Below, piece after piece: positions 1 through 64,000 of a stretch of 64,000 nt of DNA. A program made the translations under genes and the position numbers. The first letter of the stretch is position 1. The number at the start of each line of letters is the position of its first letter. The notes below the pieces were generated by a model. That model saw only the letters and a program-made list of their open reading frames with translations, had not been told where the DNA came from and did no database searches. The stretch is from an uncultured Desulfobulbus sp. (GTDB taxonomy: Bacteria > Desulfobacterota > Desulfobulbia > Desulfobulbales > Desulfobulbaceae). Location of the stretch: NCBI RefSeq assembly GCF_963665445.1, contig NZ_OY762276.1:900001-964000 (forward strand), given 5' to 3'.

Positions 1-238
1 ACCGATAAACAGGCAGAGAAAACCCCGATGTAAGATCACGGCCGCGACGCGGCGGCCGGAATGGCGCGTTGCAGTTGTCTGCAGTTCAGCGTGATTGACG
101 CTGGAAATTGACGGGGATTTCCCCAACGGAAAACGGGGGAAGCGACCCCTCTAATGGAGCGTCCCGTTTTTCGTCCCGCCGCCTGCGACGAACCAGTAGC
201 CAAGATCGAAACCAACCTCCAACCAGGGCAACCAGCAC
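1..238. other. Left-edge sequence without a supportable gene
   Basis: An in-frame TAA at 31-33 closes a short open frame that enters from the left edge. It may be the 3' end of a gene outside the window, but eleven codons are too few to judge. The rest of the stretch shows no convincing coding signal on either strand. Confidence 0.4.
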
Positions 239-508
239 ATGAATAAAGCAATGCACAACATCCCCCGACAACCAACGCCGCAGGCGCACTTCTCCTGCGC
301 CGACTGTGGCCGGGAAACGTTCATGTCAATCTATGATCCGGGATTTGGCCTTTGTGGCCGGTGTGAAAGCAAAGTCGCCAGGCAAAGAATGGCTTGGGAA
401 AAAAAGAATGACCCCTTTGCCGCAAAAGAGGGTGGGAGAAACCGGCAAAGGGGTCCTGAGGCAGGAGCGTTCTTATTCAATGAGAACGTGAAGAACGGGT
501 CCATATAA
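239..508 (+). CDS. Small Cys-rich (zinc-ribbon-like) protein
   Basis: This 89-residue protein is not recognised. Two CxxC pairs lie at about residues 20-23 (CADC) and 37-40 (CGRC), spaced as in a small zinc ribbon. The C-terminal half is basic and probably disordered. There is no signal peptide or membrane segment. The ATG has no strong Shine-Dalgarno sequence, and a second ATG four codons in is possible. It sits at the upstream side of the visible part of a mobile element, where small Cys-rich proteins of unknown role are common. A zinc-binding role is inferred only from cysteine spacing. Confidence 0.45.
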   Translation: MNKAMHNIPRQPTPQAHFSCADCGRETFMSIYDPGFGLCGRCESKVARQRMAWEKKNDPFAAKEGGRNRQRGPEAGAFLFNENVKNGSI

Positions 509-701
509 ATCTAGCTGTGATTGGATTTGATTAGCCAACCATCAAATTTTCGTGAGACCAAGACATTATGCTGAGAATAAATGCCCCCGCTGCCGGTTTG
601 TGGAGGCAGACAGCAGGGGCCAGGGGAGTCGATAGGCTCGACTTCAATACAGCCTATAAGGGGTATAGGAAATTGTCAAATTTTAACAGGACAACCCATA
701 A

Positions 702-1514
702 ATGAACAATGTTCTTTCTCTCTCCGGTGGAAAAGACTCCACCGCCATGCTGCACATGATGCTTGAGCGTGGAGAACCGATCCACTCTGTTGTTTTCTTT
801 GACACTGGCTGGGAATTTCCGGAGATGCACAGGCATATCGACTTGGTGGAACAGAAAACAGGAATCGAAATTGTTCGTCTTACCCATCCCCAAGGATTTG
901 CGTACTGGCTCAATAGACGGAAGGTACGCACCAAAAAGGATCAATTCGATAATGAAGGCAACCAGACCCACAAGAAAGGGGATGTCTTCAGGATCGGTAA
1001 CGGTTGGCCATCTCCATCCCGCCGTTGGTGTACCCGTGAGAAAGTGAATTGCATTACTCGTTATCAAAAGACTGTCGAAAATTGTTTGCCGTGCATCGGT
1101 TACGCCGTCGATGAGTTACACCGTTGCAAACCCGGCCCGCAACGCTACCCACTCATTGAATACGGTATCACTGAAAAGCAAGCCCTCGAATACTGCCGCA
1201 AGCTTGGTTACACCTGGGGCGGGCTCTACGATATTTTCAACCGAGTATCATGCTGGTGTTGTCCGCTGCAATCCCTTCCCGATCTACGATCGCTTCGTAA
1301 ATATCGTCCTCTGCTTTGGGCCCAGCTCCTCAAGATGGATGCCCAAATTCCCAGTCCTAATCGGGGTTTTTCCGGCTACAAAACCGTTCTCGATCTAGAA
1401 AACCGTTTTTCTACCGAGGATAAACTCAAGCCTTTTTATAAAGGCAAGGTATCCCGCAGAATGCTGCGTTTTATCAAACCGCATTCCCAGCAAAACTTTT
1501 TCTCACTTATTTGA
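702..1514 (+). CDS. Phosphoadenosine phosphosulfate reductase-like protein (PP-loop ATPase)
   Basis: The protein begins almost directly with the PP-loop motif SGGKDST (about residues 8-14), the nucleotide-binding signature of the PAPS reductase / adenine nucleotide alpha-hydrolase superfamily. Further along are a WCTREK segment, a CLPC pair and a late SCWCCPL cluster, which suggest a metal or Fe-S site as in stand-alone phage and island members of the family. At 270 residues it is near the usual family length. The true reaction is unknown; relatives include sulfate-assimilation enzymes and DndC-like DNA-modification proteins. It lies 12 bp upstream of the replication initiator gene, so the two are probably co-transcribed within the mobile element. 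An assimilatory cys function is unlikely in this setting. Confidence 0.75.
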   Translation: MNNVLSLSGGKDSTAMLHMMLERGEPIHSVVFFDTGWEFPEMHRHIDLVEQKTGIEIVRLTHPQGFAYWLNRRKVRTKKDQFDNEGNQTHKKGDVFRIGNGWPSPSRRWCTREKVNCITRYQKTVENCLPCIGYAVDELHRCKPGPQRYPLIEYGITEKQALEYCRKLGYTWGGLYDIFNRVSCWCCPLQSLPDLRSLRKYRPLLWAQLLKMDAQIPSPNRGFSGYKTVLDLENRFSTEDKLKPFYKGKVSRRMLRFIKPHSQQNFFSLI

Positions 1515-1526
1515 TCAGAGGTAACC

Positions 1527-3050
1527 ATGTCCCGTTCACGTATCTCCCAAGATCCTCTTTCCCAAAAGGTCCGCGCTGCCATGCGTGGTCAACAAGTCGA
1601 CCTCTCCAACGTCCCTACCTTCTGGGAACCCTTTCCCGATCATCTTAAAGACATTCCCCTGCAGGATTACCGGTTCGATCACGGCTACCCGCTCTTCGTC
1701 CACCGGGATGCCGCCGCGATCAATGTCCGCACCACCAAGGAGCAGCCCACCGGCTCCGATCCACAAGCCCGATTAACAAGTGGTTTACCAGTAGTATCGG
1801 AGTTGCCAGGGTTGAGGGTCAAGCGATGTGTAGATTTTTTGAAAGTGTCTTTGCATGTGCAATGGGATGGACAGGAAAGTGACCTCCTTCCGATTCTCGA
1901 CTTCATGAAAAAGCAGGTCCAGGATACCGAACTCGAGTGCATCCCAGTCTTCAAGGAACATGGCTTCGACTGGAACCTCTACCGGACCGGCATCCGGTAC
2001 TATACCTACCGCATCAAATCCGGCGACATCACCCTGCTGTTCAACCGCCGCTCGCATGATCAGAAAATACCCAACTGCCGCTTGGAAATCGGCTCCCTTT
2101 CCTGCTGGTCACCTGGCTTTTACGAAATCTATGAGCGGGTGAAAGCCTTTCTCGCCATTCATGGCGGCAAAGTCTTTAAGGAAATCGTCTCTGAGGTGCA
2201 CCTCGCCGCTGACTTCGTCGGCACGGATATCAAAACCACCGACCTGGAGGACCGTACCCATTGGATCGCCCTTGCCCGCGACAACGATTTTTACGGCGGC
2301 CTCAAGGTAACCAAGCGTACACCCGAACCAGAACCCGATGAAGTTGAGTTCAATAGCCACTACACCAACCGCAAATTCTCCGGCATCACCATCGGCAGCG
2401 GTGACATGATGTTTCGGGCCTATGACAAGGTCATGGAGCTTAAAAGAAAACGCGCCACCAACAAACAGCAGGTCTTTGCCGAAATCTGGGGTGTCGACAA
2501 ATACGACGAACTGCCAGTGACCCGTATCGAATACCAGATCCGGCGGCCGCGACTCCGGGAATTTGCCGACATGAGCCATGTAGAGTTCGTGGATGGTGAA
2601 CGTCAGTTCCACATCTCCGAACTGAAAGGCAGGCAGATTAACACAGTCGTTGACCTGGTAAACAGTCTTAAATCCCTCTGGGCCTACCTGACAAACGAAT
2701 GGACCCGCCATGCCGACAGCCCGGTGAACCGCAACCACAACCAGACAAAAGCCAAAGTTTCCGAGTTCTGGCAACAGGTCCAGGCAGTGGTTTGGACGGG
2801 CGTTTTCGGCTACGTCCGAATGCATCCAGCCAAACACAAAGATATTGTGATGCTCCGCAAGCAGGCCCGGGGAATTCTCATGTCTGTCTGTGCCTCCCTG
2901 GAAGTGCAGCCCAACGACATCGATAAAATCGTCTTCCTCTGCCAAGGCATGATTGAGGAAGACTTGCACGCCTTCTTTGAAGATGAACAGGCTTTCATCA
3001 AGAAGATGGAAACCAAGCGCAACGAATTCAGGGCAACGCTCGCGGGATAG
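1527..3050 (+). CDS. Replication initiation protein, Rep_trans-like (rolling-circle type)
   Basis: This 507-residue protein shows features of the Rep_trans replication-initiator family of rolling-circle plasmids and filamentous phages. It has a central region rich in beta-strand-like sequence, the motif FRAYDKVMELK (about 300) and a following VTRIEYQIRR segment (about 334-343), which correspond to the YDK and RxE-type motifs of the family. The ATG at 1527 has GAGGTAACC upstream (a good Shine-Dalgarno). It would nick the element's origin; a candidate inverted-repeat region follows the stop codon. The N-terminal ~100 residues are not recognised. The assignment rests on motif recall without an alignment, so the family is likely and the exact mechanism is inferred. 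Confidence 0.6.
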   Translation: MSRSRISQDPLSQKVRAAMRGQQVDLSNVPTFWEPFPDHLKDIPLQDYRFDHGYPLFVHRDAAAINVRTTKEQPTGSDPQARLTSGLPVVSELPGLRVKRCVDFLKVSLHVQWDGQESDLLPILDFMKKQVQDTELECIPVFKEHGFDWNLYRTGIRYYTYRIKSGDITLLFNRRSHDQKIPNCRLEIGSLSCWSPGFYEIYERVKAFLAIHGGKVFKEIVSEVHLAADFVGTDIKTTDLEDRTHWIALARDNDFYGGLKVTKRTPEPEPDEVEFNSHYTNRKFSGITIGSGDMMFRAYDKVMELKRKRATNKQQVFAEIWGVDKYDELPVTRIEYQIRRPRLREFADMSHVEFVDGERQFHISELKGRQINTVVDLVNSLKSLWAYLTNEWTRHADSPVNRNHNQTKAKVSEFWQQVQAVVWTGVFGYVRMHPAKHKDIVMLRKQARGILMSVCASLEVQPNDIDKIVFLCQGMIEEDLHAFFEDEQAFIKKMETKRNEFRATLAG

Positions 3051-3353
3051 ATTCCCGCTTCCCCCTGGAACAACTTCGCGCTCTCTGCAGTTCTGCGCAG
3101 CAGGTAACCAGGGGGCGAAGCGCGCCGGTACAATCTCTCAGCGAAAAACCGCTGAACCCGTAACCACCACGCCCTCAACGTACTGAGCGGGGCCGTTAAG
3201 CGCGCAACAGGGGCACAGTGCCCAGGTCATGGTTTATTACCCTGCGGCCTGGATGGATCACCCAACAGGAAAGACATCCTCGTTGGGGGCGCATGCGAAG
3301 CCCCCCCCCAAGCGGTGTAACGAACAACCACTGAACCTTATCAAGAGGAAACA
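3051..3353. other. Inverted-repeat-rich intergenic region, possible rolling-circle origin
   Basis: This 303-bp non-coding stretch directly follows the Rep-like gene. A large inverted repeat spans about 3058-3120: CCCCCTGG at 3061-3068 pairs with CCAGGGGG at 3108-3115, and CTT pairs with AAG outside it. The loop contains a smaller CTGC/GCAG hairpin. A second hairpin lies at about 3283-3311 (TTGGGGGC opposite GCCCCC plus extra C residues). Such structures near a rep gene are typical of double- or single-strand origins, but a terminator or attenuator role is equally possible. No nick-site consensus was identified. Confidence 0.4.
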
Positions 3354-3638
3354 ATGGCTCTTCATTCCTTAAAAACTTGGCCTGAGCATTTTGAACTGAG
3401 CAGGACCGGTAAAAAATTATTCGAAATTCGGAAGAATGATCGAGGGTTCGGTGTTGGAGATTATCTCGCATTGAAAGAGTGGTCTCCAATTGATCGCAAA
3501 TACTCCGGTCGCGTTCTCTATTATCGTATTACCTGCCTGTATAAGGGTAGTCAGTTCGGAATCCAAGATGAATATGCCGTCCTGGGGCTCTCTCATCGCG
3601 TTCCCATTTCCCGTATCCAATACCTATTTGGAAATTAG
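3354..3638 (+). CDS. DUF3850 (ASCH-like) domain protein
   Basis: The 94-residue protein matches the DUF3850 family, small ASCH-like beta-barrel proteins found mostly in phages and mobile elements. The hallmark is HSLKTWPEHFE, then GKKLFEIRKNDRGF, VGDYLALKEW and a closing strand ending in YAVLGL. ASCH folds are thought to bind RNA or modified nucleotides, but the role of DUF3850 is unknown. The ATG at 3354 follows AAGAGGAAACA, a good Shine-Dalgarno. It is the first gene after the putative origin and precedes the XRE regulator by 34 bp. Length and motif order are complete for the family. Confidence 0.8.
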   Translation: MALHSLKTWPEHFELSRTGKKLFEIRKNDRGFGVGDYLALKEWSPIDRKYSGRVLYYRITCLYKGSQFGIQDEYAVLGLSHRVPISRIQYLFGN

Positions 3639-3672
3639 CCTTCCTATTTTTCAACATGAAATGAGGAAACCA

Positions 3673-4113
3673 ATGCTTGTCATAACTGAAGGAAAACCCG
3701 GCGAGGGAATGACCTACCCATCCCTAAACAATAGCTTCCATGATCGGTTCCGCCAGATCCGGAAGGAATTAAAACTGACCCAAAAAGCAATGGCTGAAAA
3801 ACTGTCCGTCAGCCTAAGTACCTTGCAGCGGTATGAAGACAGTAGGGTAGCGCCGGACGCCACAGTCCTCGAACGCTTAGCCCACCTGGGCGTTGACCTT
3901 CATTGGCTGATCACCGGTTTGCCCTACTATCGTCCATGCTCCCATGATCGCCCTGGGGCCGTTTTCTTTGCTTTCCGCTCCGGACAATTCAACGAAATCG
4001 AATCTCTGCTGGAAGAAAAAGGCATTCCCCTCTATGCCCTCCATCAGATGATGGAAAACCATCTTCTCGGGATCATCTACAGCCTGAAATACCTCAACGA
4101 AAAGCCGTTCTGA
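3673..4113 (+). CDS. XRE-family helix-turn-helix transcriptional regulator
   Basis: This is a 146-residue DNA-binding protein. The HTH covers about residues 20-75: FRQIRKELKLTQKAMAEKL, then the recognition segment VSLSTLQRYEDSR and LERLAHLGVDLHWLITG, a layout usual for Cro/CI-type phage regulators. The rest may mediate dimerisation. The start at 3673 is preferred because GAGGA at 3663-3667 lies five bases upstream. An ATG at 3661 and another at 3709 are in frame, and the open frame extends further upstream without a site. It probably controls element maintenance genes. It is followed two bases later by a 55-residue ORF. Confidence 0.85.
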   Translation: MLVITEGKPGEGMTYPSLNNSFHDRFRQIRKELKLTQKAMAEKLSVSLSTLQRYEDSRVAPDATVLERLAHLGVDLHWLITGLPYYRPCSHDRPGAVFFAFRSGQFNEIESLLEEKGIPLYALHQMMENHLLGIIYSLKYLNEKPF

Positions 4114-4115
4114 AA

Positions 4116-4283
4116 ATGAAAGCCTCTATCTTCACCACACCCCGGCGCGGCCTGATGGGCAAGAAGCCTCTCGGCGCAGAGTACATGCCGGAAATTTCGG
4201 AACGTGCCCGGCGCATGAGGGCCGCGATCCGCGAAGAAAAACAACCAACCGACAAACGGCAGCAGCGTTTGCCGGGCTTCTAA
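4116..4283 (+). CDS. Small basic protein, 55 residues, unknown
   Basis: This ORF starts at the ATG two bases after the XRE stop codon, so translational coupling is likely. It encodes 55 residues, MKASIFTTPRRGLMGKK to the end ...RLPGF, rich in Arg and Lys. The second half looks helical (ISERARRMRAAIREEKQ). No family is recognised. A DNA- or nucleoprotein-binding accessory role is plausible for a small basic protein in a mobile element, but this is speculation. It lies between the regulator and the integrase gene. Confidence 0.4.
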   Translation: MKASIFTTPRRGLMGKKPLGAEYMPEISERARRMRAAIREEKQPTDKRQQRLPGF

Positions 4284-4304
4284 TTATATATACCTGCCCT
4301 TATT

Positions 4305-5495
4305 ATGCCATTGACACCAGTCAAACAACTTGCCACTAATGCACCCATTGTATGGGGAGAGCATTATATGGCTGGGTCAGTGCATTTTAAAACAGATCGC
4401 CGTCAGTGGGTGGTTGCCTGGAATTGGCAAGGTAAGCGTTATCAGATCAGCCGGTACAAAGGCCGATTGATGACGCAAACGCATCCCAATAAAAAAAAGG
4501 ATCAGGGGTATATCGATGCCTGCCGACTTTTGGCGCAGATGCAGGGCGACGTTGAAAACAATGTCTTTCGTATTGAGAAATACACCGGTAAGAGATACAC
4601 GGACGTTATCCCTTATTTTGAAAATTGGCTTGAGACGAAAACTGAAAAAAAGCCCGGCACCCTCCGCCTTTATCGTTCACTCTTTGATAACCACATAAGA
4701 CCATTTTTTGAAGAGCATCCAATTCAACTCCACGAAATTCAGCTTGATACGCTTGATCAGCTGATTGCCTCTATCAAGTTGGCAAGTTCTTCGAAACATC
4801 TTTGCATGTCTATTTTTCGGGCCTTCTTGGATTATGCATGGAGGTCAAAACGGATTCCGGAAGTTCCCCCGTTTCCCAAAAAAGGCGAGTATGGTATAAA
4901 CGAGCCAAAAATTAAATGGCTGCCTGAAACCCGTCAAATGGCCATTATCAATGCTATCCCCGAAAAACATCGGCTTATATTCCTTTTTCTTAAATACCAT
5001 ATCAGGCGACCGGCGGAAGCTATGGCTTTGCATAAAACTGATTATGATCGCTTTAATAAAGCTTTTCATATTAGAAGGGGCGTGTCTGGCGGTAAACTGG
5101 TAACATCTACTAAGACACGCGCTGAGCACATCGTACCTTGTCACCGGGCAATGATTTCGGATATCGAAAGGCTTGTTGAATCAGATAAAGGCTCTCCCTT
5201 TCTCTTTGTCAACCGTGGCAAGAGATATACGGAAGGCGTTTTAAGCCGAATATGGGCCAAGGCTTGCGTGGAAGTAGGGGAGAACATCGGGCTTTATGCC
5301 GGTCTTAAACATTCAAGCATGAGTCAGTTTGTCAACGAAAAGCACCTGGGACTTGCCGAGGTGCAGATGATTAGCCAGCATGCAAAAATTGAATCGGTCT
5401 ATAAATATGTGTCCGTGGACTTGAACCGTCAGCGGGAGTTAATGGAAACCGATGTTTCCAAATTGTTTCCGGAAAAGAAAAGGGGCTCCAAATAG
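4305..5495 (+). CDS. int: Tyrosine recombinase / phage-type integrase
   Basis: A 396-residue integrase. The N-terminal part has an arm-type DNA-binding region with many Tyr, Lys and Arg residues (about 20-80), followed by a SAM-like core-binding domain (about 100-190). The catalytic domain starts near 215 with HIRRPAEAMAL, which supplies the first catalytic Arg. Box II reads LYAGLKHSSMSQF where HxLR is usual, so the His is Ala and the Arg is Lys. The end has MISQHAKIESVYKYV with the nucleophilic Tyr. Base composition is more AT-rich than its neighbours. It is the last gene of the element; no tRNA attachment site was seen beside it, and att sites could not be fixed. Confidence 0.85.
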   Translation: MPLTPVKQLATNAPIVWGEHYMAGSVHFKTDRRQWVVAWNWQGKRYQISRYKGRLMTQTHPNKKKDQGYIDACRLLAQMQGDVENNVFRIEKYTGKRYTDVIPYFENWLETKTEKKPGTLRLYRSLFDNHIRPFFEEHPIQLHEIQLDTLDQLIASIKLASSSKHLCMSIFRAFLDYAWRSKRIPEVPPFPKKGEYGINEPKIKWLPETRQMAIINAIPEKHRLIFLFLKYHIRRPAEAMALHKTDYDRFNKAFHIRRGVSGGKLVTSTKTRAEHIVPCHRAMISDIERLVESDKGSPFLFVNRGKRYTEGVLSRIWAKACVEVGENIGLYAGLKHSSMSQFVNEKHLGLAEVQMISQHAKIESVYKYVSVDLNRQRELMETDVSKLFPEKKRGSK

Positions 5496-5531
5496 TAAGC
5501 AATTTAAGATAGTTGCGGACGTGAATATTTA

Positions 5532-5560
5532 TTGACATTAAAACCTTATTTTTTTACAAC
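5532..5560 (+). promoter_or_regulatory. Sigma-70-like promoter for the lipoprotein gene
   Basis: TTGACA at 5532-5537 is a perfect -35 element. A 17-bp AT-rich spacer leads to TACAAC at 5555-5560 (four of six -10 positions). Transcription would start near 5567 and read through the structured leader into the lipoprotein gene at 5737. Confidence 0.5.
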
Positions 5561-5567
5561 GAGTTGT

Positions 5568-5720
5568 CTTTGCGGAGCTTAAGACCTTTTTCATCAGCAT
5601 GGCTGAAACCGACTGGCAAAGGCCTTCCGGGGGTGAGTCCCCCAGAGCGGGGTTTATCTTTACACCAAGGGCCCAGAATCGAGCTTCCAAAATGGCAAAT
5701 AACTTCCTCTTGCGAGCGAA
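5568..5720 (+). promoter_or_regulatory. Structured 5' leader, class unassigned
   Basis: The leader contains a perfect hairpin GGGGG-TGAG-CCCCC-type stem at about 5628-5643. This is flanked by AAACC (5606-5610) opposite GGTTT (5650-5654) and an inner GGC/GCC pairing around GGCAAAGGCC. The TGAAAC and GGCAAAGGCC elements faintly recall the GEMM (cyclic di-GMP-I) riboswitch core, but the expected first arm is missing and I do not assign it to that class. It could also be an attachment-site remnant or a protein-binding leader. Confidence 0.35.
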
Positions 5721-5736
5721 CTGAAGGAGAATGAAC

Positions 5737-6258
5737 ATGACTCGAGAATGTGCAAAGAAGATGTTGGCTGTGATCGGTGTGGTCTTTTTGTTGTCATCCA
5801 TCGGCTGTACCAAAAAATCCAACGTTATCGGATCCGATGCCTCCGGTTTGCCGCAACTTTCCAACTTTGCCGATGATATCAAGGATATTACCTTGCCGGT
5901 TGAGTTGGTTTGGGACCGTAAGGATTCCATGGCTATCAAGACCGAGTCTTTCCGAGGCGGTGTTTTCAGCTACAAGGGCAGGGCCGAGGTTATGTCGCTC
6001 AAAGATTACATGGTTGCCTCGATGAAGGACAACAAATGGCGTCTGGTTGGAGAAACTGCCTCGAAAAATATCATGCTTGCTTTTGTTAAACCCAATAAAA
6101 CCTGCATGATGGTCATTTCCGAGGGGATGTTAGGCAAGACGGACATGAAACTGTATATCGCCATCGATAAAACCGGCGGCACAGGGACGACCTCCTACGG
6201 TAACCAGAATTCCTTCGCACCGCAGAACAACAGCTTTGAGAGTTCCTTCTCCCGTTGA
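5737..6258 (+). CDS. Predicted lipoprotein of unknown function
   Basis: The 173-residue product has a lipoprotein signal: basic N-terminus, hydrophobic AVIGVVFLLSSIG and lipobox Cys in SSIGC (about residue 24), so it should be lipid-anchored in the cell envelope. The mature part holds a compact domain with VELVWDRKDSMAIKTESF, a YKGR segment and a strand-rich end, as in several uncharacterised deltaproteobacterial lipoproteins. The tail is Ser/Asn-rich and probably disordered. The start at 5737 is chosen because AAGGAG at 5724-5729 is seven bases upstream; the ATG at 5731 would be too close. Its stop overlaps the ATG of coaBC. Confidence 0.7.
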   Translation: MTRECAKKMLAVIGVVFLLSSIGCTKKSNVIGSDASGLPQLSNFADDIKDITLPVELVWDRKDSMAIKTESFRGGVFSYKGRAEVMSLKDYMVASMKDNKWRLVGETASKNIMLAFVKPNKTCMMVISEGMLGKTDMKLYIAIDKTGGTGTTSYGNQNSFAPQNNSFESSFSR

Positions 6259-7466
6259 TGGGGCAATATATGTCAGGCCTACAGGGCAAACGCATTCTTT
6301 TCGGGGTGACCGGATCCATAGCCGCTTACAAGGCGGCTTTTTGGGTGCGTGAACTGATCAAGGAGGAGGCGCTGGTGAGTGTGGTAACGACTGGAACAGC
6401 GGAACAGTTTGTTGCCCCGCTGACCTTTGCCGCATTGTCCGGCAACCAGGTGCATCGGGATATGTTTGCCGCCGATCCCGAGGGGGTGATGGCCCATATC
6501 GACCTTTCCCGCGAAGCCGATCTGTTGCTCGTTGCCCCGGCCACCGCGCAGACCATTGCAAAGCTCGCCTGCGGCATGGCCGACAACCTGTTGACCACCG
6601 CCGTCCTCGCGGCAAAGGTTCCGGTGGTGATCTGCCCGGCCATGAATACGGCGATGTACACCCATCAGGCAACCCAAGGCAACCTTCGTCGTTTACGAGA
6701 GCTGGGCTATCACATTGTTGAGCCCGGTTGCGGTGAGATGGCCTGCGGTGAAACGGGCGACGGGCGGTTGGCCGAGTGGGAGTGCGCGCGGGAAACCCTG
6801 CTGAGCGTGCTTCAGCCGAGAGATCTGGTCGGCAGGAAGCTGCTGATCACTGCCGGGCCGACTCGGGAGCCTCTCGACCCGGTCCGTTTTCTCAGCAACC
6901 GTTCAAGCGGCAAGATGGGCTATGCCCTGGCGCGGACCGCCCGCCGGCGGGGGGCGAGCGTCGTCCTGGTTTCCGGTCCGGTTTCCCTTGCACCGCCGCC
7001 AGGGGTGGAACTGGTGAAGGTGACCACCGCAGAGGATATGGCGTCGGCCGTGCTCTCCCGCAGTTCTGAGATGGATATTATCATCAAGTCCGCGGCTGTG
7101 GCCGATTTCAAGCCGGTGAGCTGTGAGTCGCTGAAGATCAAGAAGAGTCCCCAGGGGCTGCACCTTGATCTGGTGAAAAATATCGATATCCTGTTTGAGT
7201 TGGGCAAACAAAAAACACCCGGTCAGCTCTTGATCGGATTCGCCGCGGAAAGCCACAACCATGTCGAGGAAGGCCAGCGCAAGCTGAGGGAGAAGAACCT
7301 GGACATGATCGTGGTCAACGATATCCTCGGCAGTCGGACCGGCTTTGATGTGGAAACCAACCAGGTCACCCTCATCAATCGCGGAGGTAGTCAGGAGCTT
7401 CCGCTGCTCAGCAAGGAAGAGACCGCAAACCGCATTCTGGATGCGGTGCTTGCTCTTTGTACGTGA
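6258..7466 (+). CDS. coaBC: Bifunctional phosphopantothenoylcysteine decarboxylase / phosphopantothenate-cysteine ligase
   Basis: This enzyme carries out two consecutive steps of coenzyme A synthesis: ligation of cysteine to 4'-phosphopantothenate and FMN-dependent decarboxylation. The N-terminal CoaC flavodoxin-like domain (about 1-190) has GVTGSIAAYKA, the active-site His in MAHIDLSREAD, the PAMNTAMY substrate loop and the conserved Cys segment GEMACGETGDGRL. The C-terminal CoaB domain (about 195-400) shows GPTREPLDPVRFLSNRSSG and the KKSP loop of the nucleotide-binding ligase. At 402 residues it is full length. The ATG at 6258 overlaps the preceding stop; an ATG at 6270 is also possible. 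Confidence 0.95.
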   Translation: MGQYMSGLQGKRILFGVTGSIAAYKAAFWVRELIKEEALVSVVTTGTAEQFVAPLTFAALSGNQVHRDMFAADPEGVMAHIDLSREADLLLVAPATAQTIAKLACGMADNLLTTAVLAAKVPVVICPAMNTAMYTHQATQGNLRRLRELGYHIVEPGCGEMACGETGDGRLAEWECARETLLSVLQPRDLVGRKLLITAGPTREPLDPVRFLSNRSSGKMGYALARTARRRGASVVLVSGPVSLAPPPGVELVKVTTAEDMASAVLSRSSEMDIIIKSAAVADFKPVSCESLKIKKSPQGLHLDLVKNIDILFELGKQKTPGQLLIGFAAESHNHVEEGQRKLREKNLDMIVVNDILGSRTGFDVETNQVTLINRGGSQELPLLSKEETANRILDAVLALCT

Positions 7467-7500
7467 TCAGCCCTTGTGGCCTTAACAGACGACCGCTTTT

Positions 7501-8040
7501 ATGCAGATAAGCCGTTCCGAGCAAAAAAGACGTTTTAAAGAAGTCGAGCAGTTGGTGGGCGAACTGGTGAAGTTGCCCGCCCAGGCTCTGGGAACCCTGG
7601 AGGGACTCGATGAAATTCGCGACCTGCTGGTGGAGGCCGCGGCGATGGAGGGCTCGATTCGCCAGCGGCAGGTGAAGTATCTCACCAAGTTCGTTGCAGC
7701 CATGCCCCTTGAACCGCTCTACGCACTGGTCGGTCAGTACCGGGGCAAAAAGCTGACCGAGAAAAAGCGGCAGCGCACCATCGAGTTTTTTCGCGATGCC
7801 CTGATCAACGAGGCCCTGGAGGTGCAGCAGGAGCTGGATGAGTATAACGAGGAGCTGACCGAGGACTGGGAGAGCGAAATCGTCGACGAACTGCAGGCGG
7901 AATTTCCGGAGATCGATGCCATGACCCTCACACGCCTCTCCGCTCTGTTTGCCCGCACGAGAAATCCCCGCCACAGCCGGGAGATATTTCGCTACCTCAA
8001 ATCCATGCAGGAGTTGAGGCAGCGAAACCGCGATATGTAA
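7501..8040 (+). CDS. darP: Ribosome-associated protein DarP/YjgA (DUF615)
   Basis: The 179-residue protein fits the DUF615/YjgA family, which associates with the 50S ribosomal subunit and helps late assembly in E. coli. Family features are the N-terminal ISRSEQKRRFKEVEQL helix, the basic segment IRQRQVKYLTKF (about 59-70) and the C-terminal LARTRNPRHSREIFRYL-type ending. It is highly charged and helical, with no membrane segment. The gene follows coaBC by 34 bp and is closed by a strong intrinsic terminator, so it probably ends the transcription unit. Presence of darP in this lineage is not unusual. Confidence 0.85.
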   Translation: MQISRSEQKRRFKEVEQLVGELVKLPAQALGTLEGLDEIRDLLVEAAAMEGSIRQRQVKYLTKFVAAMPLEPLYALVGQYRGKKLTEKKRQRTIEFFRDALINEALEVQQELDEYNEELTEDWESEIVDELQAEFPEIDAMTLTRLSALFARTRNPRHSREIFRYLKSMQELRQRNRDM

Positions 8041-8074
8041 GAGTGTGGTCAGCTTGAAGGTGTGGGGTAGAACG

Positions 8075-8100
8075 AGGCAGGATCACTCTCCTGCCTTTTT
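8075..8100 (+). terminator. Rho-independent terminator after darP
   Basis: AGGCAGGA (8075-8082) pairs perfectly with TCCTGCCT (8089-8096) across a six-base loop and runs into a T tract at 8096-8100. The 3' end of the convergent flavoprotein gene lies inside the hairpin, so the last codons of that gene double as part of the terminator. Confidence 0.85.
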
Positions 8101-8997
8101 CAGTTTGCGGGCATAGGTGGCGGCTTCCATGCCGGCAACGCAGCCTTCGCCCACGGCCTTGGCCATCTGGTAAGGGGGGCCGACGATATCGCCGGCGGCA
8201 TAGATGCCGGGGATGTTGGTTTCCTGTTTCCGGTTCGCCTGGATATATTTAAAGGTTTCGTTGTCGAGTTGGACCCCGACCTGCGTGGCCAGCTCCAGCG
8301 CTCCCTTGGAACCGAGTTCGATGAAGATCCCTTCGGTCTCCATGCTCGAACCGTCAACGAGCTTGAGTGAGGTGACCACCCGATCTCCTTCGATTTGTTC
8401 AACCGAGCTTTTGATCCACTCCACCTTGCTTGCCGTCAGCCGGTCCAACAGCTCCTGGGAGACATTCAAATCCTCGGCCACCAGATAGACTTTGGCCGCA
8501 TAATCAAGAAGGGTCAGTGCACCATCGACGGCGGCACTCCGGTCGCCGGTGACAGTGACGGTGGCGCCACGGTAGAAGTTGGCATCGCAGTCAACACAGT
8601 AGGAGACGCCTCGGCCGGTCAGATCCTTTTCCCCGGGCACCCCGAGTTTTTTCTTGGAGACGCCCATGGAGAAGATCATCGCCCGCGCCTGCACGCTGCG
8701 GCCGCTCTCCAACTCCAGTTCAAAAAGATCCCCCTCCTGGCCCACCTTCAAGACATCCTCCGGCGACCATTCGGCGCCAAAGGATTGTGCCTGCATCAAA
8801 CCGGTGTTGAGCAGGTCCGCTCCCTGGGTAATGCCGGCGACAAAGGCATAGTTTTCGATATGAGCCCCATAGAGGGCGGAATTTTCAATACGACCGAGGA
8901 CCAGTACGGAGGTCTTTTTTCGGGAGGCGTGGATGGCGGCCTGAATACCCGCCGGGCCAACTCCGATAATGACCACGTCATACAACTGTCCAGACAT
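8083..8997 (-). CDS. Thioredoxin reductase-like FAD/NAD(P) oxidoreductase
   Basis: The 304-residue flavoprotein has the two-dinucleotide-fold layout of thioredoxin reductases. FAD binding is by GVGPAGIQAA (about 11-20), the redox pair is CVDC (about 140), and the FAD-anchoring end reads IYAAGDIVGPPYQMAKAVGEG. The NAD(P) motif is degenerate: VTGDRSAAVDGAL stands where GGGxSA is usual, so cofactor choice is uncertain and the electron donor may differ from NADPH. The start at 8997 is supported by AAGGAGTCACAA upstream; the open frame continues 49 codons further without a ribosome site. No thioredoxin gene is adjacent. Ferredoxin- or F420-type reductases of this fold are alternatives. Confidence 0.8.
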   Translation of the reverse strand: MSGQLYDVVIIGVGPAGIQAAIHASRKKTSVLVLGRIENSALYGAHIENYAFVAGITQGADLLNTGLMQAQSFGAEWSPEDVLKVGQEGDLFELELESGRSVQARAMIFSMGVSKKKLGVPGEKDLTGRGVSYCVDCDANFYRGATVTVTGDRSAAVDGALTLLDYAAKVYLVAEDLNVSQELLDRLTASKVEWIKSSVEQIEGDRVVTSLKLVDGSSMETEGIFIELGSKGALELATQVGVQLDNETFKYIQANRKQETNIPGIYAAGDIVGPPYQMAKAVGEGCVAGMEAATYARKLKKAGE

Positions 8998-9092
8998 TTG
9001 TGACTCCTTGGTTGTGGTGAAAGCGTACTCTTCTGTTTTTCTTGGTTTGCAAAACGAACTCAAAAGATTTGTACAATATCTCGAGATCGAGG

Positions 9093-9121
9093 TCGACAGA
9101 TTTATGAAATTCGTATATAAT
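9093..9121 (+). promoter_or_regulatory. Sigma-70-type promoter for the tol operon
   Basis: TCGACA (9093-9098, five of six matches) and a perfect TATAAT (9116-9121) are separated by 17 bp. Predicted start is near 9128, leaving an untranslated leader of about 230 bases before tolQ. The rest of the 357-bp gap (8998-9354) shows no ORF that I can support. Confidence 0.55.
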
Positions 9122-9354
9122 TTTGGGTCATTGTGTTCATTCACTCCGAACGGTGCATTCCTGCATCCACGGGTAAATCGCTATGGTATAACCATGTCTT
9201 CGGCCCGACTGCACATTTTGCCGAAACCGGCCGCCAGCAGTCTTCACAAGGGCCCCAATTCCAAATACGTTTTTACTTTGTACGCAGTGCACTCGGCATT
9301 GTTGCCCTCGGCTTTAGAGGGGCGAAATCGGTTAATTCAACTTAAAGGAACGTC

Positions 9355-10047
9355 GTGGATTTATCTATTCTCAAAATAATGATGCATGCCGGGATAATGG
9401 GCAAGCTGATCATGGGGATCCTGCTCATTTTCTCCATCGGCTCCTGGTCCATCGTGATCATGAAGTTTATTATGTGCCGACGGGCGCAGAATGCCTCGCT
9501 GGATTTTCTTGACGCCTTTTGGGACAGCAAAACCCTCAACGAGGCCTATGAGGCGGCGAAGGAATATTCCCTGAGCCCCGAGGCCACGGTGTTTGTCGCC
9601 GGGTATACCGAACTCAAGAAGATCTCCGCCGCGCGCAGCACCGGGCAAACGCCGCCGACCCTGGAAGGGCAGTTGGCCACCATGGAGAATCTCAAGCGGG
9701 CGGTACGCAAGGCACAGGTCCTGGAGTCCGACCGGCTGGCGAGCTCGCTGGGCGTCCTCGCCACCACCGGCAGCGCTACCCCCTTTATCGGACTGTTTGG
9801 AACGGTCTGGGGTATCATGGCCTCGTTTCAGAATATCGGCGAGCGCGGTTCCGCATCGCTTGCGGTCGTCGCCCCGGGTATCTCCGAGGCGCTGATCGCC
9901 ACAGCGGCCGGTCTGGCGGTCGCCATCCCCGCGGTTATTTTCTACAACTATTTTTCCAACCGGGTTGCTGAGTTCGAGTCCAATGTCGAGAGCTTCAGTA
10001 CCGATTTCATCAACCTGATCGAGCGTGATATCCTTACCAGGGGCTGA
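9355..10047 (+). CDS. tolQ: TolQ, proton channel subunit of the Tol-Pal system
   Basis: A MotA/TolQ/ExbB family inner-membrane protein of 230 residues. The first membrane helix lies at about 13-38 (MGKLIMGILLIFSIGSWSI), followed by a cytoplasmic loop. Two more helices follow at about 135-165 (ATTGSATPFIGLFGTVWGIM) and 175-205 (APGISEALIATAAGLAVAIP). The conserved TPFIGLFGTVWG and ISEALIATA motifs are intact. With TolR it uses the proton gradient to energise TolA. The start is a GTG at 9355 with AAAGGAA eight bases upstream. It is the first gene of the tolQ-tolR-tolA-tolB-cpoB operon. Confidence 0.95.
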   Translation: MDLSILKIMMHAGIMGKLIMGILLIFSIGSWSIVIMKFIMCRRAQNASLDFLDAFWDSKTLNEAYEAAKEYSLSPEATVFVAGYTELKKISAARSTGQTPPTLEGQLATMENLKRAVRKAQVLESDRLASSLGVLATTGSATPFIGLFGTVWGIMASFQNIGERGSASLAVVAPGISEALIATAAGLAVAIPAVIFYNYFSNRVAEFESNVESFSTDFINLIERDILTRG

Positions 10048-10050
10048 TCT

Positions 10051-10473
10051 ATGGGACCGATAGGAAACAGACAGGGCGGCCGGAGGGTTATGGCGGATAT
10101 CAACGTGACCCCGTTGGTCGACGTCATGCTTGTTCTGCTGATCATCTTCATGGTCACCGCGCCGATGATGACCCAGGGGCTTGAGGTGGAATTGCCCGAG
10201 GCGACCACCAAGGCCCTGGAGCAGCAGGAGGAACCCCTGGTGGTCACCATCACCAAAGAGGGGGAGGTCTTTCTCAAAAAGGAGAAGATGACACCGGAAC
10301 TGCTCCAGGAACGGCTTTCGGCCATGCCTGCGGAAGTGAAAAAGGAAGGGATCTTCCTGCGGGCGGATAAGAGTATTGCCTACGGCGTGGTCACCTCGAC
10401 CATGGCCGATATTCATGCTGCCGGTTTCGACAAGCTGGGGATGATCACCGTCCCTGCTGAAAAAGAGAAGTAA
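10051..10473 (+). CDS. tolR: TolR, Tol-Pal system inner-membrane protein
   Basis: The 140-residue ExbD/TolR protein begins just after tolQ. It has a short basic cytoplasmic N-terminus, one membrane helix (about 22-42) containing the essential Asp of NVTPLVDVMLVLLIIFM, and a periplasmic domain. It forms the stator with TolQ and couples proton flow to TolA movement. Length and motif are normal. The ATG at 10051 lies three bases after the tolQ stop, so translation is probably coupled. Confidence 0.95.
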   Translation: MGPIGNRQGGRRVMADINVTPLVDVMLVLLIIFMVTAPMMTQGLEVELPEATTKALEQQEEPLVVTITKEGEVFLKKEKMTPELLQERLSAMPAEVKKEGIFLRADKSIAYGVVTSTMADIHAAGFDKLGMITVPAEKEK

Positions 10474-10493
10474 GAGGGGCTAAGGCGGCAATC

Positions 10494-11696
10494 GTGCGCT
10501 ACACGGAAATTGAATTTCTGCTCCATCAACAGGAGGAGGATGGTCGCTGGGGCCTGGCCATCGGCCTGGCGGTCTGTGTTCATCTGGCCATTGTTCTCAC
10601 CCTGTTTTTCTCGCCCTCGCTGTTCACGACCAAACCCATCGTCGAAGAGGTGGTTTCGGTGAGCCTGGTGACCTTGCCCGAGGCAGGTGGCAGTGGCGGA
10701 GCACCGTCCCCGCCGGCTGCGGCCAAACCTGCGAAACCCGCCAAACCTGCCGCGACCCAACCCTCGTCACCGCCACCGCCTCCCAAGGCCGTGGAGCCGC
10801 CGAAACCTGTGGCTCCGCCCGAGCCGGTTTCGCCTCCGCCGACCCCCAAGGAGAAGGTCGCGGTGAAACCGGAGCCTGCGCCAGAACCTGCACCGGAACC
10901 GGTGTCCATTGCCGAGCCGATCCAGGCCAAAAATCCGATTTCCCTGGCTCCGACCAAACGCAAGGTCAAAAAGGCCCAGGATACGCGTCTGGACGAAGAA
11001 AAGGTCAAGATCCGTAAGCAGGAGGAGCAGGAGCAGCGTAACAAAGAAGAGCTGGCCCAGCGAAAGAAGGAAGAGCAGGAGCTGCAGAAAAAGATCGAGG
11101 AACGCAAGCGTCTTGCCGACGCACGCAAACTGGAAGAGCAGGAGTTGCAAAAGAAGCTCGAGGAGCGCAAAAGGGAAGCGGAACGGAAAAAGGCGCAGAC
11201 CAAGGCCCGCCTCGATCAGATACGGGCTGAAAACGAGGCCCGTGCCGCCGCTGCCGAGGCTCGAGAGCTTGCTGCCCAGGCCAATGCCGCCGCTGCCGCC
11301 CTGGCCTCTGCCCGGGAGGCTGTTGGTCGTCAGAACGCCGCCATGGAAGGGGCGCTGAACAAGTCCGGCTCCGGCGGTCGCGCCGCAGCGCAGAATATTG
11401 TCGGCCAGAGTTATATCAACTCGGTACTTGCCCGCATCAAGGGGTATTGGAAACTTCCGGACACGCGCCTATGGGATTCCAGTCTCTATGCCAATGTGGT
11501 GATCACCCTCAACCGGCAGGGTGGGTTGGTCAGTATCAGGTTTGATCGTCGCTCCGGCGATCCCCAATTTGACCAGATGGTGGAAAAAACCATCCATCGG
11601 GCCATCCCCATGCCGGCCTTCCCGGCCTTGATGACCGGGGATACGGTTGAGGTCGGCGGAAATTTCAACGTGCGCGAACTGGCAAAGATGCGCTAA
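10494..11696 (+). CDS. tolA: TolA-like energy-transducing protein with TonB-type C-terminus
   Basis: A 400-residue TolA homologue by layout and position. A single N-terminal membrane helix at about 20-42 anchors it. It is followed by a Pro/Ala-rich stretch (about 65-140) and a long Lys/Glu/Arg-rich coiled coil (about 150-270). A globular C-terminal domain (about 300-400) carries the TonB_C-like sequence YWKLPDTRLWDSSLYANVVI and GGLVSIRFDRRSGD. It transmits TolQR energy across the periplasm to TolB and the outer membrane. The start is a GTG at 10494. Proline- and charge-rich repeats make the middle part poorly alignable, so calling it TolA rather than TonB depends on gene order. Confidence 0.9.
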   Translation: MRYTEIEFLLHQQEEDGRWGLAIGLAVCVHLAIVLTLFFSPSLFTTKPIVEEVVSVSLVTLPEAGGSGGAPSPPAAAKPAKPAKPAATQPSSPPPPPKAVEPPKPVAPPEPVSPPPTPKEKVAVKPEPAPEPAPEPVSIAEPIQAKNPISLAPTKRKVKKAQDTRLDEEKVKIRKQEEQEQRNKEELAQRKKEEQELQKKIEERKRLADARKLEEQELQKKLEERKREAERKKAQTKARLDQIRAENEARAAAAEARELAAQANAAAAALASAREAVGRQNAAMEGALNKSGSGGRAAAQNIVGQSYINSVLARIKGYWKLPDTRLWDSSLYANVVITLNRQGGLVSIRFDRRSGDPQFDQMVEKTIHRAIPMPAFPALMTGDTVEVGGNFNVRELAKMR

Positions 11697-11846
11697 GATA
11701 ACTCTTTCAATGCACAAGAAGATCCAATAGGATACAGTCGCACAACCTGTACCCTGCATGTATTTGTAGATAGGCAGAAAAGATTACCCGCCTTTTCTGC
11801 GTTGATTTGATAACACAACAAACCGTCTCCAATTGTTGAGAGCCCT

Positions 11847-13130
11847 ATGATGCGCAAACAAAACATTTCCTTGGTCGTTTTGCTGGCAGGTGTCCTGCTC
11901 AGTTTTCTGCTGCCTCAATCCAGCCGGGCGGAGGGGCAAACCTACTACGACATTTCCGCCTCGGATGTACGGAAGATCATGCTTGCCGTGCCCACCTTTG
12001 CCGGGAGCGGCAGCCAGGGATCGGCCGTGGCCAAACTGCTGAGTAAAGGGCTTGACCTGCATGGCTTTATCGGGGTGGTCGATCCCAGTCGCTACGGCGG
12101 CAACCGCGAGGCGGACTGGAAGACTGTCGGTGCGGACTATGTGGTGCTCGGCCAGGTGAATGCCGACCCTGCCGGCGTTATGATCGAGGGGCAGATTCTT
12201 GATGTGGCCAGCAACAAACTCCTGGCGGGGCGCCGCTACCGCGGTTCAGCCGCCCAGCTCGAGGATATGACCCTGCGTCTGTGCGACGCGTTGATTCAGG
12301 ATTTCACGGGAGAACCTGGCGTGGCCCGCACCCGTATCGCCTTTATCTCCGATGGGACCGGGCGCAAGGAAGTCTATGTCAGCGATATTCTGGGAATGCA
12401 TCCGCGACAAATCACCAGGCATCGCGCCCTTTGCGTCGCCCCCCGGTTTACGCCCGATGGCAACCATCTGACCTATTCCAGCTATCATCGTGGCAATCAG
12501 GACCTGTACATCACCGATCTTCGTCAGAGTCAGGCAACCCGGGCGATTTCCCGGCGCAAGGGGCTGAATCTGGCGCCGGCCTTTTCCCCCAATGGCGGCA
12601 GGATGATCATCACCTTGAGTAAAGACGGCAATCCCGATCTTTTTGCCATGGATATGAATGGTACTATATTGGGGCAGCTGACTTCGGGCAGCGGCATTAA
12701 CGTTTCCGCCTCTTTTTCACCGGATGGTCGATCAATCGCCTTTGTCTCCGACCGCAGCGGCAAGCCCAACGTATATGTCATGTCCGCCGGTGGCGGCTCG
12801 GCCAAGCGGCTCACCTTCAAGTGTTCGGAAAACAGCGAGCCTGCTTGGTCGCCCAAGGGGGATGAGATTGCCTTCACCGGACTCATCGGCGGGCAGTATC
12901 AGTTGTTTGTCATGGATACCAACGGCGGCAACGTTCGTCAGATAACCAACGGTGGCGGAAATTTCGAATCCCCGACCTGGGCGCCCGATGGACGGCTGCT
13001 GGCTGTGACCCGGAAAGGGGGCAGCAGTTCCGAGCTCTGTGTTGTCAGTAAAAACGGCAAGGATGTTCGTGTGCTGTTTCCCCTGCGGGGCAACCAGTCC
13101 TACCCCCAGTGGTCGGGGCGTCTTCCCTGA
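11847..13130 (+). CDS. tolB: TolB, periplasmic beta-propeller protein
   Basis: The 427-residue TolB has a signal peptide (about 1-28, ending SRAEG), an N-terminal alpha/beta domain (about 35-165) and a C-terminal six-bladed propeller made of WD40-like repeats. Repeat signatures such as RFTPDGNHLTYSSY, FSPDGRSIAFVSDRSG and WSPKGDEIAFTG occur at about 40-residue spacing. TolB binds Pal and other partners in the periplasm during outer-membrane constriction. It lies 150 bp after tolA; the gap has no ORF. Domain order and length are normal for the family. Confidence 0.95.
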   Translation: MMRKQNISLVVLLAGVLLSFLLPQSSRAEGQTYYDISASDVRKIMLAVPTFAGSGSQGSAVAKLLSKGLDLHGFIGVVDPSRYGGNREADWKTVGADYVVLGQVNADPAGVMIEGQILDVASNKLLAGRRYRGSAAQLEDMTLRLCDALIQDFTGEPGVARTRIAFISDGTGRKEVYVSDILGMHPRQITRHRALCVAPRFTPDGNHLTYSSYHRGNQDLYITDLRQSQATRAISRRKGLNLAPAFSPNGGRMIITLSKDGNPDLFAMDMNGTILGQLTSGSGINVSASFSPDGRSIAFVSDRSGKPNVYVMSAGGGSAKRLTFKCSENSEPAWSPKGDEIAFTGLIGGQYQLFVMDTNGGNVRQITNGGGNFESPTWAPDGRLLAVTRKGGSSSELCVVSKNGKDVRVLFPLRGNQSYPQWSGRLP

Positions 13131-13223
13131 CCGCCTTTGCCCCGGAGACTGGACCATGCCCTTATCAGTGTGCGCGGGTGCTCGATTTTCGGCATCCGCA
13201 TTGCGTAGAGAGGAGGTTACCCT

Positions 13224-14339
13224 ATGAAGACACTTGGCACCCTTGCGCTGGCCGGATGTTCGCTCGTTCTGCTGACCCAATGCGCTTCTCAAGATGATGT
13301 ACAGAGTTTGCAATACCAGCTTCGGGCGGTCAACCAGAAGCTGGAAAATGTGAAGAGTACCACGGTCAACCAGATGCAGCAGCGTCAGGCCAGTTCGGTC
13401 AGCAAAATTGACCAGATGGAAGACGAGGCCATGCGTATTCGTTCCAGCCTGGAGGAGAATTCCTCGCAAACCATGCAGTTTCGCGAACAGGTCAACCAGA
13501 ATATCGCCAACCTGCAGGCTGCAGTGGACAACAACCGCAAAGAATCGGATGCCAAAGTTTCCGAACTCAATCAGCGCGTCAGCGTGCTTGAGGAAAAACT
13601 GGCCACGGTGGTGCAGAATTTCACCAGGATCCAGCAGGACCGGATCGCCGATGCCGAACGCAAGGCCAAGGCCGCCGCGGAGAGGGCCGAGGCTGCAAAA
13701 CAGCGGGCTGCGGCCGCCAGTACCGTGACCAGAGTTACACCGCAATCAACCCCATCCAGCCAGGGGGCCGGGAGCATGGTCCGTGTGAGCCCTTCGGGAA
13801 AAAAGACCCGAATAGCGGTCCCGAAGAGTGAAGAGGTTCCCTCGACACGAAAGGTCAGTGCGGCCTCCACCGAACCCCCGGTTGAAGCCAGTGCACCGGT
13901 CAAAACCGTGGCAACCAGCAGGGCCCCTGCCCCTGAAAAGGCAAGCGTTCCAGAAAAGTCGAGCGCTACCTCCGGCGCAGATCCCTTTTCCAAGGGGATG
14001 AACGAGTATAAAGGCAAGAACTACAAGGCCGCCTATAAATCCTTTGAGCAGTCGTTGTCCTCCGACCCCACCGGATCCCAGGCCGGGAAAATCCTCTATT
14101 ACATGGGAGAATCTCTCTACAATCAAGGGGAATATGATCTTGCCATCCTTGATTATCAGAAGGTTATTTCCAATCACAGCAAGGATTCTCACACCCCGAG
14201 TGCACTGCTGAAACAGGGGATGGCTTTTGAAAAGCTGACCGACAACGAGACCGCCAAGATCATTTATAAGAAGCTGATCAACGATCATCCCGGCAGCACC
14301 GAAGCCTCGCAGGCCAAAGACCGGTTGAAAAAATTGTAA
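13224..14339 (+). CDS. cpoB: CpoB/YbgF-like Tol-Pal accessory protein, predicted lipoprotein
   Basis: A 371-residue protein with an N-terminal coiled coil (about 30-155), a Pro/Ser/Ala-rich linker (about 165-255) and a C-terminal TPR domain. TPR sequences include NEYKGKNYKAAYKSFEQSL and a following GESLYNQGEYDLAILDYQK, ending with DRLKKL as in YbgF. CpoB coordinates peptidoglycan synthesis with outer-membrane constriction in E. coli. Here the signal sequence ends in a lipobox (LLTQC, Cys at about 19), so the protein is probably lipid-anchored rather than soluble. The start has GAGGAGGTTACCCT upstream. No pal gene lies between tolB and this gene. Confidence 0.85.
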   Translation: MKTLGTLALAGCSLVLLTQCASQDDVQSLQYQLRAVNQKLENVKSTTVNQMQQRQASSVSKIDQMEDEAMRIRSSLEENSSQTMQFREQVNQNIANLQAAVDNNRKESDAKVSELNQRVSVLEEKLATVVQNFTRIQQDRIADAERKAKAAAERAEAAKQRAAAASTVTRVTPQSTPSSQGAGSMVRVSPSGKKTRIAVPKSEEVPSTRKVSAASTEPPVEASAPVKTVATSRAPAPEKASVPEKSSATSGADPFSKGMNEYKGKNYKAAYKSFEQSLSSDPTGSQAGKILYYMGESLYNQGEYDLAILDYQKVISNHSKDSHTPSALLKQGMAFEKLTDNETAKIIYKKLINDHPGSTEASQAKDRLKKL

Positions 14340-14348
14340 GCAGTCCTC

Positions 14349-15128
14349 TTGGCCGCCGTTAAAAAGCAACGGCTGGACGCGCTCCTGGTGAGGCGCGGTC
14401 TGGCCGAGGACATCGAGACCGCGCGCAGACTGATTGGGGCCGGTGTGGTGCTGATCAATGAGATGGTCAATGACAAGGTCGGCGCGCAGGTAGCCGCTGA
14501 TGCCACCATCAAGGTGAAGACCGGACGGCGCTATGTGAGCCGGGGTGGGGATAAGCTGGAATCTGCGCTCACGGCACTGCCCCTTGACCCCACCGGTCTG
14601 ATCTGTGCCGATATTGGCAGTTCCACCGGCGGGTTCAGTGACTGTCTGCTCCAGCATGGGGCGCAAAAACTGTACTGCGTCGACGTCGGCTACGGGCTGC
14701 TCGACTGGAAACTGCGTAGTGATGCGCGGGTGGTGGTCATTGAACGGACCAATGCCCGGTACCTGAGCCGGGAACATATTCCGACACCGATTGATCTGGC
14801 CGTGATCGATGCCTCGTTTATCTCTCTTGAACCCCTGCTGCCGCCGCTGATTCCACTTTTTGGGGAGCATCCGGTGCGTATTCTCGCCCTGGTCAAGCCG
14901 CAGTTTCAACTCCCCCGTGAACTGATTGAACGAGGGGGCGTGGTGACCGATGCACAGCTCCATCGACAGGCCCTGGCCATGGTGGAGGGGTTTGGGCACG
15001 AGTTGGGATTGCACTGCGCCAGGATAGTGCCTTCATGCGTCCGCGGCACCAAGGGCAACCAAGAATTTTTTATGCTCCTCACCGGGATGACGGCTGGGGA
15101 GCCAGATGAAATGAACATCGGGGAATAG
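14349..15128 (+). CDS. tlyA: TlyA-family rRNA 2'-O-methyltransferase / hemolysin A
   Basis: The 259-residue protein has an S4 RNA-binding domain at about 7-65 (RLDALLVRRGLAEDIETARR) joined to an FtsJ-type Rossmann methyltransferase domain. The SAM motif is CADIGSSTGGFSDCLL (about 88-103), and the conserved LVKPQFQ segment is at about 184. TlyA methylates 16S and 23S rRNA cytidines in some bacteria. The best start is a TTG at 14349, nine bases after the cpoB stop, and no strong ribosome site is seen. Gene order suggests cotranscription with cpoB and the SH3 protein. Its rRNA target here is inferred from family members. Confidence 0.85.
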   Translation: MAAVKKQRLDALLVRRGLAEDIETARRLIGAGVVLINEMVNDKVGAQVAADATIKVKTGRRYVSRGGDKLESALTALPLDPTGLICADIGSSTGGFSDCLLQHGAQKLYCVDVGYGLLDWKLRSDARVVVIERTNARYLSREHIPTPIDLAVIDASFISLEPLLPPLIPLFGEHPVRILALVKPQFQLPRELIERGGVVTDAQLHRQALAMVEGFGHELGLHCARIVPSCVRGTKGNQEFFMLLTGMTAGEPDEMNIGE

Positions 15129-15140
15129 GAGACGGAAGGA

Positions 15141-15590
15141 ATGACGGGTTTGTTGCTGAGAAAAATTTTATGGACATTGGCGGGGTCGCTTTTGCTGGTC
15201 CCAACGCTGTGGGCGGCCGAGTATATGAGCGTTGCCCGCGATGGCATCAACATTCGTTCCGGTCCAGGAACCAACTCGGATGTGCTTTTTGAACTGCCGC
15301 TGGGATACCCGCTTGAAGTCATCGGCCGTGAAGGCCAGTGGATCAAGGTGATGGATTATGAAGGCGATAAAGGCTATGTCATCGAGAGTCTCTTGAGCAA
15401 GACACCCTACGTCGTGGTCAAGACCAAGGAGGGCAACGTCCGCAGCGGCCCCAGCACCAAGGATGCAGTGGTCGGCAACGTCACCAAGGATGTCATCTTT
15501 AAAAAGGTGGAAGAAAAGGGTGATTGGATCAAGGTCAGCCATCCCCAGTTGAACGGATGGGTTCACAAAACCCTGGTCTGGCCGAACTGA
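15141..15590 (+). CDS. Secreted tandem SH3-domain protein
   Basis: This 149-residue protein has an N-terminal signal peptide (about 1-26, ending LWAA) and two bacterial SH3 domains: INIRSGPGTNSDVLFELPLG (about 37-56) and GNVRSGPSTKDAVVGNVTKD (about 98-117), each ending in a Trp-containing strand. Bacterial SH3 domains often bind peptidoglycan or act in envelope assembly. The exact ligand is unknown. The gene is 12 bp after tlyA with a GGAAGGA ribosome site and is closed by a strong terminator, so it ends the tol-tlyA transcription unit. Confidence 0.8.
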   Translation: MTGLLLRKILWTLAGSLLLVPTLWAAEYMSVARDGINIRSGPGTNSDVLFELPLGYPLEVIGREGQWIKVMDYEGDKGYVIESLLSKTPYVVVKTKEGNVRSGPSTKDAVVGNVTKDVIFKKVEEKGDWIKVSHPQLNGWVHKTLVWPN

Positions 15591-15643
15591 AGGATTTTTG
15601 CGATTTTTTCAGGCAAATAGATTTTTCCGGGTTACGGGTAAAG

Positions 15644-15677
15644 AAAAGGCGCTGCAGTCTCACTGCAGCGCCTTTTT
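15644..15677. terminator. Bidirectional intrinsic terminator
   Basis: The 15-bp stem 15644-15658 pairs with 15662-15676 around the three-base loop CTC. The A-rich left arm and T-rich right arm make it usable from both sides. It sits between the SH3 gene and the convergent CoA-transferase subunit B gene. Confidence 0.9.
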
Positions 15678-15694
15678 CCGTGGAGGCGCTTCCT

Positions 15695-16513
15695 TTACCC
15701 TTGCTTCACTTTGGGGATAAAGATTGCGTCAGGGTCGAGCACGTCATGAATGAAGTGTAACTCCTCGCGGGTTGGGGGAAGGGTGTCCCCGTTCACCCGG
15801 GAGACGTCGAGGTCGAACTGGCAGAGATCCCTGATTTCCGCTACGGTCTTGCCGGGATGGCAGGTGTCCAGGTACATGTGGCCGTCGTGTGCATCGAAGC
15901 GGAACACCCCGGCCGTACTGATGATGGCCGAGGGGCCGCCGCGGAAGGCGGCCCCGTAGAGCTCCCGCCGGTGGACCCACTCGCCGCCCGGCCATCGCTT
16001 CACCCGCCAGCCGGGACTGGTGATATAGCTCACCTGCTCGACGAACCGCCGCTTTTCATGCACCATGATGAACACCGTGCGCCGGGCAAAGGAGTTGATG
16101 TCAGGGTTGCCGCCGCTGCCGGTGAGGCGCAACTCGGGATCGAGATAGTTGCCGATGCAGGTGGTGTTGACGTTACCGTACTGATCCACCTCGGCTCCGC
16201 CCAGGTATCCTAGATCCACATAGCCGCGTTGGGCAATGGAAAAAGCGTCGTAGAGACCCGAGGATCGTGAGGCGCCGGATTCGCAGCGGGCATCGCCCAC
16301 CGAGGTCGGCAGTTCCGGCGGGCGTCCGTCCAGGGTCCCGGCCTCGAAGATCAGTTTCAGGTTCGGGGCATGGGTCTTCTGCGCCAGCATGATGGCCACC
16401 ATGGGCAGGCCGGTCCCGGCGAAAACAATCTCATTGTCCTGCACCTCGCGTGAGGCAGCGCAGCACAGCAGGTCCGCCAGATTATATTCTTCGGGCGATG
16501 CGTAATTGCTCAT
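15695..16513 (-). CDS. gctB: CoA-transferase subunit B (glutaconate CoA-transferase-like)
   Basis: The 272-residue protein matches the beta subunit of family I CoA-transferases such as glutaconate or 3-oxoacid CoA-transferase. The segment LIFEAGTLDGRPPELP (about 54-69) carries the acidic residue expected at the active site, followed by GYVDLGYLGGAEVDQYGNVN (about 98-117), a conserved glycine-rich loop. It works with the adjacent subunit A to move CoA between a carboxylate and an acyl-CoA. A GGAGA-type ribosome site precedes the ATG. The true acid substrate cannot be read from sequence; operon context suggests short-chain or dicarboxylic acids. It is the last gene of the operon and ends before the shared terminator. 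Confidence 0.8.
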   Translation of the reverse strand: MSNYASPEEYNLADLLCCAASREVQDNEIVFAGTGLPMVAIMLAQKTHAPNLKLIFEAGTLDGRPPELPTSVGDARCESGASRSSGLYDAFSIAQRGYVDLGYLGGAEVDQYGNVNTTCIGNYLDPELRLTGSGGNPDINSFARRTVFIMVHEKRRFVEQVSYITSPGWRVKRWPGGEWVHRRELYGAAFRGGPSAIISTAGVFRFDAHDGHMYLDTCHPGKTVAEIRDLCQFDLDVSRVNGDTLPPTREELHFIHDVLDPDAIFIPKVKQG

Positions 16514-16526
16514 GATTCTCTCCCTC

Positions 16527-17480
16527 TCAATGGCGGGGTTTGTAGTTCAGCGCGGTATTGGCCTTCAGGTTCAGCATCCGCGGCCAGCCGAGTTTCTCCA
16601 GATAGCTGATGTGGTCCATGCCGAAGATCCACTCCTCGGCAAAGGCGTTGAAGCCTTCCTGGGTGCGGGTTCTGGAATAGAAATCCTTGAGAAAGGCGCC
16701 GTCCACGTCGTATTTACCGAACATGCCGGTGGGATGGGCTCCATAGGGGCATTCGAGGATATAGTCGACCTCGAAACTGGCAATGGTGTTGTGAAAGGCA
16801 TCGCGGCGGAGATATTCCTCAGGCACGATTTCCTCGGCAATGGCGATGGTGATGTCGGCAGCGCGGCAGGCCTCGGGATCGGAATAGAGCTGCCCTGCCA
16901 CCCGCACCGTGCCCTCCTCACCCACCTGCTGTACGCAGAGCACGGCCACATCGACCTTGACCGCCGGGATCAGCACCTGGGAACCGGCATCGAAGAAGGG
17001 GTCGTCGGCAAAGATGTATTTCTGTTTGGCGATCCGCTTGCCGTCGCGTTTGCCGGCCCGACCGAGCATGTCGAACTCCGGGTTGTGGATGTCGGTTCCG
17101 AGTGAGGTCTGGGTGACCGCGTAGGGTGCGCCCTGGGCAGCGGCGGCAAAACGGAACATCATTTCCGCATGACTGTAATCCTCGACGATGATCTCTTTTG
17201 TGCCTACCTTACGCGAGAGGTTCGCCCCGTACTTGCCGTAAAGTTCATGACCGACCCAGCACGATTCCCAGATGTCGACACAGCCTGCGCCGACCAGAAA
17301 TTCGGTCTGCGGGCCGCCGTTGACCTCGATCAGATGTAGACCTCGCCGCTTCTGGCGGATCAGTTCGTAGACCAGGGCAAAGGGCCGCCGCCAGATGGTG
17401 AAGCCGGAAAAGGTCAGGCTCGAGCCGTTTTTGACGATCTCGGCTGCCTGCTGCAGGGTGATGCGTTTATCGGTGCGCAT
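16527..17480 (-). CDS. gctA: CoA-transferase subunit A (glutaconate CoA-transferase-like)
   Basis: The 317-residue alpha subunit of a family I CoA-transferase. The N-terminus shows the CoA-binding region SSLTFSGFTIWRRPFALVYE and LHLIEVNGGPQTEFLVGAGC (about 30-80), and a long hydrophobic domain follows. Together with subunit B it should activate a carboxylic acid by exchange with an acyl-CoA. Length matches glutaconate CoA-transferase A. ATG at 17480 is preceded by AAGGAGAACGCT, a near-ideal site. It is cotranscribed with the acyl-CoA dehydrogenase and thiolase genes upstream, and only 13 bases separate it from subunit B. Confidence 0.8.
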   Translation of the reverse strand: MRTDKRITLQQAAEIVKNGSSLTFSGFTIWRRPFALVYELIRQKRRGLHLIEVNGGPQTEFLVGAGCVDIWESCWVGHELYGKYGANLSRKVGTKEIIVEDYSHAEMMFRFAAAAQGAPYAVTQTSLGTDIHNPEFDMLGRAGKRDGKRIAKQKYIFADDPFFDAGSQVLIPAVKVDVAVLCVQQVGEEGTVRVAGQLYSDPEACRAADITIAIAEEIVPEEYLRRDAFHNTIASFEVDYILECPYGAHPTGMFGKYDVDGAFLKDFYSRTRTQEGFNAFAEEWIFGMDHISYLEKLGWPRMLNLKANTALNYKPRH

Positions 17481-17499
17481 AGCGTTCTCCTTGATATGC

Positions 17500-18660
17500 T
17501 CAGGCTGCAAGCCCGCGCAGGATCTCGCGGGAGATGATCAGCCGCTGAATTTCACTGGTCCCCTCGTAGATGGTGGTAATGCGGGCATCCCGGGCAAAAC
17601 GTTCAATGGGAAAATCGGTGGTGTAGCCGTAGCCGCCGAGCATCTGCAGGGCGTTGTAGCAGGCGCGGTTGGCGCTCTCGGTGGCATAGACCTTGGCCAT
17701 GGAGGCCTCCTTGGCATAGGAGCGGCCCTGTTCCTTGCGGAAGGCGGCGTTCATCAGCAGCAGGCGGGCAGCCTCGAGTTCGGTGTAGGAGTCGGCGATC
17801 ATCCACTGGATTGCCTGAAAGTTGCTGATCTTCTGCCCGAACTGTTGCCGGTCGTTGGCATATTTGGTGGCATGGTCCATGGCGGCCAGGCCGAGGCCCA
17901 GACCCAGGGAGCCGATGCCGATGCGCCCCCCCGCCAACTCGCCCACGGCAATGCGGAAGCCGTCGTTGGGCTTGCCCATCATGGCTTCGGCGGGCACGCG
18001 GCAGTTGTCGAAGATCAGTTCGTTGGTGGCCGAGGCGTGCTGGCCCATCTTGTGCTCTTCCTTGCCGATGGTGAGCCCCGGTGTTCCGGCCTCGATCAAA
18101 AAACAGCTGATGCCCTTTCCCTTGGGCGCCTCCTTGTCGGTCACCGCCCAGACCACGAACACCCCGGCATAGGGGGCGCTGGTGATGAAGATCTTGGAGC
18201 CGTTGATCACATAGGAGTCACCGTCCTTGATCGCGGTGGTGACCATACCGGAGGGATCGGAGCCGGCGCAGTTTTCGGTCAGGCCAAAGCTGCCCGCTGC
18301 ATATTCGCCGGAGCAGATCTTGGGAATGTAGGCCTGTTTCTGCTCCTCAGAGCCGATGGCCTGGATCACCTCGCAGACCATGTTGTTCACCGACACGGTG
18401 ACCGCAGTGGAGGCGCAGGCCCGGGCGATTTCGGTCATGGCCACGCTGAAGGCCACCACGCCGGCCTCGGATCCTCCGTACTCTTCCTTGATATTGAGGC
18501 CCATGAAGCCGAGCTCGGCCAGTTTTTTCAGATTGGCGAGCAGGGTGGTCCGGTCCTTTTCCGCATCGAGCTTGGCCGCCACCGGTTCGAGTTCGGTCTT
18601 GGCAAAGTCACGGGCGGTTTCCTGGATCAATTTTTGTTCTTCGTTTAAGTCGAGATTCAT
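17500..18660 (-). CDS. Acyl-CoA dehydrogenase (short-chain type)
   Basis: The 386-residue FAD enzyme oxidises an acyl-CoA to the 2-enoyl-CoA, passing electrons to an electron-transfer flavoprotein. Domain order is N-terminal helices (about 1-115), a middle beta domain with FGLTENCAGSDPSGM and SYVINGSKIFITSA (about 125-165), and a C-terminal helical domain. The catalytic Glu lies in ITTIYEGTSEIQ (about 367) and AMQMLGGYGY-type sequence (LQMLGGYGYT) precedes it, typical of butyryl-CoA dehydrogenase-like members. ATG at 18660 has AAGGAGCA upstream. No etfAB genes are in view, so the acceptor must come from elsewhere. Substrate length is inferred from similarity alone. Confidence 0.9.
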   Translation of the reverse strand: MNLDLNEEQKLIQETARDFAKTELEPVAAKLDAEKDRTTLLANLKKLAELGFMGLNIKEEYGGSEAGVVAFSVAMTEIARACASTAVTVSVNNMVCEVIQAIGSEEQKQAYIPKICSGEYAAGSFGLTENCAGSDPSGMVTTAIKDGDSYVINGSKIFITSAPYAGVFVVWAVTDKEAPKGKGISCFLIEAGTPGLTIGKEEHKMGQHASATNELIFDNCRVPAEAMMGKPNDGFRIAVGELAGGRIGIGSLGLGLGLAAMDHATKYANDRQQFGQKISNFQAIQWMIADSYTELEAARLLLMNAAFRKEQGRSYAKEASMAKVYATESANRACYNALQMLGGYGYTTDFPIERFARDARITTIYEGTSEIQRLIISREILRGLAA

Positions 18661-18848
18661 CGCATTGCTCCTTGTTGCGCTCAATCGATCACACATTCCA
18701 TTTGCATAGCTCTTCCGGACAATCGGCTCGCAGATCGAGCCGAGGGGGGCTGACAAACAGCATCGAACCGGCCAAGTTTCCCGTTGGGTTCCGGTTCACA
18801 GACCGCCGGTTCACAGCGGCAGGGGGGTGACGAAGTTGCTGCCGGGAC

Positions 18849-20024
<1,176 letters not shown>

Positions 20025-20178
20025 GGTGTTCTCCTTGTGTGTTCAACCGGGAAAGGAATGGCTGAGGAGGCAGGAAACCCGCCTCCATGCCCCGTGCTCA
20101 GGGCAAGCAGTGGCCGTAGGAAAGACAACAGGTGGGGTGGCCGGGCTGCGCTGCCAAGTCATTGGGTCGCAGTTGTTG

Positions 20179-20194
20179 AGCATATGCTGTGCCA
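20179..20194 (-). promoter_or_regulatory. Sigma-54-type promoter for the thiolase operon
   Basis: Read on the minus strand, the sequence is TGGCACAGCATATGCT. The -24 TGGCAC is perfect, and the -12 GC is at exact GG-N10-GC spacing (ATGCT for consensus TTGCT). Transcription would start near 20168, about 145 bases before the thiolase ATG at 20024. The flanking 20025-20440 gap otherwise holds no gene. Confidence 0.65.
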
Positions 20195-20271
20195 ATAAAG
20201 AGTTGTTGCTTTATCGTGCTGATATTTCGTTTGTAATGAGGTGTTATTGCGCGTTGCCTGGATGGGCGATG

Positions 20272-20287
20272 TAGAGCAAATGCTTTA
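20272..20287. promoter_or_regulatory. Enhancer-like palindrome 1 upstream of sigma-54 promoter
   Basis: TAGAGCAAATGCTTTA is a near-perfect inverted repeat (arms TAGAGCA/TGCTTTA, one mismatch) with an AA centre. Its centre is about 90 bp from an almost identical palindrome at 20362-20377, and it lies about 80 bp upstream of the sigma-54 promoter. The placement suits binding of an NtrC-type activator. Confidence 0.5.
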
Positions 20288-20361
20288 TTGGGAGGTCGAT
20301 TTGGAAGCGGAAAGGGAGGAGGTGGCCCGGAAAAGATGTTTTTTCGGTGGGTTGGCTGCTA

Positions 20362-20377
20362 TGAAGCAAATGCTTCA
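20362..20377. promoter_or_regulatory. Enhancer-like palindrome 2 upstream of sigma-54 promoter
   Basis: TGAAGCAAATGCTTCA is a perfect 7-bp-armed inverted repeat around AA. It shares the AGCAAATGCT core with the palindrome at 20272-20287. It lies 168 bp upstream of the promoter and next to the response-regulator gene, the most likely binder. Confidence 0.55.
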
Positions 20378-20440
20378 CTCAGGCCGGGCAAAAGAGAGCA
20401 TATCGATGAAAAACGGGGCCAGGGTCGCCAGGGGGAGGGC

Positions 20441-21807
<1,367 letters not shown>

Positions 21808-21811
<4 letters not shown>

Positions 21812-24006
21812 GGGGACTCCGTGGCTGGAGAGATCGGAAACCTGAGGGTAAAGGTGGTGCCGCTGCCTTCCTTGCTGCTCACCTCCACCTGGGCCCGATG
21901 TTGTTCGAGAATTTTGTGGACAATGGAAAGCCCCAGGCCGGTGCCGTCTGCCTTGGTGGTGAAAAAGGGGTTGAAGATGGTGGCGAGGTGATCGGCCTGG
22001 ATCCCCACGCCATGGTCCCGACAATGCAACACCACCATGGACGTGTCATCGGATCGGTTGCGGCTGGCGCTCAGATCGATGATGCCGCCGTCGGGCATGG
22101 CCTCCATCGCGTTGAGCAGCAGGTTGACCACCACCTGTTGGATCTGGTGGGCATCGCAGATGACCGGCGGCAGGTCGTCTGCCAGGTCGCAGCACACCTC
22201 GACCCTGTTTTTCTTGAGCTGGGAATCGATCAGGGCCATGGATTCCTGAACAATGGCGGCCAGGGGATTGGGCTTGAGCTGTGGGTGCGAGGGCTTGGCA
22301 AAATCAAGCATCCCCTTGACCAGGGTGCGGATGCGGTTGACCCCCTGCTGGATATCGTTGGTCAGCCTGCGGGCCGGATCGGACTCGGGCAATTTTTTGG
22401 CCAGGAGCTGCACGTTGAAATAGATGGAGGCCAGGGGGTTGCGAATCTCGTGGGCGACACCGGCGGAAAGCTGTCCCAGGGAGGTCAGCCGGTCGATGCG
22501 CCGCATCAGGAGTTCGTTTTTTTTCTCTTCGGTCAGGTCGCGGACGATGAGCATGGCGCCGATGAGCGCCCCCTGATGGTTGCGCAAAAGCGATGAGGTG
22601 ATGCCCAGTACGCCGTTATCCGTCTCTTTTCCAGGCCAGCGGATCTCCTTGCGGTTGACCACGGCCAGATCCTCCAGGGCGAGTCTGGCGATGCGCTGCA
22701 TTTCCTCGCCGAACACCGGGCCCACCTGGCTCCCTATGGCCTGGTCGCGGCGGATGGAAAAGATTTCTTCGGTGCGGCGGTTGAGCGAGGTGATCTCCTG
22801 TCTGAGGTTGATCGAGATCATGGAGTTGGGAGAACTCTCCAGGATGTTTTCGCGAAAGTTGCGTTCGGTCATCACCTGGTCGTAGAGGCGCAGGTTACGG
22901 ATCAGTCCGGCGCTGTGACCGGCATAAATGGTCAGCAGTTTCAGATCGTCCTCGCTGAAAGCCGTGCTTTGCTCGCTGTCGACCTGCAGCACACCCAGGA
23001 CCTTTTTTTCATTGATCAGCGGCACAGCGAGCACAGGTCCGACAATCTCCGCGCAGAAAGGATAGGGTTCGGCCGCTGCAGCCGTATGGAGGAGTAGCGA
23101 TCGAGCCTCCGCAGCCACCCAGCCCACGACCCCGTCACCGATTTTAAATCGCATCCAGCTGTTGTTGCGGGAATTTTTTCCCTGTTGTGCGGAGAGCACC
23201 AGCTCGCCCCCTTCCTCATCGACAAGAAAGAGGCGGGCGCTGGTTCCTTGGGTCAGATTGAGTGCGCTGCTGCAGATCATCTGCAGCAGTTTACCCAGGT
23301 GAAAGGTGGAACTGGTCTGGTGGCTGATCTCCTGCAGGGTGAGGAGCTGGCTGATTTTCTGCTTGTTTTGCTCCTGCAATCGGGCGTTTTCAATGATGAT
23401 GCTCGCCTGGTTGACAAAGGTGGTGAAGGCGTTGATATCCTTGCGGCTCAGCTTGAGGGGGAGGGTATCCTTGTCCGCGGCAACCAGGCCTATCACATCC
23501 TTTTTGATCTTCAGCGGCACGGCAATGGTGGAGACACGCTCCATCAGCTTGCTCACCCTGAGGTCGATCGGAGTCAAGTCCTTGTCGGTGCGGTAATCGC
23601 GCACATAGATGGTGCGCCCGAAACGGGCCACCCGGGTTTCGACGCAGTCCTGGTCGAACAGCCGGTAGGGATAGCGCGCCGCCCGTTTGGAGGCCTGGCT
23701 GCTGAAGCCGTGGATATGGGTGCACTCGAGCAGGTCCCGGTCTTTGTCGGTGAGGAAGATCGCCATGCGGGTAAAGCCAAAGACCTGGCAGGTCTCCTTG
23801 ACGATCGAGGTGAGGATGCGGTCAAGGGAGAGCGGCCGGGTCAGCAGGGTGCTGATCTTATGAATGGAGGTGAGCAGGATATCCTTGGTCTGTTTATCGG
23901 CAAGGAGGCGTTGCTCCCTCCTGCCACCAGTCATTGCGGCCATAGGTTTCGGGGCTGGGGTAGTCGGCATGGGGGTGAAATAGATGCGAAAGCCGTTGAA
24001 ATTCAT
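21808..24006 (-). CDS. Cytosolic GAF-GAF-PAS histidine kinase
   Basis: The 732-residue sensor kinase has no membrane segment or signal peptide. Domain order is GAF (about 45-205), a second GAF (about 225-380), a PAS-like region (about 390-500, ESSPNSMISINLRQEI), HisKA with phosphoacceptor His in LGQLSAGVAHEIRNPLASIY (about 522), and HATPase_c (NLLLNAMEAMPDGG, DHGVGIQ, TKADGTGLGLSIV). GAF domains bind small ligands or redox signals, so it should sense a cytosolic cue rather than an extracellular one. ATG at 24006 is used; a TTG three codons earlier is possible. It probably phosphorylates the response regulator encoded just downstream. Confidence 0.9.
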
Positions 24007-24187
24007 GGCGGACAATCGTAGATTCTCACCGTTTGATCGGTTTTATACCCCGCTTTCCCGGGATCCGTCAAACGGTGATGGGCCCTGCAGGGCGTAACTG
24101 GGGCAGGCCTCGACAAACTCTGTGATGAGAAGCCTGGAATTTTACCTTCCCGGCTTTCAACGATAAAGACAACCTAGGGAGACTTTC

Positions 24188-26293
24188 ATGCATCGTGCGC
24201 TCCAGTTTTTCTGTCTGTTTTTGGCTGCCGGCTCTGGGCTGCTCGCCCTTGCCGCACCGGCCTGGTCCCTGGATGATGGGGGAGAGATTCTCGTTGGCCG
24301 CATCACTGCTGTCGAGGGAGAGCTGCTCCGCTATCTTCCGGAGGGAAAAAATTGGGTCCAGACCAGCGTTGATGCCCCCTTTGGCCTGGAAGATGCCCTA
24401 TACAGCGGTGAGGGCTCCAGGGCCGAGTTCATTTTTCCCAACAACACCTGGATGCGTATCGGCGCCAACACCCAGGTGCAGATGGTCGACCTCGTCAGCG
24501 ATGCCACCACCGTCGACCTGGCCTCGGGGCAGGCGCGACTGTACAACAGAAGCCGTACCGCCATCATCAAGGCGACCACCCCCTTTGGAGCGGTGGTGGC
24601 CTCTGCAGACGCCGTCTTTGATCTCCTGGTGAACGACGAGTCGCTGGTCGTGTTCCCGCTGCGGGGGGCGATCGAATTTGTCCACCAGGGAACAGGGCAA
24701 CGGTATTCCCTGCGCGAGGGGGAGAGTGCGCTCGTTGCCGATCCTCAGACCGTCAGGGCTGGCAGTGGCACCCCGGAGCCGGGTTGGGATGCGTGGAACA
24801 GCCAGCGCGAGGCACTCTGGGACGGGCGGATGCGTTCGCAGGATGCCTATGCCAATCTCCTGCCGGAGCCGCTTCGTTATCAGGCCTACACCCTGGAAGA
24901 AAACGGACGTTGGGAGCGGGTCTACTACAATGGCGGCTATCGCGACATGTGGCGTCCCACCCGGGTCGCCGGCGGCTGGCAGCCCTATACCGTGGGCAGC
25001 TGGGTGGAGTATTACGGCGATAACTGCTGGATTCCCGCGGAATCCTTTGGCTACCTGACCCACCACTACGGATCCTGGGTCTATGTCGATACCGTACGGA
25101 GTTGGTACTGGATGCCGCCGACGGTCCGGGCCTCTGGTTCAACCTCGGGTTTTCTCCTCGGCTTTTCCTGGTATCCGGGACGGGTTGCCTGGTTCAGCCG
25201 CGGAACCGAGATCGGTTGGATCCCGCTTGCGCCCAATGAATATTATTACGGGTATCGCCACTGGGGATACCGCACCAAGGTGATCAGCCGCCATGTGCCG
25301 ATGATCAATCTTGCCCGTTACCGCTACCTGGGCCATGCCTCTGTGGTCGGTCGGGACCAGTTTTATCGCCAGCATCGGTTCTCCCCTGGTATTCGCCGGG
25401 ATTTGCACCATAACCAGGCCTTTGTTCAGTTCCAGCCGATAACCGACTGGAGCGCATTCAAAACGGAGCGGCGCCGCGTTGATGCGCAGGTGCGTGGCCC
25501 GGTGCAGAGACCGGAGACCGTGAACCTTGATCGGGTGCGTCACAACCAGCAACGATCCCAGGCCGGTGGACGTCATGATCGGCAACGTATTGAACAGGAT
25601 CTCCGTCGAGCTCAGCGCGGCGAGGCGCGGCCTGCCGTGGACGAGGGGCAGGGGGGCCGGGAAGGGGCCGACGCAAGACGGAATGAGCCTCGCCAGGGTG
25701 GGGAGGCACTGCGCCATATGGACCATCTGGACCAACAGCGCGGCCTCTCGCCGCAGGCGCCAACTCGGCCCAATCAACCGCGAAACCGCATGGATGAGCA
25801 GGGGGATTCGTCGTGGATTAGAGAGCAACGCACACCTGCCAAATCCTCGGGGGCAGTGCAGGGCACCCGTGGAGAGGAGACCCGGGAATTGCGCCGGGAG
25901 CGTTCGTTCAATCAGGAGGAACGCTCCGAGCAGTTGCGGCCACGACAGGAGGAGACCCGACAGGGATCACGGGAGCCAAGAGCGATGGAGCAGGGAGGGC
26001 GAAGCGGCGAGCGCGATGGGCAACGACTGCAGATGCGGCAGCAATCCACGCCGGAGGGTGATGTCCGCCGTCAGGGAGAGATGCGCGAACCTTTCGAGCG
26101 GCAACAGATGCGCCAGGAGCAGCAACCTCAGCAGCGGCGGCAGGAAATGGAGCCGGGACAGGGCCGGGAACAACAGCGCCGCAACGTTGACCGGCCAGCG
26201 CATGAGCGGCAGGAGTCGAGAAACCGCGATGACCAGCCTCAGCAGCGCCGTCACGGGCGGACCCCGGACGACCCGCGCAACCAGCAGCCGTAA
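24188..26293 (+). CDS. Secreted FecR-domain protein with DUF6600-like repeats and a Q/R/E-rich tail
   Basis: A 701-residue envelope protein with a signal peptide (about 1-27, ending APAWSL). A FecR-like beta domain (about 35-170) contains GRITAVEGELLRYL and NNTWMRIGANTQVQM. It is followed by aromatic repeats such as NGRWERVYYNGGYRDMWRP, WVEYYGDNCWIPAESFGYL and GSWVYVDTVRSWYWMP (about 235-310), the layout of the DUF6600 family. From about residue 420 to the end the sequence is almost only Arg, Gln, Glu and Gly with no fold pattern, likely disordered and possibly nucleic-acid or polymer binding. No FecI/FecA partner is present, so iron signalling is doubtful. It is separated by 50 bp from a radical SAM gene. 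Confidence 0.75.
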   Translation: MHRALQFFCLFLAAGSGLLALAAPAWSLDDGGEILVGRITAVEGELLRYLPEGKNWVQTSVDAPFGLEDALYSGEGSRAEFIFPNNTWMRIGANTQVQMVDLVSDATTVDLASGQARLYNRSRTAIIKATTPFGAVVASADAVFDLLVNDESLVVFPLRGAIEFVHQGTGQRYSLREGESALVADPQTVRAGSGTPEPGWDAWNSQREALWDGRMRSQDAYANLLPEPLRYQAYTLEENGRWERVYYNGGYRDMWRPTRVAGGWQPYTVGSWVEYYGDNCWIPAESFGYLTHHYGSWVYVDTVRSWYWMPPTVRASGSTSGFLLGFSWYPGRVAWFSRGTEIGWIPLAPNEYYYGYRHWGYRTKVISRHVPMINLARYRYLGHASVVGRDQFYRQHRFSPGIRRDLHHNQAFVQFQPITDWSAFKTERRRVDAQVRGPVQRPETVNLDRVRHNQQRSQAGGRHDRQRIEQDLRRAQRGEARPAVDEGQGGREGADARRNEPRQGGEALRHMDHLDQQRGLSPQAPTRPNQPRNRMDEQGDSSWIREQRTPAKSSGAVQGTRGEETRELRRERSFNQEERSEQLRPRQEETRQGSREPRAMEQGGRSGERDGQRLQMRQQSTPEGDVRRQGEMREPFERQQMRQEQQPQQRRQEMEPGQGREQQRRNVDRPAHERQESRNRDDQPQQRRHGRTPDDPRNQQP

Positions 26294-26343
26294 CAGAGAG
26301 GAGAACCGCTTATGGAACCTACGATGCCGATGGGGCGTGGCTG

Positions 26344-27276
26344 ATGACTTCCTTGCTGTGTCCTGACCGGATGGCGTCCTGCAGGCTCTGCCCACGTCAA
26401 TGCGGGGTCGATCGAAGTGGAGGAGGCAGCGGATTTTGCCGTATGGGGGATGGTTTCGGCATAGCCTCCATCACCCTCCACCGGGGCGAGGAGCCGGTGC
26501 TCAGTGGGACCAAGGGGGTCTGCAATGTTTTTTTCGGCCACTGCAACCTGCGCTGCCTCTACTGCCAGAACGTGCAGATCTCCCGCAACGAGAGCCCGGT
26601 CAAGTGCGGCGATTGGACGCTTGACCGCATTATCCAGGCGATTATTGCGATGCTCGAAACCGGGGTCGAACGGCTGGGGTTTGTTTCCCCCTCGCACATG
26701 GTCCCGCAGATGGTGGCCATCATCCGAGGGCTGCATCAGCGGGGGTATCACCCGGTCGTGGTCTACAACTCCAACGGCTACGATCGGGTGGAGACCCTGC
26801 GGGCCCTGGAGGAGTGGGTTGATGTCTACCTGCCGGATTGTAAATACAGCGATCCGCATCTGGCTGGCCAGTGGTCGGGGGCGGCAGACTATCCCGAGGT
26901 CGCCAGCCGGGCCCTCAAGGAGATGTACCGCCAGAAGGGCAACCTGCTCCACCTCGACGATCAGGGGTTGGCACTGCGCGGGATGATCGTCCGCCATCTG
27001 GTCCTGCCCGGGGCGGTGGACAACAGCCTGGGCGTGCTTCGATTTCTTGCTGGGGAGATCTCCAGCAAACTGACCCTTTCCCTGATGAGCCAGTACCAGC
27101 CTATCACCGAGGTGGCTGCCTTGGATCCTTTGGGGCGTCATCTTTTGCCGGAAGAATATACCCAGGTGGTGGAGGAGATGGTCCGGCTCGGCTTTGACAA
27201 TGGGTGGGGCCAGGACTTTGCCAGCGCCGGCCATTACAATCCTGATTTTGCAGCGGATTCACCCTTTGGTGAGTGA
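26344..27276 (+). CDS. Radical SAM protein, PflA-like activase family (COG1313 type)
   Basis: A 310-residue radical SAM enzyme. The cluster motif CNLRCLYC (about 63-70, CxxxCxxC) binds the [4Fe-4S] used for SAM cleavage. An N-terminal CRLCPRQCGVDR segment supplies extra cysteines, usual for the putative pyruvate-formate-lyase-activating-enzyme group. Other features are GDGFGIASITLHRGEEPVLSG and a late LPDCKYSDP segment. The reaction and substrate are unknown; no glycyl-radical enzyme is adjacent. It follows the FecR-like gene on the same strand. The name 'pyruvate formate lyase activating enzyme' is traditional and should not be taken literally here. Confidence 0.8.
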   Translation: MTSLLCPDRMASCRLCPRQCGVDRSGGGSGFCRMGDGFGIASITLHRGEEPVLSGTKGVCNVFFGHCNLRCLYCQNVQISRNESPVKCGDWTLDRIIQAIIAMLETGVERLGFVSPSHMVPQMVAIIRGLHQRGYHPVVVYNSNGYDRVETLRALEEWVDVYLPDCKYSDPHLAGQWSGAADYPEVASRALKEMYRQKGNLLHLDDQGLALRGMIVRHLVLPGAVDNSLGVLRFLAGEISSKLTLSLMSQYQPITEVAALDPLGRHLLPEEYTQVVEEMVRLGFDNGWGQDFASAGHYNPDFAADSPFGE

Positions 27277-27343
27277 CACTTCCCGCCTCCCGCACACGGC
27301 TTGATGCGTTGAGGGGCGGGCGGCCAGAAAATGTTGAGGGCGA

Positions 27344-28198
27344 CTACTGCAGACTGAGCAGGTAGGTGCGGAGGTTGATGTTCTTTTTGCTGAGCCCGAG
27401 TTTGCCCCGCAGCTTTTTGCGGTGAAAACTGATCGTGGCCAGGGACACCCCCAGCACATCGGCAATCTCCTGACTGCTTTTGCCCTGGCGCACCAGGGCA
27501 GCCACCTCGATCTCCTGCGGGGTGAGAAGGAGGTTGGTGGTGGAGAGCCGGTTGAGAAAGGGCGAGACCACCTCGCTGAGGTGGTTTTGAATGATATCCA
27601 CCAGCGTCAGCTGTCGCTGGTCCAGGGAGCTCTGTTGGAGTTTTTCCAGGGCAGGAACGGCCAGTTCGCGTATATTGGCCACGATTCGCTCTTCCATCTG
27701 CTCCTTGTCCCGTTGCCGCTGTTCGAGCAACACCTTCAGGGCAATATTGGTTTCCTCCAGTTTTTCCGTCTTCTGCTGCAGTTCTTCTTCCTGGCGGCGT
27801 AGTTTTTCCTGGGCGAGCATGATCGGGGTGATGTTTTCGTGGGTGACGATGACCCGTCTGGCCTGGCTGTCGCGGTAGGGCACCACGCGTAGGCTGTACC
27901 ACCGTTTCTCCTCGGCCGAATGGCAGGGGTATTGGGTAAGGAATTCGGCAATTTCTCCGGCGATCACCTGGCGGATGGCACGGCTGATGAGGTGCGCCTC
28001 TCCCCCGTCGCAGGTCCCGGTCTCGCAGGTGGCCAGATAGTTGAGTCCCACGCAGTTCACCGGTTCGGGCATGCCGTTTTCCCGCGCGAATTCCTGCCAG
28101 GCGCGGTTGGTTTCGACAATGATCCCGTTTTCGTCGAGAACGGCCACATGGGTTGAAAGTGAGTCGACAATCACCCTGTACATCGCATCAGCTGCCAT
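27344..28198 (-). CDS. PAS domain LuxR-type transcriptional regulator
   Basis: A 284-residue regulator with an N-terminal PAS domain (about 7-125; VAVLDENGIIVETNRAWQEF and YSLRVVPYRDSQARRVIVTHENIT), a coiled coil (about 125-185) and a C-terminal LuxR-type HTH (about 220-284; LTPQEIEVAALVRQGKSSQE and SLATISFHRKKLRGKLGL). PAS domains sense small molecules, light or redox. The start at 28198 is supported by a GGAG five bases upstream; a GTG at 28204 is also in frame. It is divergent from the hydrogenase operon and shares its 136-bp control region, so it is a candidate regulator of that operon. Confidence 0.85.
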   Translation of the reverse strand: MAADAMYRVIVDSLSTHVAVLDENGIIVETNRAWQEFARENGMPEPVNCVGLNYLATCETGTCDGGEAHLISRAIRQVIAGEIAEFLTQYPCHSAEEKRWYSLRVVPYRDSQARRVIVTHENITPIMLAQEKLRRQEEELQQKTEKLEETNIALKVLLEQRQRDKEQMEERIVANIRELAVPALEKLQQSSLDQRQLTLVDIIQNHLSEVVSPFLNRLSTTNLLLTPQEIEVAALVRQGKSSQEIADVLGVSLATISFHRKKLRGKLGLSKKNINLRTYLLSLQ

Positions 28199-28272
28199 GC
28201 GCACTCCGTTTTTTTTGTTCCCCTTGGTCGTCTTGATCCTTCAGCGTGCACAATCCGAATCATCAGTGCATT

Positions 28273-28312
28273 TTGCCCTTGCCAAAACCGGGCAAACAAT
28301 GGCATGTTGCCA
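28273..28312. promoter_or_regulatory. Inverted-repeat cluster in the divergent hydrogenase control region
   Basis: TTGCCC (28273-28278) is opposite GGGCAA (28290-28295) across 11 bases, a second TTGCC sits at 28279-28283, and TGGCATGTTGCCA (28300-28312) is a perfect 5-bp-armed repeat. The half-site GGCAA/TTGCC occurs four times in 40 bp, which looks like a multi-site operator. The LuxR-type regulator encoded just to the left is the obvious candidate binder, but this is inference. Confidence 0.4.
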
Positions 28313-28334
28313 CATTATGCATATCTCGCACAAA

Positions 28335-28877
28335 ATGAACGGTGCAGGCGATCGGCCGAATACGGTCATCCTTGGCTGCGGCAATGTCCTTTTGGGGGAC
28401 GACGGCTTTGGCCCGGCAGTGATCGAACGGCTGCTGCAACATGGATTGCCCGGTACGGTGCAGGCCATTGATGTCGGCACTTCGGTCCGTGAATACCTGT
28501 TGGATTGCCTCATGGCGCCCGAGCTTCGCCCCTCCCACCTGGTGGTGGCGGATGCCGCCTACCGCGAAGGATTGCAGCCGGGAGAACTCCTGCTCTGCCG
28601 GCCGGCCGATCTGCCCCTGTGCAAGGTGCACGACTTTTCCCTGCACCAGTTTCCCACGGTCAATTTGCTGGCGGAGCTGGAGGCGGAAACTGCCATCGAG
28701 GTTGTCTTGGTTTTGGCCCAGGCCGCCACCCTGCCCGAGGCGATCGCACCGGGGCTTACCCCGGTGATGATTCGTGCCGTGGAGACGGCCACCGAGATGA
28801 TACTGCAACGAATTGAGCAAGATGTCACCCCTTTTTCCACCGGCACGGATGATGCCGCCGCGGAGTGTGTTTCATGA
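28335..28877 (+). CDS. Hydrogenase maturation endopeptidase (HyaD/HycI family)
   Basis: The 180-residue protease trims the C-terminus of a [NiFe] hydrogenase large subunit after nickel insertion. The signature VILGCGNVLLGDDGFGPAV (about 10-28) includes the Asp/Glu-type nickel-sensing residue region of this family. Further segments are AIDVGTSVREYLLD and VVADAAY (about 50-85) with the second conserved acidic residue, and VHDFSLHQFP (about 98-107). The start at 28335 is chosen because it places the GCGN motif at the usual distance; an ATG at 28317 is also in frame, and neither has a strong ribosome site. As the first gene of the hydrogenase cluster it should process MvhA downstream. Confidence 0.85.
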   Translation: MNGAGDRPNTVILGCGNVLLGDDGFGPAVIERLLQHGLPGTVQAIDVGTSVREYLLDCLMAPELRPSHLVVADAAYREGLQPGELLLCRPADLPLCKVHDFSLHQFPTVNLLAELEAETAIEVVLVLAQAATLPEAIAPGLTPVMIRAVETATEMILQRIEQDVTPFSTGTDDAAAECVS

Positions 28878-30346
28878 TATATGAGGCCAAGGTCAATGAT
28901 TTGGCCGATGAATTCGGTGTCCATCGCAATACCATCCGTAACTGGATCAACTCCGGTGTTCTACCGGCCCAGGAGGGGCCCGGGCGCCGATACCTGATCC
29001 AGTGGGAGGACTACAAACGGCTGTGCGACAAGTACGGACGGGAGCCGCGGATCTCACCGGATCCGGGTGTTGCCGGCGAGACCGCCCAACCCGCGGCGGT
29101 CAATGCACCCAATGCGGTGCGCCTGGAGCAAAAGCACAACCCGCTCTATACCGCCCCCCTGCTGGCTGATATCTGCCTCACCTGCGGTTCCTGCGCCGGG
29201 GCCTGCCCCATCTCCGGGGTCGATGACCTTGACCCGCGCAAGATCATCCGCATGGCCTTTTTCGGCATGGAAGAGGAGCTGGTGGAGAGCGACTGGCCCT
29301 GGAAGTGCACCATGTGCGGCAAGTGTGAAGTGGTCTGCCCGATGAATGTGGAGATCCTCCAGCTGATACGCCGCATCCGTGCCCGCCGCGACCGCGACAA
29401 GGTGCCGGCCGCCATTCAGAAGGGGGTGATCACCTGTCTGGAAAAGGGCAACAACCTCGGCATTCCCAAGGATGATTTCCTCGGCCTGGTCAAGGACCTC
29501 GGCCAGGAACTCTCCGACGACTGCTGCCCCGGCTTCGTCACCCCGATCGATGTCCGCGGTGCCCGCATGCTGGTGACGATCAACTCCAAGCTGCCCTTTG
29601 CCGAGCCGGACACCCTGACCTGGTGGTGGAAGATTTTTTACGCCGCCGGCGAATCCTGGACCATCTCTTCAGAGTATTGGGAAGGCGTCAATTGGGCCCT
29701 GCATTCAGGCGATTACAACGCGATGCGCACCATCGTCAAGCGTATCATCGACAATATCGAGCGGCTCAACTGCAAGGCCCTGCTCCTGCCGGAATGCGGC
29801 CATGCCTACTACGCCACCCGTTTTGCCCTGGAACGTTGGTTTCCCGAATCCCTGCAGCAATTCAAGGTCTACACCGTCTTTGACCTGCTGCTGGAGTATA
29901 TCAACCAGCGGCGGATCATTCTCGATCCCTCCCGCAACAGCAAGCTGACCACCTTTCACGACTCCTGCAATTACGGCCGTAAATCGTTGAAAACCTTTGG
30001 TCATGGCTATTTTGACGAGGCCCGTACCCTGACCCGGGCCTGTTGTGCCAACTATGTGGATCTGATTCCCGATCGGGAGGAAAATTACTGCTGCGGTGCC
30101 GGCGGCGGTGCCTGGGCCTCCCCCTTTGGTGCGGAACGGGTCTTTCACGGACGGATGAAGGCACGCCAGATCAGTGCCTCCGGGGCAAAGGTGGTGGTCA
30201 CCGCCTGTCAGAACTGCCGCGATCAACTGCAGGTGTCGCTGGCACGCGAATTCAACCTCAACATAGAGGTCATGTTTTTATGGGAGCTGGTGGCGAAATC
30301 ACTGATTATGCCCAAGCGTATCGTCGGAGAGGTGCAGCATGGCTGA
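28874..30346 (+). CDS. HTH-HdrD fusion: helix-turn-helix plus heterodisulfide-reductase-like Fe-S protein
   Basis: This 490-residue protein joins two modules. The N-terminal part (about 1-60; KVNDLADEFGVHRNTIRNWI, then GRRYLIQWEDYKRL) looks like an excisionase/MerR-type winged HTH. After a flexible linker (60-90) come two ferredoxin-type [4Fe-4S] sites, C101/C104/C107/C111 and C145/C148/C151/C155. A CCG-type domain follows, with ECGHAYYATR (degenerate half), HDSCNYG, EENYCCGAGGG and TACQNC. The Fe-S half matches HdrD/DsrK-like subunits that reduce a disulfide or pass electrons. ATG at 28874 overlaps the protease stop. It could be a redox-gated DNA-binding protein or simply a Hdr subunit with an adapted HTH-like cap. 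Confidence 0.8.
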   Translation: MIYEAKVNDLADEFGVHRNTIRNWINSGVLPAQEGPGRRYLIQWEDYKRLCDKYGREPRISPDPGVAGETAQPAAVNAPNAVRLEQKHNPLYTAPLLADICLTCGSCAGACPISGVDDLDPRKIIRMAFFGMEEELVESDWPWKCTMCGKCEVVCPMNVEILQLIRRIRARRDRDKVPAAIQKGVITCLEKGNNLGIPKDDFLGLVKDLGQELSDDCCPGFVTPIDVRGARMLVTINSKLPFAEPDTLTWWWKIFYAAGESWTISSEYWEGVNWALHSGDYNAMRTIVKRIIDNIERLNCKALLLPECGHAYYATRFALERWFPESLQQFKVYTVFDLLLEYINQRRIILDPSRNSKLTTFHDSCNYGRKSLKTFGHGYFDEARTLTRACCANYVDLIPDREENYCCGAGGGAWASPFGAERVFHGRMKARQISASGAKVVVTACQNCRDQLQVSLAREFNLNIEVMFLWELVAKSLIMPKRIVGEVQHG

Positions 30347-33300
30347 TCAGTCCATGAACGGCTCGGTCCTGGTGGTGGGCGGCGGGATCTCAGGTATGCA
30401 GGCCGCGCTTGACCTGGCCGACTCGGGATTTTTTGTCTATCTGGTGGAGAAATCCGGGGCCATCGGCGGTTCCATGCCCCAGTTCAACAAGGTTTTTCCC
30501 ACCAACGACTGCTCGATGTGCATCATCGCGCCCAAGCTGGTTGAATGCGGCCGCCATCCCAATATTCGCATCATGACCCTGTCCACGGTGCAGGACGTGA
30601 CCGGGACCGCCGGCAACTTCACCGTACGGGTGATCGAGCATCCCCGCTATGTGGATATGAACAAGTGCATCGCCTGCGGGCAGTGCACCGGCGTCTGCCC
30701 CAAGAGCGTGGACGACTCGTTCAACTCCAACATCGCCAAAAGAAAGGCGATCTACATCAAGTACCCGCAGGCGGTGCCGCTCAAGTACCAGATCGATGCC
30801 CAGGCCTGTATCCACCTGAAGAATCCGGGCAAATGCGGTGCCTGCGCCGAAATCTGCCCGCCCGGGGCGATCGACTTCAACGACCGGGAACGCGAGCACA
30901 TCATTCAGGTGGGCTCGGTGGTCATGGCCCTGGGCTTTCAGACCTTCGACCCTTCCAAGGCCAAGGTCTGGGGCTACGGGGTCTATCCCAACGTGATCAC
31001 CTCGCTCCAGTTCGAGCGTTATCTTTCGCCCGACGGCCCCACCGACGGTCTGCTCACCCGTCCTTCGGACCGCAAACCGGTGCGGAAGGTGGCCTTTTTG
31101 CAGTGCATCGGCAGCCGCGACAAGAACCGCTGCAACAACGAGTACTGCTCCACGGTCTGCTGCATGTATGCCATCAAGGAGGCCATGACCATCAAGGAGA
31201 CCAATCCGGAGCTTGAGGTCTCCATCTTTTACATGGATATGCGGACCCCGGGCAAGGAGTTCGACCGCTACTTTGAACGGGCGAAAAACGAGTACGGGGT
31301 GCGTTTCATCCGTTCGCGCATCCATGGCGTCGAACCCAAGGGGACCAAGGGCGATCTGCGCCTGCACTACATCAACGGCCAGGGCAAGCAGGTCGAGGAG
31401 GTGGTGGATCTGGTGGTGCTCTCGGTGGGGCTGGAGACACCGAATTCCATGGTGCGTCTTGCAGAGCGGATCGGCATTCACATGACCCCGGACCGCTTTG
31501 CCTCGATTTCCGCCTTCATGCCGGTGCACACCTCCAAGCGGGGCGTCTTTACCTGTGGGGCCTTTAACGGTCCGCGCGATATCCCCCAATCGGTGACCGG
31601 CGGTTCGGCGGCGGCAGCCAGTGTTTCCGCGTTGCTGACCTCGGTCCGTCACACCCAGACCCGCTCCCTGCTGCCGCCGGTTGAACAGGATGTCAGCAGT
31701 GAAGCGCCGCGTATCGGGGTCTTTGTCTGCCACTGCGGGACCAATATCGCCGGAGTGGTCGATGTGGAGGATGTGGCCGCCTATGCCGCCACCCTGCCCA
31801 ACGTGGTCCATGTGGCGCGCAACCTCTTCACCTGCGCCCAGGATACCCAGGATCGCATCGTCCAGGAGATCCAGGACAAGCGACTCAACCGCATCGTGGT
31901 TGCGGCCTGCACGCCGCGGACCCACGAACCGCTGTTTCGTAAGACGCTCAAATCGGCCGGGATCAACGAATACCTGATCGAGATGGCCAATATCCGCAAC
32001 CAGAATTCCTGGGTCCATAATCAGGAACCCGAGGTGGCCACGGAAAAGGCCAAGGACCTGGTGCGAATGGCAGTGGTCAAGGTCCAGACTCAGGTAGCCC
32101 GCAAGCCGCTCAAAATTCAGATAGCGCCTTCGGTGCTGATCATCGGCGGCGGTGTCGCCGGCATGACCGCGGCCCTCAACCTGGCGGATCAGGGCTTTCA
32201 GGTGCACCTGGTGGAGAAGACCACCCAGTTGGGCGGCAACGCGCTTCATCTCTTTCAGACCTGGAACGGCGAGCATGTGCCCCGGTTTCTGAAGGACCTC
32301 AAGGAACGGGTCCAGCAGCATCCCCTGATCGAGGTCGCCTACACCAGCACCGTGCTCGCGGTGGACGGCCATGTGGGCAATTTCTCCAGTACCATTCGCA
32401 CCGGCTCCAGCCGCAAACGGGTGATCAACCACGGGGCGGTGATCATCACCACCGGCGCTAAACGCTACATCCCCGAGGAATTCGAATACGGCAAGATTCC
32501 CAAGGTGGTGGCCTCGATCGAGTTCGACAAACTGCACATGCACAACGAGACCCGGGTGGCCAACGGCAAGTCCTTTGTGTTCATCCAGTGCGTGGGCTCG
32601 CGCAACCAGGAGCGGCCCTACTGTTCCAAATCCTGCTGCACCCACTCGATTCAGAGCGCGATCAAGCTGAAGAAGGAGGCCCCCTCGCGCCAGATCTACA
32701 TCCTCTACCGCGAGATTCGCACCTACGGCCAGCGTGAGCGCATCTACAATCAGGCGAGAGAGCTTGGGATCGTCTTTATCAACTACGAAATGCACGGGCC
32801 GCCCCAGATCAAAAAGGCGGACAACGGGGTCTTGGTCGAGGTCTGGGACCATGTGCTCCATCGGCCCCTGGAGATCAAGGCGGATGTGGTCATCCTCGCC
32901 GCCGCCACCCTGGCCAGCCCGGATGCGATGAACCTGGCCAATCTGTTCAAGATCCCACTCAACGGCGACGGTTTTTTCCAGGAGGCCCATGTCAAGTTGC
33001 GGCCGGTGGAGTTCAATGTCGACGGCGTCTTTGTCGCCGGCCTGGCCCACTATCCCAAGCCGCTCGAGGAATCGATCTCGCAGGCGCTTGCCGCCGCGGC
33101 CAAGGCAGGCCGTCTCCTGGCCCGCCAGGAGATCAATCTCGAACCCAACACCGCCCTGGTCGATCCGGTCAACTGCGACGGTTGCGGACTCTGCATCGAG
33201 GTCTGTCCCTACCAGGCCATCACCCTGGTGGAGTACACGGCTGAGGACGGCACGCCCCTGAAGACTGTCAACATCGATCCGGTGCTGTGCAAGGGGTGCG

Positions 33301-33422
33301 GCATCTGTCAGGGCACCTGTCCCAAACGGGGGGTGGATGTGGCCGGGTTCACCTATGCCCAGCTCGAGGCCCAGATCGACGCCGCGCTTGAGGAGAGCAG
33401 TCCGGTGGAGGAGAAGATATGA
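30339..33422 (+). CDS. hdrA: HdrA-like flavoprotein with two FAD modules, 1027 residues
   Basis: The protein contains a first FAD module (about 1-445; VVGGGISGMQAALDLADSG at 12-30). That module carries Fe-S ligands C110/C113/C116/C120 and C157/C166/C169/C173. A classical HdrA follows: N-terminal domain with IGVFVCHCGTNIAGVVDVED (about 459-478), FAD domain from IIGGGVAGMT (about 601), and two C-terminal ferredoxin motifs, CDGCGLCIEVCP and CKGCGICQGTCP. HdrA is the flavin-bifurcating core of methanogen Hdr-Mvh complexes and takes electrons through MvhD. The double-module form is known from some sulfate reducers. The ATG overlaps the HTH-HdrD stop and its end overlaps mvhD, so the complex is translationally coupled. 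No HdrB or HdrC gene is present. Confidence 0.9.
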   Translation: MADQSMNGSVLVVGGGISGMQAALDLADSGFFVYLVEKSGAIGGSMPQFNKVFPTNDCSMCIIAPKLVECGRHPNIRIMTLSTVQDVTGTAGNFTVRVIEHPRYVDMNKCIACGQCTGVCPKSVDDSFNSNIAKRKAIYIKYPQAVPLKYQIDAQACIHLKNPGKCGACAEICPPGAIDFNDREREHIIQVGSVVMALGFQTFDPSKAKVWGYGVYPNVITSLQFERYLSPDGPTDGLLTRPSDRKPVRKVAFLQCIGSRDKNRCNNEYCSTVCCMYAIKEAMTIKETNPELEVSIFYMDMRTPGKEFDRYFERAKNEYGVRFIRSRIHGVEPKGTKGDLRLHYINGQGKQVEEVVDLVVLSVGLETPNSMVRLAERIGIHMTPDRFASISAFMPVHTSKRGVFTCGAFNGPRDIPQSVTGGSAAAASVSALLTSVRHTQTRSLLPPVEQDVSSEAPRIGVFVCHCGTNIAGVVDVEDVAAYAATLPNVVHVARNLFTCAQDTQDRIVQEIQDKRLNRIVVAACTPRTHEPLFRKTLKSAGINEYLIEMANIRNQNSWVHNQEPEVATEKAKDLVRMAVVKVQTQVARKPLKIQIAPSVLIIGGGVAGMTAALNLADQGFQVHLVEKTTQLGGNALHLFQTWNGEHVPRFLKDLKERVQQHPLIEVAYTSTVLAVDGHVGNFSSTIRTGSSRKRVINHGAVIITTGAKRYIPEEFEYGKIPKVVASIEFDKLHMHNETRVANGKSFVFIQCVGSRNQERPYCSKSCCTHSIQSAIKLKKEAPSRQIYILYREIRTYGQRERIYNQARELGIVFINYEMHGPPQIKKADNGVLVEVWDHVLHRPLEIKADVVILAAATLASPDAMNLANLFKIPLNGDGFFQEAHVKLRPVEFNVDGVFVAGLAHYPKPLEESISQALAAAAKAGRLLARQEINLEPNTALVDPVNCDGCGLCIEVCPYQAITLVEYTAEDGTPLKTVNIDPVLCKGCGICQGTCPKRGVDVAGFTYAQLEAQIDAALEESSPVEEKI

Positions 33423-33850
33423 GCAATACCCCGAAAATTATCGCCTTCTGCTGCAACTGGTGTTCCTATGCGGCAGCGGATCTCGCCGGCATCTCGCGAC
33501 TGCAGTATCCCGGATCGGTGCGCATCATTCGCGTGATGTGTTCGGGCATGGTCCATCCGGAGATGGTCCTGCACGCACTCAACAGGGGGGCTGAAGGGGT
33601 GATGATCATCGGCTGTCATCTGGGCGAGTGCCACTACATCAACGGTAACGAGCTGGCACTGGCGCGGGCGGAGGTGATCGCCGATACCCTGGAGGATCTG
33701 GGGTTTGAGAGTGAGCGGTTCCAGATCACCTGGGTCTCCTCGGCGGAACCGGAACGGCTGGCCGAGGCCTTCCGCGCCTTTTGCGGCCGTCTGGCCATCC
33801 TTCGCGGCGAGCAGGCCGAAATCACATCCACAGGGGCTGGCAAGTCTTGA
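33419..33850 (+). CDS. mvhD: MvhD/FlpD-type [2Fe-2S] electron-transfer subunit
   Basis: The 143-residue subunit carries electrons between the hydrogenase and HdrA. Cys residues of the family are in FCCNWCSYAAADLAG (about 10-24), then VMCSGMVHPEM (about 39-49) and GCHLGECHY (about 65-73). The domain ends near 128 with a short extra tail. Its start overlaps the hdrA stop by 4 bp and its end overlaps the TTG start of mvhG, a compact unit typical of Mvh loci. Length and Cys pattern are complete for the family. Confidence 0.93.
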   Translation: MSNTPKIIAFCCNWCSYAAADLAGISRLQYPGSVRIIRVMCSGMVHPEMVLHALNRGAEGVMIIGCHLGECHYINGNELALARAEVIADTLEDLGFESERFQITWVSSAEPERLAEAFRAFCGRLAILRGEQAEITSTGAGKS

Positions 33851-34764
33851 CTCGGCCGCGGCTCAGCTTCGAATGGCTTCACGCCTGCTGCGGCTGCGAG
33901 ATTTCCCTGATCGATTCGGGGGCCTCGCTCATCGACCTGCTTGCCCGGGTGGAGGTGGTCCATTTCCCGCTGATCATGGACCACAAGTACCGGTCGGGCC
34001 AGGGTACGGAGCCCTTCGGGCTGCCCGAGGCCGATATCGGCGTGGTCTCAGGGGGGGTGGCCTCGGAGGAGCAGCTGGAGCTCGCCCTGGCGATGCGCAA
34101 AAGCTGTCGTGTGCTCGTGGCCCTGGGGACCTGCGCCACCCATGGCGGGATTCCTGCGATGCGCAACGAGTGGCCTGCAGGGGATATGCTGCGGACGGTC
34201 TATGCCTACGGCTCAGACGAGTTGGCCCTGGTTCCGGCGGAGATCTCGCCATCGCTTGACCGGGTGTACAGCGTGGATGAAAAGGTCAAGGTCGACTGCC
34301 TGGTGCCGGGATGCCCCCCGGCGGCAGGGATCATTGTCGAGGTGCTGAGCGGGCTGGTGGAAAATCGCGGGCTGCCTGCGAGCGGCAAAAGCGTGTGCGA
34401 GACCTGTCCCACCAGGCGAGGCGCCAAGGGGCAGGGGGGCGTGGCCCGCTTTCTCGCCAACATCGAGGGCGATCCCCAGGCACCGCTCGCCGAAATGACT
34501 TGCCTGCTTGAACAGGGCATTCTCTGTCAGGGGCCGGTCACCGCCGGGGGCTGCGGAGGCAAGGGGGCGCCGCTCTGCTTGCAGGCACGGGTGCCCTGCC
34601 GCGGTTGTTATGGACCGGTGCGCAGGGACAGCAACCCATTGTTGGATATGCTCAGTGCCCTGGCCAGCAACGGTATCGACTACCGGACAATGGTCGACCG
34701 AAAATCCCTGCTCCGATTCAGCGGGGCCCATGGAATGCTCAAACCGCTGCGCAAGCGTGGTTGA
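33847..34764 (+). CDS. mvhG: MvhG-type hydrogenase small subunit
   Basis: A 305-residue hydrogenase small subunit that carries Fe-S clusters from the active site to MvhD. The proximal-cluster region WLHACCGCEISLIDSG (about 10-25) and ALGTCATHGGIP (about 96-107) are clear, followed by LVPGCPPAAGIIVEVL. Later cysteines are in VCETCPTRRGAKG, GPVTAGGCGGKGAPLCLQA and PCRGCYGPVRRD. Start is a TTG at 33847 overlapping the mvhD stop; GGGG lies upstream. No signal or Tat motif is present, so the enzyme is cytosolic. A copy of the dispersed 99-bp repeat separates it from mvhA. Confidence 0.9.
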   Translation: MTRPRLSFEWLHACCGCEISLIDSGASLIDLLARVEVVHFPLIMDHKYRSGQGTEPFGLPEADIGVVSGGVASEEQLELALAMRKSCRVLVALGTCATHGGIPAMRNEWPAGDMLRTVYAYGSDELALVPAEISPSLDRVYSVDEKVKVDCLVPGCPPAAGIIVEVLSGLVENRGLPASGKSVCETCPTRRGAKGQGGVARFLANIEGDPQAPLAEMTCLLEQGILCQGPVTAGGCGGKGAPLCLQARVPCRGCYGPVRRDSNPLLDMLSALASNGIDYRTMVDRKSLLRFSGAHGMLKPLRKRG

Positions 34765-34778
34765 ATGCAGCGAAAATT

Positions 34779-34877
34779 GATGGCTTCGTAAAAAGTCAAA
34801 AACCTGAATGTCACGCATCGTGAAATCAGCAACTTGCGAAGCTCGAAACGTCGTTCTCGGGCCTTTTTACGAGAACG
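34779..34877 (+). repeat. Dispersed 99-bp repeat, copy 1
   Basis: The copy begins GATGGCTTCGTAAAAAGTC, ends CTTTTTACGAGAACG, and shares an internal ACGAAGCTCGAAACGTCGTT-like block (here GCGAAGCTCGAAACG) with four other copies at 45694, 50495, 53907 and 56177. TCGTAAAAAG near the left end and CTTTTTACGA near the right end form terminal inverted repeats, so it can fold as a long hairpin. It lies between the small- and large-subunit genes of the hydrogenase. Confidence 0.85.
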
Positions 34878-34902
34878 ACATCAAATTGGACAAGGAAGGA
34901 CG

Positions 34903-36348
34903 ATGTCTGAGGTTATTTCAATTCATCCGGTGACCCGCATAGAGGGGCACGCCCGCATCGATGTGCATCTGGACGAATCCGGCCGGGTGCGCGACACCCG
35001 GGTCGCCATCTCGGCGCTGCGCGGCTTTGAGCAGTTTGTCATCGGGCGTCCGGCCGAGGAAATTCCCCGGATCGTCACCCGCATCTGCGGCATCTGCCCC
35101 TGGATGCACCATCTGGCTGCGGTCAAGGCCGTTGACGGTTGCTTCGGGGTGCAGCCGAGCGCAAGCGGCACTCTTTTGCGCGAGCTCTGCCAGGTCCTGG
35201 CCCACATCCACGACAAGATCCTCCACTTTTTCTTCCTTGCCGCCCCGGATTTTGTCCTTGACCCCCAGACCGATCTCTCGGTGCGCAACATCATGGGGTT
35301 GGTGCGCAAGGAGCCCGAGTTGGCCAGGCAGGTGGTGGCCATGCGGCAGTTGGCGCAGCAGATGCTTGCCCGATTTTCCGGCAAGGCGATTCATCCGGTC
35401 GCGGCGGTTGTGGGCGGTTTTTCCAAGCCCATGTTCGAGGAGGAGCGGCAGGCCCTGTTGGTCGATGCGCGCAACCTGCTCGATTTTGCCTGTTACGCGC
35501 TGGAGTTTGCCAAAAAACAGGCCTTTGGCCGCCTGGTCAACGAATTTGACGGGCTCGGAGCGATTACCACCGGGTTTCTCGGCACGGTGGACGCCAAGGG
35601 ACGACTGCGGCTCTATGAGGGTAACCTGCGCTTGATGGAGGCTGGCGGCGAGTTTGTCGACTTTCCCGCCCAAGACTATGAACAGTACCTGGCCGAGCAC
35701 GTCGAACCCTGGTCCTCGGCGAAAATGGTCTATGCCAAGTGCTGGGGCGAGGGGTTTTCCCTCAATCCCGACAATCCCAGCGGCGTGTACCGGGTCAACA
35801 CCCTGGCGCGGTTGAATGTCTGCGAATCCATGGCAACCCCCAGGGCCCAGGCCGAACTGGAGGAGTTTCGCCGCCATTTCGGACGTCCGGCCCAGGCCAC
35901 CATGCTCTATCACTGGGCGCGGCTGATCGAGTTGGTCTATGCCTGCGAGCGCAGCGTCGAACTGCTCGGGGAAAGGGGGATCGTCGACCCCCGTGTGCGC
36001 AGTGCGGTTCAACCGGGAGCGGGGCGGGGCATCGGCCACGTCGAGGCCCCGCGCGGCACCCTGATCCATGATTTTAGTACCGACGAAAACGGCTGTATCA
36101 CCAGGGCCAATCTGATCGTCGGCACCACCCACAACATCGCCCCGATGAATTTGAGCGTCCACCGGGCGGCGGCCGCGCTGATCAGCGACGGGGCGGCGGA
36201 TGATGCCCTGCTCAACCGAATCGAAATGGCGATGCGGGCCTATGACCCGTGAATTTCCTGTGCAACGCACCGCCTGGATGGCGGGCTTCCATTGACCCTG
36301 AACCTGATCGACCATTGCGGTCACCCCATTCGCATCCTTCACCAATAA
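34903..36348 (+). CDS. mvhA: Selenocysteine-containing MvhA-type [NiFeSe] hydrogenase large subunit
   Basis: The frame reads 449 residues to a UGA at 36250-36252, then continues in the same frame to TAA at 36346. Translated with Sec at codon 450, the end is D-P-U-I-S-C-A-T-H plus 25 more residues. This is exactly the second metal-binding motif (DPCxxCxxH) with its first Cys replaced by Sec; the first motif RICGICPWMHH (Cys62, Cys65) is normal. Without readthrough the protein would lack half the nickel ligands, so the UGA is probably recoded. The C-terminal extension after the His is where a maturation protease cuts. Start has AAGGAAGGACG upstream. The group is most like cytosolic Mvh/Vhu (3c). 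Confidence 0.9.
36270..36284 (+). promoter_or_regulatory. Candidate bacterial SECIS hairpin
   Basis: Directly 3' of the UGA, CCGCC (36270-36274) pairs with GGCGG (36280-36284) around the loop TGGAT. The stem begins 17 bases after the UGA, within the range used by bacterial SECIS elements, and the loop holds a GG that could be a SelB contact. Sequence alone cannot prove function. Confidence 0.5.
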
Positions 36349-36381
36349 GAGGGGCGTGATTTTTCGTCTTGATTTTTGCCT

Positions 36382-36636
36382 ATGAATACCAACAATGATG
36401 AGCATTCCCGTAAAGTCGTCCGGGTGGAAGCGCCCAACTGCGCCTGTGGATTTGTCGGTCATATGACCGCCGATGAGCTCAAACAGCGGGCCGCCCACGA
36501 CGATATGGACCTCTCCTGTCCGGTCTGCGGCCTGATCCATCTCAGTCGTGAGGAAATCGAGGACCTGGAAAAGCAGAAGGTGGTCAATTCCAAGCGTTAC
36601 CGGGAAATTTTACGGCAGGCCAACGCGGATATTTAA
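36382..36636 (+). CDS. Small zinc-ribbon-like protein in the hydrogenase operon
   Basis: An 84-residue protein with NCACGF (about 20-25) and SCPVCGLIHL (about 50-59). Four Cys residues in two pairs suggest one zinc or metal site. The last 25 residues are helical and charged. It is not recognised by family. It lies between mvhA and hypF, which suggests a role in hydrogenase assembly or regulation, but no experimental relative is known to me. The ATG at 36382 has no close Shine-Dalgarno, and a TTG at 36376 is an alternative. Downstream 36637-36816 shows no ORF or clear promoter. Confidence 0.5.
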   Translation: MNTNNDEHSRKVVRVEAPNCACGFVGHMTADELKQRAAHDDMDLSCPVCGLIHLSREEIEDLEKQKVVNSKRYREILRQANADI

Positions 36637-36816
36637 CAAGAGTTGTTGCGAGATTACCAGGTTGTCTTGTTTGTGCCAATTGAGCCGATTGTACAGCGTT
36701 GAAAAAATGTGGTGTAAATGGCAACTTGCTGCTAGAGTGGCCCGCAGATCGGCAAGTATCCATTATTCAACTGGTGCTCCCCTCCTAACCTGTATGAGAA
36801 CTGCTTGAGCCGGACC

Positions 36817-39126
36817 ATGCATTCAACAATCCTTGAAACCGTGACCCTGCGGATCAGTGTGCGTGGTATTGTGCAAGGCGTGGGCTTCCGTCCCTTTGTC
36901 TACCGTTTGGCCCATGCACTGAATCTGGTCGGAACGGTCATCAACGACGGCGATGGGGTCGAGATTCTTGTGGCTGGTCCGGAATCAGAGGTGCAGTCCT
37001 TTGCCCGCAGGCTCCCCCGGGAGGTGCCACCGGCGGCCCGCATCGTCGAGTTGGCGGTGGAGACCGTGGACACAGTCCTGGAAGGCGACAGCTTTACCAT
37101 TCTCCCCAGTCGAACCAGCCCTCGTCCCTCGACCCAGATCGCCCCGGACATGAGCATCTGCACCGACTGCATGGCGGAAATCCTCGATCCAGCCAACCGC
37201 CGCCACCGTTACCCCTTTACCAACTGCACCAACTGCGGTCCCCGTTTTTCCATCGTTGAACGTATCCCCTATGACCGTCCCAATACCTCGATGCGGGTCT
37301 TTGCCATGTGTGAGGACTGTAGGAGGGAGTATGACGATCCCCTAGACAGACGCTTTCATGCGCAACCAAACGCCTGTCCGGTCTGTGGACCGCAGCTGAG
37401 TTGGCATGACGCCAAGGGGGCGGTCATCGACGGCGACTGCCTTGCCAATGCTGCCCGCGCGCTGGCCGAGGGCAGGGTGGTGGCCATCAAGGGGTTGGGC
37501 GGTTTTCATCTGGCTGTTGACGGTTGCAACGAGGCCGCGGTGCAACGTTTGCGCGAGCGCAAGCACCGGCCGGCCAAACCGCTGGCGATCATGGTCAGGG
37601 ATCTTGAATGTGCCCGCCGCTTTTGCCGTATCTCCCCGGCAGAGGCGGAGTTGCTGCAGTCGGCCGAACATCCGATTGTCCTGGTTGATCGGCTCTCCGA
37701 ATCCTCGATTGCCCGGTCGGTTGCCCCGGGGCTCGATGTGATCGGTCTGATGCTGCCCTACACGCCGCTGCATGTTCTTCTCCTGGGTGACCCCGATGGC
37801 CCCGAGGTCCTGGTGATGACCAGCGGCAACAGGGGGGGCGAGCCGATCTGCACCGGCAACGAGGAGGCGCTTTGCCGCCTGCAGGGCCTGGCCGATTTTT
37901 TTCTTTTTCATAACAGGGATATCGTTACCCGGGTCGATGACTCCGTGGCTCGTGTCATGGACGGCAAGGTCCGCCTGTTGCGCAGGGCCCGCGGCTATTC
38001 GCCGGTGCCGATACAGCTGACTCAGCCCACCGAGGAGATTATTGGCTGCGGCGGCGAGATGAAAAATTCCTTTTGCATCGTCCGCAGCCGCGAGGCCTAT
38101 CTCAGTCAGCATATCGGCGAGTTGGTCAACACGGAGAATTTTGATTTTTACCGGGAGAGTATCGATCATCTTCAAGCCGTGCTCGAGCTGGTTCCGGACA
38201 AGGCTGCCTGCGATCTCCACCCCGACTATCTAAGCACCCGCCATGCCCGCGGGCGGGGCGGGGAGTGGTGCAGCGTGCAGCACCACCACGCCCATATCGG
38301 AGCGGTGCTCGCCGAGGGGCGGGTCAACGGCCCCGTGCTCGGCCTGGTGCTCGACGGCACCGGACTCGGCCCCGATGGTTCGGTCTTTGGCGGGGAACTG
38401 TACCTCGCTGATCGGACCGGGTACACCCGATTGGGCTACCTCGCCACCCTCGATCTGCCCGGAGGCGACCGGGCGGCGGTTGAACCCTGGCGCATGGCCA
38501 TGAGCCTGTTGTATACTTGCCTGGGACCTGCGGCCTTTCAAGCGGACAACCAGCCGCCATCCCTGCGCGGCGTCGAACAGGCCCGCCAGCAACTGCTGGC
38601 CCAGATGCTTGTCAAGAAGATGAACTGTCCGCCCACTTCGAGCTGCGGCCGGCTCTTTGATGGAATCTCGGCCCTGCTGGGCCTCTGCCTGGTCAGTCAG
38701 TACGAGGGGCAGGCGGCCATGCTGCTGGAGCAGCAGGCCGGCCTGGCAGACGATGCTCTCGCCGGTGATCGCTATCCGCTTGCCTTCAGCGACGTTGACG
38801 GCCAGCTCTGTATCGGAGTGGATGCAATGGTGGCAGGGCTGCTTGCCGATATCCGGCACAAGGTGCCTGTTGCGGTCATGGCACGCGCCTTTCATCTCTG
38901 GCTGGCAGCATCGCTTACGGCGGCCCTTGTGCAGCTGCGGTCAACCCATGGGATCGACCAGGTGGTGCTTGCCGGCGGCTGCATGCAGAATAAATTGTTG
39001 TTTGAACGGCTCTGTACGTCTCTGCGGGAACACGGTTTTACCGTGCATGCCGGGGAACTGGTGCCGATGAATGATGGTGGCCTAGCCCTGGGGCAGGCCT
39101 ATATAGGAGGTTTTTCATGTGTTTAG
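36817..39126 (+). CDS. hypF: Carbamoyltransferase HypF
   Basis: A 769-residue HypF that makes the cyanide ligand of the NiFe centre from carbamoyl phosphate. Domains in order are: acylphosphatase (about 1-95, RGIVQGVGFRPFVYRLA); a double zinc finger with CTDC, CTNCGP, CEDC and CPVCGP (about 105-195); a YrdC-like domain (about 200-385); and a Kae1-like domain (about 400-769, with HHHAHIGAVLAEG and GLVLDGTGLG). The end of the gene overlaps hypC. The ATG at 36817 is preferred; a TTG at 36805 is in frame. Length is normal. Confidence 0.95.
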   Translation: MHSTILETVTLRISVRGIVQGVGFRPFVYRLAHALNLVGTVINDGDGVEILVAGPESEVQSFARRLPREVPPAARIVELAVETVDTVLEGDSFTILPSRTSPRPSTQIAPDMSICTDCMAEILDPANRRHRYPFTNCTNCGPRFSIVERIPYDRPNTSMRVFAMCEDCRREYDDPLDRRFHAQPNACPVCGPQLSWHDAKGAVIDGDCLANAARALAEGRVVAIKGLGGFHLAVDGCNEAAVQRLRERKHRPAKPLAIMVRDLECARRFCRISPAEAELLQSAEHPIVLVDRLSESSIARSVAPGLDVIGLMLPYTPLHVLLLGDPDGPEVLVMTSGNRGGEPICTGNEEALCRLQGLADFFLFHNRDIVTRVDDSVARVMDGKVRLLRRARGYSPVPIQLTQPTEEIIGCGGEMKNSFCIVRSREAYLSQHIGELVNTENFDFYRESIDHLQAVLELVPDKAACDLHPDYLSTRHARGRGGEWCSVQHHHAHIGAVLAEGRVNGPVLGLVLDGTGLGPDGSVFGGELYLADRTGYTRLGYLATLDLPGGDRAAVEPWRMAMSLLYTCLGPAAFQADNQPPSLRGVEQARQQLLAQMLVKKMNCPPTSSCGRLFDGISALLGLCLVSQYEGQAAMLLEQQAGLADDALAGDRYPLAFSDVDGQLCIGVDAMVAGLLADIRHKVPVAVMARAFHLWLAASLTAALVQLRSTHGIDQVVLAGGCMQNKLLFERLCTSLREHGFTVHAGELVPMNDGGLALGQAYIGGFSCV

Positions 39127-39395
39127 CCATTCCCATGCAGGTGGTGGAACTGCGCGGCGGCAGCGATGAGCTGCTCGATCCCCAGGTCGCCCTGGTCGAG
39201 AGCGACGGTGTCCGCAAGGAGATCCGTCTCGAGATGGCCGATCGGGTGCCGGAGGTCGGGGACTATGTGATTATTCATGCCGGTTTTGCCATCCGCACCC
39301 TTTCCGAGGAGGAGGCGGAGATCAATCTCAGCCTGATGCGGCAGATGGCCGAGGCCCTGGAACGGGAAGGCCGCCTGCCCGGAGCACCTGAATGA
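39117..39395 (+). CDS. hypC: Hydrogenase assembly chaperone HypC
   Basis: The 92-residue HypC/HupF chaperone carries the Fe(CN)2CO unit with HypD. The essential N-terminal Cys is in MCLAIPMQVVEL, and the central VGDYVIIHAGFAI (about 42-55) forms the OB-like core. A GGAGG lies upstream of the ATG within the last codons of hypF. The gene overlaps hypD by 4 bp. It is slightly longer than typical HypC at the C-terminus. Confidence 0.95.
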   Translation: MCLAIPMQVVELRGGSDELLDPQVALVESDGVRKEIRLEMADRVPEVGDYVIIHAGFAIRTLSEEEAEINLSLMRQMAEALEREGRLPGAPE

Positions 39396-40519
39396 AGTGT
39401 GCCGATGAGTTCCGCTCCAAGGCGGTGACCGCGCCGCTGGTGGAGGAGATCACCCGCACCATGGTCAAGCCTTTGCGGATCATGGAGGTCTGCGGAACGC
39501 ACACCATGTCGATCTTTCGCCATGGCATCCGCAGCCTGCTGCCCGAGGGGATCACCCTGCTCTCCGGACCGGGCTGTCCGGTCTGCGTCACCCCGGCGGA
39601 TCATATCGATGCCTTCTTGGCGGCGGCCGAGCGCCCGGAGGTGACCATCGCCACCTTTGGTGATCTCATCCGCGTGCCGGGCAGTCACGGCTCCCTGGCC
39701 ACTGCCAGGGCCCAGGGGGCACGGGTGGAGATCGTCTACTCGCCCATGGACGCCCTGGTGCTGGCGAAAAAGGAACCGGAGCGGATCGTCCTTTTTCCGG
39801 CGATCGGTTTCGAGACCACGGTGCCGACCATTGCCGCCACCATTGTCCAGGCCGAACGTTTGGGGATCGATAATTTCGTGATTATCGCCGCCTGCAAGAC
39901 CATGCCCAACGCCCTCGAGGCACTCATGGCCGATCCCGAGCTGCAGATCGACGGCCTGCTTTGCCCCGGCCATGTCAGCGCCATCATCGGCGCGAACGCC
40001 TATCTGCCCTTTGCCCAGAAGCACAAACTGGCCTGCGCCGTCGCCGGTTTTGAACCGGCCGATATCCTCGCCGGGCTGTTGAGCCTGATGCGCCAGATCA
40101 ATGCGAACGAACCCCGGGTGGACAACTGCTATACCAGGGCCGTCACTGCCGAGGGAAACTGCAATGCGCAAAGGTTGATCGACCAGGTGTTTCAACCTGC
40201 GGACAGCCCCTGGCGCGGACTGGGCATCATTCCCGGCAGCGGCCTTGTGTTGCGAGAGCAGTATCAGCGCTTTGACGCCATGACCCGGCTCGATCTTGCG
40301 GTGGCCCCTGCCGAGGAACCCAAGGGCTGCCGCTGCGGCGATATTCTCAAAGGCCGGCTCCTGCCGCCGGACTGCCCGCTCTACGGCACCGCCTGCACGC
40401 CGCTCAAGCCGGTCGGCCCCTGTATGGTCTCCAACGAAGGTACCTGCGCCGCCTACTACCGCTACAGCGGCCAGAAACGACGAACACAGCAGGCGGTTTC
40501 ATCGTCCAAACCCAGATAA
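39392..40519 (+). CDS. hypD: Hydrogenase maturation protein HypD
   Basis: HypD is the scaffold on which the Fe(CN)2CO moiety is built, working with HypC and HypE. The 375-residue protein shows IMEVCGTHTMSIFRHGI (about 30-46), GPGCPVCVTP (about 62-71), the CN-transfer loop and a [4Fe-4S] binding C-terminus with CRCGDIL (about 310), CPLYGTACTP and GPCMVSNEGTCAAYYRY. It overlaps hypC by 4 bp. Length and motifs are complete. The C-terminal ~15 residues are extra and basic. Confidence 0.95.
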   Translation: MKCADEFRSKAVTAPLVEEITRTMVKPLRIMEVCGTHTMSIFRHGIRSLLPEGITLLSGPGCPVCVTPADHIDAFLAAAERPEVTIATFGDLIRVPGSHGSLATARAQGARVEIVYSPMDALVLAKKEPERIVLFPAIGFETTVPTIAATIVQAERLGIDNFVIIAACKTMPNALEALMADPELQIDGLLCPGHVSAIIGANAYLPFAQKHKLACAVAGFEPADILAGLLSLMRQINANEPRVDNCYTRAVTAEGNCNAQRLIDQVFQPADSPWRGLGIIPGSGLVLREQYQRFDAMTRLDLAVAPAEEPKGCRCGDILKGRLLPPDCPLYGTACTPLKPVGPCMVSNEGTCAAYYRYSGQKRRTQQAVSSSKPR

Positions 40520-40526
40520 GGATCCT

Positions 40527-41543
40527 ATGAACCCAGACTCGATTATCAGCCTTGACCACGGCAGCGGCGGACTCGCCAGCCAGAACCTGATCAGTGGCCT
40601 GTTTCTCAGGTATTTTCGTTCGCCGCAGCTGCATGATCTGGAAGACTGCGCCATGCTTGGCGAATATGCCGGTCGCATTGCCTTTTCCACCGACAGCTAC
40701 GTGGTGGATCCACTCTTCTTTGCGGGCGGGGATATCGGCAAACTGGCCGTGCACGGCACCATCAACGATCTGGCCATGCGCGGTGCCCGGCCCATAGCCC
40801 TGAGTCTGGCCCTGATTATCGAGGAAGGGTTTCCCTTCGCCGACCTGGAACGGGTGATCGCCTCGGTGGCGCAGTGTTCCGAAGAGGCGGGGGTGGCCAT
40901 CGTCACCGGTGACACCAAGGTCGTGCCCAGGGGCAAGGTGGACAAGATCTTCGTCAACACCACCGGGGTGGGGATTGCCTCGCATCGCCACGACATCTCC
41001 GGTAAGAAGGCAATGCCGGGCGATGCGGTCATCGTCTCCGGTACCCTTGCCGACCACGGCATCACCATCATGAGCGCCCAGGCGGGCATCGCCATTGACG
41101 GCGATATCAAAAGCGACACCCAACCCCTGCACCGCCTGGTGGCGGCCATTTTGGAAGAAGATATGGGTGACGTCCACGTCTTGCGCGATCCGACCCGCGG
41201 CGGTCTGGCCACCACCCTCTGTGAAATTGCCCGCTCCTCGGGGGTGGATATCGTTCTTGAGGAGGAGCGGCTGCCCATTCGGCCTGCTGTCAACACCGCC
41301 TGCGAGATGATCGGCCTGGACCCGCTCTACCTGGCCAACGAGGGCAAGATGATCGTCATCTGCGATCGCGACGTGGCCGAGGAGACGCTGCAGCTGCTCA
41401 GGCGGCTGCCCGAGGGGCGGGATGCCGCCCTTGTGGGCTGGGTTGGCGAGCGCAGCGAGGGCCGGCTCAGCCTGACCACGCGCATCGGCGGTTCGCGTCT
41501 GCTCGAACCGCTCACCGGCCATCCCCTGCCGCGTATCTGTTAA
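40527..41543 (+). CDS. hypE: Hydrogenase maturation protein HypE
   Basis: HypE dehydrates the thiocarboxamide formed by HypF to a thiocyanate on its C-terminal Cys. The 338-residue protein starts ISLDHGSGG, has PurM-like ATP-binding domains with DPTRGGLATTL (about 215-225), and ends PRIC, the essential Cys at the very C-terminus. The start at 40527 has AAGGATC upstream. It lies 7 bp after hypD. All expected features are in place. Confidence 0.95.
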   Translation: MNPDSIISLDHGSGGLASQNLISGLFLRYFRSPQLHDLEDCAMLGEYAGRIAFSTDSYVVDPLFFAGGDIGKLAVHGTINDLAMRGARPIALSLALIIEEGFPFADLERVIASVAQCSEEAGVAIVTGDTKVVPRGKVDKIFVNTTGVGIASHRHDISGKKAMPGDAVIVSGTLADHGITIMSAQAGIAIDGDIKSDTQPLHRLVAAILEEDMGDVHVLRDPTRGGLATTLCEIARSSGVDIVLEEERLPIRPAVNTACEMIGLDPLYLANEGKMIVICDRDVAEETLQLLRRLPEGRDAALVGWVGERSEGRLSLTTRIGGSRLLEPLTGHPLPRIC

Positions 41544-41571
41544 GCTTCCTTCCACGGAGAACACCACTGCC

Positions 41572-41958
41572 ATGCATGAACTCTCACTTGCGCAAAGCCT
41601 GCTTGACCAGTTGCTGGGATTGGCCCGGGAACACCAGGCAGAGCGCGTTACCCGGGTATCGGTCACCATTGGTCCGTTCTCCGGGATCGTCCGCGACTCC
41701 TTTGAGTTTGGCTTCAACATTCTCAAGGAATCCACGCCCCAGACCAAGGATGCGGTCCTGGATGTGGAAACACCGGATCCGGTCTATGTCTGCCTGGACT
41801 GCAACAAGGTGTCGGTGATTCCCTTTGCTCAAGCGGGAGAATCGGAGGAGATGGTCCTTGGCGGCGGTTATCCGAAGAAGTGCCCCTGGTGCTGTCTCAA
41901 CCGGCTCTCTCCCAAGGGGGGAACCGAACTCATATTGAATCAAGTAGAAATGGAGTAG
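41572..41958 (+). CDS. hypA: Nickel metallochaperone HypA
   Basis: HypA binds nickel through His2 and hands it to the hydrogenase large subunit with HypB. The 128-residue protein begins MHELSLAQSLLDQL, with CLDC (about 73-76) and CPWC (about 104-107) forming the structural zinc site. It is somewhat longer than E. coli HypA because of an insertion between the two Cys pairs (FAQAGESEEMVLGGGYPKK) and a short tail. Start and context in the hypF-C-D-E-A-B order are clear. Confidence 0.95.
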   Translation: MHELSLAQSLLDQLLGLAREHQAERVTRVSVTIGPFSGIVRDSFEFGFNILKESTPQTKDAVLDVETPDPVYVCLDCNKVSVIPFAQAGESEEMVLGGGYPKKCPWCCLNRLSPKGGTELILNQVEME

Positions 41959-41962
41959 AACC

Positions 41963-42673
41963 ATGTGTGATACCTGCGGCTGTCAACTGCACGAACACCA
42001 CCAGCACGACACCAAGGTGGTCGAGGTCAACCGGAGCCTGTTGGAGGCCAACCAGAAACAGGCCCATTCCAACCGGCATCATATCGAGTCCATGGGCGCC
42101 CTGGCCATCAACATGATTTCCAGCCCCGGCTCGGGTAAGACCACCCTGCTCGAACGGACCATAGAAGTGCTCAAGGACACGGTCAAGATCGGCGTCATCG
42201 AGGGGGATATCGAGACCGAGCGCGACGCCGACCGCATCCGCTCCAAGGGCATTCCCGCGGTCCAGTTGACCACCGGCGGCGCCTGCCACCTCGATGCGCC
42301 CATGGTCCATGGCGGCCTCCATGTGCTCGAGCATTTTGCCAAGGGCCAGGGCTACGATCTGATCTTCATCGAGAACGTGGGCAATTTGGTGTGTCCGTCC
42401 ACCTTCGACCTGGGCGAACACCGGCGGGTGATTCTGCTCTCCGTGCCCGAGGGCTCCGACAAGCCGGCGAAGTACCCGGCCACTTTCCGCGGTGCAGACC
42501 TGGTGCTGATCACCAAGACGGACCTCTTGCCCCATTTTGATTTTTCGCTGGAAGAGGCCAGAAAGGAGAGCGAGACGCTCAAGCCCGGTGTGCCGATCAT
42601 TGAGTTGTCCTCAACCACCGGCGACGGTTTTGAGCAGTGGATCGATTACCTCAAGCAGATGCTGGCGAAGTAA
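41963..42673 (+). CDS. hypB: Nickel incorporation GTPase HypB
   Basis: HypB hydrolyses GTP to insert nickel into the large subunit. The 236-residue protein begins MCDTCGCQLHEHHQHD, a Cys and His-rich metal-binding N-terminus. The GTPase core has P-loop SSPGSGKTT (about 53-61), switch GDIETERD, and ITKTDLLPHF. It overlaps no gene but starts 4 bp after hypA. It is the last gene of the hydrogenase cluster and is followed by a strong terminator. Confidence 0.95.
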   Translation: MCDTCGCQLHEHHQHDTKVVEVNRSLLEANQKQAHSNRHHIESMGALAINMISSPGSGKTTLLERTIEVLKDTVKIGVIEGDIETERDADRIRSKGIPAVQLTTGGACHLDAPMVHGGLHVLEHFAKGQGYDLIFIENVGNLVCPSTFDLGEHRRVILLSVPEGSDKPAKYPATFRGADLVLITKTDLLPHFDFSLEEARKESETLKPGVPIIELSSTTGDGFEQWIDYLKQMLAK

Positions 42674-42693
42674 ACGTCTTGGGAAGCAACGAA

Positions 42694-42740
42694 CAACAAC
42701 GGGACCTGTGCGCTGGGCGCAGGTCCCGTTGTTGTTTTTT
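42694..42740 (+). terminator. Intrinsic terminator of the hydrogenase operon
   Basis: CAACAACGGGACCT (42694-42707) pairs with AGGTCCCGTTGTTG (42721-42734), with further pairing inside toward a small loop, followed by a T tract. It lies 20 bases after the hypB stop. Confidence 0.9.
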
Positions 42741-42758
42741 TGGGGATACCCGCAAGTC

Positions 42759-43463
42759 TTAGGGGAGGAGCTCCTGTTCGGTCGGCAGGCGGTCATACAC
42801 CTCGCCCTTGGGGCCGATCCACTGACGACCGTTTCGCTTGAGGACCACGGGAGTGGTCTGGTCAGCGCTTGAATGCACCTGAATGGTCACCATATCCGGC
42901 GGCTCAATGGCGGCCATGGCGGGTTTGGGGGGTGGCGGAGGCGGCAGGGGCAGGGGGCTGACCGGCGAGGGGACGACCTCGTATCCTGTAATGTCCTGGC
43001 CAGCCTTTTGATAAAACACACCCTCAGAGCTGAAAAAAGTCTCTGTTCCCACGGTAAGGGTAGTCGCTCCCTTGGGGAGTTGGGCGATGAGTGCCCCCGG
43101 AGGAGGCGGGAGGACCTGGTAGCGATCGCCGAGTTTGAGGTAAAACAGGCCGTTGCTGGTGTAGATGGGCGGCGTCTTGAGGGCGACCTCCTGCGCATCC
43201 CCGGGAAGCTCCATCACGCTTCGCAACGGGTTTTTCGCCGGTTCAGGCATTGGGGGGCGTTTGTCCGGCAGTGACGGCAGAGGTCCCGGCCCCTGGTCCG
43301 AGCCGCAACGCATGGCCCGTTCCGGACCGAAGCCAGCGCCCATGGGGTGGGCTGCACCCGTTGTGGGGCCTGCCAAGAGTATGACTAGGCCAATGCCGAG
43401 AAGAAAGGTGGTCTGTGATCTGTTGTTCTGGTGATTGGCTGTCTGCAATGTTCTCTGCCTCAT
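42759..43463 (-). CDS. Secreted DUF6515-like protein
   Basis: A 234-residue protein with a long N-terminal signal region (hydrophobic TFLLGIGLVILLAGPT, about 19-34). It has two similar repeats: NGLFYLKLGDRYQVLPPPPG (about 104-123) and an EGVFYQKAGQDITGYEVVPSP segment (about 147-167), each followed by Pro-rich linker. The pattern YY...YxVVxPP is that of the DUF6515 family of small periplasmic or surface proteins, whose function is unknown. An AAGGAGG ribosome site lies upstream. It is isolated, with a terminator on its 3' side shared in position with the hyp operon. Confidence 0.6.
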   Translation of the reverse strand: MRQRTLQTANHQNNRSQTTFLLGIGLVILLAGPTTGAAHPMGAGFGPERAMRCGSDQGPGPLPSLPDKRPPMPEPAKNPLRSVMELPGDAQEVALKTPPIYTSNGLFYLKLGDRYQVLPPPPGALIAQLPKGATTLTVGTETFFSSEGVFYQKAGQDITGYEVVPSPVSPLPLPPPPPPKPAMAAIEPPDMVTIQVHSSADQTTPVVLKRNGRQWIGPKGEVYDRLPTEQELLP

Positions 43464-43901
43464 AAAATGTCTGCCTCCTTGCAGTGCTGGTTGCCCTCCG
43501 TCAACGGGGCGTATTCCATCTTGAATCTGAAACCGACAACAGCCAGGTGAAGGAAGATGCGGGGCGAGGTCGCCCTTTATCTTTTGCTTGCCGTCGCGTG
43601 GCCCCAGGAAGGTGGCAGGGGAATGGTGACGATCAGGTCTCAGTTCAAGATGGGTCTATACTACGGTTGAGGACCGATTTCGTTCAAGACGATCTTTGTT
43701 CTAATAGACTAAAATTAGGTTAAATTGTGTTGTGATGTGTGCTGCCCGGGTGGGCATTGAGGGCGGTGTCAGCAGAAGGGGGGAAATATTTGTCGGAGAC
43801 AACAGGGCCTTCTCCTTGGCCCGGTACCGTCCCTGTGGTATAGACAGCGCTACGCAGTTGGAAGTCTTTTTCGAGAATACTGTCCAGGCAAGGAGGAGAA
43901 G
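43464..43901. other. Intergenic region between divergent genes
   Basis: The 438-bp stretch has no ORF that I can support. An AT-rich segment at about 43691-43730 contains TTGTTC and, 17 bases on, GTTAAA, a weak sigma-70-like pattern that could drive the gene at 43902. The left part is GC-rich and lies upstream of the DUF6515-like gene. Confidence 0.35.
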
Positions 43902-44234
43902 ATGGAAATTCACAAGATAATTGTCACAGATCTCATTATGAGCGAGGGGTTGTTGACCAAGGAAGATTACGATCTGGAGCAGAGCGCGGATAACCTCGCC
44001 GACCTCAAGGGACAGATCATCATGAATTTCATGGAGGCGAACTACCCGAAGGTTGAGGTCTATGCCGACATAGCGATTCAAAAAGAAGCTGAAGGATCAC
44101 GCCCTTTGGAGGTCCTGGCCTATACTGAAGACGGAGAGATCATTCCTGCCGCCTCGAAGATGATTCAACAACAGCTGGTCACGTTGATTGCCGACGGGAC
44201 TGCCGATGGCGGGTGGGCGGTACGGGTGCAGTAG
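43902..44234 (+). CDS. Conserved-looking hypothetical protein, 110 residues
   Basis: No family is recognised. The start is well supported by an AAGGAGGAGAAG ribosome site. The sequence is soluble and mixed alpha/beta: IHKIIVTDLIMSEGLLTK, an acidic stretch, then FMEANYPKVEVYADIAIQKE and IPAASKMIQQQLVTLIADG. A balance of charged and hydrophobic residues and normal codon use suggest a real, folded protein. No membrane segment or Cys motif is present. It stands alone, convergent with the outer-membrane protein gene, and context gives no hint of its task. Confidence 0.6.
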   Translation: MEIHKIIVTDLIMSEGLLTKEDYDLEQSADNLADLKGQIIMNFMEANYPKVEVYADIAIQKEAEGSRPLEVLAYTEDGEIIPAASKMIQQQLVTLIADGTADGGWAVRVQ

Positions 44235-44278
44235 TCTGGTTGACCTGCACCCCAGCGGGCGGTGCCCTCTCATTGCAT

Positions 44279-44316
44279 TTTTTACAAAGCGCGCACCATT
44301 GTCGGTTTTGTAAAAA
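44279..44316. repeat. AT-rich inverted repeat between convergent genes
   Basis: TTTTTACAAA (44279-44288) is the exact inverse complement of TTTGTAAAAA (44307-44316) with an 18-bp loop. It lies between two convergent genes. It may act as a weak bidirectional terminator; the arms are AT-rich, so it is not a typical one. Confidence 0.4.
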
Positions 44317-44340
44317 TTTCGCTGGCTTTTGGGGGACGGG

Positions 44341-45528
44341 TCAAAAGTGGAAACCGAGTCGGGTGGTGATGCCGTAGGCATCTTCATCAAGGATCCCGTC
44401 GCCGGTGGTGAACATTCTGTCCTGATAATACTCCAGGGAGAGGGTGGTGCTGTTTTGGAGAAAGAATGAGGCCCTGGTTGAATAGCGCTCTTCGGGGAGG
44501 TAGTGACTGAGGGTTTCCGAAGATTTCTGGTAACCCACGGCAAAGACCGCGGGGCGGTTGAGAAATCGGGTGCTGTAGGCCAGTTGGCTGCTCCAGGCGG
44601 TTGGATCGTTCTCCTGGCCGTTTTGCGAATAGTTGGCCAGGCCCTCACGGCTCTCGACGGCATGGATATAGCCGCCGGTGAGGGTAATGGCATTGATACT
44701 GTACCCCAGGATCAGGTTCACCGCACCGAGTGTCTCCGAGGTGTCGTATCCCGCCTGGGCAAAGGCCTGTGCCATGCCGGTGGTGTCGGCGATATCGTAA
44801 ATCCAGCCCACTCCGGCGATGACCGCGGTGCTTCGATCCATGTCGTACCGGTAGCTGATCGGGGCCGACTCAAGCCCAGGATCTGTGGAAAACAGACGTT
44901 CAAAAGCAGTGCCGCTTCTCCTGTCGTCCAACCAATCCTGTTCCAGCAGCCAAGTGTCGGCGGCCAGGGGAATATCCCCCACACTCATGTAGATGGCCTG
45001 ACTCAGGGGCGTGAAGAATTGCTTGAACAGGGGGTTGTATTTGCCCAGATGGACGTGAAGCGGCTGGATGAGCAGTTGCGGTGCTCCAAATGCATCCTCC
45101 GGATCGACAAAGGGATGTTCGGTCAAACCGATGGGAGGTGGCTCTCCGCCAGCAAAGGCCCATTTGAAGCGATTGTCGACGGCCAGGCAACCATTGAGCT
45201 TGGGATCGAGCGTAGTGCCGGTAAACTCAAATTCATCCTGGCAGATAAAGGTATCGTCAAGGATGCGGCGGCCGAGACGAACAAAGCGATTTGTTTTCCT
45301 TTTGTTCTGCCGGAGGTGCTTGCGGGATTTTTTGGCATGTGTAGCCGCGGTTGCGGGTGATGAAGGGCTCGGTAAGGGGGGGGCCGCGGTGACAGCGATC
45401 GCGTCAAAACGGGGTTGACCTGAGGGGGCAACAGTTCCTTCGGCCCGGAGCGCGGGCGGGCAGACCAGCGGCAACGTCAGCCAGGCCAACGAAACCGTTG
45501 CATACAACCAGGGAATTTGTTTTGCCAT
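44341..45528 (-). CDS. Outer-membrane beta-barrel protein (LbtU/porin-like)
   Basis: The 395-residue protein has a signal peptide (about 1-29, ending ALRA), a basic linker (about 60-85) and a strand-rich C-terminal barrel that ends in a Phe (GFHF), the outer-membrane sorting signal. Strands alternate with motifs such as AVIAGVGWIYD, GAVNLILGYSINAITLTGGYIHA and FAVGYQKSSE. The pattern recalls the LbtU-type siderophore porins, but I cannot separate this from other barrels by sequence alone. There is no adjacent transport gene. Upstream (45529-45693) shows no ORF. Confidence 0.6.
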   Translation of the reverse strand: MAKQIPWLYATVSLAWLTLPLVCPPALRAEGTVAPSGQPRFDAIAVTAAPPLPSPSSPATAATHAKKSRKHLRQNKRKTNRFVRLGRRILDDTFICQDEFEFTGTTLDPKLNGCLAVDNRFKWAFAGGEPPPIGLTEHPFVDPEDAFGAPQLLIQPLHVHLGKYNPLFKQFFTPLSQAIYMSVGDIPLAADTWLLEQDWLDDRRSGTAFERLFSTDPGLESAPISYRYDMDRSTAVIAGVGWIYDIADTTGMAQAFAQAGYDTSETLGAVNLILGYSINAITLTGGYIHAVESREGLANYSQNGQENDPTAWSSQLAYSTRFLNRPAVFAVGYQKSSETLSHYLPEERYSTRASFFLQNSTTLSLEYYQDRMFTTGDGILDEDAYGITTRLGFHF

Positions 45529-45693
45529 GAAACTGTTTAACTCTCAACCGCCCCCCATAATCCATTGAAAAGAGAATATGCCGTTCAACAAAGGACGGCC
45601 AGGAGGGGGACGCTTGGGGCAGACACCCTGAAGGGGCCCTGCTTTGAAATCAATTGATTGTGCGGGCCGGATTTTTTTATGAGAACTCTTGTT

Positions 45694-45791
45694 TCAGCCT
45701 CGCAAAAAGTCGGCAACGCGAAAATCGGGTATTGTGAAAGCAGCCTGGTACGAAGCTCAACACATCGTCCTTGCGGCTTATTGCGAGAACG
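45694..45791 (+). repeat. Dispersed 99-bp repeat, copy 2 (divergent)
   Basis: A more diverged copy beginning TTCAGCCTCGCAAAAAGTC and ending GCGAGAACG. The internal TACGAAGCTC block is preserved. The 45529-46114 gap otherwise holds a small hairpin (GCCTTC 45898-45903 / GAAGGC 45909-45914) and no supportable ORF. Confidence 0.6.
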
Positions 45792-46114
45792 ATTGTTACG
45801 ATGGTGTCAAAATTAGATTTTTTTTCGCGAGAATGCAAGTGCTGGCAGAAGAAAAGCATGGTGTCGGTTAAAAAAATGTTTGTTTTTACAAAGATAAGCC
45901 TTCGGAAAGAAGGCGCTGGGGACGTCGTGCGGTCGTTTCAGGGTAGCCAAAAGTGCGCAGTTGCGGTAAGAAATCTTCAACAAACGCACATGTTCGGCTT
46001 TGGTTTGCACGAATCGGATTGTCGAATCGACGTGTCACAAAACCAGCAGGTGACGGAGATCGTTCCCCCCGTATGCCGGCCCCTTTGAGGAACACCACTA
46101 CAGAAATTGAATTC

Positions 46115-46627
46115 ATGTCCCCTGAAACTCGATTAAGTGCCAGCCAGGAAGACTATCTGGAGGCCGTGTATCACATCGCCCGCGAAAAGAAAGTTGCCCG
46201 GGCCAAGGATATCGCCAAACGGCTGGATGTACGTGCATCGTCGGTGACCAACGCACTGCGCATGCTCTCGTCGCTTGGCCTGATCAACTATGCCCCTTAC
46301 GATTTGATCACCCTCACCGAAGCCGGTCTGGCCAAGGCCGAGGACATCGTCACCCGACATGAGGCCTTGGCCAATTTCATGGTGACGGTTCTCGGTGTCG
46401 ATCCGGTGGAGGCCAATAAAGCCGCCTGCAAGATGGAGCATTCCGTACCTAAGTCGATAGTCAACCGGCTCATCCAGTATGCCGATTATATCGCCCATTG
46501 TCCCCGTGGAGGCATAACCTGGGATTCGGGATTCGGTTACTACTGCAAAACCGGCTGTACCCAGGCCCAGTGTGATCGGCAGCGGCTGCAACCCGAGAAA
46601 CCGCCGGCTGATGAGGATGATGAGTAG
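46115..46627 (+). CDS. DtxR/MntR-type metal-dependent transcriptional regulator
   Basis: The 170-residue regulator has the DtxR family N-terminal winged HTH (about 8-70; SASQEDYLEAVYHIAREKKV and KRLDVRASSVTNALRMLSSL). A dimerisation/metal-binding domain follows, with RHEALANFMVTVLGVD and MEHSVPKSIVNRLIQY. Unlike iron-dependent DtxR it lacks an SH3-like third domain. A short Cys-rich tail follows (Cys144, Cys148, Cys153), unusual for the family. It probably controls metal uptake or redox genes. The ATG at 46115 is preferred; an upstream ATG at 46073 is in frame. Its own control region includes a CACG...CGTG inverted repeat at about 46007-46033. Confidence 0.8.
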   Translation: MSPETRLSASQEDYLEAVYHIAREKKVARAKDIAKRLDVRASSVTNALRMLSSLGLINYAPYDLITLTEAGLAKAEDIVTRHEALANFMVTVLGVDPVEANKAACKMEHSVPKSIVNRLIQYADYIAHCPRGGITWDSGFGYYCKTGCTQAQCDRQRLQPEKPPADEDDE

Positions 46628-46851
46628 TGCTTGGGGAAACCGTGTGAGGAAAACCGTGCCTTGTCCTGTTCGTGCCTCTCTTTTTGGTGCAATCTGTGCG
46701 TTTATCTGGTTTGGTGCACAGTCACGAATCGCTGCGTGCCGCTTTTTATGGCAGTTTTTCCAGAAGTCACCAGCATGACGTTTGCCCGGATTGAAATCGT
46801 CTCCCAGAGATCATCCTGTTACCAGTAACATTGCCCGATAATTCATTGACT

Positions 46852-47703
46852 ATGCCCATGGATCGCCCCGAAATCACCCAGCTTCTTTTTCATCCCATCA
46901 ATGTCGCTCGCAATGCTCCGCCCGAGGGGGCGATCGATTTTTCCGTGCCCGTGGAGGAGGAGGTGCATATTGCCTGCAGAATGTTCCACCACTCCCAGGA
47001 GCGGCCGACCCTGATTTTTTTTCATGGCAACGGCGAGATTATTCCCGATTACGACGAAGTCGGCCCCTGTTACGTCCAGGAAGGGCTCAATTTTCTTGTG
47101 GCGGAATATCGCGGCTACGGCTGGAGCACCGGCAGTCCGTTGACCAGCACCTTTTTGCCCGACAGCAACGCAGTTTTTCTCCATGCCTGCAACTGGCTCA
47201 AAGAGCAGGGGTATACCGGGGCAATTTTTGTTATGGGCCGGTCTCTTGGCAGTGCCAGCGCCATTGATGTGGCCTTGAATCACAGTGATTTCATCTGCGG
47301 CATGATTATCGAATCCGGCTTTGCCCGTACCCTGCCGCTGGCCAAGATGCTTGGCGTGGATCTTGAGGCCATGGGACTCAGCGAGGAGGAGTGTTTTAAT
47401 AACGCTGGAAAGATTCGTGAGGTCACCAAGCCGACTTTCATCCTCCATGGACAGTATGATCAGTTGATTCCGCTCTGGCAGGCGGAAACCCTGCAGGCCG
47501 AGTCCGGTGCCAGGAACAAGGAATTCCAGATCGTCCCCGGTGCAGATCACAACTCGCTCATCGCCACCGTTGGCCAGTTGTATTTTCAGGCAATCAAAAA
47601 GTTTGTCGAGAAGACCGCCGGCCTCACCCCGGACTGGCGGGAACGCCGTCGCCAGTTCAAGGCCCAGCAGGCAGAGAACAAGGGTGCAGGCAATGGTCAG
47701 TAA
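46852..47703 (+). CDS. Alpha/beta hydrolase
   Basis: A 283-residue cytosolic alpha/beta-fold hydrolase. Motifs are FFHGNGE (oxyanion region, about 53-59), the nucleophile elbow GRSLGS with the catalytic Ser (about 129-134), HGQYDQLIPLW (acid, about 198-208), and the catalytic His in PGADHN (about 227). The acyl or ester substrate is unknown; the family includes serine aminopeptidase-like and esterase enzymes. Its last codons overlap the start of the deaminase gene. The start at 46852 is the first ATG; a TTG at 46831 is also in frame. The 224-bp gap before it has no supportable ORF. Confidence 0.8.
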   Translation: MPMDRPEITQLLFHPINVARNAPPEGAIDFSVPVEEEVHIACRMFHHSQERPTLIFFHGNGEIIPDYDEVGPCYVQEGLNFLVAEYRGYGWSTGSPLTSTFLPDSNAVFLHACNWLKEQGYTGAIFVMGRSLGSASAIDVALNHSDFICGMIIESGFARTLPLAKMLGVDLEAMGLSEEECFNNAGKIREVTKPTFILHGQYDQLIPLWQAETLQAESGARNKEFQIVPGADHNSLIATVGQLYFQAIKKFVEKTAGLTPDWRERRRQFKAQQAENKGAGNGQ

Positions 47704-48187
47704 ACGAACCGGTTATCTTTCCTGGGACGAATACTTCATGGCGGTGGCCATCCTTTCCGGCCATCGCTCCAAAGACCCCAACACCCAGGTCGGTGCCTGC
47801 GTGGCCAACAGCCAGAACAAGATTGTCGGAGTGGGCTACAACGGCTTTCCCTGGGGCTGCTCGGACGACGAGTTGCCCTGGGACCGGGAAGGACATTTTC
47901 TCGATACCAAGTACCCCTATGTTTGCCACGCCGAACTCAATGCGGTCCTGAACTCGATCACCTATGACCTGCGGGACTGCCGGCTCTATGTGGCCCTGTT
48001 TCCATGCAACGAATGCACCAAGGTCATCATTCAGGCCGGTATCCGTGAAATCATTTACCTCTCCGATAAATACAAGGAGAGCGATTCGGTCCGGGCATCC
48101 AAGATCATGCTCGATAAGTCCAAAGCCATCTACCGCCAATTTACCCCATCCCGGGAGTCGATCCTGCTGAACTTCGCCGTGGATTGA
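47693..48187 (+). CDS. dCMP deaminase-like cytidine deaminase family protein
   Basis: The 164-residue zinc enzyme belongs to the dCMP/ComEB deaminase group. The zinc ligands are the His of CHAELNAVLN (about 81-90) and the two Cys residues of PCNECTKVI (about 104-112); catalytic Glu is in HAE. Other family features are SKDPNTQVGAC and GVGYNGFPWGC. Deoxycytidylate deaminase makes dUMP for thymidylate synthesis; ComEB-type members occur in competence loci. No competence genes are nearby, so a nucleotide role is more likely. Start overlaps the previous gene by 11 bp. Confidence 0.85.
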   Translation: MVSKRTGYLSWDEYFMAVAILSGHRSKDPNTQVGACVANSQNKIVGVGYNGFPWGCSDDELPWDREGHFLDTKYPYVCHAELNAVLNSITYDLRDCRLYVALFPCNECTKVIIQAGIREIIYLSDKYKESDSVRASKIMLDKSKAIYRQFTPSRESILLNFAVD

Positions 48188-48336
48188 CCCTGTTGGTACC
48201 GCCGGATTGGTTGATTGGTGGTCCATCTCAACATATCTCCACAGCGGGGCGATCTTGACGCCGCCCATCTCGGGGGCGCCATCGACTGGACCTCAGGGTT
48301 GCCGCCTCCAGACAGGGAGAAGACCAAGGAAACTGA

Positions 48337-49665
48337 ATGCGATTTACAGACCTGGCACTGCCAGAACCCCTCGGCAAGGGTATTGCCGAAGCAGGCTTCG
48401 TTGAATGCACCCCCATCCAGGAGCTGACTCTGCCGTTGGCTCTCTCCGGCCAGGATGTGGCCGGGAAAGGCCAGACAGGCACAGGCAAGACCGCTGCCTT
48501 TCTCCTCACCCTCTTTTGCAAATTACTGCAAACCACCCCAGACATGGAATCGCGGCAGCCGCGGGCCCTGATCCTCGCCCCGACCCGCGAGTTGGTCGTT
48601 CAGATCGAGCAGGATGCACAGCAACTGGGACTCCATTGCGGATTTACCATCCAGGCCGTGTACGGCGGCGTTGACTACAACAAACAGCGCGATGGCCTCA
48701 AACAGGGGGTGGATATCCTTATCGGCACTCCCGGCCGGCTGATCGATTACCTCAAGCAAAAGGTCTACAGCCTTTCCCAGGTGGAAATGCTGGTGATCGA
48801 CGAGGCGGACCGCATGTTTGACCTGGGGTTTATCGGCGACCTTCGCTTTCTTCTCCGGCGCCTGCCCCCCTTTGATCAGCGGCAAAACCTGATGTTCTCC
48901 GCCACCCTCAACCATCGGGTGATGGAACTGGCCTACGAGTTCATGAACATGCCGCAAAAGGTCAGTGTCGGCGGGGATACGGTCACCGCCGAGCGGGTGG
49001 AGGAACTGCTCTACCATGTCGGCAGCACCGAGAAATTCTCTCTGCTTCTTGGATTGTTGCAGCGGGAAGCCACCCAGCGGACCATGATCTTCGTCAACAC
49101 CAAGCGCCAGGGGGAGCGGCTCCAGGGGTTGATGGAGGCCAACGGCTTTGCCTGCCGCATTATTTCCGGTGATGTGGCCCAGGCCAAACGGTTGAAGATC
49201 ATGCGCGAGTTCAAGCAGGGCGATTTGCCCTTTCTCATCGCCACCGATGTGGCCTCACGGGGCTTGCATATCGAGGGTGTGAGCCACGTGATCAACTACG
49301 ACCTGCCCGAGGACCCCGAGGATTACGTGCACCGGATCGGTCGAACCGCCCGCGCCGGTGCCGAGGGCAAGGCCATCTCCCTTGCCGACGAGGAGGGGGC
49401 GCTCAACCTGGAGGCCATCGAGGCCTATATCGGCCACCCCATCCCCACCGAATGGGCCGACGATGAGCTGTTCGTCAACGAGTATTCCCGGCCGAGCCGG
49501 AGTAAGCGGGGCAAACGGCGAAAAAGCTCCCGATCAGTGAAAAAATCACAGGGTGCAGGCGAAGAGGGGGCGGAGGCAACTGCGCCAGCTGCATCCTCTG
49601 GGGAGAAGGGCGAGGCGCCAAAGCGGCGGCGGAGAAGAAAAGAAAAATCCCCAACTAAGGACTGA
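48337..49665 (+). CDS. DEAD-box ATP-dependent RNA helicase (RhlB/RhlE-like)
   Basis: A 442-residue RNA helicase with both RecA-like domains. Domain 1 (about 1-210) holds Q motif FVECTPIQELTLP, motif I AGKGQTGTGKT, PTRELV, GTPGR and DEAD. Domain 2 (about 215-375) holds SATLNH-type linker, RGLHIEGVSHVINYDLP and HRIGRTARAG. The last ~70 residues are Lys/Arg/Ser-rich (KRRRRRKEKSPT), typical of RNA-binding tails. It is RhlB- or RhlE-like; these help RNA decay or ribosome assembly. The start has AAGGAAACTGA upstream. A possible structured RNA begins at the stop codon. Confidence 0.92.
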   Translation: MRFTDLALPEPLGKGIAEAGFVECTPIQELTLPLALSGQDVAGKGQTGTGKTAAFLLTLFCKLLQTTPDMESRQPRALILAPTRELVVQIEQDAQQLGLHCGFTIQAVYGGVDYNKQRDGLKQGVDILIGTPGRLIDYLKQKVYSLSQVEMLVIDEADRMFDLGFIGDLRFLLRRLPPFDQRQNLMFSATLNHRVMELAYEFMNMPQKVSVGGDTVTAERVEELLYHVGSTEKFSLLLGLLQREATQRTMIFVNTKRQGERLQGLMEANGFACRIISGDVAQAKRLKIMREFKQGDLPFLIATDVASRGLHIEGVSHVINYDLPEDPEDYVHRIGRTARAGAEGKAISLADEEGALNLEAIEAYIGHPIPTEWADDELFVNEYSRPSRSKRGKRRKSSRSVKKSQGAGEEGAEATAPAASSGEKGEAPKRRRRRKEKSPTKD

Positions 49666-49742
49666 AACTTTGTGTCCCGCATGCCCCTGCGTACCGAAAG
49701 GTTCCGGTACGGCTTGGTGTGCGGGAGTTGCAAACTCCAGTC
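49660..49742 (+). ncRNA. Candidate structured RNA at the 3' end of the helicase gene
   Basis: Five stems fit this short span. Outer GACTG (49660-49664) pairs with CAGTC (49738-49742), and CCCGCA (49676-49681) pairs with TGCGGG (49720-49725). Inside that, GTACCG (49691-49696) pairs with CGGTAC (49705-49710) over an eight-base loop. Finally GAGTT (49725-49729) pairs with AACTC (49733-49737). The nested, multi-branch layout is unlikely by chance, but no T tract follows and the family is unknown. It could be an attenuator, an mRNA 3'-end structure or a small RNA. Confidence 0.35.
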
Positions 49743-49812
49743 TTTAACCGAGGATTTTATCAGACGGCATAAACGCCGACAAAACGGCGATCCGACACGT
49801 TCTTTTCGGGGG

Positions 49813-50109
49813 TTACTGCATTGCCGCAGCCATCTGCGGTGCTTCCGAAACGATTCTGCTCCGCAGCGAGGCAGACGCTTTGGGTTCAAAGGTGAGACCG
49901 TACCAGGGCTGCTGATTCATCAGGCCGACTGCATGGCGTTCTATTCTGCCCTGGCCGATCCGTTTTTCCATGAAATCCATCCATTCAACCGCCTGCAGAC
50001 GGCTGGAAAACGGGCCGGCAACCATAATGTCGTCGTGCTCGATTCCTTTGGATTCAAGATAGTTGTCGATCTGCTCCTGTTCCTGAAAAATTCCCATGTG
50101 TACTTTCAC
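49813..50109 (-). CDS. Hypothetical protein, 98 residues
   Basis: An unrecognised soluble protein. It starts at a GTG with an AGGAAGA ribosome site six bases upstream. The sequence has a helical first part (GIFQEQEQIDNYLESKGIEH), a MVAGPFSSRLQAVEWMDFME segment, and an NQQPWYGLTFEP strand near the end. Acidic and hydrophobic residues are mixed as in a folded domain. No motif suggests activity. It is isolated between the helicase gene and a small membrane-protein gene on the same strand. Confidence 0.5.
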   Translation of the reverse strand: MKVHMGIFQEQEQIDNYLESKGIEHDDIMVAGPFSSRLQAVEWMDFMEKRIGQGRIERHAVGLMNQQPWYGLTFEPKASASLRSRIVSEAPQMAAAMQ

Positions 50110-50175
50110 GTTGTCTTCCTGTGTTGTGGTTTACAGTGGATATGATGGTGGTTGCCTCTGCCTCAAAGATCGGGC

Positions 50176-50463
50176 TCAATAGCTCACGCTTGCCCGGGAT
50201 TGACGCTTGTTTTGACGGGTTGCATGCACTGCCTGCGGTCTCTGGAGGGTTTCTCTGCTTGCCTTTTTCGTCGCGGTTCCGGAACCGGTAAGATCGGAAC
50301 AGGAGAAAAAACAATACCAGTCGCTGCGTTGTTGCGGCTGGCGAGCAGCATCATCGAGCGTGCGTTGTGCTGAAAAGGTGCGCACCTTACGGCCAGCCAT
50401 GCCGGCCAGATGGAGAGCACAAACCAAGACCACTAATCCTGTGAATACCTGGCTCAGTTCCAT
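50176..50463 (-). CDS. Small single-span membrane protein, unknown
   Basis: A 95-residue protein with a strong N-terminal membrane helix (MELSQVFTGLVVLVCALHLA, about 1-20) and a basic, Arg/Gln/Ser-rich tail. A near-perfect AGGAGG ribosome site lies seven bases upstream of the ATG, which supports it as a real gene. The tail composition looks unstructured. No family is recognised. Its stop is close to the repeat-flanked region on the other side, and no operon partner is seen. Confidence 0.5.
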   Translation of the reverse strand: MELSQVFTGLVVLVCALHLAGMAGRKVRTFSAQRTLDDAARQPQQRSDWYCFFSCSDLTGSGTATKKASRETLQRPQAVHATRQNKRQSRASVSY

Positions 50464-50494
50464 GCGATCCTCCTATGGAGCAAAAGAGAATAGT

Positions 50495-50593
50495 GATAGC
50501 CTCGTAATGAACCTGAAAACGGAGCTGCCACACATCACAAAACAGTGGCTTACGAAGCGCGGTCCATCATCCCCGAATTTTTTTACGGAAACG
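50495..50593 (+). repeat. Dispersed 99-bp repeat, copy 3 (divergent)
   Basis: This copy begins GATAGCCTCGTAATGAACC and ends TTTTTTTACGGAAACG; the TTACGAAGC block is preserved. It lies in the 205-bp gap between the small membrane-protein gene and the Usp gene. Confidence 0.55.
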
Positions 50594-50668
50594 ATAAAGG
50601 TGTGTTAATTTCTGCTTGATCCGTTCTGATGTACTCGTCGTCACCAGAAAGGGCGCAGTTGACCCTTG

Positions 50669-51553
50669 TCAAATGAGATCGCGAACGCCGTTTTTCCCCA
50701 ACCGTTTGACCACCAGGGTCGGGCGTGCCGAAATCATTGCCACCCGCTCGACAACGGAGCCGAGCAGGATTTTGGCCATGGCGCTGCGGCCATAGGTGCC
50801 CAGCACGATGAGGTCGATATCGTGCTTCTCGCCGTACTGGACAATGGTTTCAGAGGGCGATCCATGGAGGATGTCCTTGAAGACCTTGACTCCAAAACGC
50901 TCCCCCTGGCCGATTAAGGTTTCAAGCGGCGGAAAACTATCCCGCCGCGCCGACTCAAGGACCCCATAGAGAAAACTGCGTTCCATGGGGATATCAAGTA
51001 CGGTCAGGGCGTGGACTTCGCCACCAAAGGCCAGGGCCAGTTCCAGGGCCCGCTGGCCCGCTTCCATGCTGTAGCGCGAGCCGTCGATGCCTACCAGGAT
51101 CCGTGAGAAGGCAATTTCCGCTCCCTCGGGAACCATGAGCACATCACAGGGGCTGTAGCCGATAACCTTGGTGGTGGTTTGCCCGAGAATCGCACGCTCG
51201 ATCCGGGAGCGCTTGGGATACCCCATGAAAATCAACCCTGCATTCTCCGTTTCCGCTGTTCGAACAATCTCTTCGACCGGATCGCCGATGATATGAATGG
51301 TGCGAACTTTCTGTCCCTGTTCTCCTGCCAGTCGTTTCAGATCCGCCAGGCACTGTTCGAAAGGTTGGCTGAGTTGCTCGTCCGCGGCCTTGATTTTCCA
51401 CCGGTTCATATTGCCCTCGTAGCGGGGCGTCACCGACACGGCGAGTACTTCAGCCTTGAGGAACTGAGCCATGCGCAGGGCCTGGTGAAAGGCCCCTTTG
51501 CTCGCATCGCTCGGATCAACAGCAACCAGAATGGTCGAGACAGCCTCGGGCAT
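50669..51553 (-). CDS. Tandem universal stress protein
   Basis: The 294-residue protein has two Usp domains (about 5-145 and 152-294). Each has an ILVAVD-type first strand (VSTILVAVDPSD; FSRILVGIDGSRY) and the nucleotide-binding loop near its end. Domain 1 shows GYPKRSRIERAILGQTTTKV and domain 2 shows GTYGRSAMAKILLGSVVERV, both close to the GxxG(9x)G(S/T) pattern, so ATP-type nucleotide binding is likely. The start at 51553 is favoured by GAGG upstream; an ATG at 51565 is also in frame. It is the third gene after the sigma-54 promoter at 53606-53621, following Usp-membrane and TauE genes, and may modulate the transport function. Confidence 0.88.
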   Translation of the reverse strand: MPEAVSTILVAVDPSDASKGAFHQALRMAQFLKAEVLAVSVTPRYEGNMNRWKIKAADEQLSQPFEQCLADLKRLAGEQGQKVRTIHIIGDPVEEIVRTAETENAGLIFMGYPKRSRIERAILGQTTTKVIGYSPCDVLMVPEGAEIAFSRILVGIDGSRYSMEAGQRALELALAFGGEVHALTVLDIPMERSFLYGVLESARRDSFPPLETLIGQGERFGVKVFKDILHGSPSETIVQYGEKHDIDLIVLGTYGRSAMAKILLGSVVERVAMISARPTLVVKRLGKNGVRDLI

Positions 51554-51575
51554 ACCGTACCTCATTTACGTGTGA

Positions 51576-52637
51576 TCAGGAGTTACTGGCAACAGCATTC
51601 TCCATCCGGCGCGCCTTGAACAGGTTGGTGAGGATGATACCTGCACCGATGCAGAGCGCGCAGCACATGATGAGGAAGCTGGCCTGGGTCAGAGATTTTA
51701 CCAGAGAGTCATTCCAGGAGGTGACCTGCAATTGATTCAAGTACTTGGGCATGGCGAAGAAGCGGCTGACGGCAACGATCAGCATGATGGTGGCCATAAC
51801 ATACTTGATCATGTACTCCTTGACGTAAGTGGTCCCGATGGCACCAAGCTGAACGCCGAAGAGCGAGCCGGCCAATATAAGCATAACCAGACGAATGTCA
51901 ACCATTCCGTAGTAGGCCCAGATCAGGGTGCCGCCCAGGCCCATGACAAAGGCGATAACCAACTCGGTGGCAGAGGCGACGATGGCGGAAGCGCCGACAA
52001 TATACATCAGACCGGGAACACCGATAAAACCGCCGACGGCGATGGTTGCAGCCAGCATACCGGTGGCGATGGCTACGGGAATGAGGAACCACATGGAAAT
52101 GCGCAGGTTCGCAGTCTTCATGGTCAGCATCGGCCAAAGCTCGATCTTCTGCAGACGTTTGGCCAGGGTGGGGCCGGCAGCAGGTTTGTCTTCAGGCTCA
52201 TTTTTCATCTTCATCGCATCGCGCATAACAAAGGAACCGACGATGACAAGCACGCAGACGAAGACAAAGCTGACATAGAGGTTGGAACCGGCCTGCCCCC
52301 ATTTCTCGAGGATAATTTTTTGAATCTGGATGCCCACCTGCACGCCGATCTCGGCAAAAACACCCATAATGACGCCGAGTTTGATATCAACCTGGCCGTA
52401 TTTGAAGCGCTTGATCGAGCCGACCAGGGCTTTGGGGAATTTGTGGCACATGTTACTGGCAACGGCCACGGTGCCGGGAACGCCCAGACTCATCATGCCC
52501 GGGGTGAGCACAAAGGCACCGCCGGAACCAATGAACCCGGAAACCAGGCCGCCGATAAAGCCGACGATAAAAAGAAAGAGGATGTTGTACGCGTTGAGAT
52601 CGATAAATTGAATTGCTTCAGTCACTGCTCCGTGCAT
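51576..52637 (-). CDS. TauE/SafE-family sulfite exporter-like membrane protein
   Basis: A 353-residue integral membrane protein with about eight hydrophobic helices, for example FLFIVGFIGGLVSGFIGSGG (about 20-39) and LYVSFVFVCVLVIVGSFV. The glycine-rich GFIGSGGAFVLTPGMM and a later ATIAVGGFIGVPGLMYI are the repeated TauE motifs. The family exports sulfite, sulfonates or other anions. In sulfate reducers such proteins are often next to Usp genes, as here. There is a cytoplasmic loop at about 140-165 rich in Lys and Glu. Substrate is inferred only by family. Confidence 0.88.
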   Translation of the reverse strand: MHGAVTEAIQFIDLNAYNILFLFIVGFIGGLVSGFIGSGGAFVLTPGMMSLGVPGTVAVASNMCHKFPKALVGSIKRFKYGQVDIKLGVIMGVFAEIGVQVGIQIQKIILEKWGQAGSNLYVSFVFVCVLVIVGSFVMRDAMKMKNEPEDKPAAGPTLAKRLQKIELWPMLTMKTANLRISMWFLIPVAIATGMLAATIAVGGFIGVPGLMYIVGASAIVASATELVIAFVMGLGGTLIWAYYGMVDIRLVMLILAGSLFGVQLGAIGTTYVKEYMIKYVMATIMLIVAVSRFFAMPKYLNQLQVTSWNDSLVKSLTQASFLIMCCALCIGAGIILTNLFKARRMENAVASNS

Positions 52638-52719
52638 TGTTCGCTCCTTAATTCAGTCTCATGAAAGGATGAGGTTGGCTGGCCGCCAACAAGGACGGCC
52701 ACTGCTAATTGTCCAATAA

Positions 52720-53556
52720 TTAGGCGTTGACCTGGGCCCGGGGACGGGTGTCGGGGCGCGGTGCCGTAACTTTGCGATCTGCCTCACTCCGTTTTACGGC
52801 GGTCTTCTTCGAGGCCTCGATGCCAAGAGCTGACCAGAAAGAGCTGGTGAAGTTGCCATGGAGATAGGAGACCGCGAACACGGTTGCCACTGGCAGCAGT
52901 GCGTAGATGCCACCCTTTGCCCAATACTTCATGACAAAGTCTGCGTGGGTGAACACCGCTGCGTAGAGGCCGACAGTGAGTGCTCCAAAGATGAAACAGT
53001 TTTTAATGTGACGTGCCTTGCTGATAGTGGACATAGCGAATACTCCTTTTCCTTGGGTGGTATGAAAAATGGTCTTGCAGCTTTGACCTGATTTGGTCGT
53101 GATGACCGGAAAGACGGGCACCGGAGATCCCTTGGCCACTGCGGCCAGACGGATTCCTTTGTCGATAACCACAAATTCGATACGTTTTTTGGCGTGGCAC
53201 AACCGATCGATGGCCTCGGTTATCTTGCCAAGTTCGGCATGATGCTCGAGAACAACGCCCTGGGACTTGGCTTTGGCCTGAAAGATCCGCTCGCTCTCCC
53301 GCATGGCGGTGGCAAAGAGTTTGCTCCGCTTTCCCCGATCACCAAAGAGGGGCAGGGTGTCGACATGAACGGCGAGGATGTTGTAGTGCAGGCGATGGGC
53401 AACGTTGAGGGCATAGTCCATCACATGCTCGGACATGTGGCCGTTGCGGGTTACGGCGAGAATAAACGGTCGCTCCTTTTGGCCTGTTCCCAGTGCGCTT
53501 GCACCTTGAGCGCGAAGTTGTTCGGGGACTGTCGAAAGGGGTGGAGCGTTGTGCAT
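52720..53556 (-). CDS. Usp-like domain fused to a two-helix membrane domain
   Basis: The 278-residue frame joins a Usp-like domain (about 30-165; RPFILAVTRNGHMSEHVMDY) to a C-terminal hydrophobic module. The latter starts MSTISKARHIKNCFIFG (about 175) and includes two membrane segments (FIFGALTVGLYAAVFTHADF, then IYALLPVATVFAVSY). A short Ser/Lys tail follows. That module has its own ATG at 53034 with AAGGAG upstream, so it may also be made alone as a 104-residue protein. The main start used is 53556, since the sigma-54 promoter places the mRNA 5' end near 53595. It heads the operon with TauE and the tandem Usp. Confidence 0.7.
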   Translation of the reverse strand: MHNAPPLSTVPEQLRAQGASALGTGQKERPFILAVTRNGHMSEHVMDYALNVAHRLHYNILAVHVDTLPLFGDRGKRSKLFATAMRESERIFQAKAKSQGVVLEHHAELGKITEAIDRLCHAKKRIEFVVIDKGIRLAAVAKGSPVPVFPVITTKSGQSCKTIFHTTQGKGVFAMSTISKARHIKNCFIFGALTVGLYAAVFTHADFVMKYWAKGGIYALLPVATVFAVSYLHGNFTSSFWSALGIEASKKTAVKRSEADRKVTAPRPDTRPRAQVNA

Positions 53557-53605
53557 AGAATGTTTTCCGTTTATTGTTTTTTTTTGATGCATGTAGCCCT
53601 AGTGA

Positions 53606-53621
53606 AGCGAGATCCGTGCCA
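53606..53621 (-). promoter_or_regulatory. Sigma-54-type promoter for the Usp-TauE operon
   Basis: On the minus strand the sequence is TGGCACGGATCTCGCT: perfect -24 TGGCACG and -12 GC at exact GG-N10-GC spacing (TCGCT for TTGCT). The start would be near 53595, 39 bases before the ATG at 53556. Confidence 0.65.
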
Positions 53622-53696
53622 ATTGATCGTTGTTGAGTTAACTGATTGTCTTTATAGAAATTTTTTAAAAATTATGATTGAGCGCTCATTTTTTTG

Positions 53697-53715
53697 TTGT
53701 TGCATATCGCAACAA
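53697..53715. promoter_or_regulatory. Enhancer-like palindrome A
   Basis: TTGTTGCATATCGCAACAA has perfect 7-bp arms around a five-base centre. It lies about 76 bp upstream of the sigma-54 promoter. A second palindrome of the same core is centred 52 bp further, about five helical turns away, so both would face the same side of the DNA. Confidence 0.5.
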
Positions 53716-53750
53716 TTGATTGAAGCTAGCAGGGATTGGCCGATTTTATC

Positions 53751-53765
53751 GTTGCATTCTGCAAC
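53751..53765. promoter_or_regulatory. Enhancer-like palindrome B
   Basis: GTTGCATTCTGCAAC has 5-bp perfect arms GTTGC/GCAAC and shares the GTTGCAT-CGCAAC-like layout with palindrome A. Together they resemble upstream activating sites of an NtrC-type activator. The gap around them (53593-54091) also contains repeat copy 4 and the lon-like gene's leader, and no ORF. Confidence 0.5.
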
Positions 53766-53906
53766 AGTGTCCAGCGGGGGCGTTACACAGGGTAACATCA
53801 CCTGCCGCAGGGCATGTTGCCCAGAGCTCTCCAGGGCGAAACCAACGGCAAAATAGAAAAAATCCTGGTCAAACTGAGTAGATATGCTTTGCAGAGGCGG
53901 TATTGT

Positions 53907-54005
53907 CGTTCTCGTATAAAGCCCCGAAAACGACGTTTCGAGCTTCGTAACCAACTGATTTCACATGACGTGATTTCCAGGTATTTGACTTTTTGCGATG
54001 CCATC
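53907..54005 (-). repeat. Dispersed 99-bp repeat, copy 4
   Basis: Read on the minus strand the copy starts GATGGCATCGCAAAAAGTC and ends TATACGAGAACG, with TTACGAAGCTCGAAACGTCG internal. It is close to copies 1 and 5 and is in the opposite orientation, just upstream of the Lon-type protease gene. Confidence 0.85.
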
Positions 54006-54091
54006 GGTATTGATTTTGCAAAATGCCACTAACGAATCAGTGCCCCTTAAAATTAACGGATCGACGTACCTCGAAGAGAAAGGAAACCGCC

Positions 54092-56128
54092 ATGTTCTTT
54101 AAACGAAGACACGAACCGGTCGAAGAACGTCCCTCGCAGACGACGCAGGAGCCCGCTCATTCCCCGCTGGAGGTGCTCCGCAAAAAGATCGACGAAGCCC
54201 AACTGCCGCTGCAGGTGCTCAACACCTTAAATAATGAGCTGGAAAAACTTGAAAAAACTGATCCTGCGGTTGCTGAATACTCGGTGGGGTTCAACTATGT
54301 GGAGCTTGTTCTTGCCCTGCCCTGGAACAAATCGACCCTGTGCAAGCTCGATATCAGCCGCGCGCAGGCCGTGCTCAACACCCGCCATTACGGCCTGAAA
54401 CAGGTCAAGGAGCGGATCCTTGAATTTCTTGCTGCCAAAACCCTGTGCAGCAAGGCCCAGCAGACCATTCTTCTGGTGGACGACGAGGAGATCGCCCGCA
54501 CCAATATGGATCATGTGTTGCGCAAGGAGGGGTACACCTGCCATTGCGCCGCCAACGGGGCCGAGGCGCTGGAGGTCATGGCCCGGGAGGACATCGACCT
54601 GGTGGTCACCGATCTGAAGATGGAACAGATGGACGGCATTGAACTGCTGCAGCAGATCAACCGGACCAATCCCGAGATTCCGGTGATCATGGTGACCGGG
54701 TTCGCCACCGTCAGTTCCGCCGTCGATGCCCTGAAGCAGGGCGCCGCCCACTACCTGGGCAAGCCGGTCAACCTCGATGAATTGCGCAGGACCGTGCACG
54801 AGGTTCTGGAGAAAAAGTTGTTTGTGCAGATGGGCAAGGGGCCGATCCTCTGCTTCACCGGCCCTCCCGGTACGGGGAAGACCTCGGTGGGCAAGGCCAT
54901 AGCCGAGGCCCTGCAGCGCAAGTTCATCCGAGTGTCGCTTGCCGGACTGCGCGACGAGGCCGAACTCCGCGGGCATCGGCGCACCTATGTAGGGGCCTTG
55001 CCGGGGCGGATCATCAACGAACTCAGACGGGCCGAGGTCAACAATCCGGTGTTCATGCTCGATGAGATCGACAAGATCGGCCAGGATTTTCGCGGCGATC
55101 CCGCCTCAGCTCTGCTCGAGATTCTCGACCCGGAACAGAATGTCCATTTCACCGATCACTATCTGGAACTGGCCTTTGATCTCTCGAGGATCATGTTCAT
55201 CGCCACGGCCAACGACCTGTCCAAATTGCCCGGGCCGCTGTTGGATCGCATGGAATGCATTGAATTTTCCGGGTACACCGAGAAGGAAAAACTGGAAATC
55301 GGCCAACAGTACATCGTACCTAGGCAATTGAAGGTGGCGGGGTTGTCGCGTTCGGCGGTCAACTTTTCCGACGAGGCCCTGATGCGGGTGATCAGTGATT
55401 ATACCCGGGAGTCGGGGCTGCGCAACCTGGAGCGGCAGATCGCCGATGTGTGCCGGAAAATCGCGATGATGTATCTCAAGTCGGGAGACAAGCGCGACCA
55501 ACCGGTGGTGATCGACGGACCTGCGGTGCGGAAACTGCTCGGACCGCGCAAATTCTACCGCGATGCGGCCGAGGCCGACCCACAGGTCGGCATTGCCACT
55601 GGAATGGTCTGGGCCGAGACCGGCGGGGAAATCATCAACGTCGAATCGGCGGTCATGACCGGGACCGGTACCTTGCTGCTCACCGGATCCCTGGGGGAAG
55701 TGCTCCGGGAATCTGCGCAGACGGTTCTGAGCTATCTTCGGAGCAATACGCACCTTTTTGGGATTGCCGATGATTTTTTCAGCAACACCGACATTCATAT
55801 TCATTTTCCCTCGGGTGCGGTTTCCAAAGATGGCCCTTCCGCCGGAGTGACCATTTTCGCCTCCCTGCTCTCTCTCTTGACCAATCAACCGGCCAGGCGG
55901 GATGTGGCTCTAACCGGTGAAATGACCTTGACCGGGCGGATTTTGCCGGTGAGCGGTATTCGGGAAAAGGTGCTGGCCGCCAAACGGGCAGGGGTGCAGA
56001 CCGTGCTGCTGCCGTTTGCCAATCGCGAGGTGGTGGAGGCCCTGGATGGGGATGTGACCGAGGGATTGCAGTTGGTTCTTGTGTCCAATGTCCATGAGAT
56101 CATTGAACATATTTTTGTAAAGGCATGA
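54092..56128 (+). CDS. Lon-type ATP-dependent protease with an inserted receiver domain
   Basis: A 678-residue protein with a very short N-terminal helical region (about 1-115), a complete response-regulator receiver (about 122-238), the Lon AAA+ core and the Lon protease domain. The receiver has Asp130/Asp131, phosphoacceptor Asp174 in VVTDLKMEQMDG and Lys224 in YLGKP. The AAA+ part has GPPGTGKT (257-264) and FMLDEID (321-327). The protease has Ser583 in KDGPSAG and Lys626, 43 residues later as in E. coli Lon. The large substrate-binding N-domain of Lon is missing; the receiver takes its place. Activity is probably gated by phosphorylation. Start has AAAGGAAACCGCC upstream. Confidence 0.9.
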   Translation: MFFKRRHEPVEERPSQTTQEPAHSPLEVLRKKIDEAQLPLQVLNTLNNELEKLEKTDPAVAEYSVGFNYVELVLALPWNKSTLCKLDISRAQAVLNTRHYGLKQVKERILEFLAAKTLCSKAQQTILLVDDEEIARTNMDHVLRKEGYTCHCAANGAEALEVMAREDIDLVVTDLKMEQMDGIELLQQINRTNPEIPVIMVTGFATVSSAVDALKQGAAHYLGKPVNLDELRRTVHEVLEKKLFVQMGKGPILCFTGPPGTGKTSVGKAIAEALQRKFIRVSLAGLRDEAELRGHRRTYVGALPGRIINELRRAEVNNPVFMLDEIDKIGQDFRGDPASALLEILDPEQNVHFTDHYLELAFDLSRIMFIATANDLSKLPGPLLDRMECIEFSGYTEKEKLEIGQQYIVPRQLKVAGLSRSAVNFSDEALMRVISDYTRESGLRNLERQIADVCRKIAMMYLKSGDKRDQPVVIDGPAVRKLLGPRKFYRDAAEADPQVGIATGMVWAETGGEIINVESAVMTGTGTLLLTGSLGEVLRESAQTVLSYLRSNTHLFGIADDFFSNTDIHIHFPSGAVSKDGPSAGVTIFASLLSLLTNQPARRDVALTGEMTLTGRILPVSGIREKVLAAKRAGVQTVLLPFANREVVEALDGDVTEGLQLVLVSNVHEIIEHIFVKA

Positions 56129-56176
56129 ATGGCGGGTGGGGCAACAGGTGAGTTTTTTTCTTCGTTGGTGAAAAAT

Positions 56177-56275
56177 GATGGCTTCGTAAAAAGTCAAAAT
56201 CTTGAATGTTGCGCATCGTTAAATCAGGTACTTACGAAGCTCGAAACGTCGTTCTCGGGCCTTTTTACGAGAACG
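56177..56275 (+). repeat. Dispersed 99-bp repeat, copy 5
   Basis: This copy begins GATGGCTTCGTAAAAAGTC and ends CTTTTTACGAGAACG. It is the copy closest to that at 34779, sharing the first 19 bases and the ACGAAGCTCGAAACGTCG block exactly. Terminal inverted repeats are preserved. It lies directly after the Lon-type gene. Confidence 0.85.
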
Positions 56276-56331
56276 AAAAAAATGGTGGGCAAGCAGAGCG
56301 CCGCTGGTACGACTTGACGACTCAGGGGAGC

Positions 56332-56407
56332 GTCATTGAGATGATCCCATGCAGGAGCGTAGGAACGAGCAAACCACGACGAGATTCCTCCGGACGTTCG
56401 GAATGAC
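56332..56407. repeat. Second short inverted-repeat element (REP-like)
   Basis: GTCATT at 56332-56337 and AATGAC at 56402-56407 form inverted ends of a 76-bp element. Inside are GAGATTCC and CGTTCGGAATGAC, which recall widespread REP-type sequences (GTCATTCCGAAC...GGAATCTC). It lies 57 bp from repeat copy 5, in a 334-bp gap without a gene. Confidence 0.45.
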
Positions 56408-56462
56408 AGACGGGCAAGGAGGGCAAGGTGGGGCCGACCTCTGGTGTCCCCCACGTCCTTCC

Positions 56463-57824
56463 TTATACGTCCGGATTCTCCAGGCCGTAACGTTTGATCT
56501 TGCGCCAGAGGGAAACCCGGTCGATGCCGAGAATCTTGACAGCAGCGGACTTGTTGCCCTCAACCTCGTCGAGCACTTCCAATATATACTGTTTTTCATG
56601 CTCGGCCAGGGTCGGCCACTCCTGGCGATTATCGCGGATGGTCAACCACTCGGTATCGCCGAAAACACTGGCAATATGCTGCGGTTCGACCACATCGCCC
56701 TCACAGGCAATGAGAATGCGTTGGGCAATATTTTCAAGCTCGCGAATGTTGCCGGGGTACTCGTACGACATCAGTCGTCGTTCCGCATCGGGAGAGAGCC
56801 TGGGAACGTTTCTTCCGGGGGGGACGTATTTGGCGAGGAAATGGTGGGTCAGGAGGGGAATGTCTTCACAGCGTTCAGCCAGGGACGGGGCACCAATGGT
56901 GAGGACATCGAGGCGGTAGAAGAGATCCGAACGAAAGGCCCCGGTTTCGGTTTCCCGTTTGAGGTCTTTGTTGGTCGCTGCCAGCACCCGGAAATCCACC
57001 GCAATTTCCTGGGTGCCTCCGACCCGCATCACGGTTCGTTCCTGGAGCACCCGCAGCAGTTTGACCTGCATTAGCAGCGGCAATTCGCCGACCTCGTCGA
57101 AGAAGACCGTGCCGCCCTCGGCCATTTCCAGCAGCCCTTTTTTCGCCTTGTTGGCCCCGGTAAAGGCGCCCCGTTCATACCCGAAGAGTTCGCTGGCGAT
57201 CAACTCTTCGGTGAACACCCCGCAGTTGAAGGCCACGAAGCGCTTTTTTGCGCGCGGACTCAACTCATGGATGGTACGGGCGATCAACTCCTTGCCGGTG
57301 CCGGTCTCCCCCTGAATGAGCACGTTGCAGTCGAGCTGGGAAACCTGGTGAATGGTCTCGCGCAGGGCCTGAATTTTGGGGCTCTGGCCGACAATGCGCC
57401 GCGTTCCCTGCTGGGTGTCGACCTGCTCGCGTAACGCCTTGATCTGCTTTCGCAGTTGGTTTTTTTCAAGCGCCTTTTCGACAATGGCTCGCAGTTCGCT
57501 GATCTTGAACGGCTTGGCCACGTAGTCGTAGGCACCGTGGCGCATGGCTTCGACCGCCGTGTCCACCGTGGCGTGGCCGGTGATCACCACCACCTCGACA
57601 TCGGGCCACAGCTGCTTGGCCTCGGCCAGCACGGCCATGCCGTCCTTACCCTTCATGCACAGGTCGGTCAGGACCAGGTTGATCTCCTCCTGCCCGAGGA
57701 TGCTGATAGCCTCTTCACCGTCTTTGGCCACCCGGGTCTGGTAGCCGTCTTTTTTGATGATGTGTTCCAGGTTATCGCGGGCGATGGGTTCGTCGTCCAC
57801 GATAAGAATTTTCAGTTCGTTCAT
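56463..57824 (-). CDS. Sigma-54-dependent response regulator (NtrC family)
   Basis: A 453-residue activator. The receiver (about 1-120) has Asp10/Asp11 and phosphoacceptor Asp54 in LVLTDLCMKGKDG. The AAA+ domain (about 140-375) has GETGTGKE, an intact GAFTGA sigma-54 contact loop, and GGTVFFDEVGELP. The C-terminus holds a Fis-type HTH (GNKSAAVKILGIDRVSLWRK). It is the second gene of a pair with an upstream histidine kinase. Unlike the other response regulator in this window, its GAFTGA is canonical. The Usp-TauE promoter and Lon-type gene nearby are plausible targets but this is not shown. Confidence 0.95.
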   Translation of the reverse strand: MNELKILIVDDEPIARDNLEHIIKKDGYQTRVAKDGEEAISILGQEEINLVLTDLCMKGKDGMAVLAEAKQLWPDVEVVVITGHATVDTAVEAMRHGAYDYVAKPFKISELRAIVEKALEKNQLRKQIKALREQVDTQQGTRRIVGQSPKIQALRETIHQVSQLDCNVLIQGETGTGKELIARTIHELSPRAKKRFVAFNCGVFTEELIASELFGYERGAFTGANKAKKGLLEMAEGGTVFFDEVGELPLLMQVKLLRVLQERTVMRVGGTQEIAVDFRVLAATNKDLKRETETGAFRSDLFYRLDVLTIGAPSLAERCEDIPLLTHHFLAKYVPPGRNVPRLSPDAERRLMSYEYPGNIRELENIAQRILIACEGDVVEPQHIASVFGDTEWLTIRDNRQEWPTLAEHEKQYILEVLDEVEGNKSAAVKILGIDRVSLWRKIKRYGLENPDV

Positions 57825-57833
57825 GCCCTTGCT

Positions 57834-59267
57834 CTAGGAGTGATCCTTCTCGCCGGGAACCGGTAAATGAATAAAGAAGGATGTACCCTGACCAGGGACG
57901 CTTTGCACGGTAATTGTGCCCTCATGCTTCTGAATTATGCCGTAAACTACTGAAAGGCCAAGACCTGTGCCCTGGCCTTCCTCTTTGGTGGTGAAGAAGG
58001 GATCAAATATTTTCGCTTGATTTTCATCGGAAATTCCAGAGCCTGTATCGCGGACTTCAATCACCACGCCCTTGCTGTCAAAATCCATGGCCGCAGTGAT
58101 GGCAATTTCCCCCTGACGTTCGATGGCCTGGGCGGCATTGATGATCAGGTTGATGAAAACCTCCTGCATCCGTTGCACATCGATATAAAAAACCAGGTCT
58201 TGAGGGATGTCGATGGACACGTTGATGTTGGGGCCGACCTGGCTTTTGGCCAGCAGCACCGCCTTCTTCACCACATCGGAGAGCTGGGTTTCCCGTAGGC
58301 AAAATTCCTGGGCGCGGGAGAACTCGAGCAGGCTCTTGACAACATCGCGTGCCCGCAGGGTTTCCTGGTCGATGTTGTTGAGCATTTTTTTGAGGAAGGG
58401 GCCGTCGCCGCCGTCGAATTCGTCGATGGCGATCTGGCAGGAGGTGGAGATGTTGTTGAGCGGGTTGTTGAGCTGATGGGCCACTCCGGCGGTCAGGGTG
58501 CCGAGCGAGGAGAGCTTTTCCGCCTGGATGAGCTGATCCTGGCGCCGCTCAAGCTCGGAGACCATGATATTGAAGGCCTCCATGACCTGCTGAATCTCGT
58601 CGCGGGTGTTGATCACCTCGATCTTGCGAAATTTTCCCTCGGCGATATCCACCGTGGCCTTTTTGATCACCGAGAGTGGTTTGAAGATGAAGTAGACGAT
58701 CAGTATTGCCAGTACGATGCCGATGCAGATCGCCATCGAGGACCAGGAAATCAGCTGCCCACGGAGGAGCGAGATCATGAGGTGAATCTGATTTTTTTCA
58801 AAAATGACGACCTGTTCGCTGATTTCAGAAATGGTTTTTCCCTGCTGGCGAATGGTGTCGGCGATTTTTGTGGTGGAAAGATCGTCGGTATTGGCCATGG
58901 CCTCCAGCTCGTTGATGGTCTGGAGATAGGTCTTGATTTCCCGGTCGAGTTCCTTGAGTTTGGGGTTCACCGCCAGGTTCTTGTCGGATTGAAGAATACG
59001 CTGGCCCAGGTCCATCGCCTCCTTGAGCATCCGCTTGTTTTCCCCCAGGGATTCCTTGTGACCGTAGAGAAAGTAATTTTTTTCAAACCGGCGTGCTTCC
59101 AACACTATGTTGTGAATTCCATAGGAAAATTCGAGAATGCCGATTTTTTTCTCGGTGGTCACCAGGTCGTCATGGCTGACAAAGGCCATCATCGAAATGG
59201 CGCTGATATAAAAAACCAGCACGGTGAGAATTTTAAAACTCAGGCCAAAGGAAAATTGTCTCAGCAT
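57834..59267 (-). CDS. Membrane sensor histidine kinase with periplasmic helical domain
   Basis: The 477-residue kinase has two membrane helices (about 9-30 and 175-200) flanking a periplasmic helical domain (about 35-170), then a HAMP linker (about 195-250) and HisKA. The phosphoacceptor His is in LGTLTAGVAHQLNNPLNNIS (about 263). HATPase_c follows with NLIINAAQAIERQ, DTGSGIS and TTKEEGQGTGLGLSVV. The periplasmic part resembles four-helix-bundle sensors. A GGAGCATCT site precedes the start. It lies nine bases upstream of the response-regulator gene, so the two form one operon. Confidence 0.93.
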   Translation of the reverse strand: MLRQFSFGLSFKILTVLVFYISAISMMAFVSHDDLVTTEKKIGILEFSYGIHNIVLEARRFEKNYFLYGHKESLGENKRMLKEAMDLGQRILQSDKNLAVNPKLKELDREIKTYLQTINELEAMANTDDLSTTKIADTIRQQGKTISEISEQVVIFEKNQIHLMISLLRGQLISWSSMAICIGIVLAILIVYFIFKPLSVIKKATVDIAEGKFRKIEVINTRDEIQQVMEAFNIMVSELERRQDQLIQAEKLSSLGTLTAGVAHQLNNPLNNISTSCQIAIDEFDGGDGPFLKKMLNNIDQETLRARDVVKSLLEFSRAQEFCLRETQLSDVVKKAVLLAKSQVGPNINVSIDIPQDLVFYIDVQRMQEVFINLIINAAQAIERQGEIAITAAMDFDSKGVVIEVRDTGSGISDENQAKIFDPFFTTKEEGQGTGLGLSVVYGIIQKHEGTITVQSVPGQGTSFFIHLPVPGEKDHS

Positions 59268-59436
59268 AGATGCTCCTTGGGGTCATGGTTTGGATCACCC
59301 GGCATGCCAATGGGGGGATGCAGTTCATGAATGGTAAGCAATATCTGCACCGTTTTGTTGGGGGCTTGCCCCTGAGGCGAGCTGTTTTCACCAGATGAAC
59401 AATAGATATCTCGTCAAGCAGAGCGGGGCGGGGGGC

Positions 59437-60543
59437 TCAATACATCCGGTGGCGAAAGAGCCAGGTGGCGAGGCTGAGGGTAACCAGGGCGATGATCGAC
59501 ATCGGCCAGAGATCGTTGACAAAATACTCGAGCCCGGCGCCTTCGAGAAAGACCCTGCGAACGATGGTGAGAAAGTAGCGCATGGGGTCGAGATAGGTCA
59601 GGGCCTGCATGAACTCTGGCATATTGGCGATCGGAGTGGAGAAGCCCGAGAGGATGACCGCCGGAACGATGAACAGAAAGGCGCCCAACAGGGCCTGCTG
59701 GAGTGTGGTTGAAAAGGAGGAGATCATCAGGCCGACGCCGATGATCGAGAGCACATAGATGATCAGCGCCGGATAGAGCACGCCCAGCGATCCCACCAGG
59801 GGGACCTTGAACCAGTACACGGTCACCGCGATGATGATCGAGGCTTCCCCAACGCCGACAATCAAGCCCGGCATGGCCTTGCCGATGAGGATTTCCCAGG
59901 GGCGGAGCGGTGTCACCAACAACTGGTCAAAGGTACCGGCCTCACGTTCGCGGGCCACGGACAGGGCGGTGACCACCAGGGTGACGATCATGGCCAGGAG
60001 GGCGACGATGCCGGGGACAATGAACCAGCGGCTCTCCAGGTTGGGGTTGAACCAGGCGCGCATGCTGAGCTGTGCCGGCAGGCCGGAACCCCTAATCGCC
60101 GCCTTTTCCTGGTTAAAGTCGGTGACGATGGTGCGCACGTAGTTGAGGGCCAGCATGGCGGTGTTGGAGTTGCGGCCGTCGATGAGCACCTGGATGGGGC
60201 AGCTCTCGCCCTGGGCCACCAGTTGGGAACACTGCTCACTGATGCGCAGGACCAACAGGGCGCCTTCCGAGTCGATCAGCGAGGAGATTTCCGCCTGCGA
60301 ACGGAGGTGGCCCACCACGTCAAAGCCGGATGAGCGTTCGAAACGGGCGGCGAGTTCGCGGGAAAAGCTGCCGCGGTCCTCGTTGAAGATGGCAAGGGTG
60401 GCATGTTCCAGATCAAAGGTGGCGGCGTAGCCGAAAATCAGCAGTTGCAGAATCGGCGGCACAATAACGGCCATGCGGCTTTTTTTGTCGCGAAAGAGCG
60501 CGAGGAATTCCTTGATGATCAATGCCCAGAGTCGTCCGCCCAT
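59437..60543 (-). CDS. ybhR: ABC-2 type permease (YbhR-like)
   Basis: A 368-residue permease of the ABC-2 family. The first helix (about 20-40, MAVIVPPILQLLIFGYAATF) is followed by a large extracytoplasmic loop (about 45-170). A C-terminal membrane part follows with the conserved REREAGTFDQLLVTPLRPWEILIGKAM linker (about 200-226; shown in part) and five more helices. It pairs with the second permease and the double ATPase. The family exports drugs, lipids or surface polymers. It is last in the operon, 100 bp after the other permease. Confidence 0.85.
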   Translation of the reverse strand: MGGRLWALIIKEFLALFRDKKSRMAVIVPPILQLLIFGYAATFDLEHATLAIFNEDRGSFSRELAARFERSSGFDVVGHLRSQAEISSLIDSEGALLVLRISEQCSQLVAQGESCPIQVLIDGRNSNTAMLALNYVRTIVTDFNQEKAAIRGSGLPAQLSMRAWFNPNLESRWFIVPGIVALLAMIVTLVVTALSVAREREAGTFDQLLVTPLRPWEILIGKAMPGLIVGVGEASIIIAVTVYWFKVPLVGSLGVLYPALIIYVLSIIGVGLMISSFSTTLQQALLGAFLFIVPAVILSGFSTPIANMPEFMQALTYLDPMRYFLTIVRRVFLEGAGLEYFVNDLWPMSIIALVTLSLATWLFRHRMY

Positions 60544-60643
60544 GGGGAGGGGTTCCTTGTCGATGAATTTTGTCCCTATTGGGTTGATGTTTGTTGAGCG
60601 TGTTTCTGCTTGTTCTTCAGCTCCAGCTCCCTGTCCCTAAAAA

Positions 60644-61768
60644 TCACTCCAACCTCTTTCGTGTCTTTCGATAGACAATTCCGTGAAAAAACAAACCCAT
60701 GGCCACCAATGCGGCGCAATTGGGCAACAGCACGCTCCACACATCGCCCACCAGAAACAGGGTCTGCAGGATAGAGACATAATAGCGGGCGGCGATCAGG
60801 TGGGTCAGCCCCTGGATGACCGGTGGCATCGAGCGGATATCGAAGATAAATCCCGATAAGATAAAGGCGGGCAGAAAGGTGGCCACCATGGCCACCAGCG
60901 CGGCCACGAACTGGGATCTGAACACCGTGGAAATAAAAAAGCCCATGCCCAGGGCTACCCAGAGAAACAGGGCCGAGGTTCCCAACAGGAGCCAGAGCGA
61001 GCCGCGCATGGGCACATGAAAAAGAAAACGGGCCATGGTCAGGCTGATCACCAGGCCGCCCAGGCCCAGGACGAAGTAGGGGATCAGCTTGCCCATCAGA
61101 ATTTCCGGCGCGGAGATGCGTGAGACCAGGAGCGCCTCCATGGTGCCGCGCTCCCATTCGCGGGCAATGACCAGCGCGGTCAGCAGGGCGCCGATCAGGG
61201 TCATGATCACCGCCAGGACGCCGGGCACAAGAAAGTCGGTGGAACGCACCTCGGGATTGTACCAGATGCGCTGTTCCATCTGCACCGGCGAGCGCAGTTC
61301 GCTCCCATTTCGTTCCGCCTGCTGCTCCAGCCAGGCAACCCAGATGCCCTGAACATACCCTTGGATCAGGCGGGCGGTATTGGCATCCACACCGTTGACG
61401 ATCAGGCCGATCGGCGGCGACTGGTCGCTGCGGTAGTCGCTGCCGAAATCGTGCCGCAGCCAGACAATGCCGTCTATCTCAGCCGCGCGCATCGCATCTT
61501 CGGCCTGCTGGATTGAATGAAAGGTGGTCGGGAGAAAGTAGGGCGTATGGTCAAAGCCGCCGACAAAACTCAGCGAGGGCCCATCCGCCTGCTCGACAAC
61601 CAGGCCGATACGCACATCCTTGGCGTCCAGGCTGACACCGTAGCCGAAGATGATCAGCAGCAGGATCGGCAGGAAAAAGGCGATGGCAATGGAGGAAGGG
61701 TCGCGAATAACCTGCAGCCACTCCTTGCGGATCATGCCCTTGAGGCGCATCGATCTTCCCGGTTTCAT
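60644..61768 (-). CDS. ybhS: ABC-2 type permease (YbhS-like)
   Basis: A 374-residue ABC-2 permease built like its neighbour. The first helix (about 26-46, SIAIAFFLPILLLIIFGYGV) precedes an extracytoplasmic loop, then a REWERGTMEALLVSRISAPE segment and five helices. Its ATG overlaps the stop of the ATPase gene (ATGA), showing translational coupling. The pair of permeases probably forms a heterodimer. A short 100-bp gap separates it from the second permease gene. Confidence 0.85.
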   Translation of the reverse strand: MKPGRSMRLKGMIRKEWLQVIRDPSSIAIAFFLPILLLIIFGYGVSLDAKDVRIGLVVEQADGPSLSFVGGFDHTPYFLPTTFHSIQQAEDAMRAAEIDGIVWLRHDFGSDYRSDQSPPIGLIVNGVDANTARLIQGYVQGIWVAWLEQQAERNGSELRSPVQMEQRIWYNPEVRSTDFLVPGVLAVIMTLIGALLTALVIAREWERGTMEALLVSRISAPEILMGKLIPYFVLGLGGLVISLTMARFLFHVPMRGSLWLLLGTSALFLWVALGMGFFISTVFRSQFVAALVAMVATFLPAFILSGFIFDIRSMPPVIQGLTHLIAARYYVSILQTLFLVGDVWSVLLPNCAALVAMGLFFHGIVYRKTRKRLE

Positions 61769-63555
61769 GCGTTGCCTCCCCCCTGATGCCTGTTCGCCTC
61801 GAGCAGACCGATAAAGGCATCCTCCATGGTGGCCTCATGGTCGGCAGCCTCAAATCCTTCCTTCATCGATTCGGGCGTTCCTTCGGCCAGGACCCTTCCC
61901 TCGGCCATGATCACCAATCGGTCGCAGTATTCGGCCTCTTCCATGAAGTGGGTGGTCACGAGCACCGTCACCCCCTGGTCGGCCAGGGAGTTGATCTGGA
62001 CCCAGAATTCCCGTCGCGCCAGGGGATCGACTCCGGAGGTCGGCTCGTCGAGAAACAACACCTCGGGTTCATGCATCAGGGCCACGGCCAAAGCCAGGCG
62101 CTGCTTGTAGCCGAGCGGCAGCGACTGGCTCTCGCTGGACCTGAATTCGCGTAAATCAAAGGTGTCAAGGGCCCAATCGATCTGGTGCTGACGCCTTGTG
62201 CCGCGCAACCCGTAGGCGGAGCTGAAGAATTTGAGATTTTGCATCACGCTCAGGTTGCCGTAGAGGGAAAACTTCTGCGCCATGTAGCCGATGCGGGCGC
62301 GGGCGGCATCGGCAGCGGTGCGAAGGTTCATCCCCGCCACGGTACATGAGCCGCTGGAGATGGGCAGCAGGCCGCAGAGCATGCGGAATGTCGTGGTCTT
62401 GCCCGCGCCGTTGGCCCCGAGCAGGCCGAAGATCTCGCCGTGACGGACGTGAAAGCTGACGTGGTCCACCGCATGGAAATCGCCGAAGCGGCGGACCAGG
62501 TTGTCCACCGTAATCACCTTCTCGCCACCGTTGCGACCGTTGGTCTGGGCCAGAGCGATGGGGACGCTGCCGTTGGCGGCTCCATGGTCTTCCTTGAGCG
62601 TGGCCACGAAATAATCCTCGAACCGCGGCGGAACCTGGGTGACGGCAACTTCTGTTTCCCGGGAGATCTGAGGGAGATGCAGCGGTCCAGCCTCGCGACT
62701 GACCACGCGAATCGCCTTGCCGAGGATCAGGGCGTCGAGCACGGCGGGATCGCGGCTCAGTCTTCGCTGCAGGGTTCGTTTGGGCAGGGAGGGGGCGCGC
62801 ACCATCCAGGTCCGCCCGGCGACCTGGTCGCTGAAGGCCTGTGGTTGTTGATGGCCAAGGATGCGTCCCTGATGCATCAGGACCACTTCGGCACAGCGTT
62901 CGGCCTCGTCGAGATAGGCGGTGCTGAGAAGGACGGTCATGCCCTCGGCCTCGACCAGGTGGTAGACGATCTGCCATAACTCCCGCCGTGACACCGGGTC
63001 GACCCCGACCGTGGGCTCGTCGAGCAGCAGCAGGCGGGGCGGACGCACCAGGGTGCAGACCAGGCCGAGTTTTTGCTTCATACCGCCGGACAGGCGACCT
63101 GCCAGGCGGCTGCGAAAATTTTCCAAGCCGGCCATGGCCAGCAGTTGGCGGTAGCGTTCTGGTCGCGCCTCCTCCTCAACCCCCTGGAGATCGGCATAGA
63201 GATCGAGGTTCTCCTGGACCGAGAGATCCTCATAGAGGCCAAATCGTTGCGGCATGTAGCCCACGCTGGCCTGGACCAGATGCGGGTTTGCCACCACATC
63301 GATGTCCAGGGCGCGCAAGCTGCCGTTGTCCGGTGCAAGCAGACCGCTGCACAATCGCATCAGCGTGGTTTTGCCGGCGCCGTCCGGGCCGATCAGCCCT
63401 GTCACCCTCTTCGGTTTGATGGCGCAGCTCACCCCGTGCAGGGCTGTAATCTGCTGTTTTTCGACGGCAAAGGTTTTGCGGACCTCGTTGAGGATCAGGG
63501 CGGGATGTGAGTCGTCGCTGCAAACGGGGGCTGGGGGGGGGGAGAGAGCTGTCAT
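61765..63555 (-). CDS. ybhF: ABC exporter ATPase with two nucleotide-binding domains (YbhF-like)
   Basis: A 596-residue ATPase with two NBDs in one chain. NBD1 has GPDGAGKTTL (about 51-60), signature LSGGMKQKLGL and Walker B LLLLDEPTVGVDP. NBD2 (about 350-590) has GANGAGKTT, Walker B VLFLDEPTSGVDP and a divergent signature LPLGYKQRLAL in place of LSGGxxQ, as in YbhF. It powers the two ABC-2 permeases. The start at 63555 is preferred; an in-frame GTG start at 63588 is possible. An adaptor gene (HlyD/YbhG-type) is expected next to such systems; none is visible before the right edge. Confidence 0.88.
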   Translation of the reverse strand: MTALSPPPAPVCSDDSHPALILNEVRKTFAVEKQQITALHGVSCAIKPKRVTGLIGPDGAGKTTLMRLCSGLLAPDNGSLRALDIDVVANPHLVQASVGYMPQRFGLYEDLSVQENLDLYADLQGVEEEARPERYRQLLAMAGLENFRSRLAGRLSGGMKQKLGLVCTLVRPPRLLLLDEPTVGVDPVSRRELWQIVYHLVEAEGMTVLLSTAYLDEAERCAEVVLMHQGRILGHQQPQAFSDQVAGRTWMVRAPSLPKRTLQRRLSRDPAVLDALILGKAIRVVSREAGPLHLPQISRETEVAVTQVPPRFEDYFVATLKEDHGAANGSVPIALAQTNGRNGGEKVITVDNLVRRFGDFHAVDHVSFHVRHGEIFGLLGANGAGKTTTFRMLCGLLPISSGSCTVAGMNLRTAADAARARIGYMAQKFSLYGNLSVMQNLKFFSSAYGLRGTRRQHQIDWALDTFDLREFRSSESQSLPLGYKQRLALAVALMHEPEVLFLDEPTSGVDPLARREFWVQINSLADQGVTVLVTTHFMEEAEYCDRLVIMAEGRVLAEGTPESMKEGFEAADHEATMEDAFIGLLEANRHQGGGNA

Positions 63556-64000
63556 GGGCGACCGAATCGGCAAGCCGCCAGACAGCACGCATATAGAGGC
63601 GTATCCGGAGGCAGAGAGCTGAACCTGTTGGAATCGAAACGAGTTATGCGCGCACCGCGTCGATCAACAGAAAAGGGAAAAAATTTTTGGCATTATACCA
63701 CAACTGGAGGTAATTGCCCAAACACTCTCAAAAAAAAGCGTCTGGAAAAAAATATTCGAAAGCCACATCTCCTGAGATTTCTCCCGTGCATTGGAGATTC
63801 CAGCAGGGGCAGTGCCTCCGGCATCGTTGAGATGGGGTGCCGTCCTTCGCCCGTGAATGCTGTCATTTCCATTCGTGGTGATCTCCGAGAAATTGCCGCC
63901 AGTCGCAGCGCATCGCCCCGCCTCGGTCATCTCGACCGTATGGGAGAGATCTTTGGCCAGTTGTTTTTGAACATCTGTCCAGCGACCCCAGATACGAGTT
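63556..64000. other. Right-edge region upstream of the ABC operon
   Basis: A minus-strand frame stays open from the window edge to 63664 and might be the 3' end of a truncated or degraded gene, but the sequence resembles no family. The remaining part probably holds the operon promoter. I cannot support any gene here. Confidence 0.3.

Follow-up and report, generated by a model that had tools for sequence, protein, structure and literature searches.

Probable selenocysteine at the nickel site of a Desulfobulbus Mvh-type hydrogenase whose operon partners carry cysteine

The mvhA operon

We examined a window of 64,000 nucleotides, positions 900001-964000 of the single-contig genome (5,081,812 bases) of an uncultured Desulfobulbus. 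Within the window, mvhA is clustered with the genes for MvhG, MvhD and HdrA, and five genes follow the order glpC-hdrA-frhD-frhG-frhA (Table 1). Upstream of mvhA lie genes for a protease, a GlpC/HdrBC-like protein, HdrA2, MvhD and MvhG, and downstream those for HypF, C, D, E, A and B.

Table 1. Features of the mvhA region, with positions counted from the first base of the window
Feature	Position	Strand	Basis or remark
Hydrogenase maturation protease (HycI/FrhD-like)	about 28332..28877	+	Pfam HycI, E 9e-16; NCBIfam hydrog_prot, frhD; start codon uncertain
GlpC/HmcF/DsrK-like Fe-S protein, CCG domain, N-terminal helix-turn-helix	28865..30346	+	Cys at relatives' Sec site 311
Tandem HdrA2-like flavoprotein	30339..33422	+	Cys at relatives' Sec site 61
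MvhD	33419..33850	+	Pfam FlpD, E 6e-50; Cys at relatives' Sec site 66
MvhG small subunit	33781..34764	+	Oxidored_q6, VhuG-like; start codon uncertain
mvhA, [NiFeSe] hydrogenase large subunit	34903..36348	+	481 residues if UGA is Sec
UGA codon, predicted Sec450 and terminal Ni ligand in DPUISCATH	36250..36252	+	TGA conserved in orthologues
SECIS-like hairpin CCGCC-UGGAU-GGCGG	36270..36284	+	Starts 17 nt after UGA; covariation, synonymous-codon null
MvhA C-terminal tail after His456, 25 residues	36271..36345	+	Translation; cleavage inferred from family
hypF	36805..39126	+	Pfam
hypC	39117..39395	+	Pfam
hypD	39392..40519	+	Pfam
hypE	about 40527..41543	+	Pfam
hypA	41572..41958	+	Pfam
hypB	41963..42673	+	Pfam

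The mvhA frame runs for 449 residues to its single in-frame TGA, continues through ISCATH into a tail of the letters RLDGGLPLTLNLIDHCGHPIRILHQ, and closes at TAA 36346-36348. The nickel-site ligands C62 and C65 (the N-terminal CxxC) and C453 are intact, and residue 450, at the UGA, is the predicted U450. A standard gene caller ends the open reading frame (ORF) at the TGA, so that under standard gene calling the enzyme is shortened before an active-site ligand. The ORF after mvhA begins at 36376 (TTG) or 36382 (ATG), 3' of the TAA. By Pfam and NCBIfam, MvhA belongs to the nickel-dependent hydrogenases, with VhuA as the nearest model; at 424.4 bits against an equivalog cut-off of 800 it is a relative of VhuA and no equivalog by that model. 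A profile of 22 MvhA orthologues matches the MvhA of structure 5odc (E 6e-137), whose DPCLSCATH aligns to DPUISCATH.

These results agree with a sequence-only reading of this DNA, which had placed the UGA on the first Cys position of the C-terminal nickel motif, followed by a 25-residue tail and TAA, had described the other ligands as intact and the next gene as respecting the longer end, and had predicted truncation by a gene caller. The kinship with selenocysteine (Sec) Mvh/Vhu hydrogenases that it proposed is correct, and the homologue alignment that it suggested as a check puts the 5odc Ni motif on DPUISCATH. Its statements that the operon has a maturation protease and all Hyp factors, and that the hydrogenase is joined to an Hdr-like module, were likewise borne out, the former by Pfam identification of HycI and the six Hyp proteins and the latter by the presence of HdrA2, the GlpC/HdrBC-like protein and MvhD in the same cluster.

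Two smaller observations concern the neighbouring genes. The GlpC-like protein opens with an HTH_17 helix-turn-helix (window 28865-29020), which is odd for an electron-transfer subunit, and a small Cys-containing ORF (36376-36636) between mvhA and hypF has no match in NCBIfam (E 0.001) or Pfam (E 1e-6).

Operons of this type have been described before. A glpC-hdrA-frhD-frhG-frhA operon, with GlpC, HdrA, FrhD and FrhA as selenoproteins, is described in passages of a 2006 paper for the Deltaproteobacteria Syntrophobacter fumaroxidans and Desulfotalea psychrophila (PMC1794560). The window shares with it all five genes and their order, a Sec-type large subunit (there FrhA) and a duplicated HdrA; it differs in having Cys in GlpC, HdrA and MvhD, where GlpC, HdrA and FrhD are selenoproteins in the published operon. 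Parts of PMC13188914 treat both this operon and the methanogen MvhA/VhuA/VhuU proteins with UxxC; the window MvhA resembles the latter in having UxxC in the C-terminal Ni motif, but it forms one uninterrupted subunit, and a hairpin of the bacterial type comes immediately after its UGA. Sections of PMC2702500 describe a cytoplasmic, Sec-containing MvhA2DG with HdrA1 in Desulfobacterium autotrophicum, which is like the window in that a sulfate reducer has a Sec-containing Mvh clustered with HdrA, and unlike it in that HdrA1 is a selenoprotein; as to which Mvh subunit carries the Sec, several MvhD are listed. An mvhADG set beside hdr and Sec synthesis genes is mentioned in PMC7117923.

Conservation of the UGA and the selenocysteine machinery

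Searching 55 related genomes with the read-through MvhA gave matches in 34. All 22 genes at 63% identity or above, our own included, contain one TGA each, at the same codon. The next matches in these genomes (43% identity or below) are mostly stop-free, and three distant ones (28-34% identity) contain a stop (TGA in G035 and G052, TAA in G040). We also scanned the contigs of named genomes, where 569 stretches were confirmed and the best 80 of these kept; one of the two scan patterns includes Cys and would be biased towards Cys-type genes. Together with fetched stretches and the window itself this gave 102 loci, among which the MvhA site is TGA in all 75 covered loci at 50% identity or above, or 73 of 73 when two repeats are left out (L168 repeats L082, and L163 repeats L125; both are excluded from the two trees and the hairpin set below and included in the four-site reading).

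Since the same codon is TGA in 22/22 orthologues and in 75/75 covered loci listed, chance is an unlikely origin, and we reject truncation or a sequencing error. The sequence-only reading had named two findings that would count against it, a sense codon in close homologues together with signs that the UGA is a sequencing error or nonfunctional stop, and a genome lacking sel genes. On the first, the 75 covered loci listed all have TGA; as for the second, the genome carries selA (613 bits), selB (369 bits, the only one above cut-off), selD (359 bits, itself with one in-frame TGA) and a tRNA-Sec gene (anticodon UCA, 70.6 bits).

A SECIS-like hairpin follows the UGA

The five-base-pair stem after the UGA was compared in 73 distinct sequences among the loci listed, with loop UGGAU in 48 and UGGAC in 25. 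At pair 1, 63 sequences have C-G and 10 have U-A; at pair 2, 71 have C-G, one has U-A and one is broken; pair 3 is G-C in 67, A-U in five and G-U in one; pair 4 is C-G in 70, U-G in two and broken in one; and pair 5 is C-G throughout. The stem thus shows two-sided compensatory changes. The U-A form of pair 1 couples a His codon that is altered silently with a Gly codon whose amino acid changes, a combination that selection on the RNA would be expected to leave.

As a null for folding energy, we drew 30 sets of synonymous codons with the usage of the window gene. Over the 73 sequences the energy averages -10.4 kcal/mol, compared with -5.7 (sd 0.28) for the null; when eight sequences were taken one by one, a share of 0 to 0.112 of the nulls reached the strength of the hairpin. 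As a control, 37 loci yielded 34 Cys-type motifs, whose mean of -2.5 against a null of -2.1 shows no comparable excess, two of them being low when taken singly (0.013 and 0.017). The window stretch alone is unexceptional against dinucleotide shuffles (z of -0.73, -1.27 and 0.04 at three lengths), and Rfam reports no family in the window at gathering scores. As a candidate SECIS-like element the hairpin is therefore convincing by comparison, not by single-sequence folding.

Proposed function of the enzyme

Because the genome has the sel machinery, the stem covaries, every covered close orthologue listed has the TGA and the tail is conserved, the mvhA UGA is almost certainly read as Sec. MvhA is very probably the large subunit of a cytoplasmic [NiFeSe] hydrogenase of the Mvh/Vhu kind, with Sec450 inserted through SelB and the hairpin, and probably part of a bifurcating Hdr complex. 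SelB carrying Sec-tRNA-Sec would be expected to act on the hairpin, placing Sec450 as a terminal Ni ligand, and translation would continue through ISCATH and the tail to the TAA. The Hyp proteins would build the NiFe site, and, from what is known of the family, the HycI/FrhD-type protease would be expected to cut MvhA after His456. On the same grounds, electrons would pass from MvhA through MvhG, MvhD and the tandem HdrA to the GlpC/HdrBC-like protein, in an Hdr-linked complex that is probably flavin-based and bifurcating.

For the last step a different outcome is conceivable. HdrA2 and MvhD have an established role in MvhADG-HdrABC complexes, and here an HdrA2-like flavoprotein and MvhD stand beside the hydrogenase genes as they do there; yet one GlpC/HmcF/DsrK-like protein, which also carries an HTH domain, stands in for the HdrB/HdrC part. 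It is possible, if somewhat doubtful, that Sec is inserted and that electrons from H2 reach GlpC or a DsrC-like disulfide via Hdr with ferredoxin left unreduced.

The same genome encodes two Cys-type Mvh-like large subunits at 39% identity (G000:C1:4268773-4270215 and 2759586-2760980), possibly selenium-free back-ups.

A second UGA-reading tRNA

Outside the window, the genome carries a second tRNA-Sec-like gene with anticodon UCA (G000:C1:2290278-2290370, or L183:4278-4375; 53.7 bits). We read 16 stretches with second-type genes, our own genome included. Eleven of them, all from Desulfobulbus, share the body GACTGG...CCAGTC and U73 (11/11), with an encoded CCA in 6/11. Among the others, L197 also ends in U73, L195 and L196 have A1-U72 with U73, L189 has G73 and an altered 5' arm, and the L198 gene is interrupted by a contig end. 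ARAGORN assigns the anticodon UCA in L002. The consensus fold has 8 and 4 pairs, and ARAGORN draws 7/5 or 8/4 depending on the genome; the tRNA-Cys known as selC* features a modified 8/4 structure with a bulged A51a.

In the portions of PMC7609411 and PMC5330540 that bear on identity, U73 is a Cys identity element and serylation of tRNA-Sec needs G73. The former, a review, also describes selC* tRNA-Cys, accompanied by a second selB in Syntrophobacterales and Desulfobacterales. Our second tRNA is like selC* in its tRNA-Sec-like body, UCA anticodon and U73, and unlike it in having G1-C72; it looks like a tRNA-Cys of the selC* type. A plain extra tRNA-Sec we reject, given U73 in 11/11 second-type genes against G73-CCA in 25/26 primary tRNA-Sec genes (the pattern matched 26 of 31 loci, and the 26th looks like a pattern mismatch). 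Among the papers listed on selC and tRNACys in Desulfobulbus, no title or abstract opening treats this tRNA.

Candidate partners of the second tRNA were also considered. Our genome shows one selB above cut-off and no second one (selB*) above it, and no selB or cysS was recognised by eye among the ORFs beside the second tRNA. A conserved neighbourhood was rejected: a coaD-like ORF (named by eye) lies near the tRNA in 3/7 loci listed, and the other ORFs differ. The genome has two CysRS genes, a normal cysS and, outside the window, a fusion of cysteine synthase-like PLP and CysRS-like parts (G000:C1:3945749-3948073, or L200:583-2910; 775 aa), whose KMSKS-like stretch looks altered by eye. We rejected this fusion as a CysRS* dedicated to the second tRNA, as it occurs in 48 of 55 relatives (at an E of 1e-120 or better), and many of these lack a second tRNA.

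The second tRNA raises the prospect that a SECIS-programmed UGA in Desulfobulbus is served by two tRNAs, with Sec delivered by tRNA-Sec and, under selenium shortage, Cys by the selC*-like tRNA-Cys(UCA), carried by the only SelB, to give a [NiFeSe] or a [NiFe] enzyme. Its distribution in the genus leans that way, the gene being present in 10/16 genomes with Sec-mvhA against 1/7 without (p 0.069) and, among 90%-complete genomes, in 8/11 against 0/4 (p 0.026), both values being uncorrected for kinship and genome size; in D. alkaliphilus it adjoins the hyp genes, 6.6 kb from Sec-mvhA. Against this, 6/16 Sec-mvhA genomes have no detected second tRNA, two of them being 99-100% complete (G005 and G009), the single SelB may reject Cys-tRNA, and the two Cys-type Mvh paralogues could serve at low selenium. 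We regard such dual decoding as unlikely.

Far less probable is decoding of the UGA solely as Cys by the selC*-like tRNA, which would yield an ordinary [NiFe] hydrogenase: the second tRNA is present in the genome, but the same UGA also stands in orthologues whose genomes showed only a G73-type or a single tRNA-Sec, and selA and selD are kept. That the UGA is a real stop, as the gene caller has it, leaving a protein that ends at Pro449 and a hydrogenase that is inactive or a pseudogene, is scarcely credible with the TGA at one codon in all 75 covered loci listed, frame, ligands and tail preserved beyond it, and a covarying hairpin behind it.

Selenocysteine and cysteine at four sites of the operon

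Reading the UGA as Sec places MvhA 450 beside three further Sec sites of related operons, GlpC 311, HdrA 61 and MvhD 66, and we read all four in the 75 loci (from the 102 that include the best 80 of 569). The window has TGC, TGC and TGT at the three partner sites, that is, Cys at each. Among the loci listed, 28/75 have Sec at all four sites. In the order GlpC, HdrA, MvhD, MvhA, the pattern Cys-Cys-Cys-Sec is found in 14/75 (12 without the two repeats), all of them Desulfobulbus; Sec-Sec-Cys-Sec in 4/75 (L098, L103, L124 and L127); and Ser-Cys-Cys-Sec in 1/75 (L105, Desulfocapsaceae MO_192.B14). In the remaining 28/75, at least one of the GlpC, HdrA and MvhD sites is uncovered or unaligned. The HdrA codes of L097, L175 and L181 were excluded, as their alignments (36-37%) fall on a different stretch, probably in the other half of HdrA.

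GlpC 311 in L105 is Ser (TCC), where other covered loci have Sec or Cys. L133, from a Chloroflexota metagenome-assembled genome, has an in-frame TGA at the HdrA Sec site and Cys in MvhA, the reverse of the window pattern. L130 (59% identity) has Cys in HdrA and could be an exception to the retention of Sec in MvhA, its contig ending before that site.

Of the 83 rows in the MvhA tree, the 16 from Desulfobulbus group together (99/98) inside the Sec clade; 'Candidatus Desulfobulbus rimicarensis' (L084) falls outside this group and is excluded from our use of the genus name. In a quick HdrA tree (59 rows), whose outgroup rows are long and gappy, the 13 rows from Desulfobulbus all have Cys and cluster together (SH-aLRT 100) among Sec branches, with surrounding supports of 86 to 99. 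The simplest reading, which the trees favour, is that GlpC, HdrA and MvhD of Desulfobulbus changed from Sec to Cys and MvhA kept Sec. The partner subunits thus seem to have traded an ancestral Sec for Cys, leaving the Ni-bound Sec of MvhA as the sole one of the four that appears to be retained in the Desulfobulbus cluster. A Sec operon of this type is already known; what is added here is Cys at three partner sites in Desulfobulbus where these are covered, with MvhA keeping Sec, a Cys-Cys-Cys-Sec pattern that no title or abstract opening treats among the papers listed on Desulfobulbus Sec hydrogenases.

As cited in PMC9961374, a natural [NiFeSe] hydrogenase in which Cys takes the place of Sec incorporates less Ni, produces less H2 and tolerates O2 less well, and such harm would explain why MvhA retains its Sec. 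Across sulfate reducers, the four Sec sites of this one operon amount to a natural experiment, in which electron-transfer subunits seem to have swapped Sec for Cys in more than one lineage and the Ni-bound Sec was kept in 75/75 covered loci listed; comparing the four sites offers a way to test what advantage Sec brings at Ni. The second UGA-reading tRNA poses the question of what residue enters at the UGA under selenium scarcity. Should two tRNAs indeed serve one UGA, the loss of Sec from three subunits would mark a lineage that is leaving its dependence on Sec, with the single position where Sec counts most holding it back.
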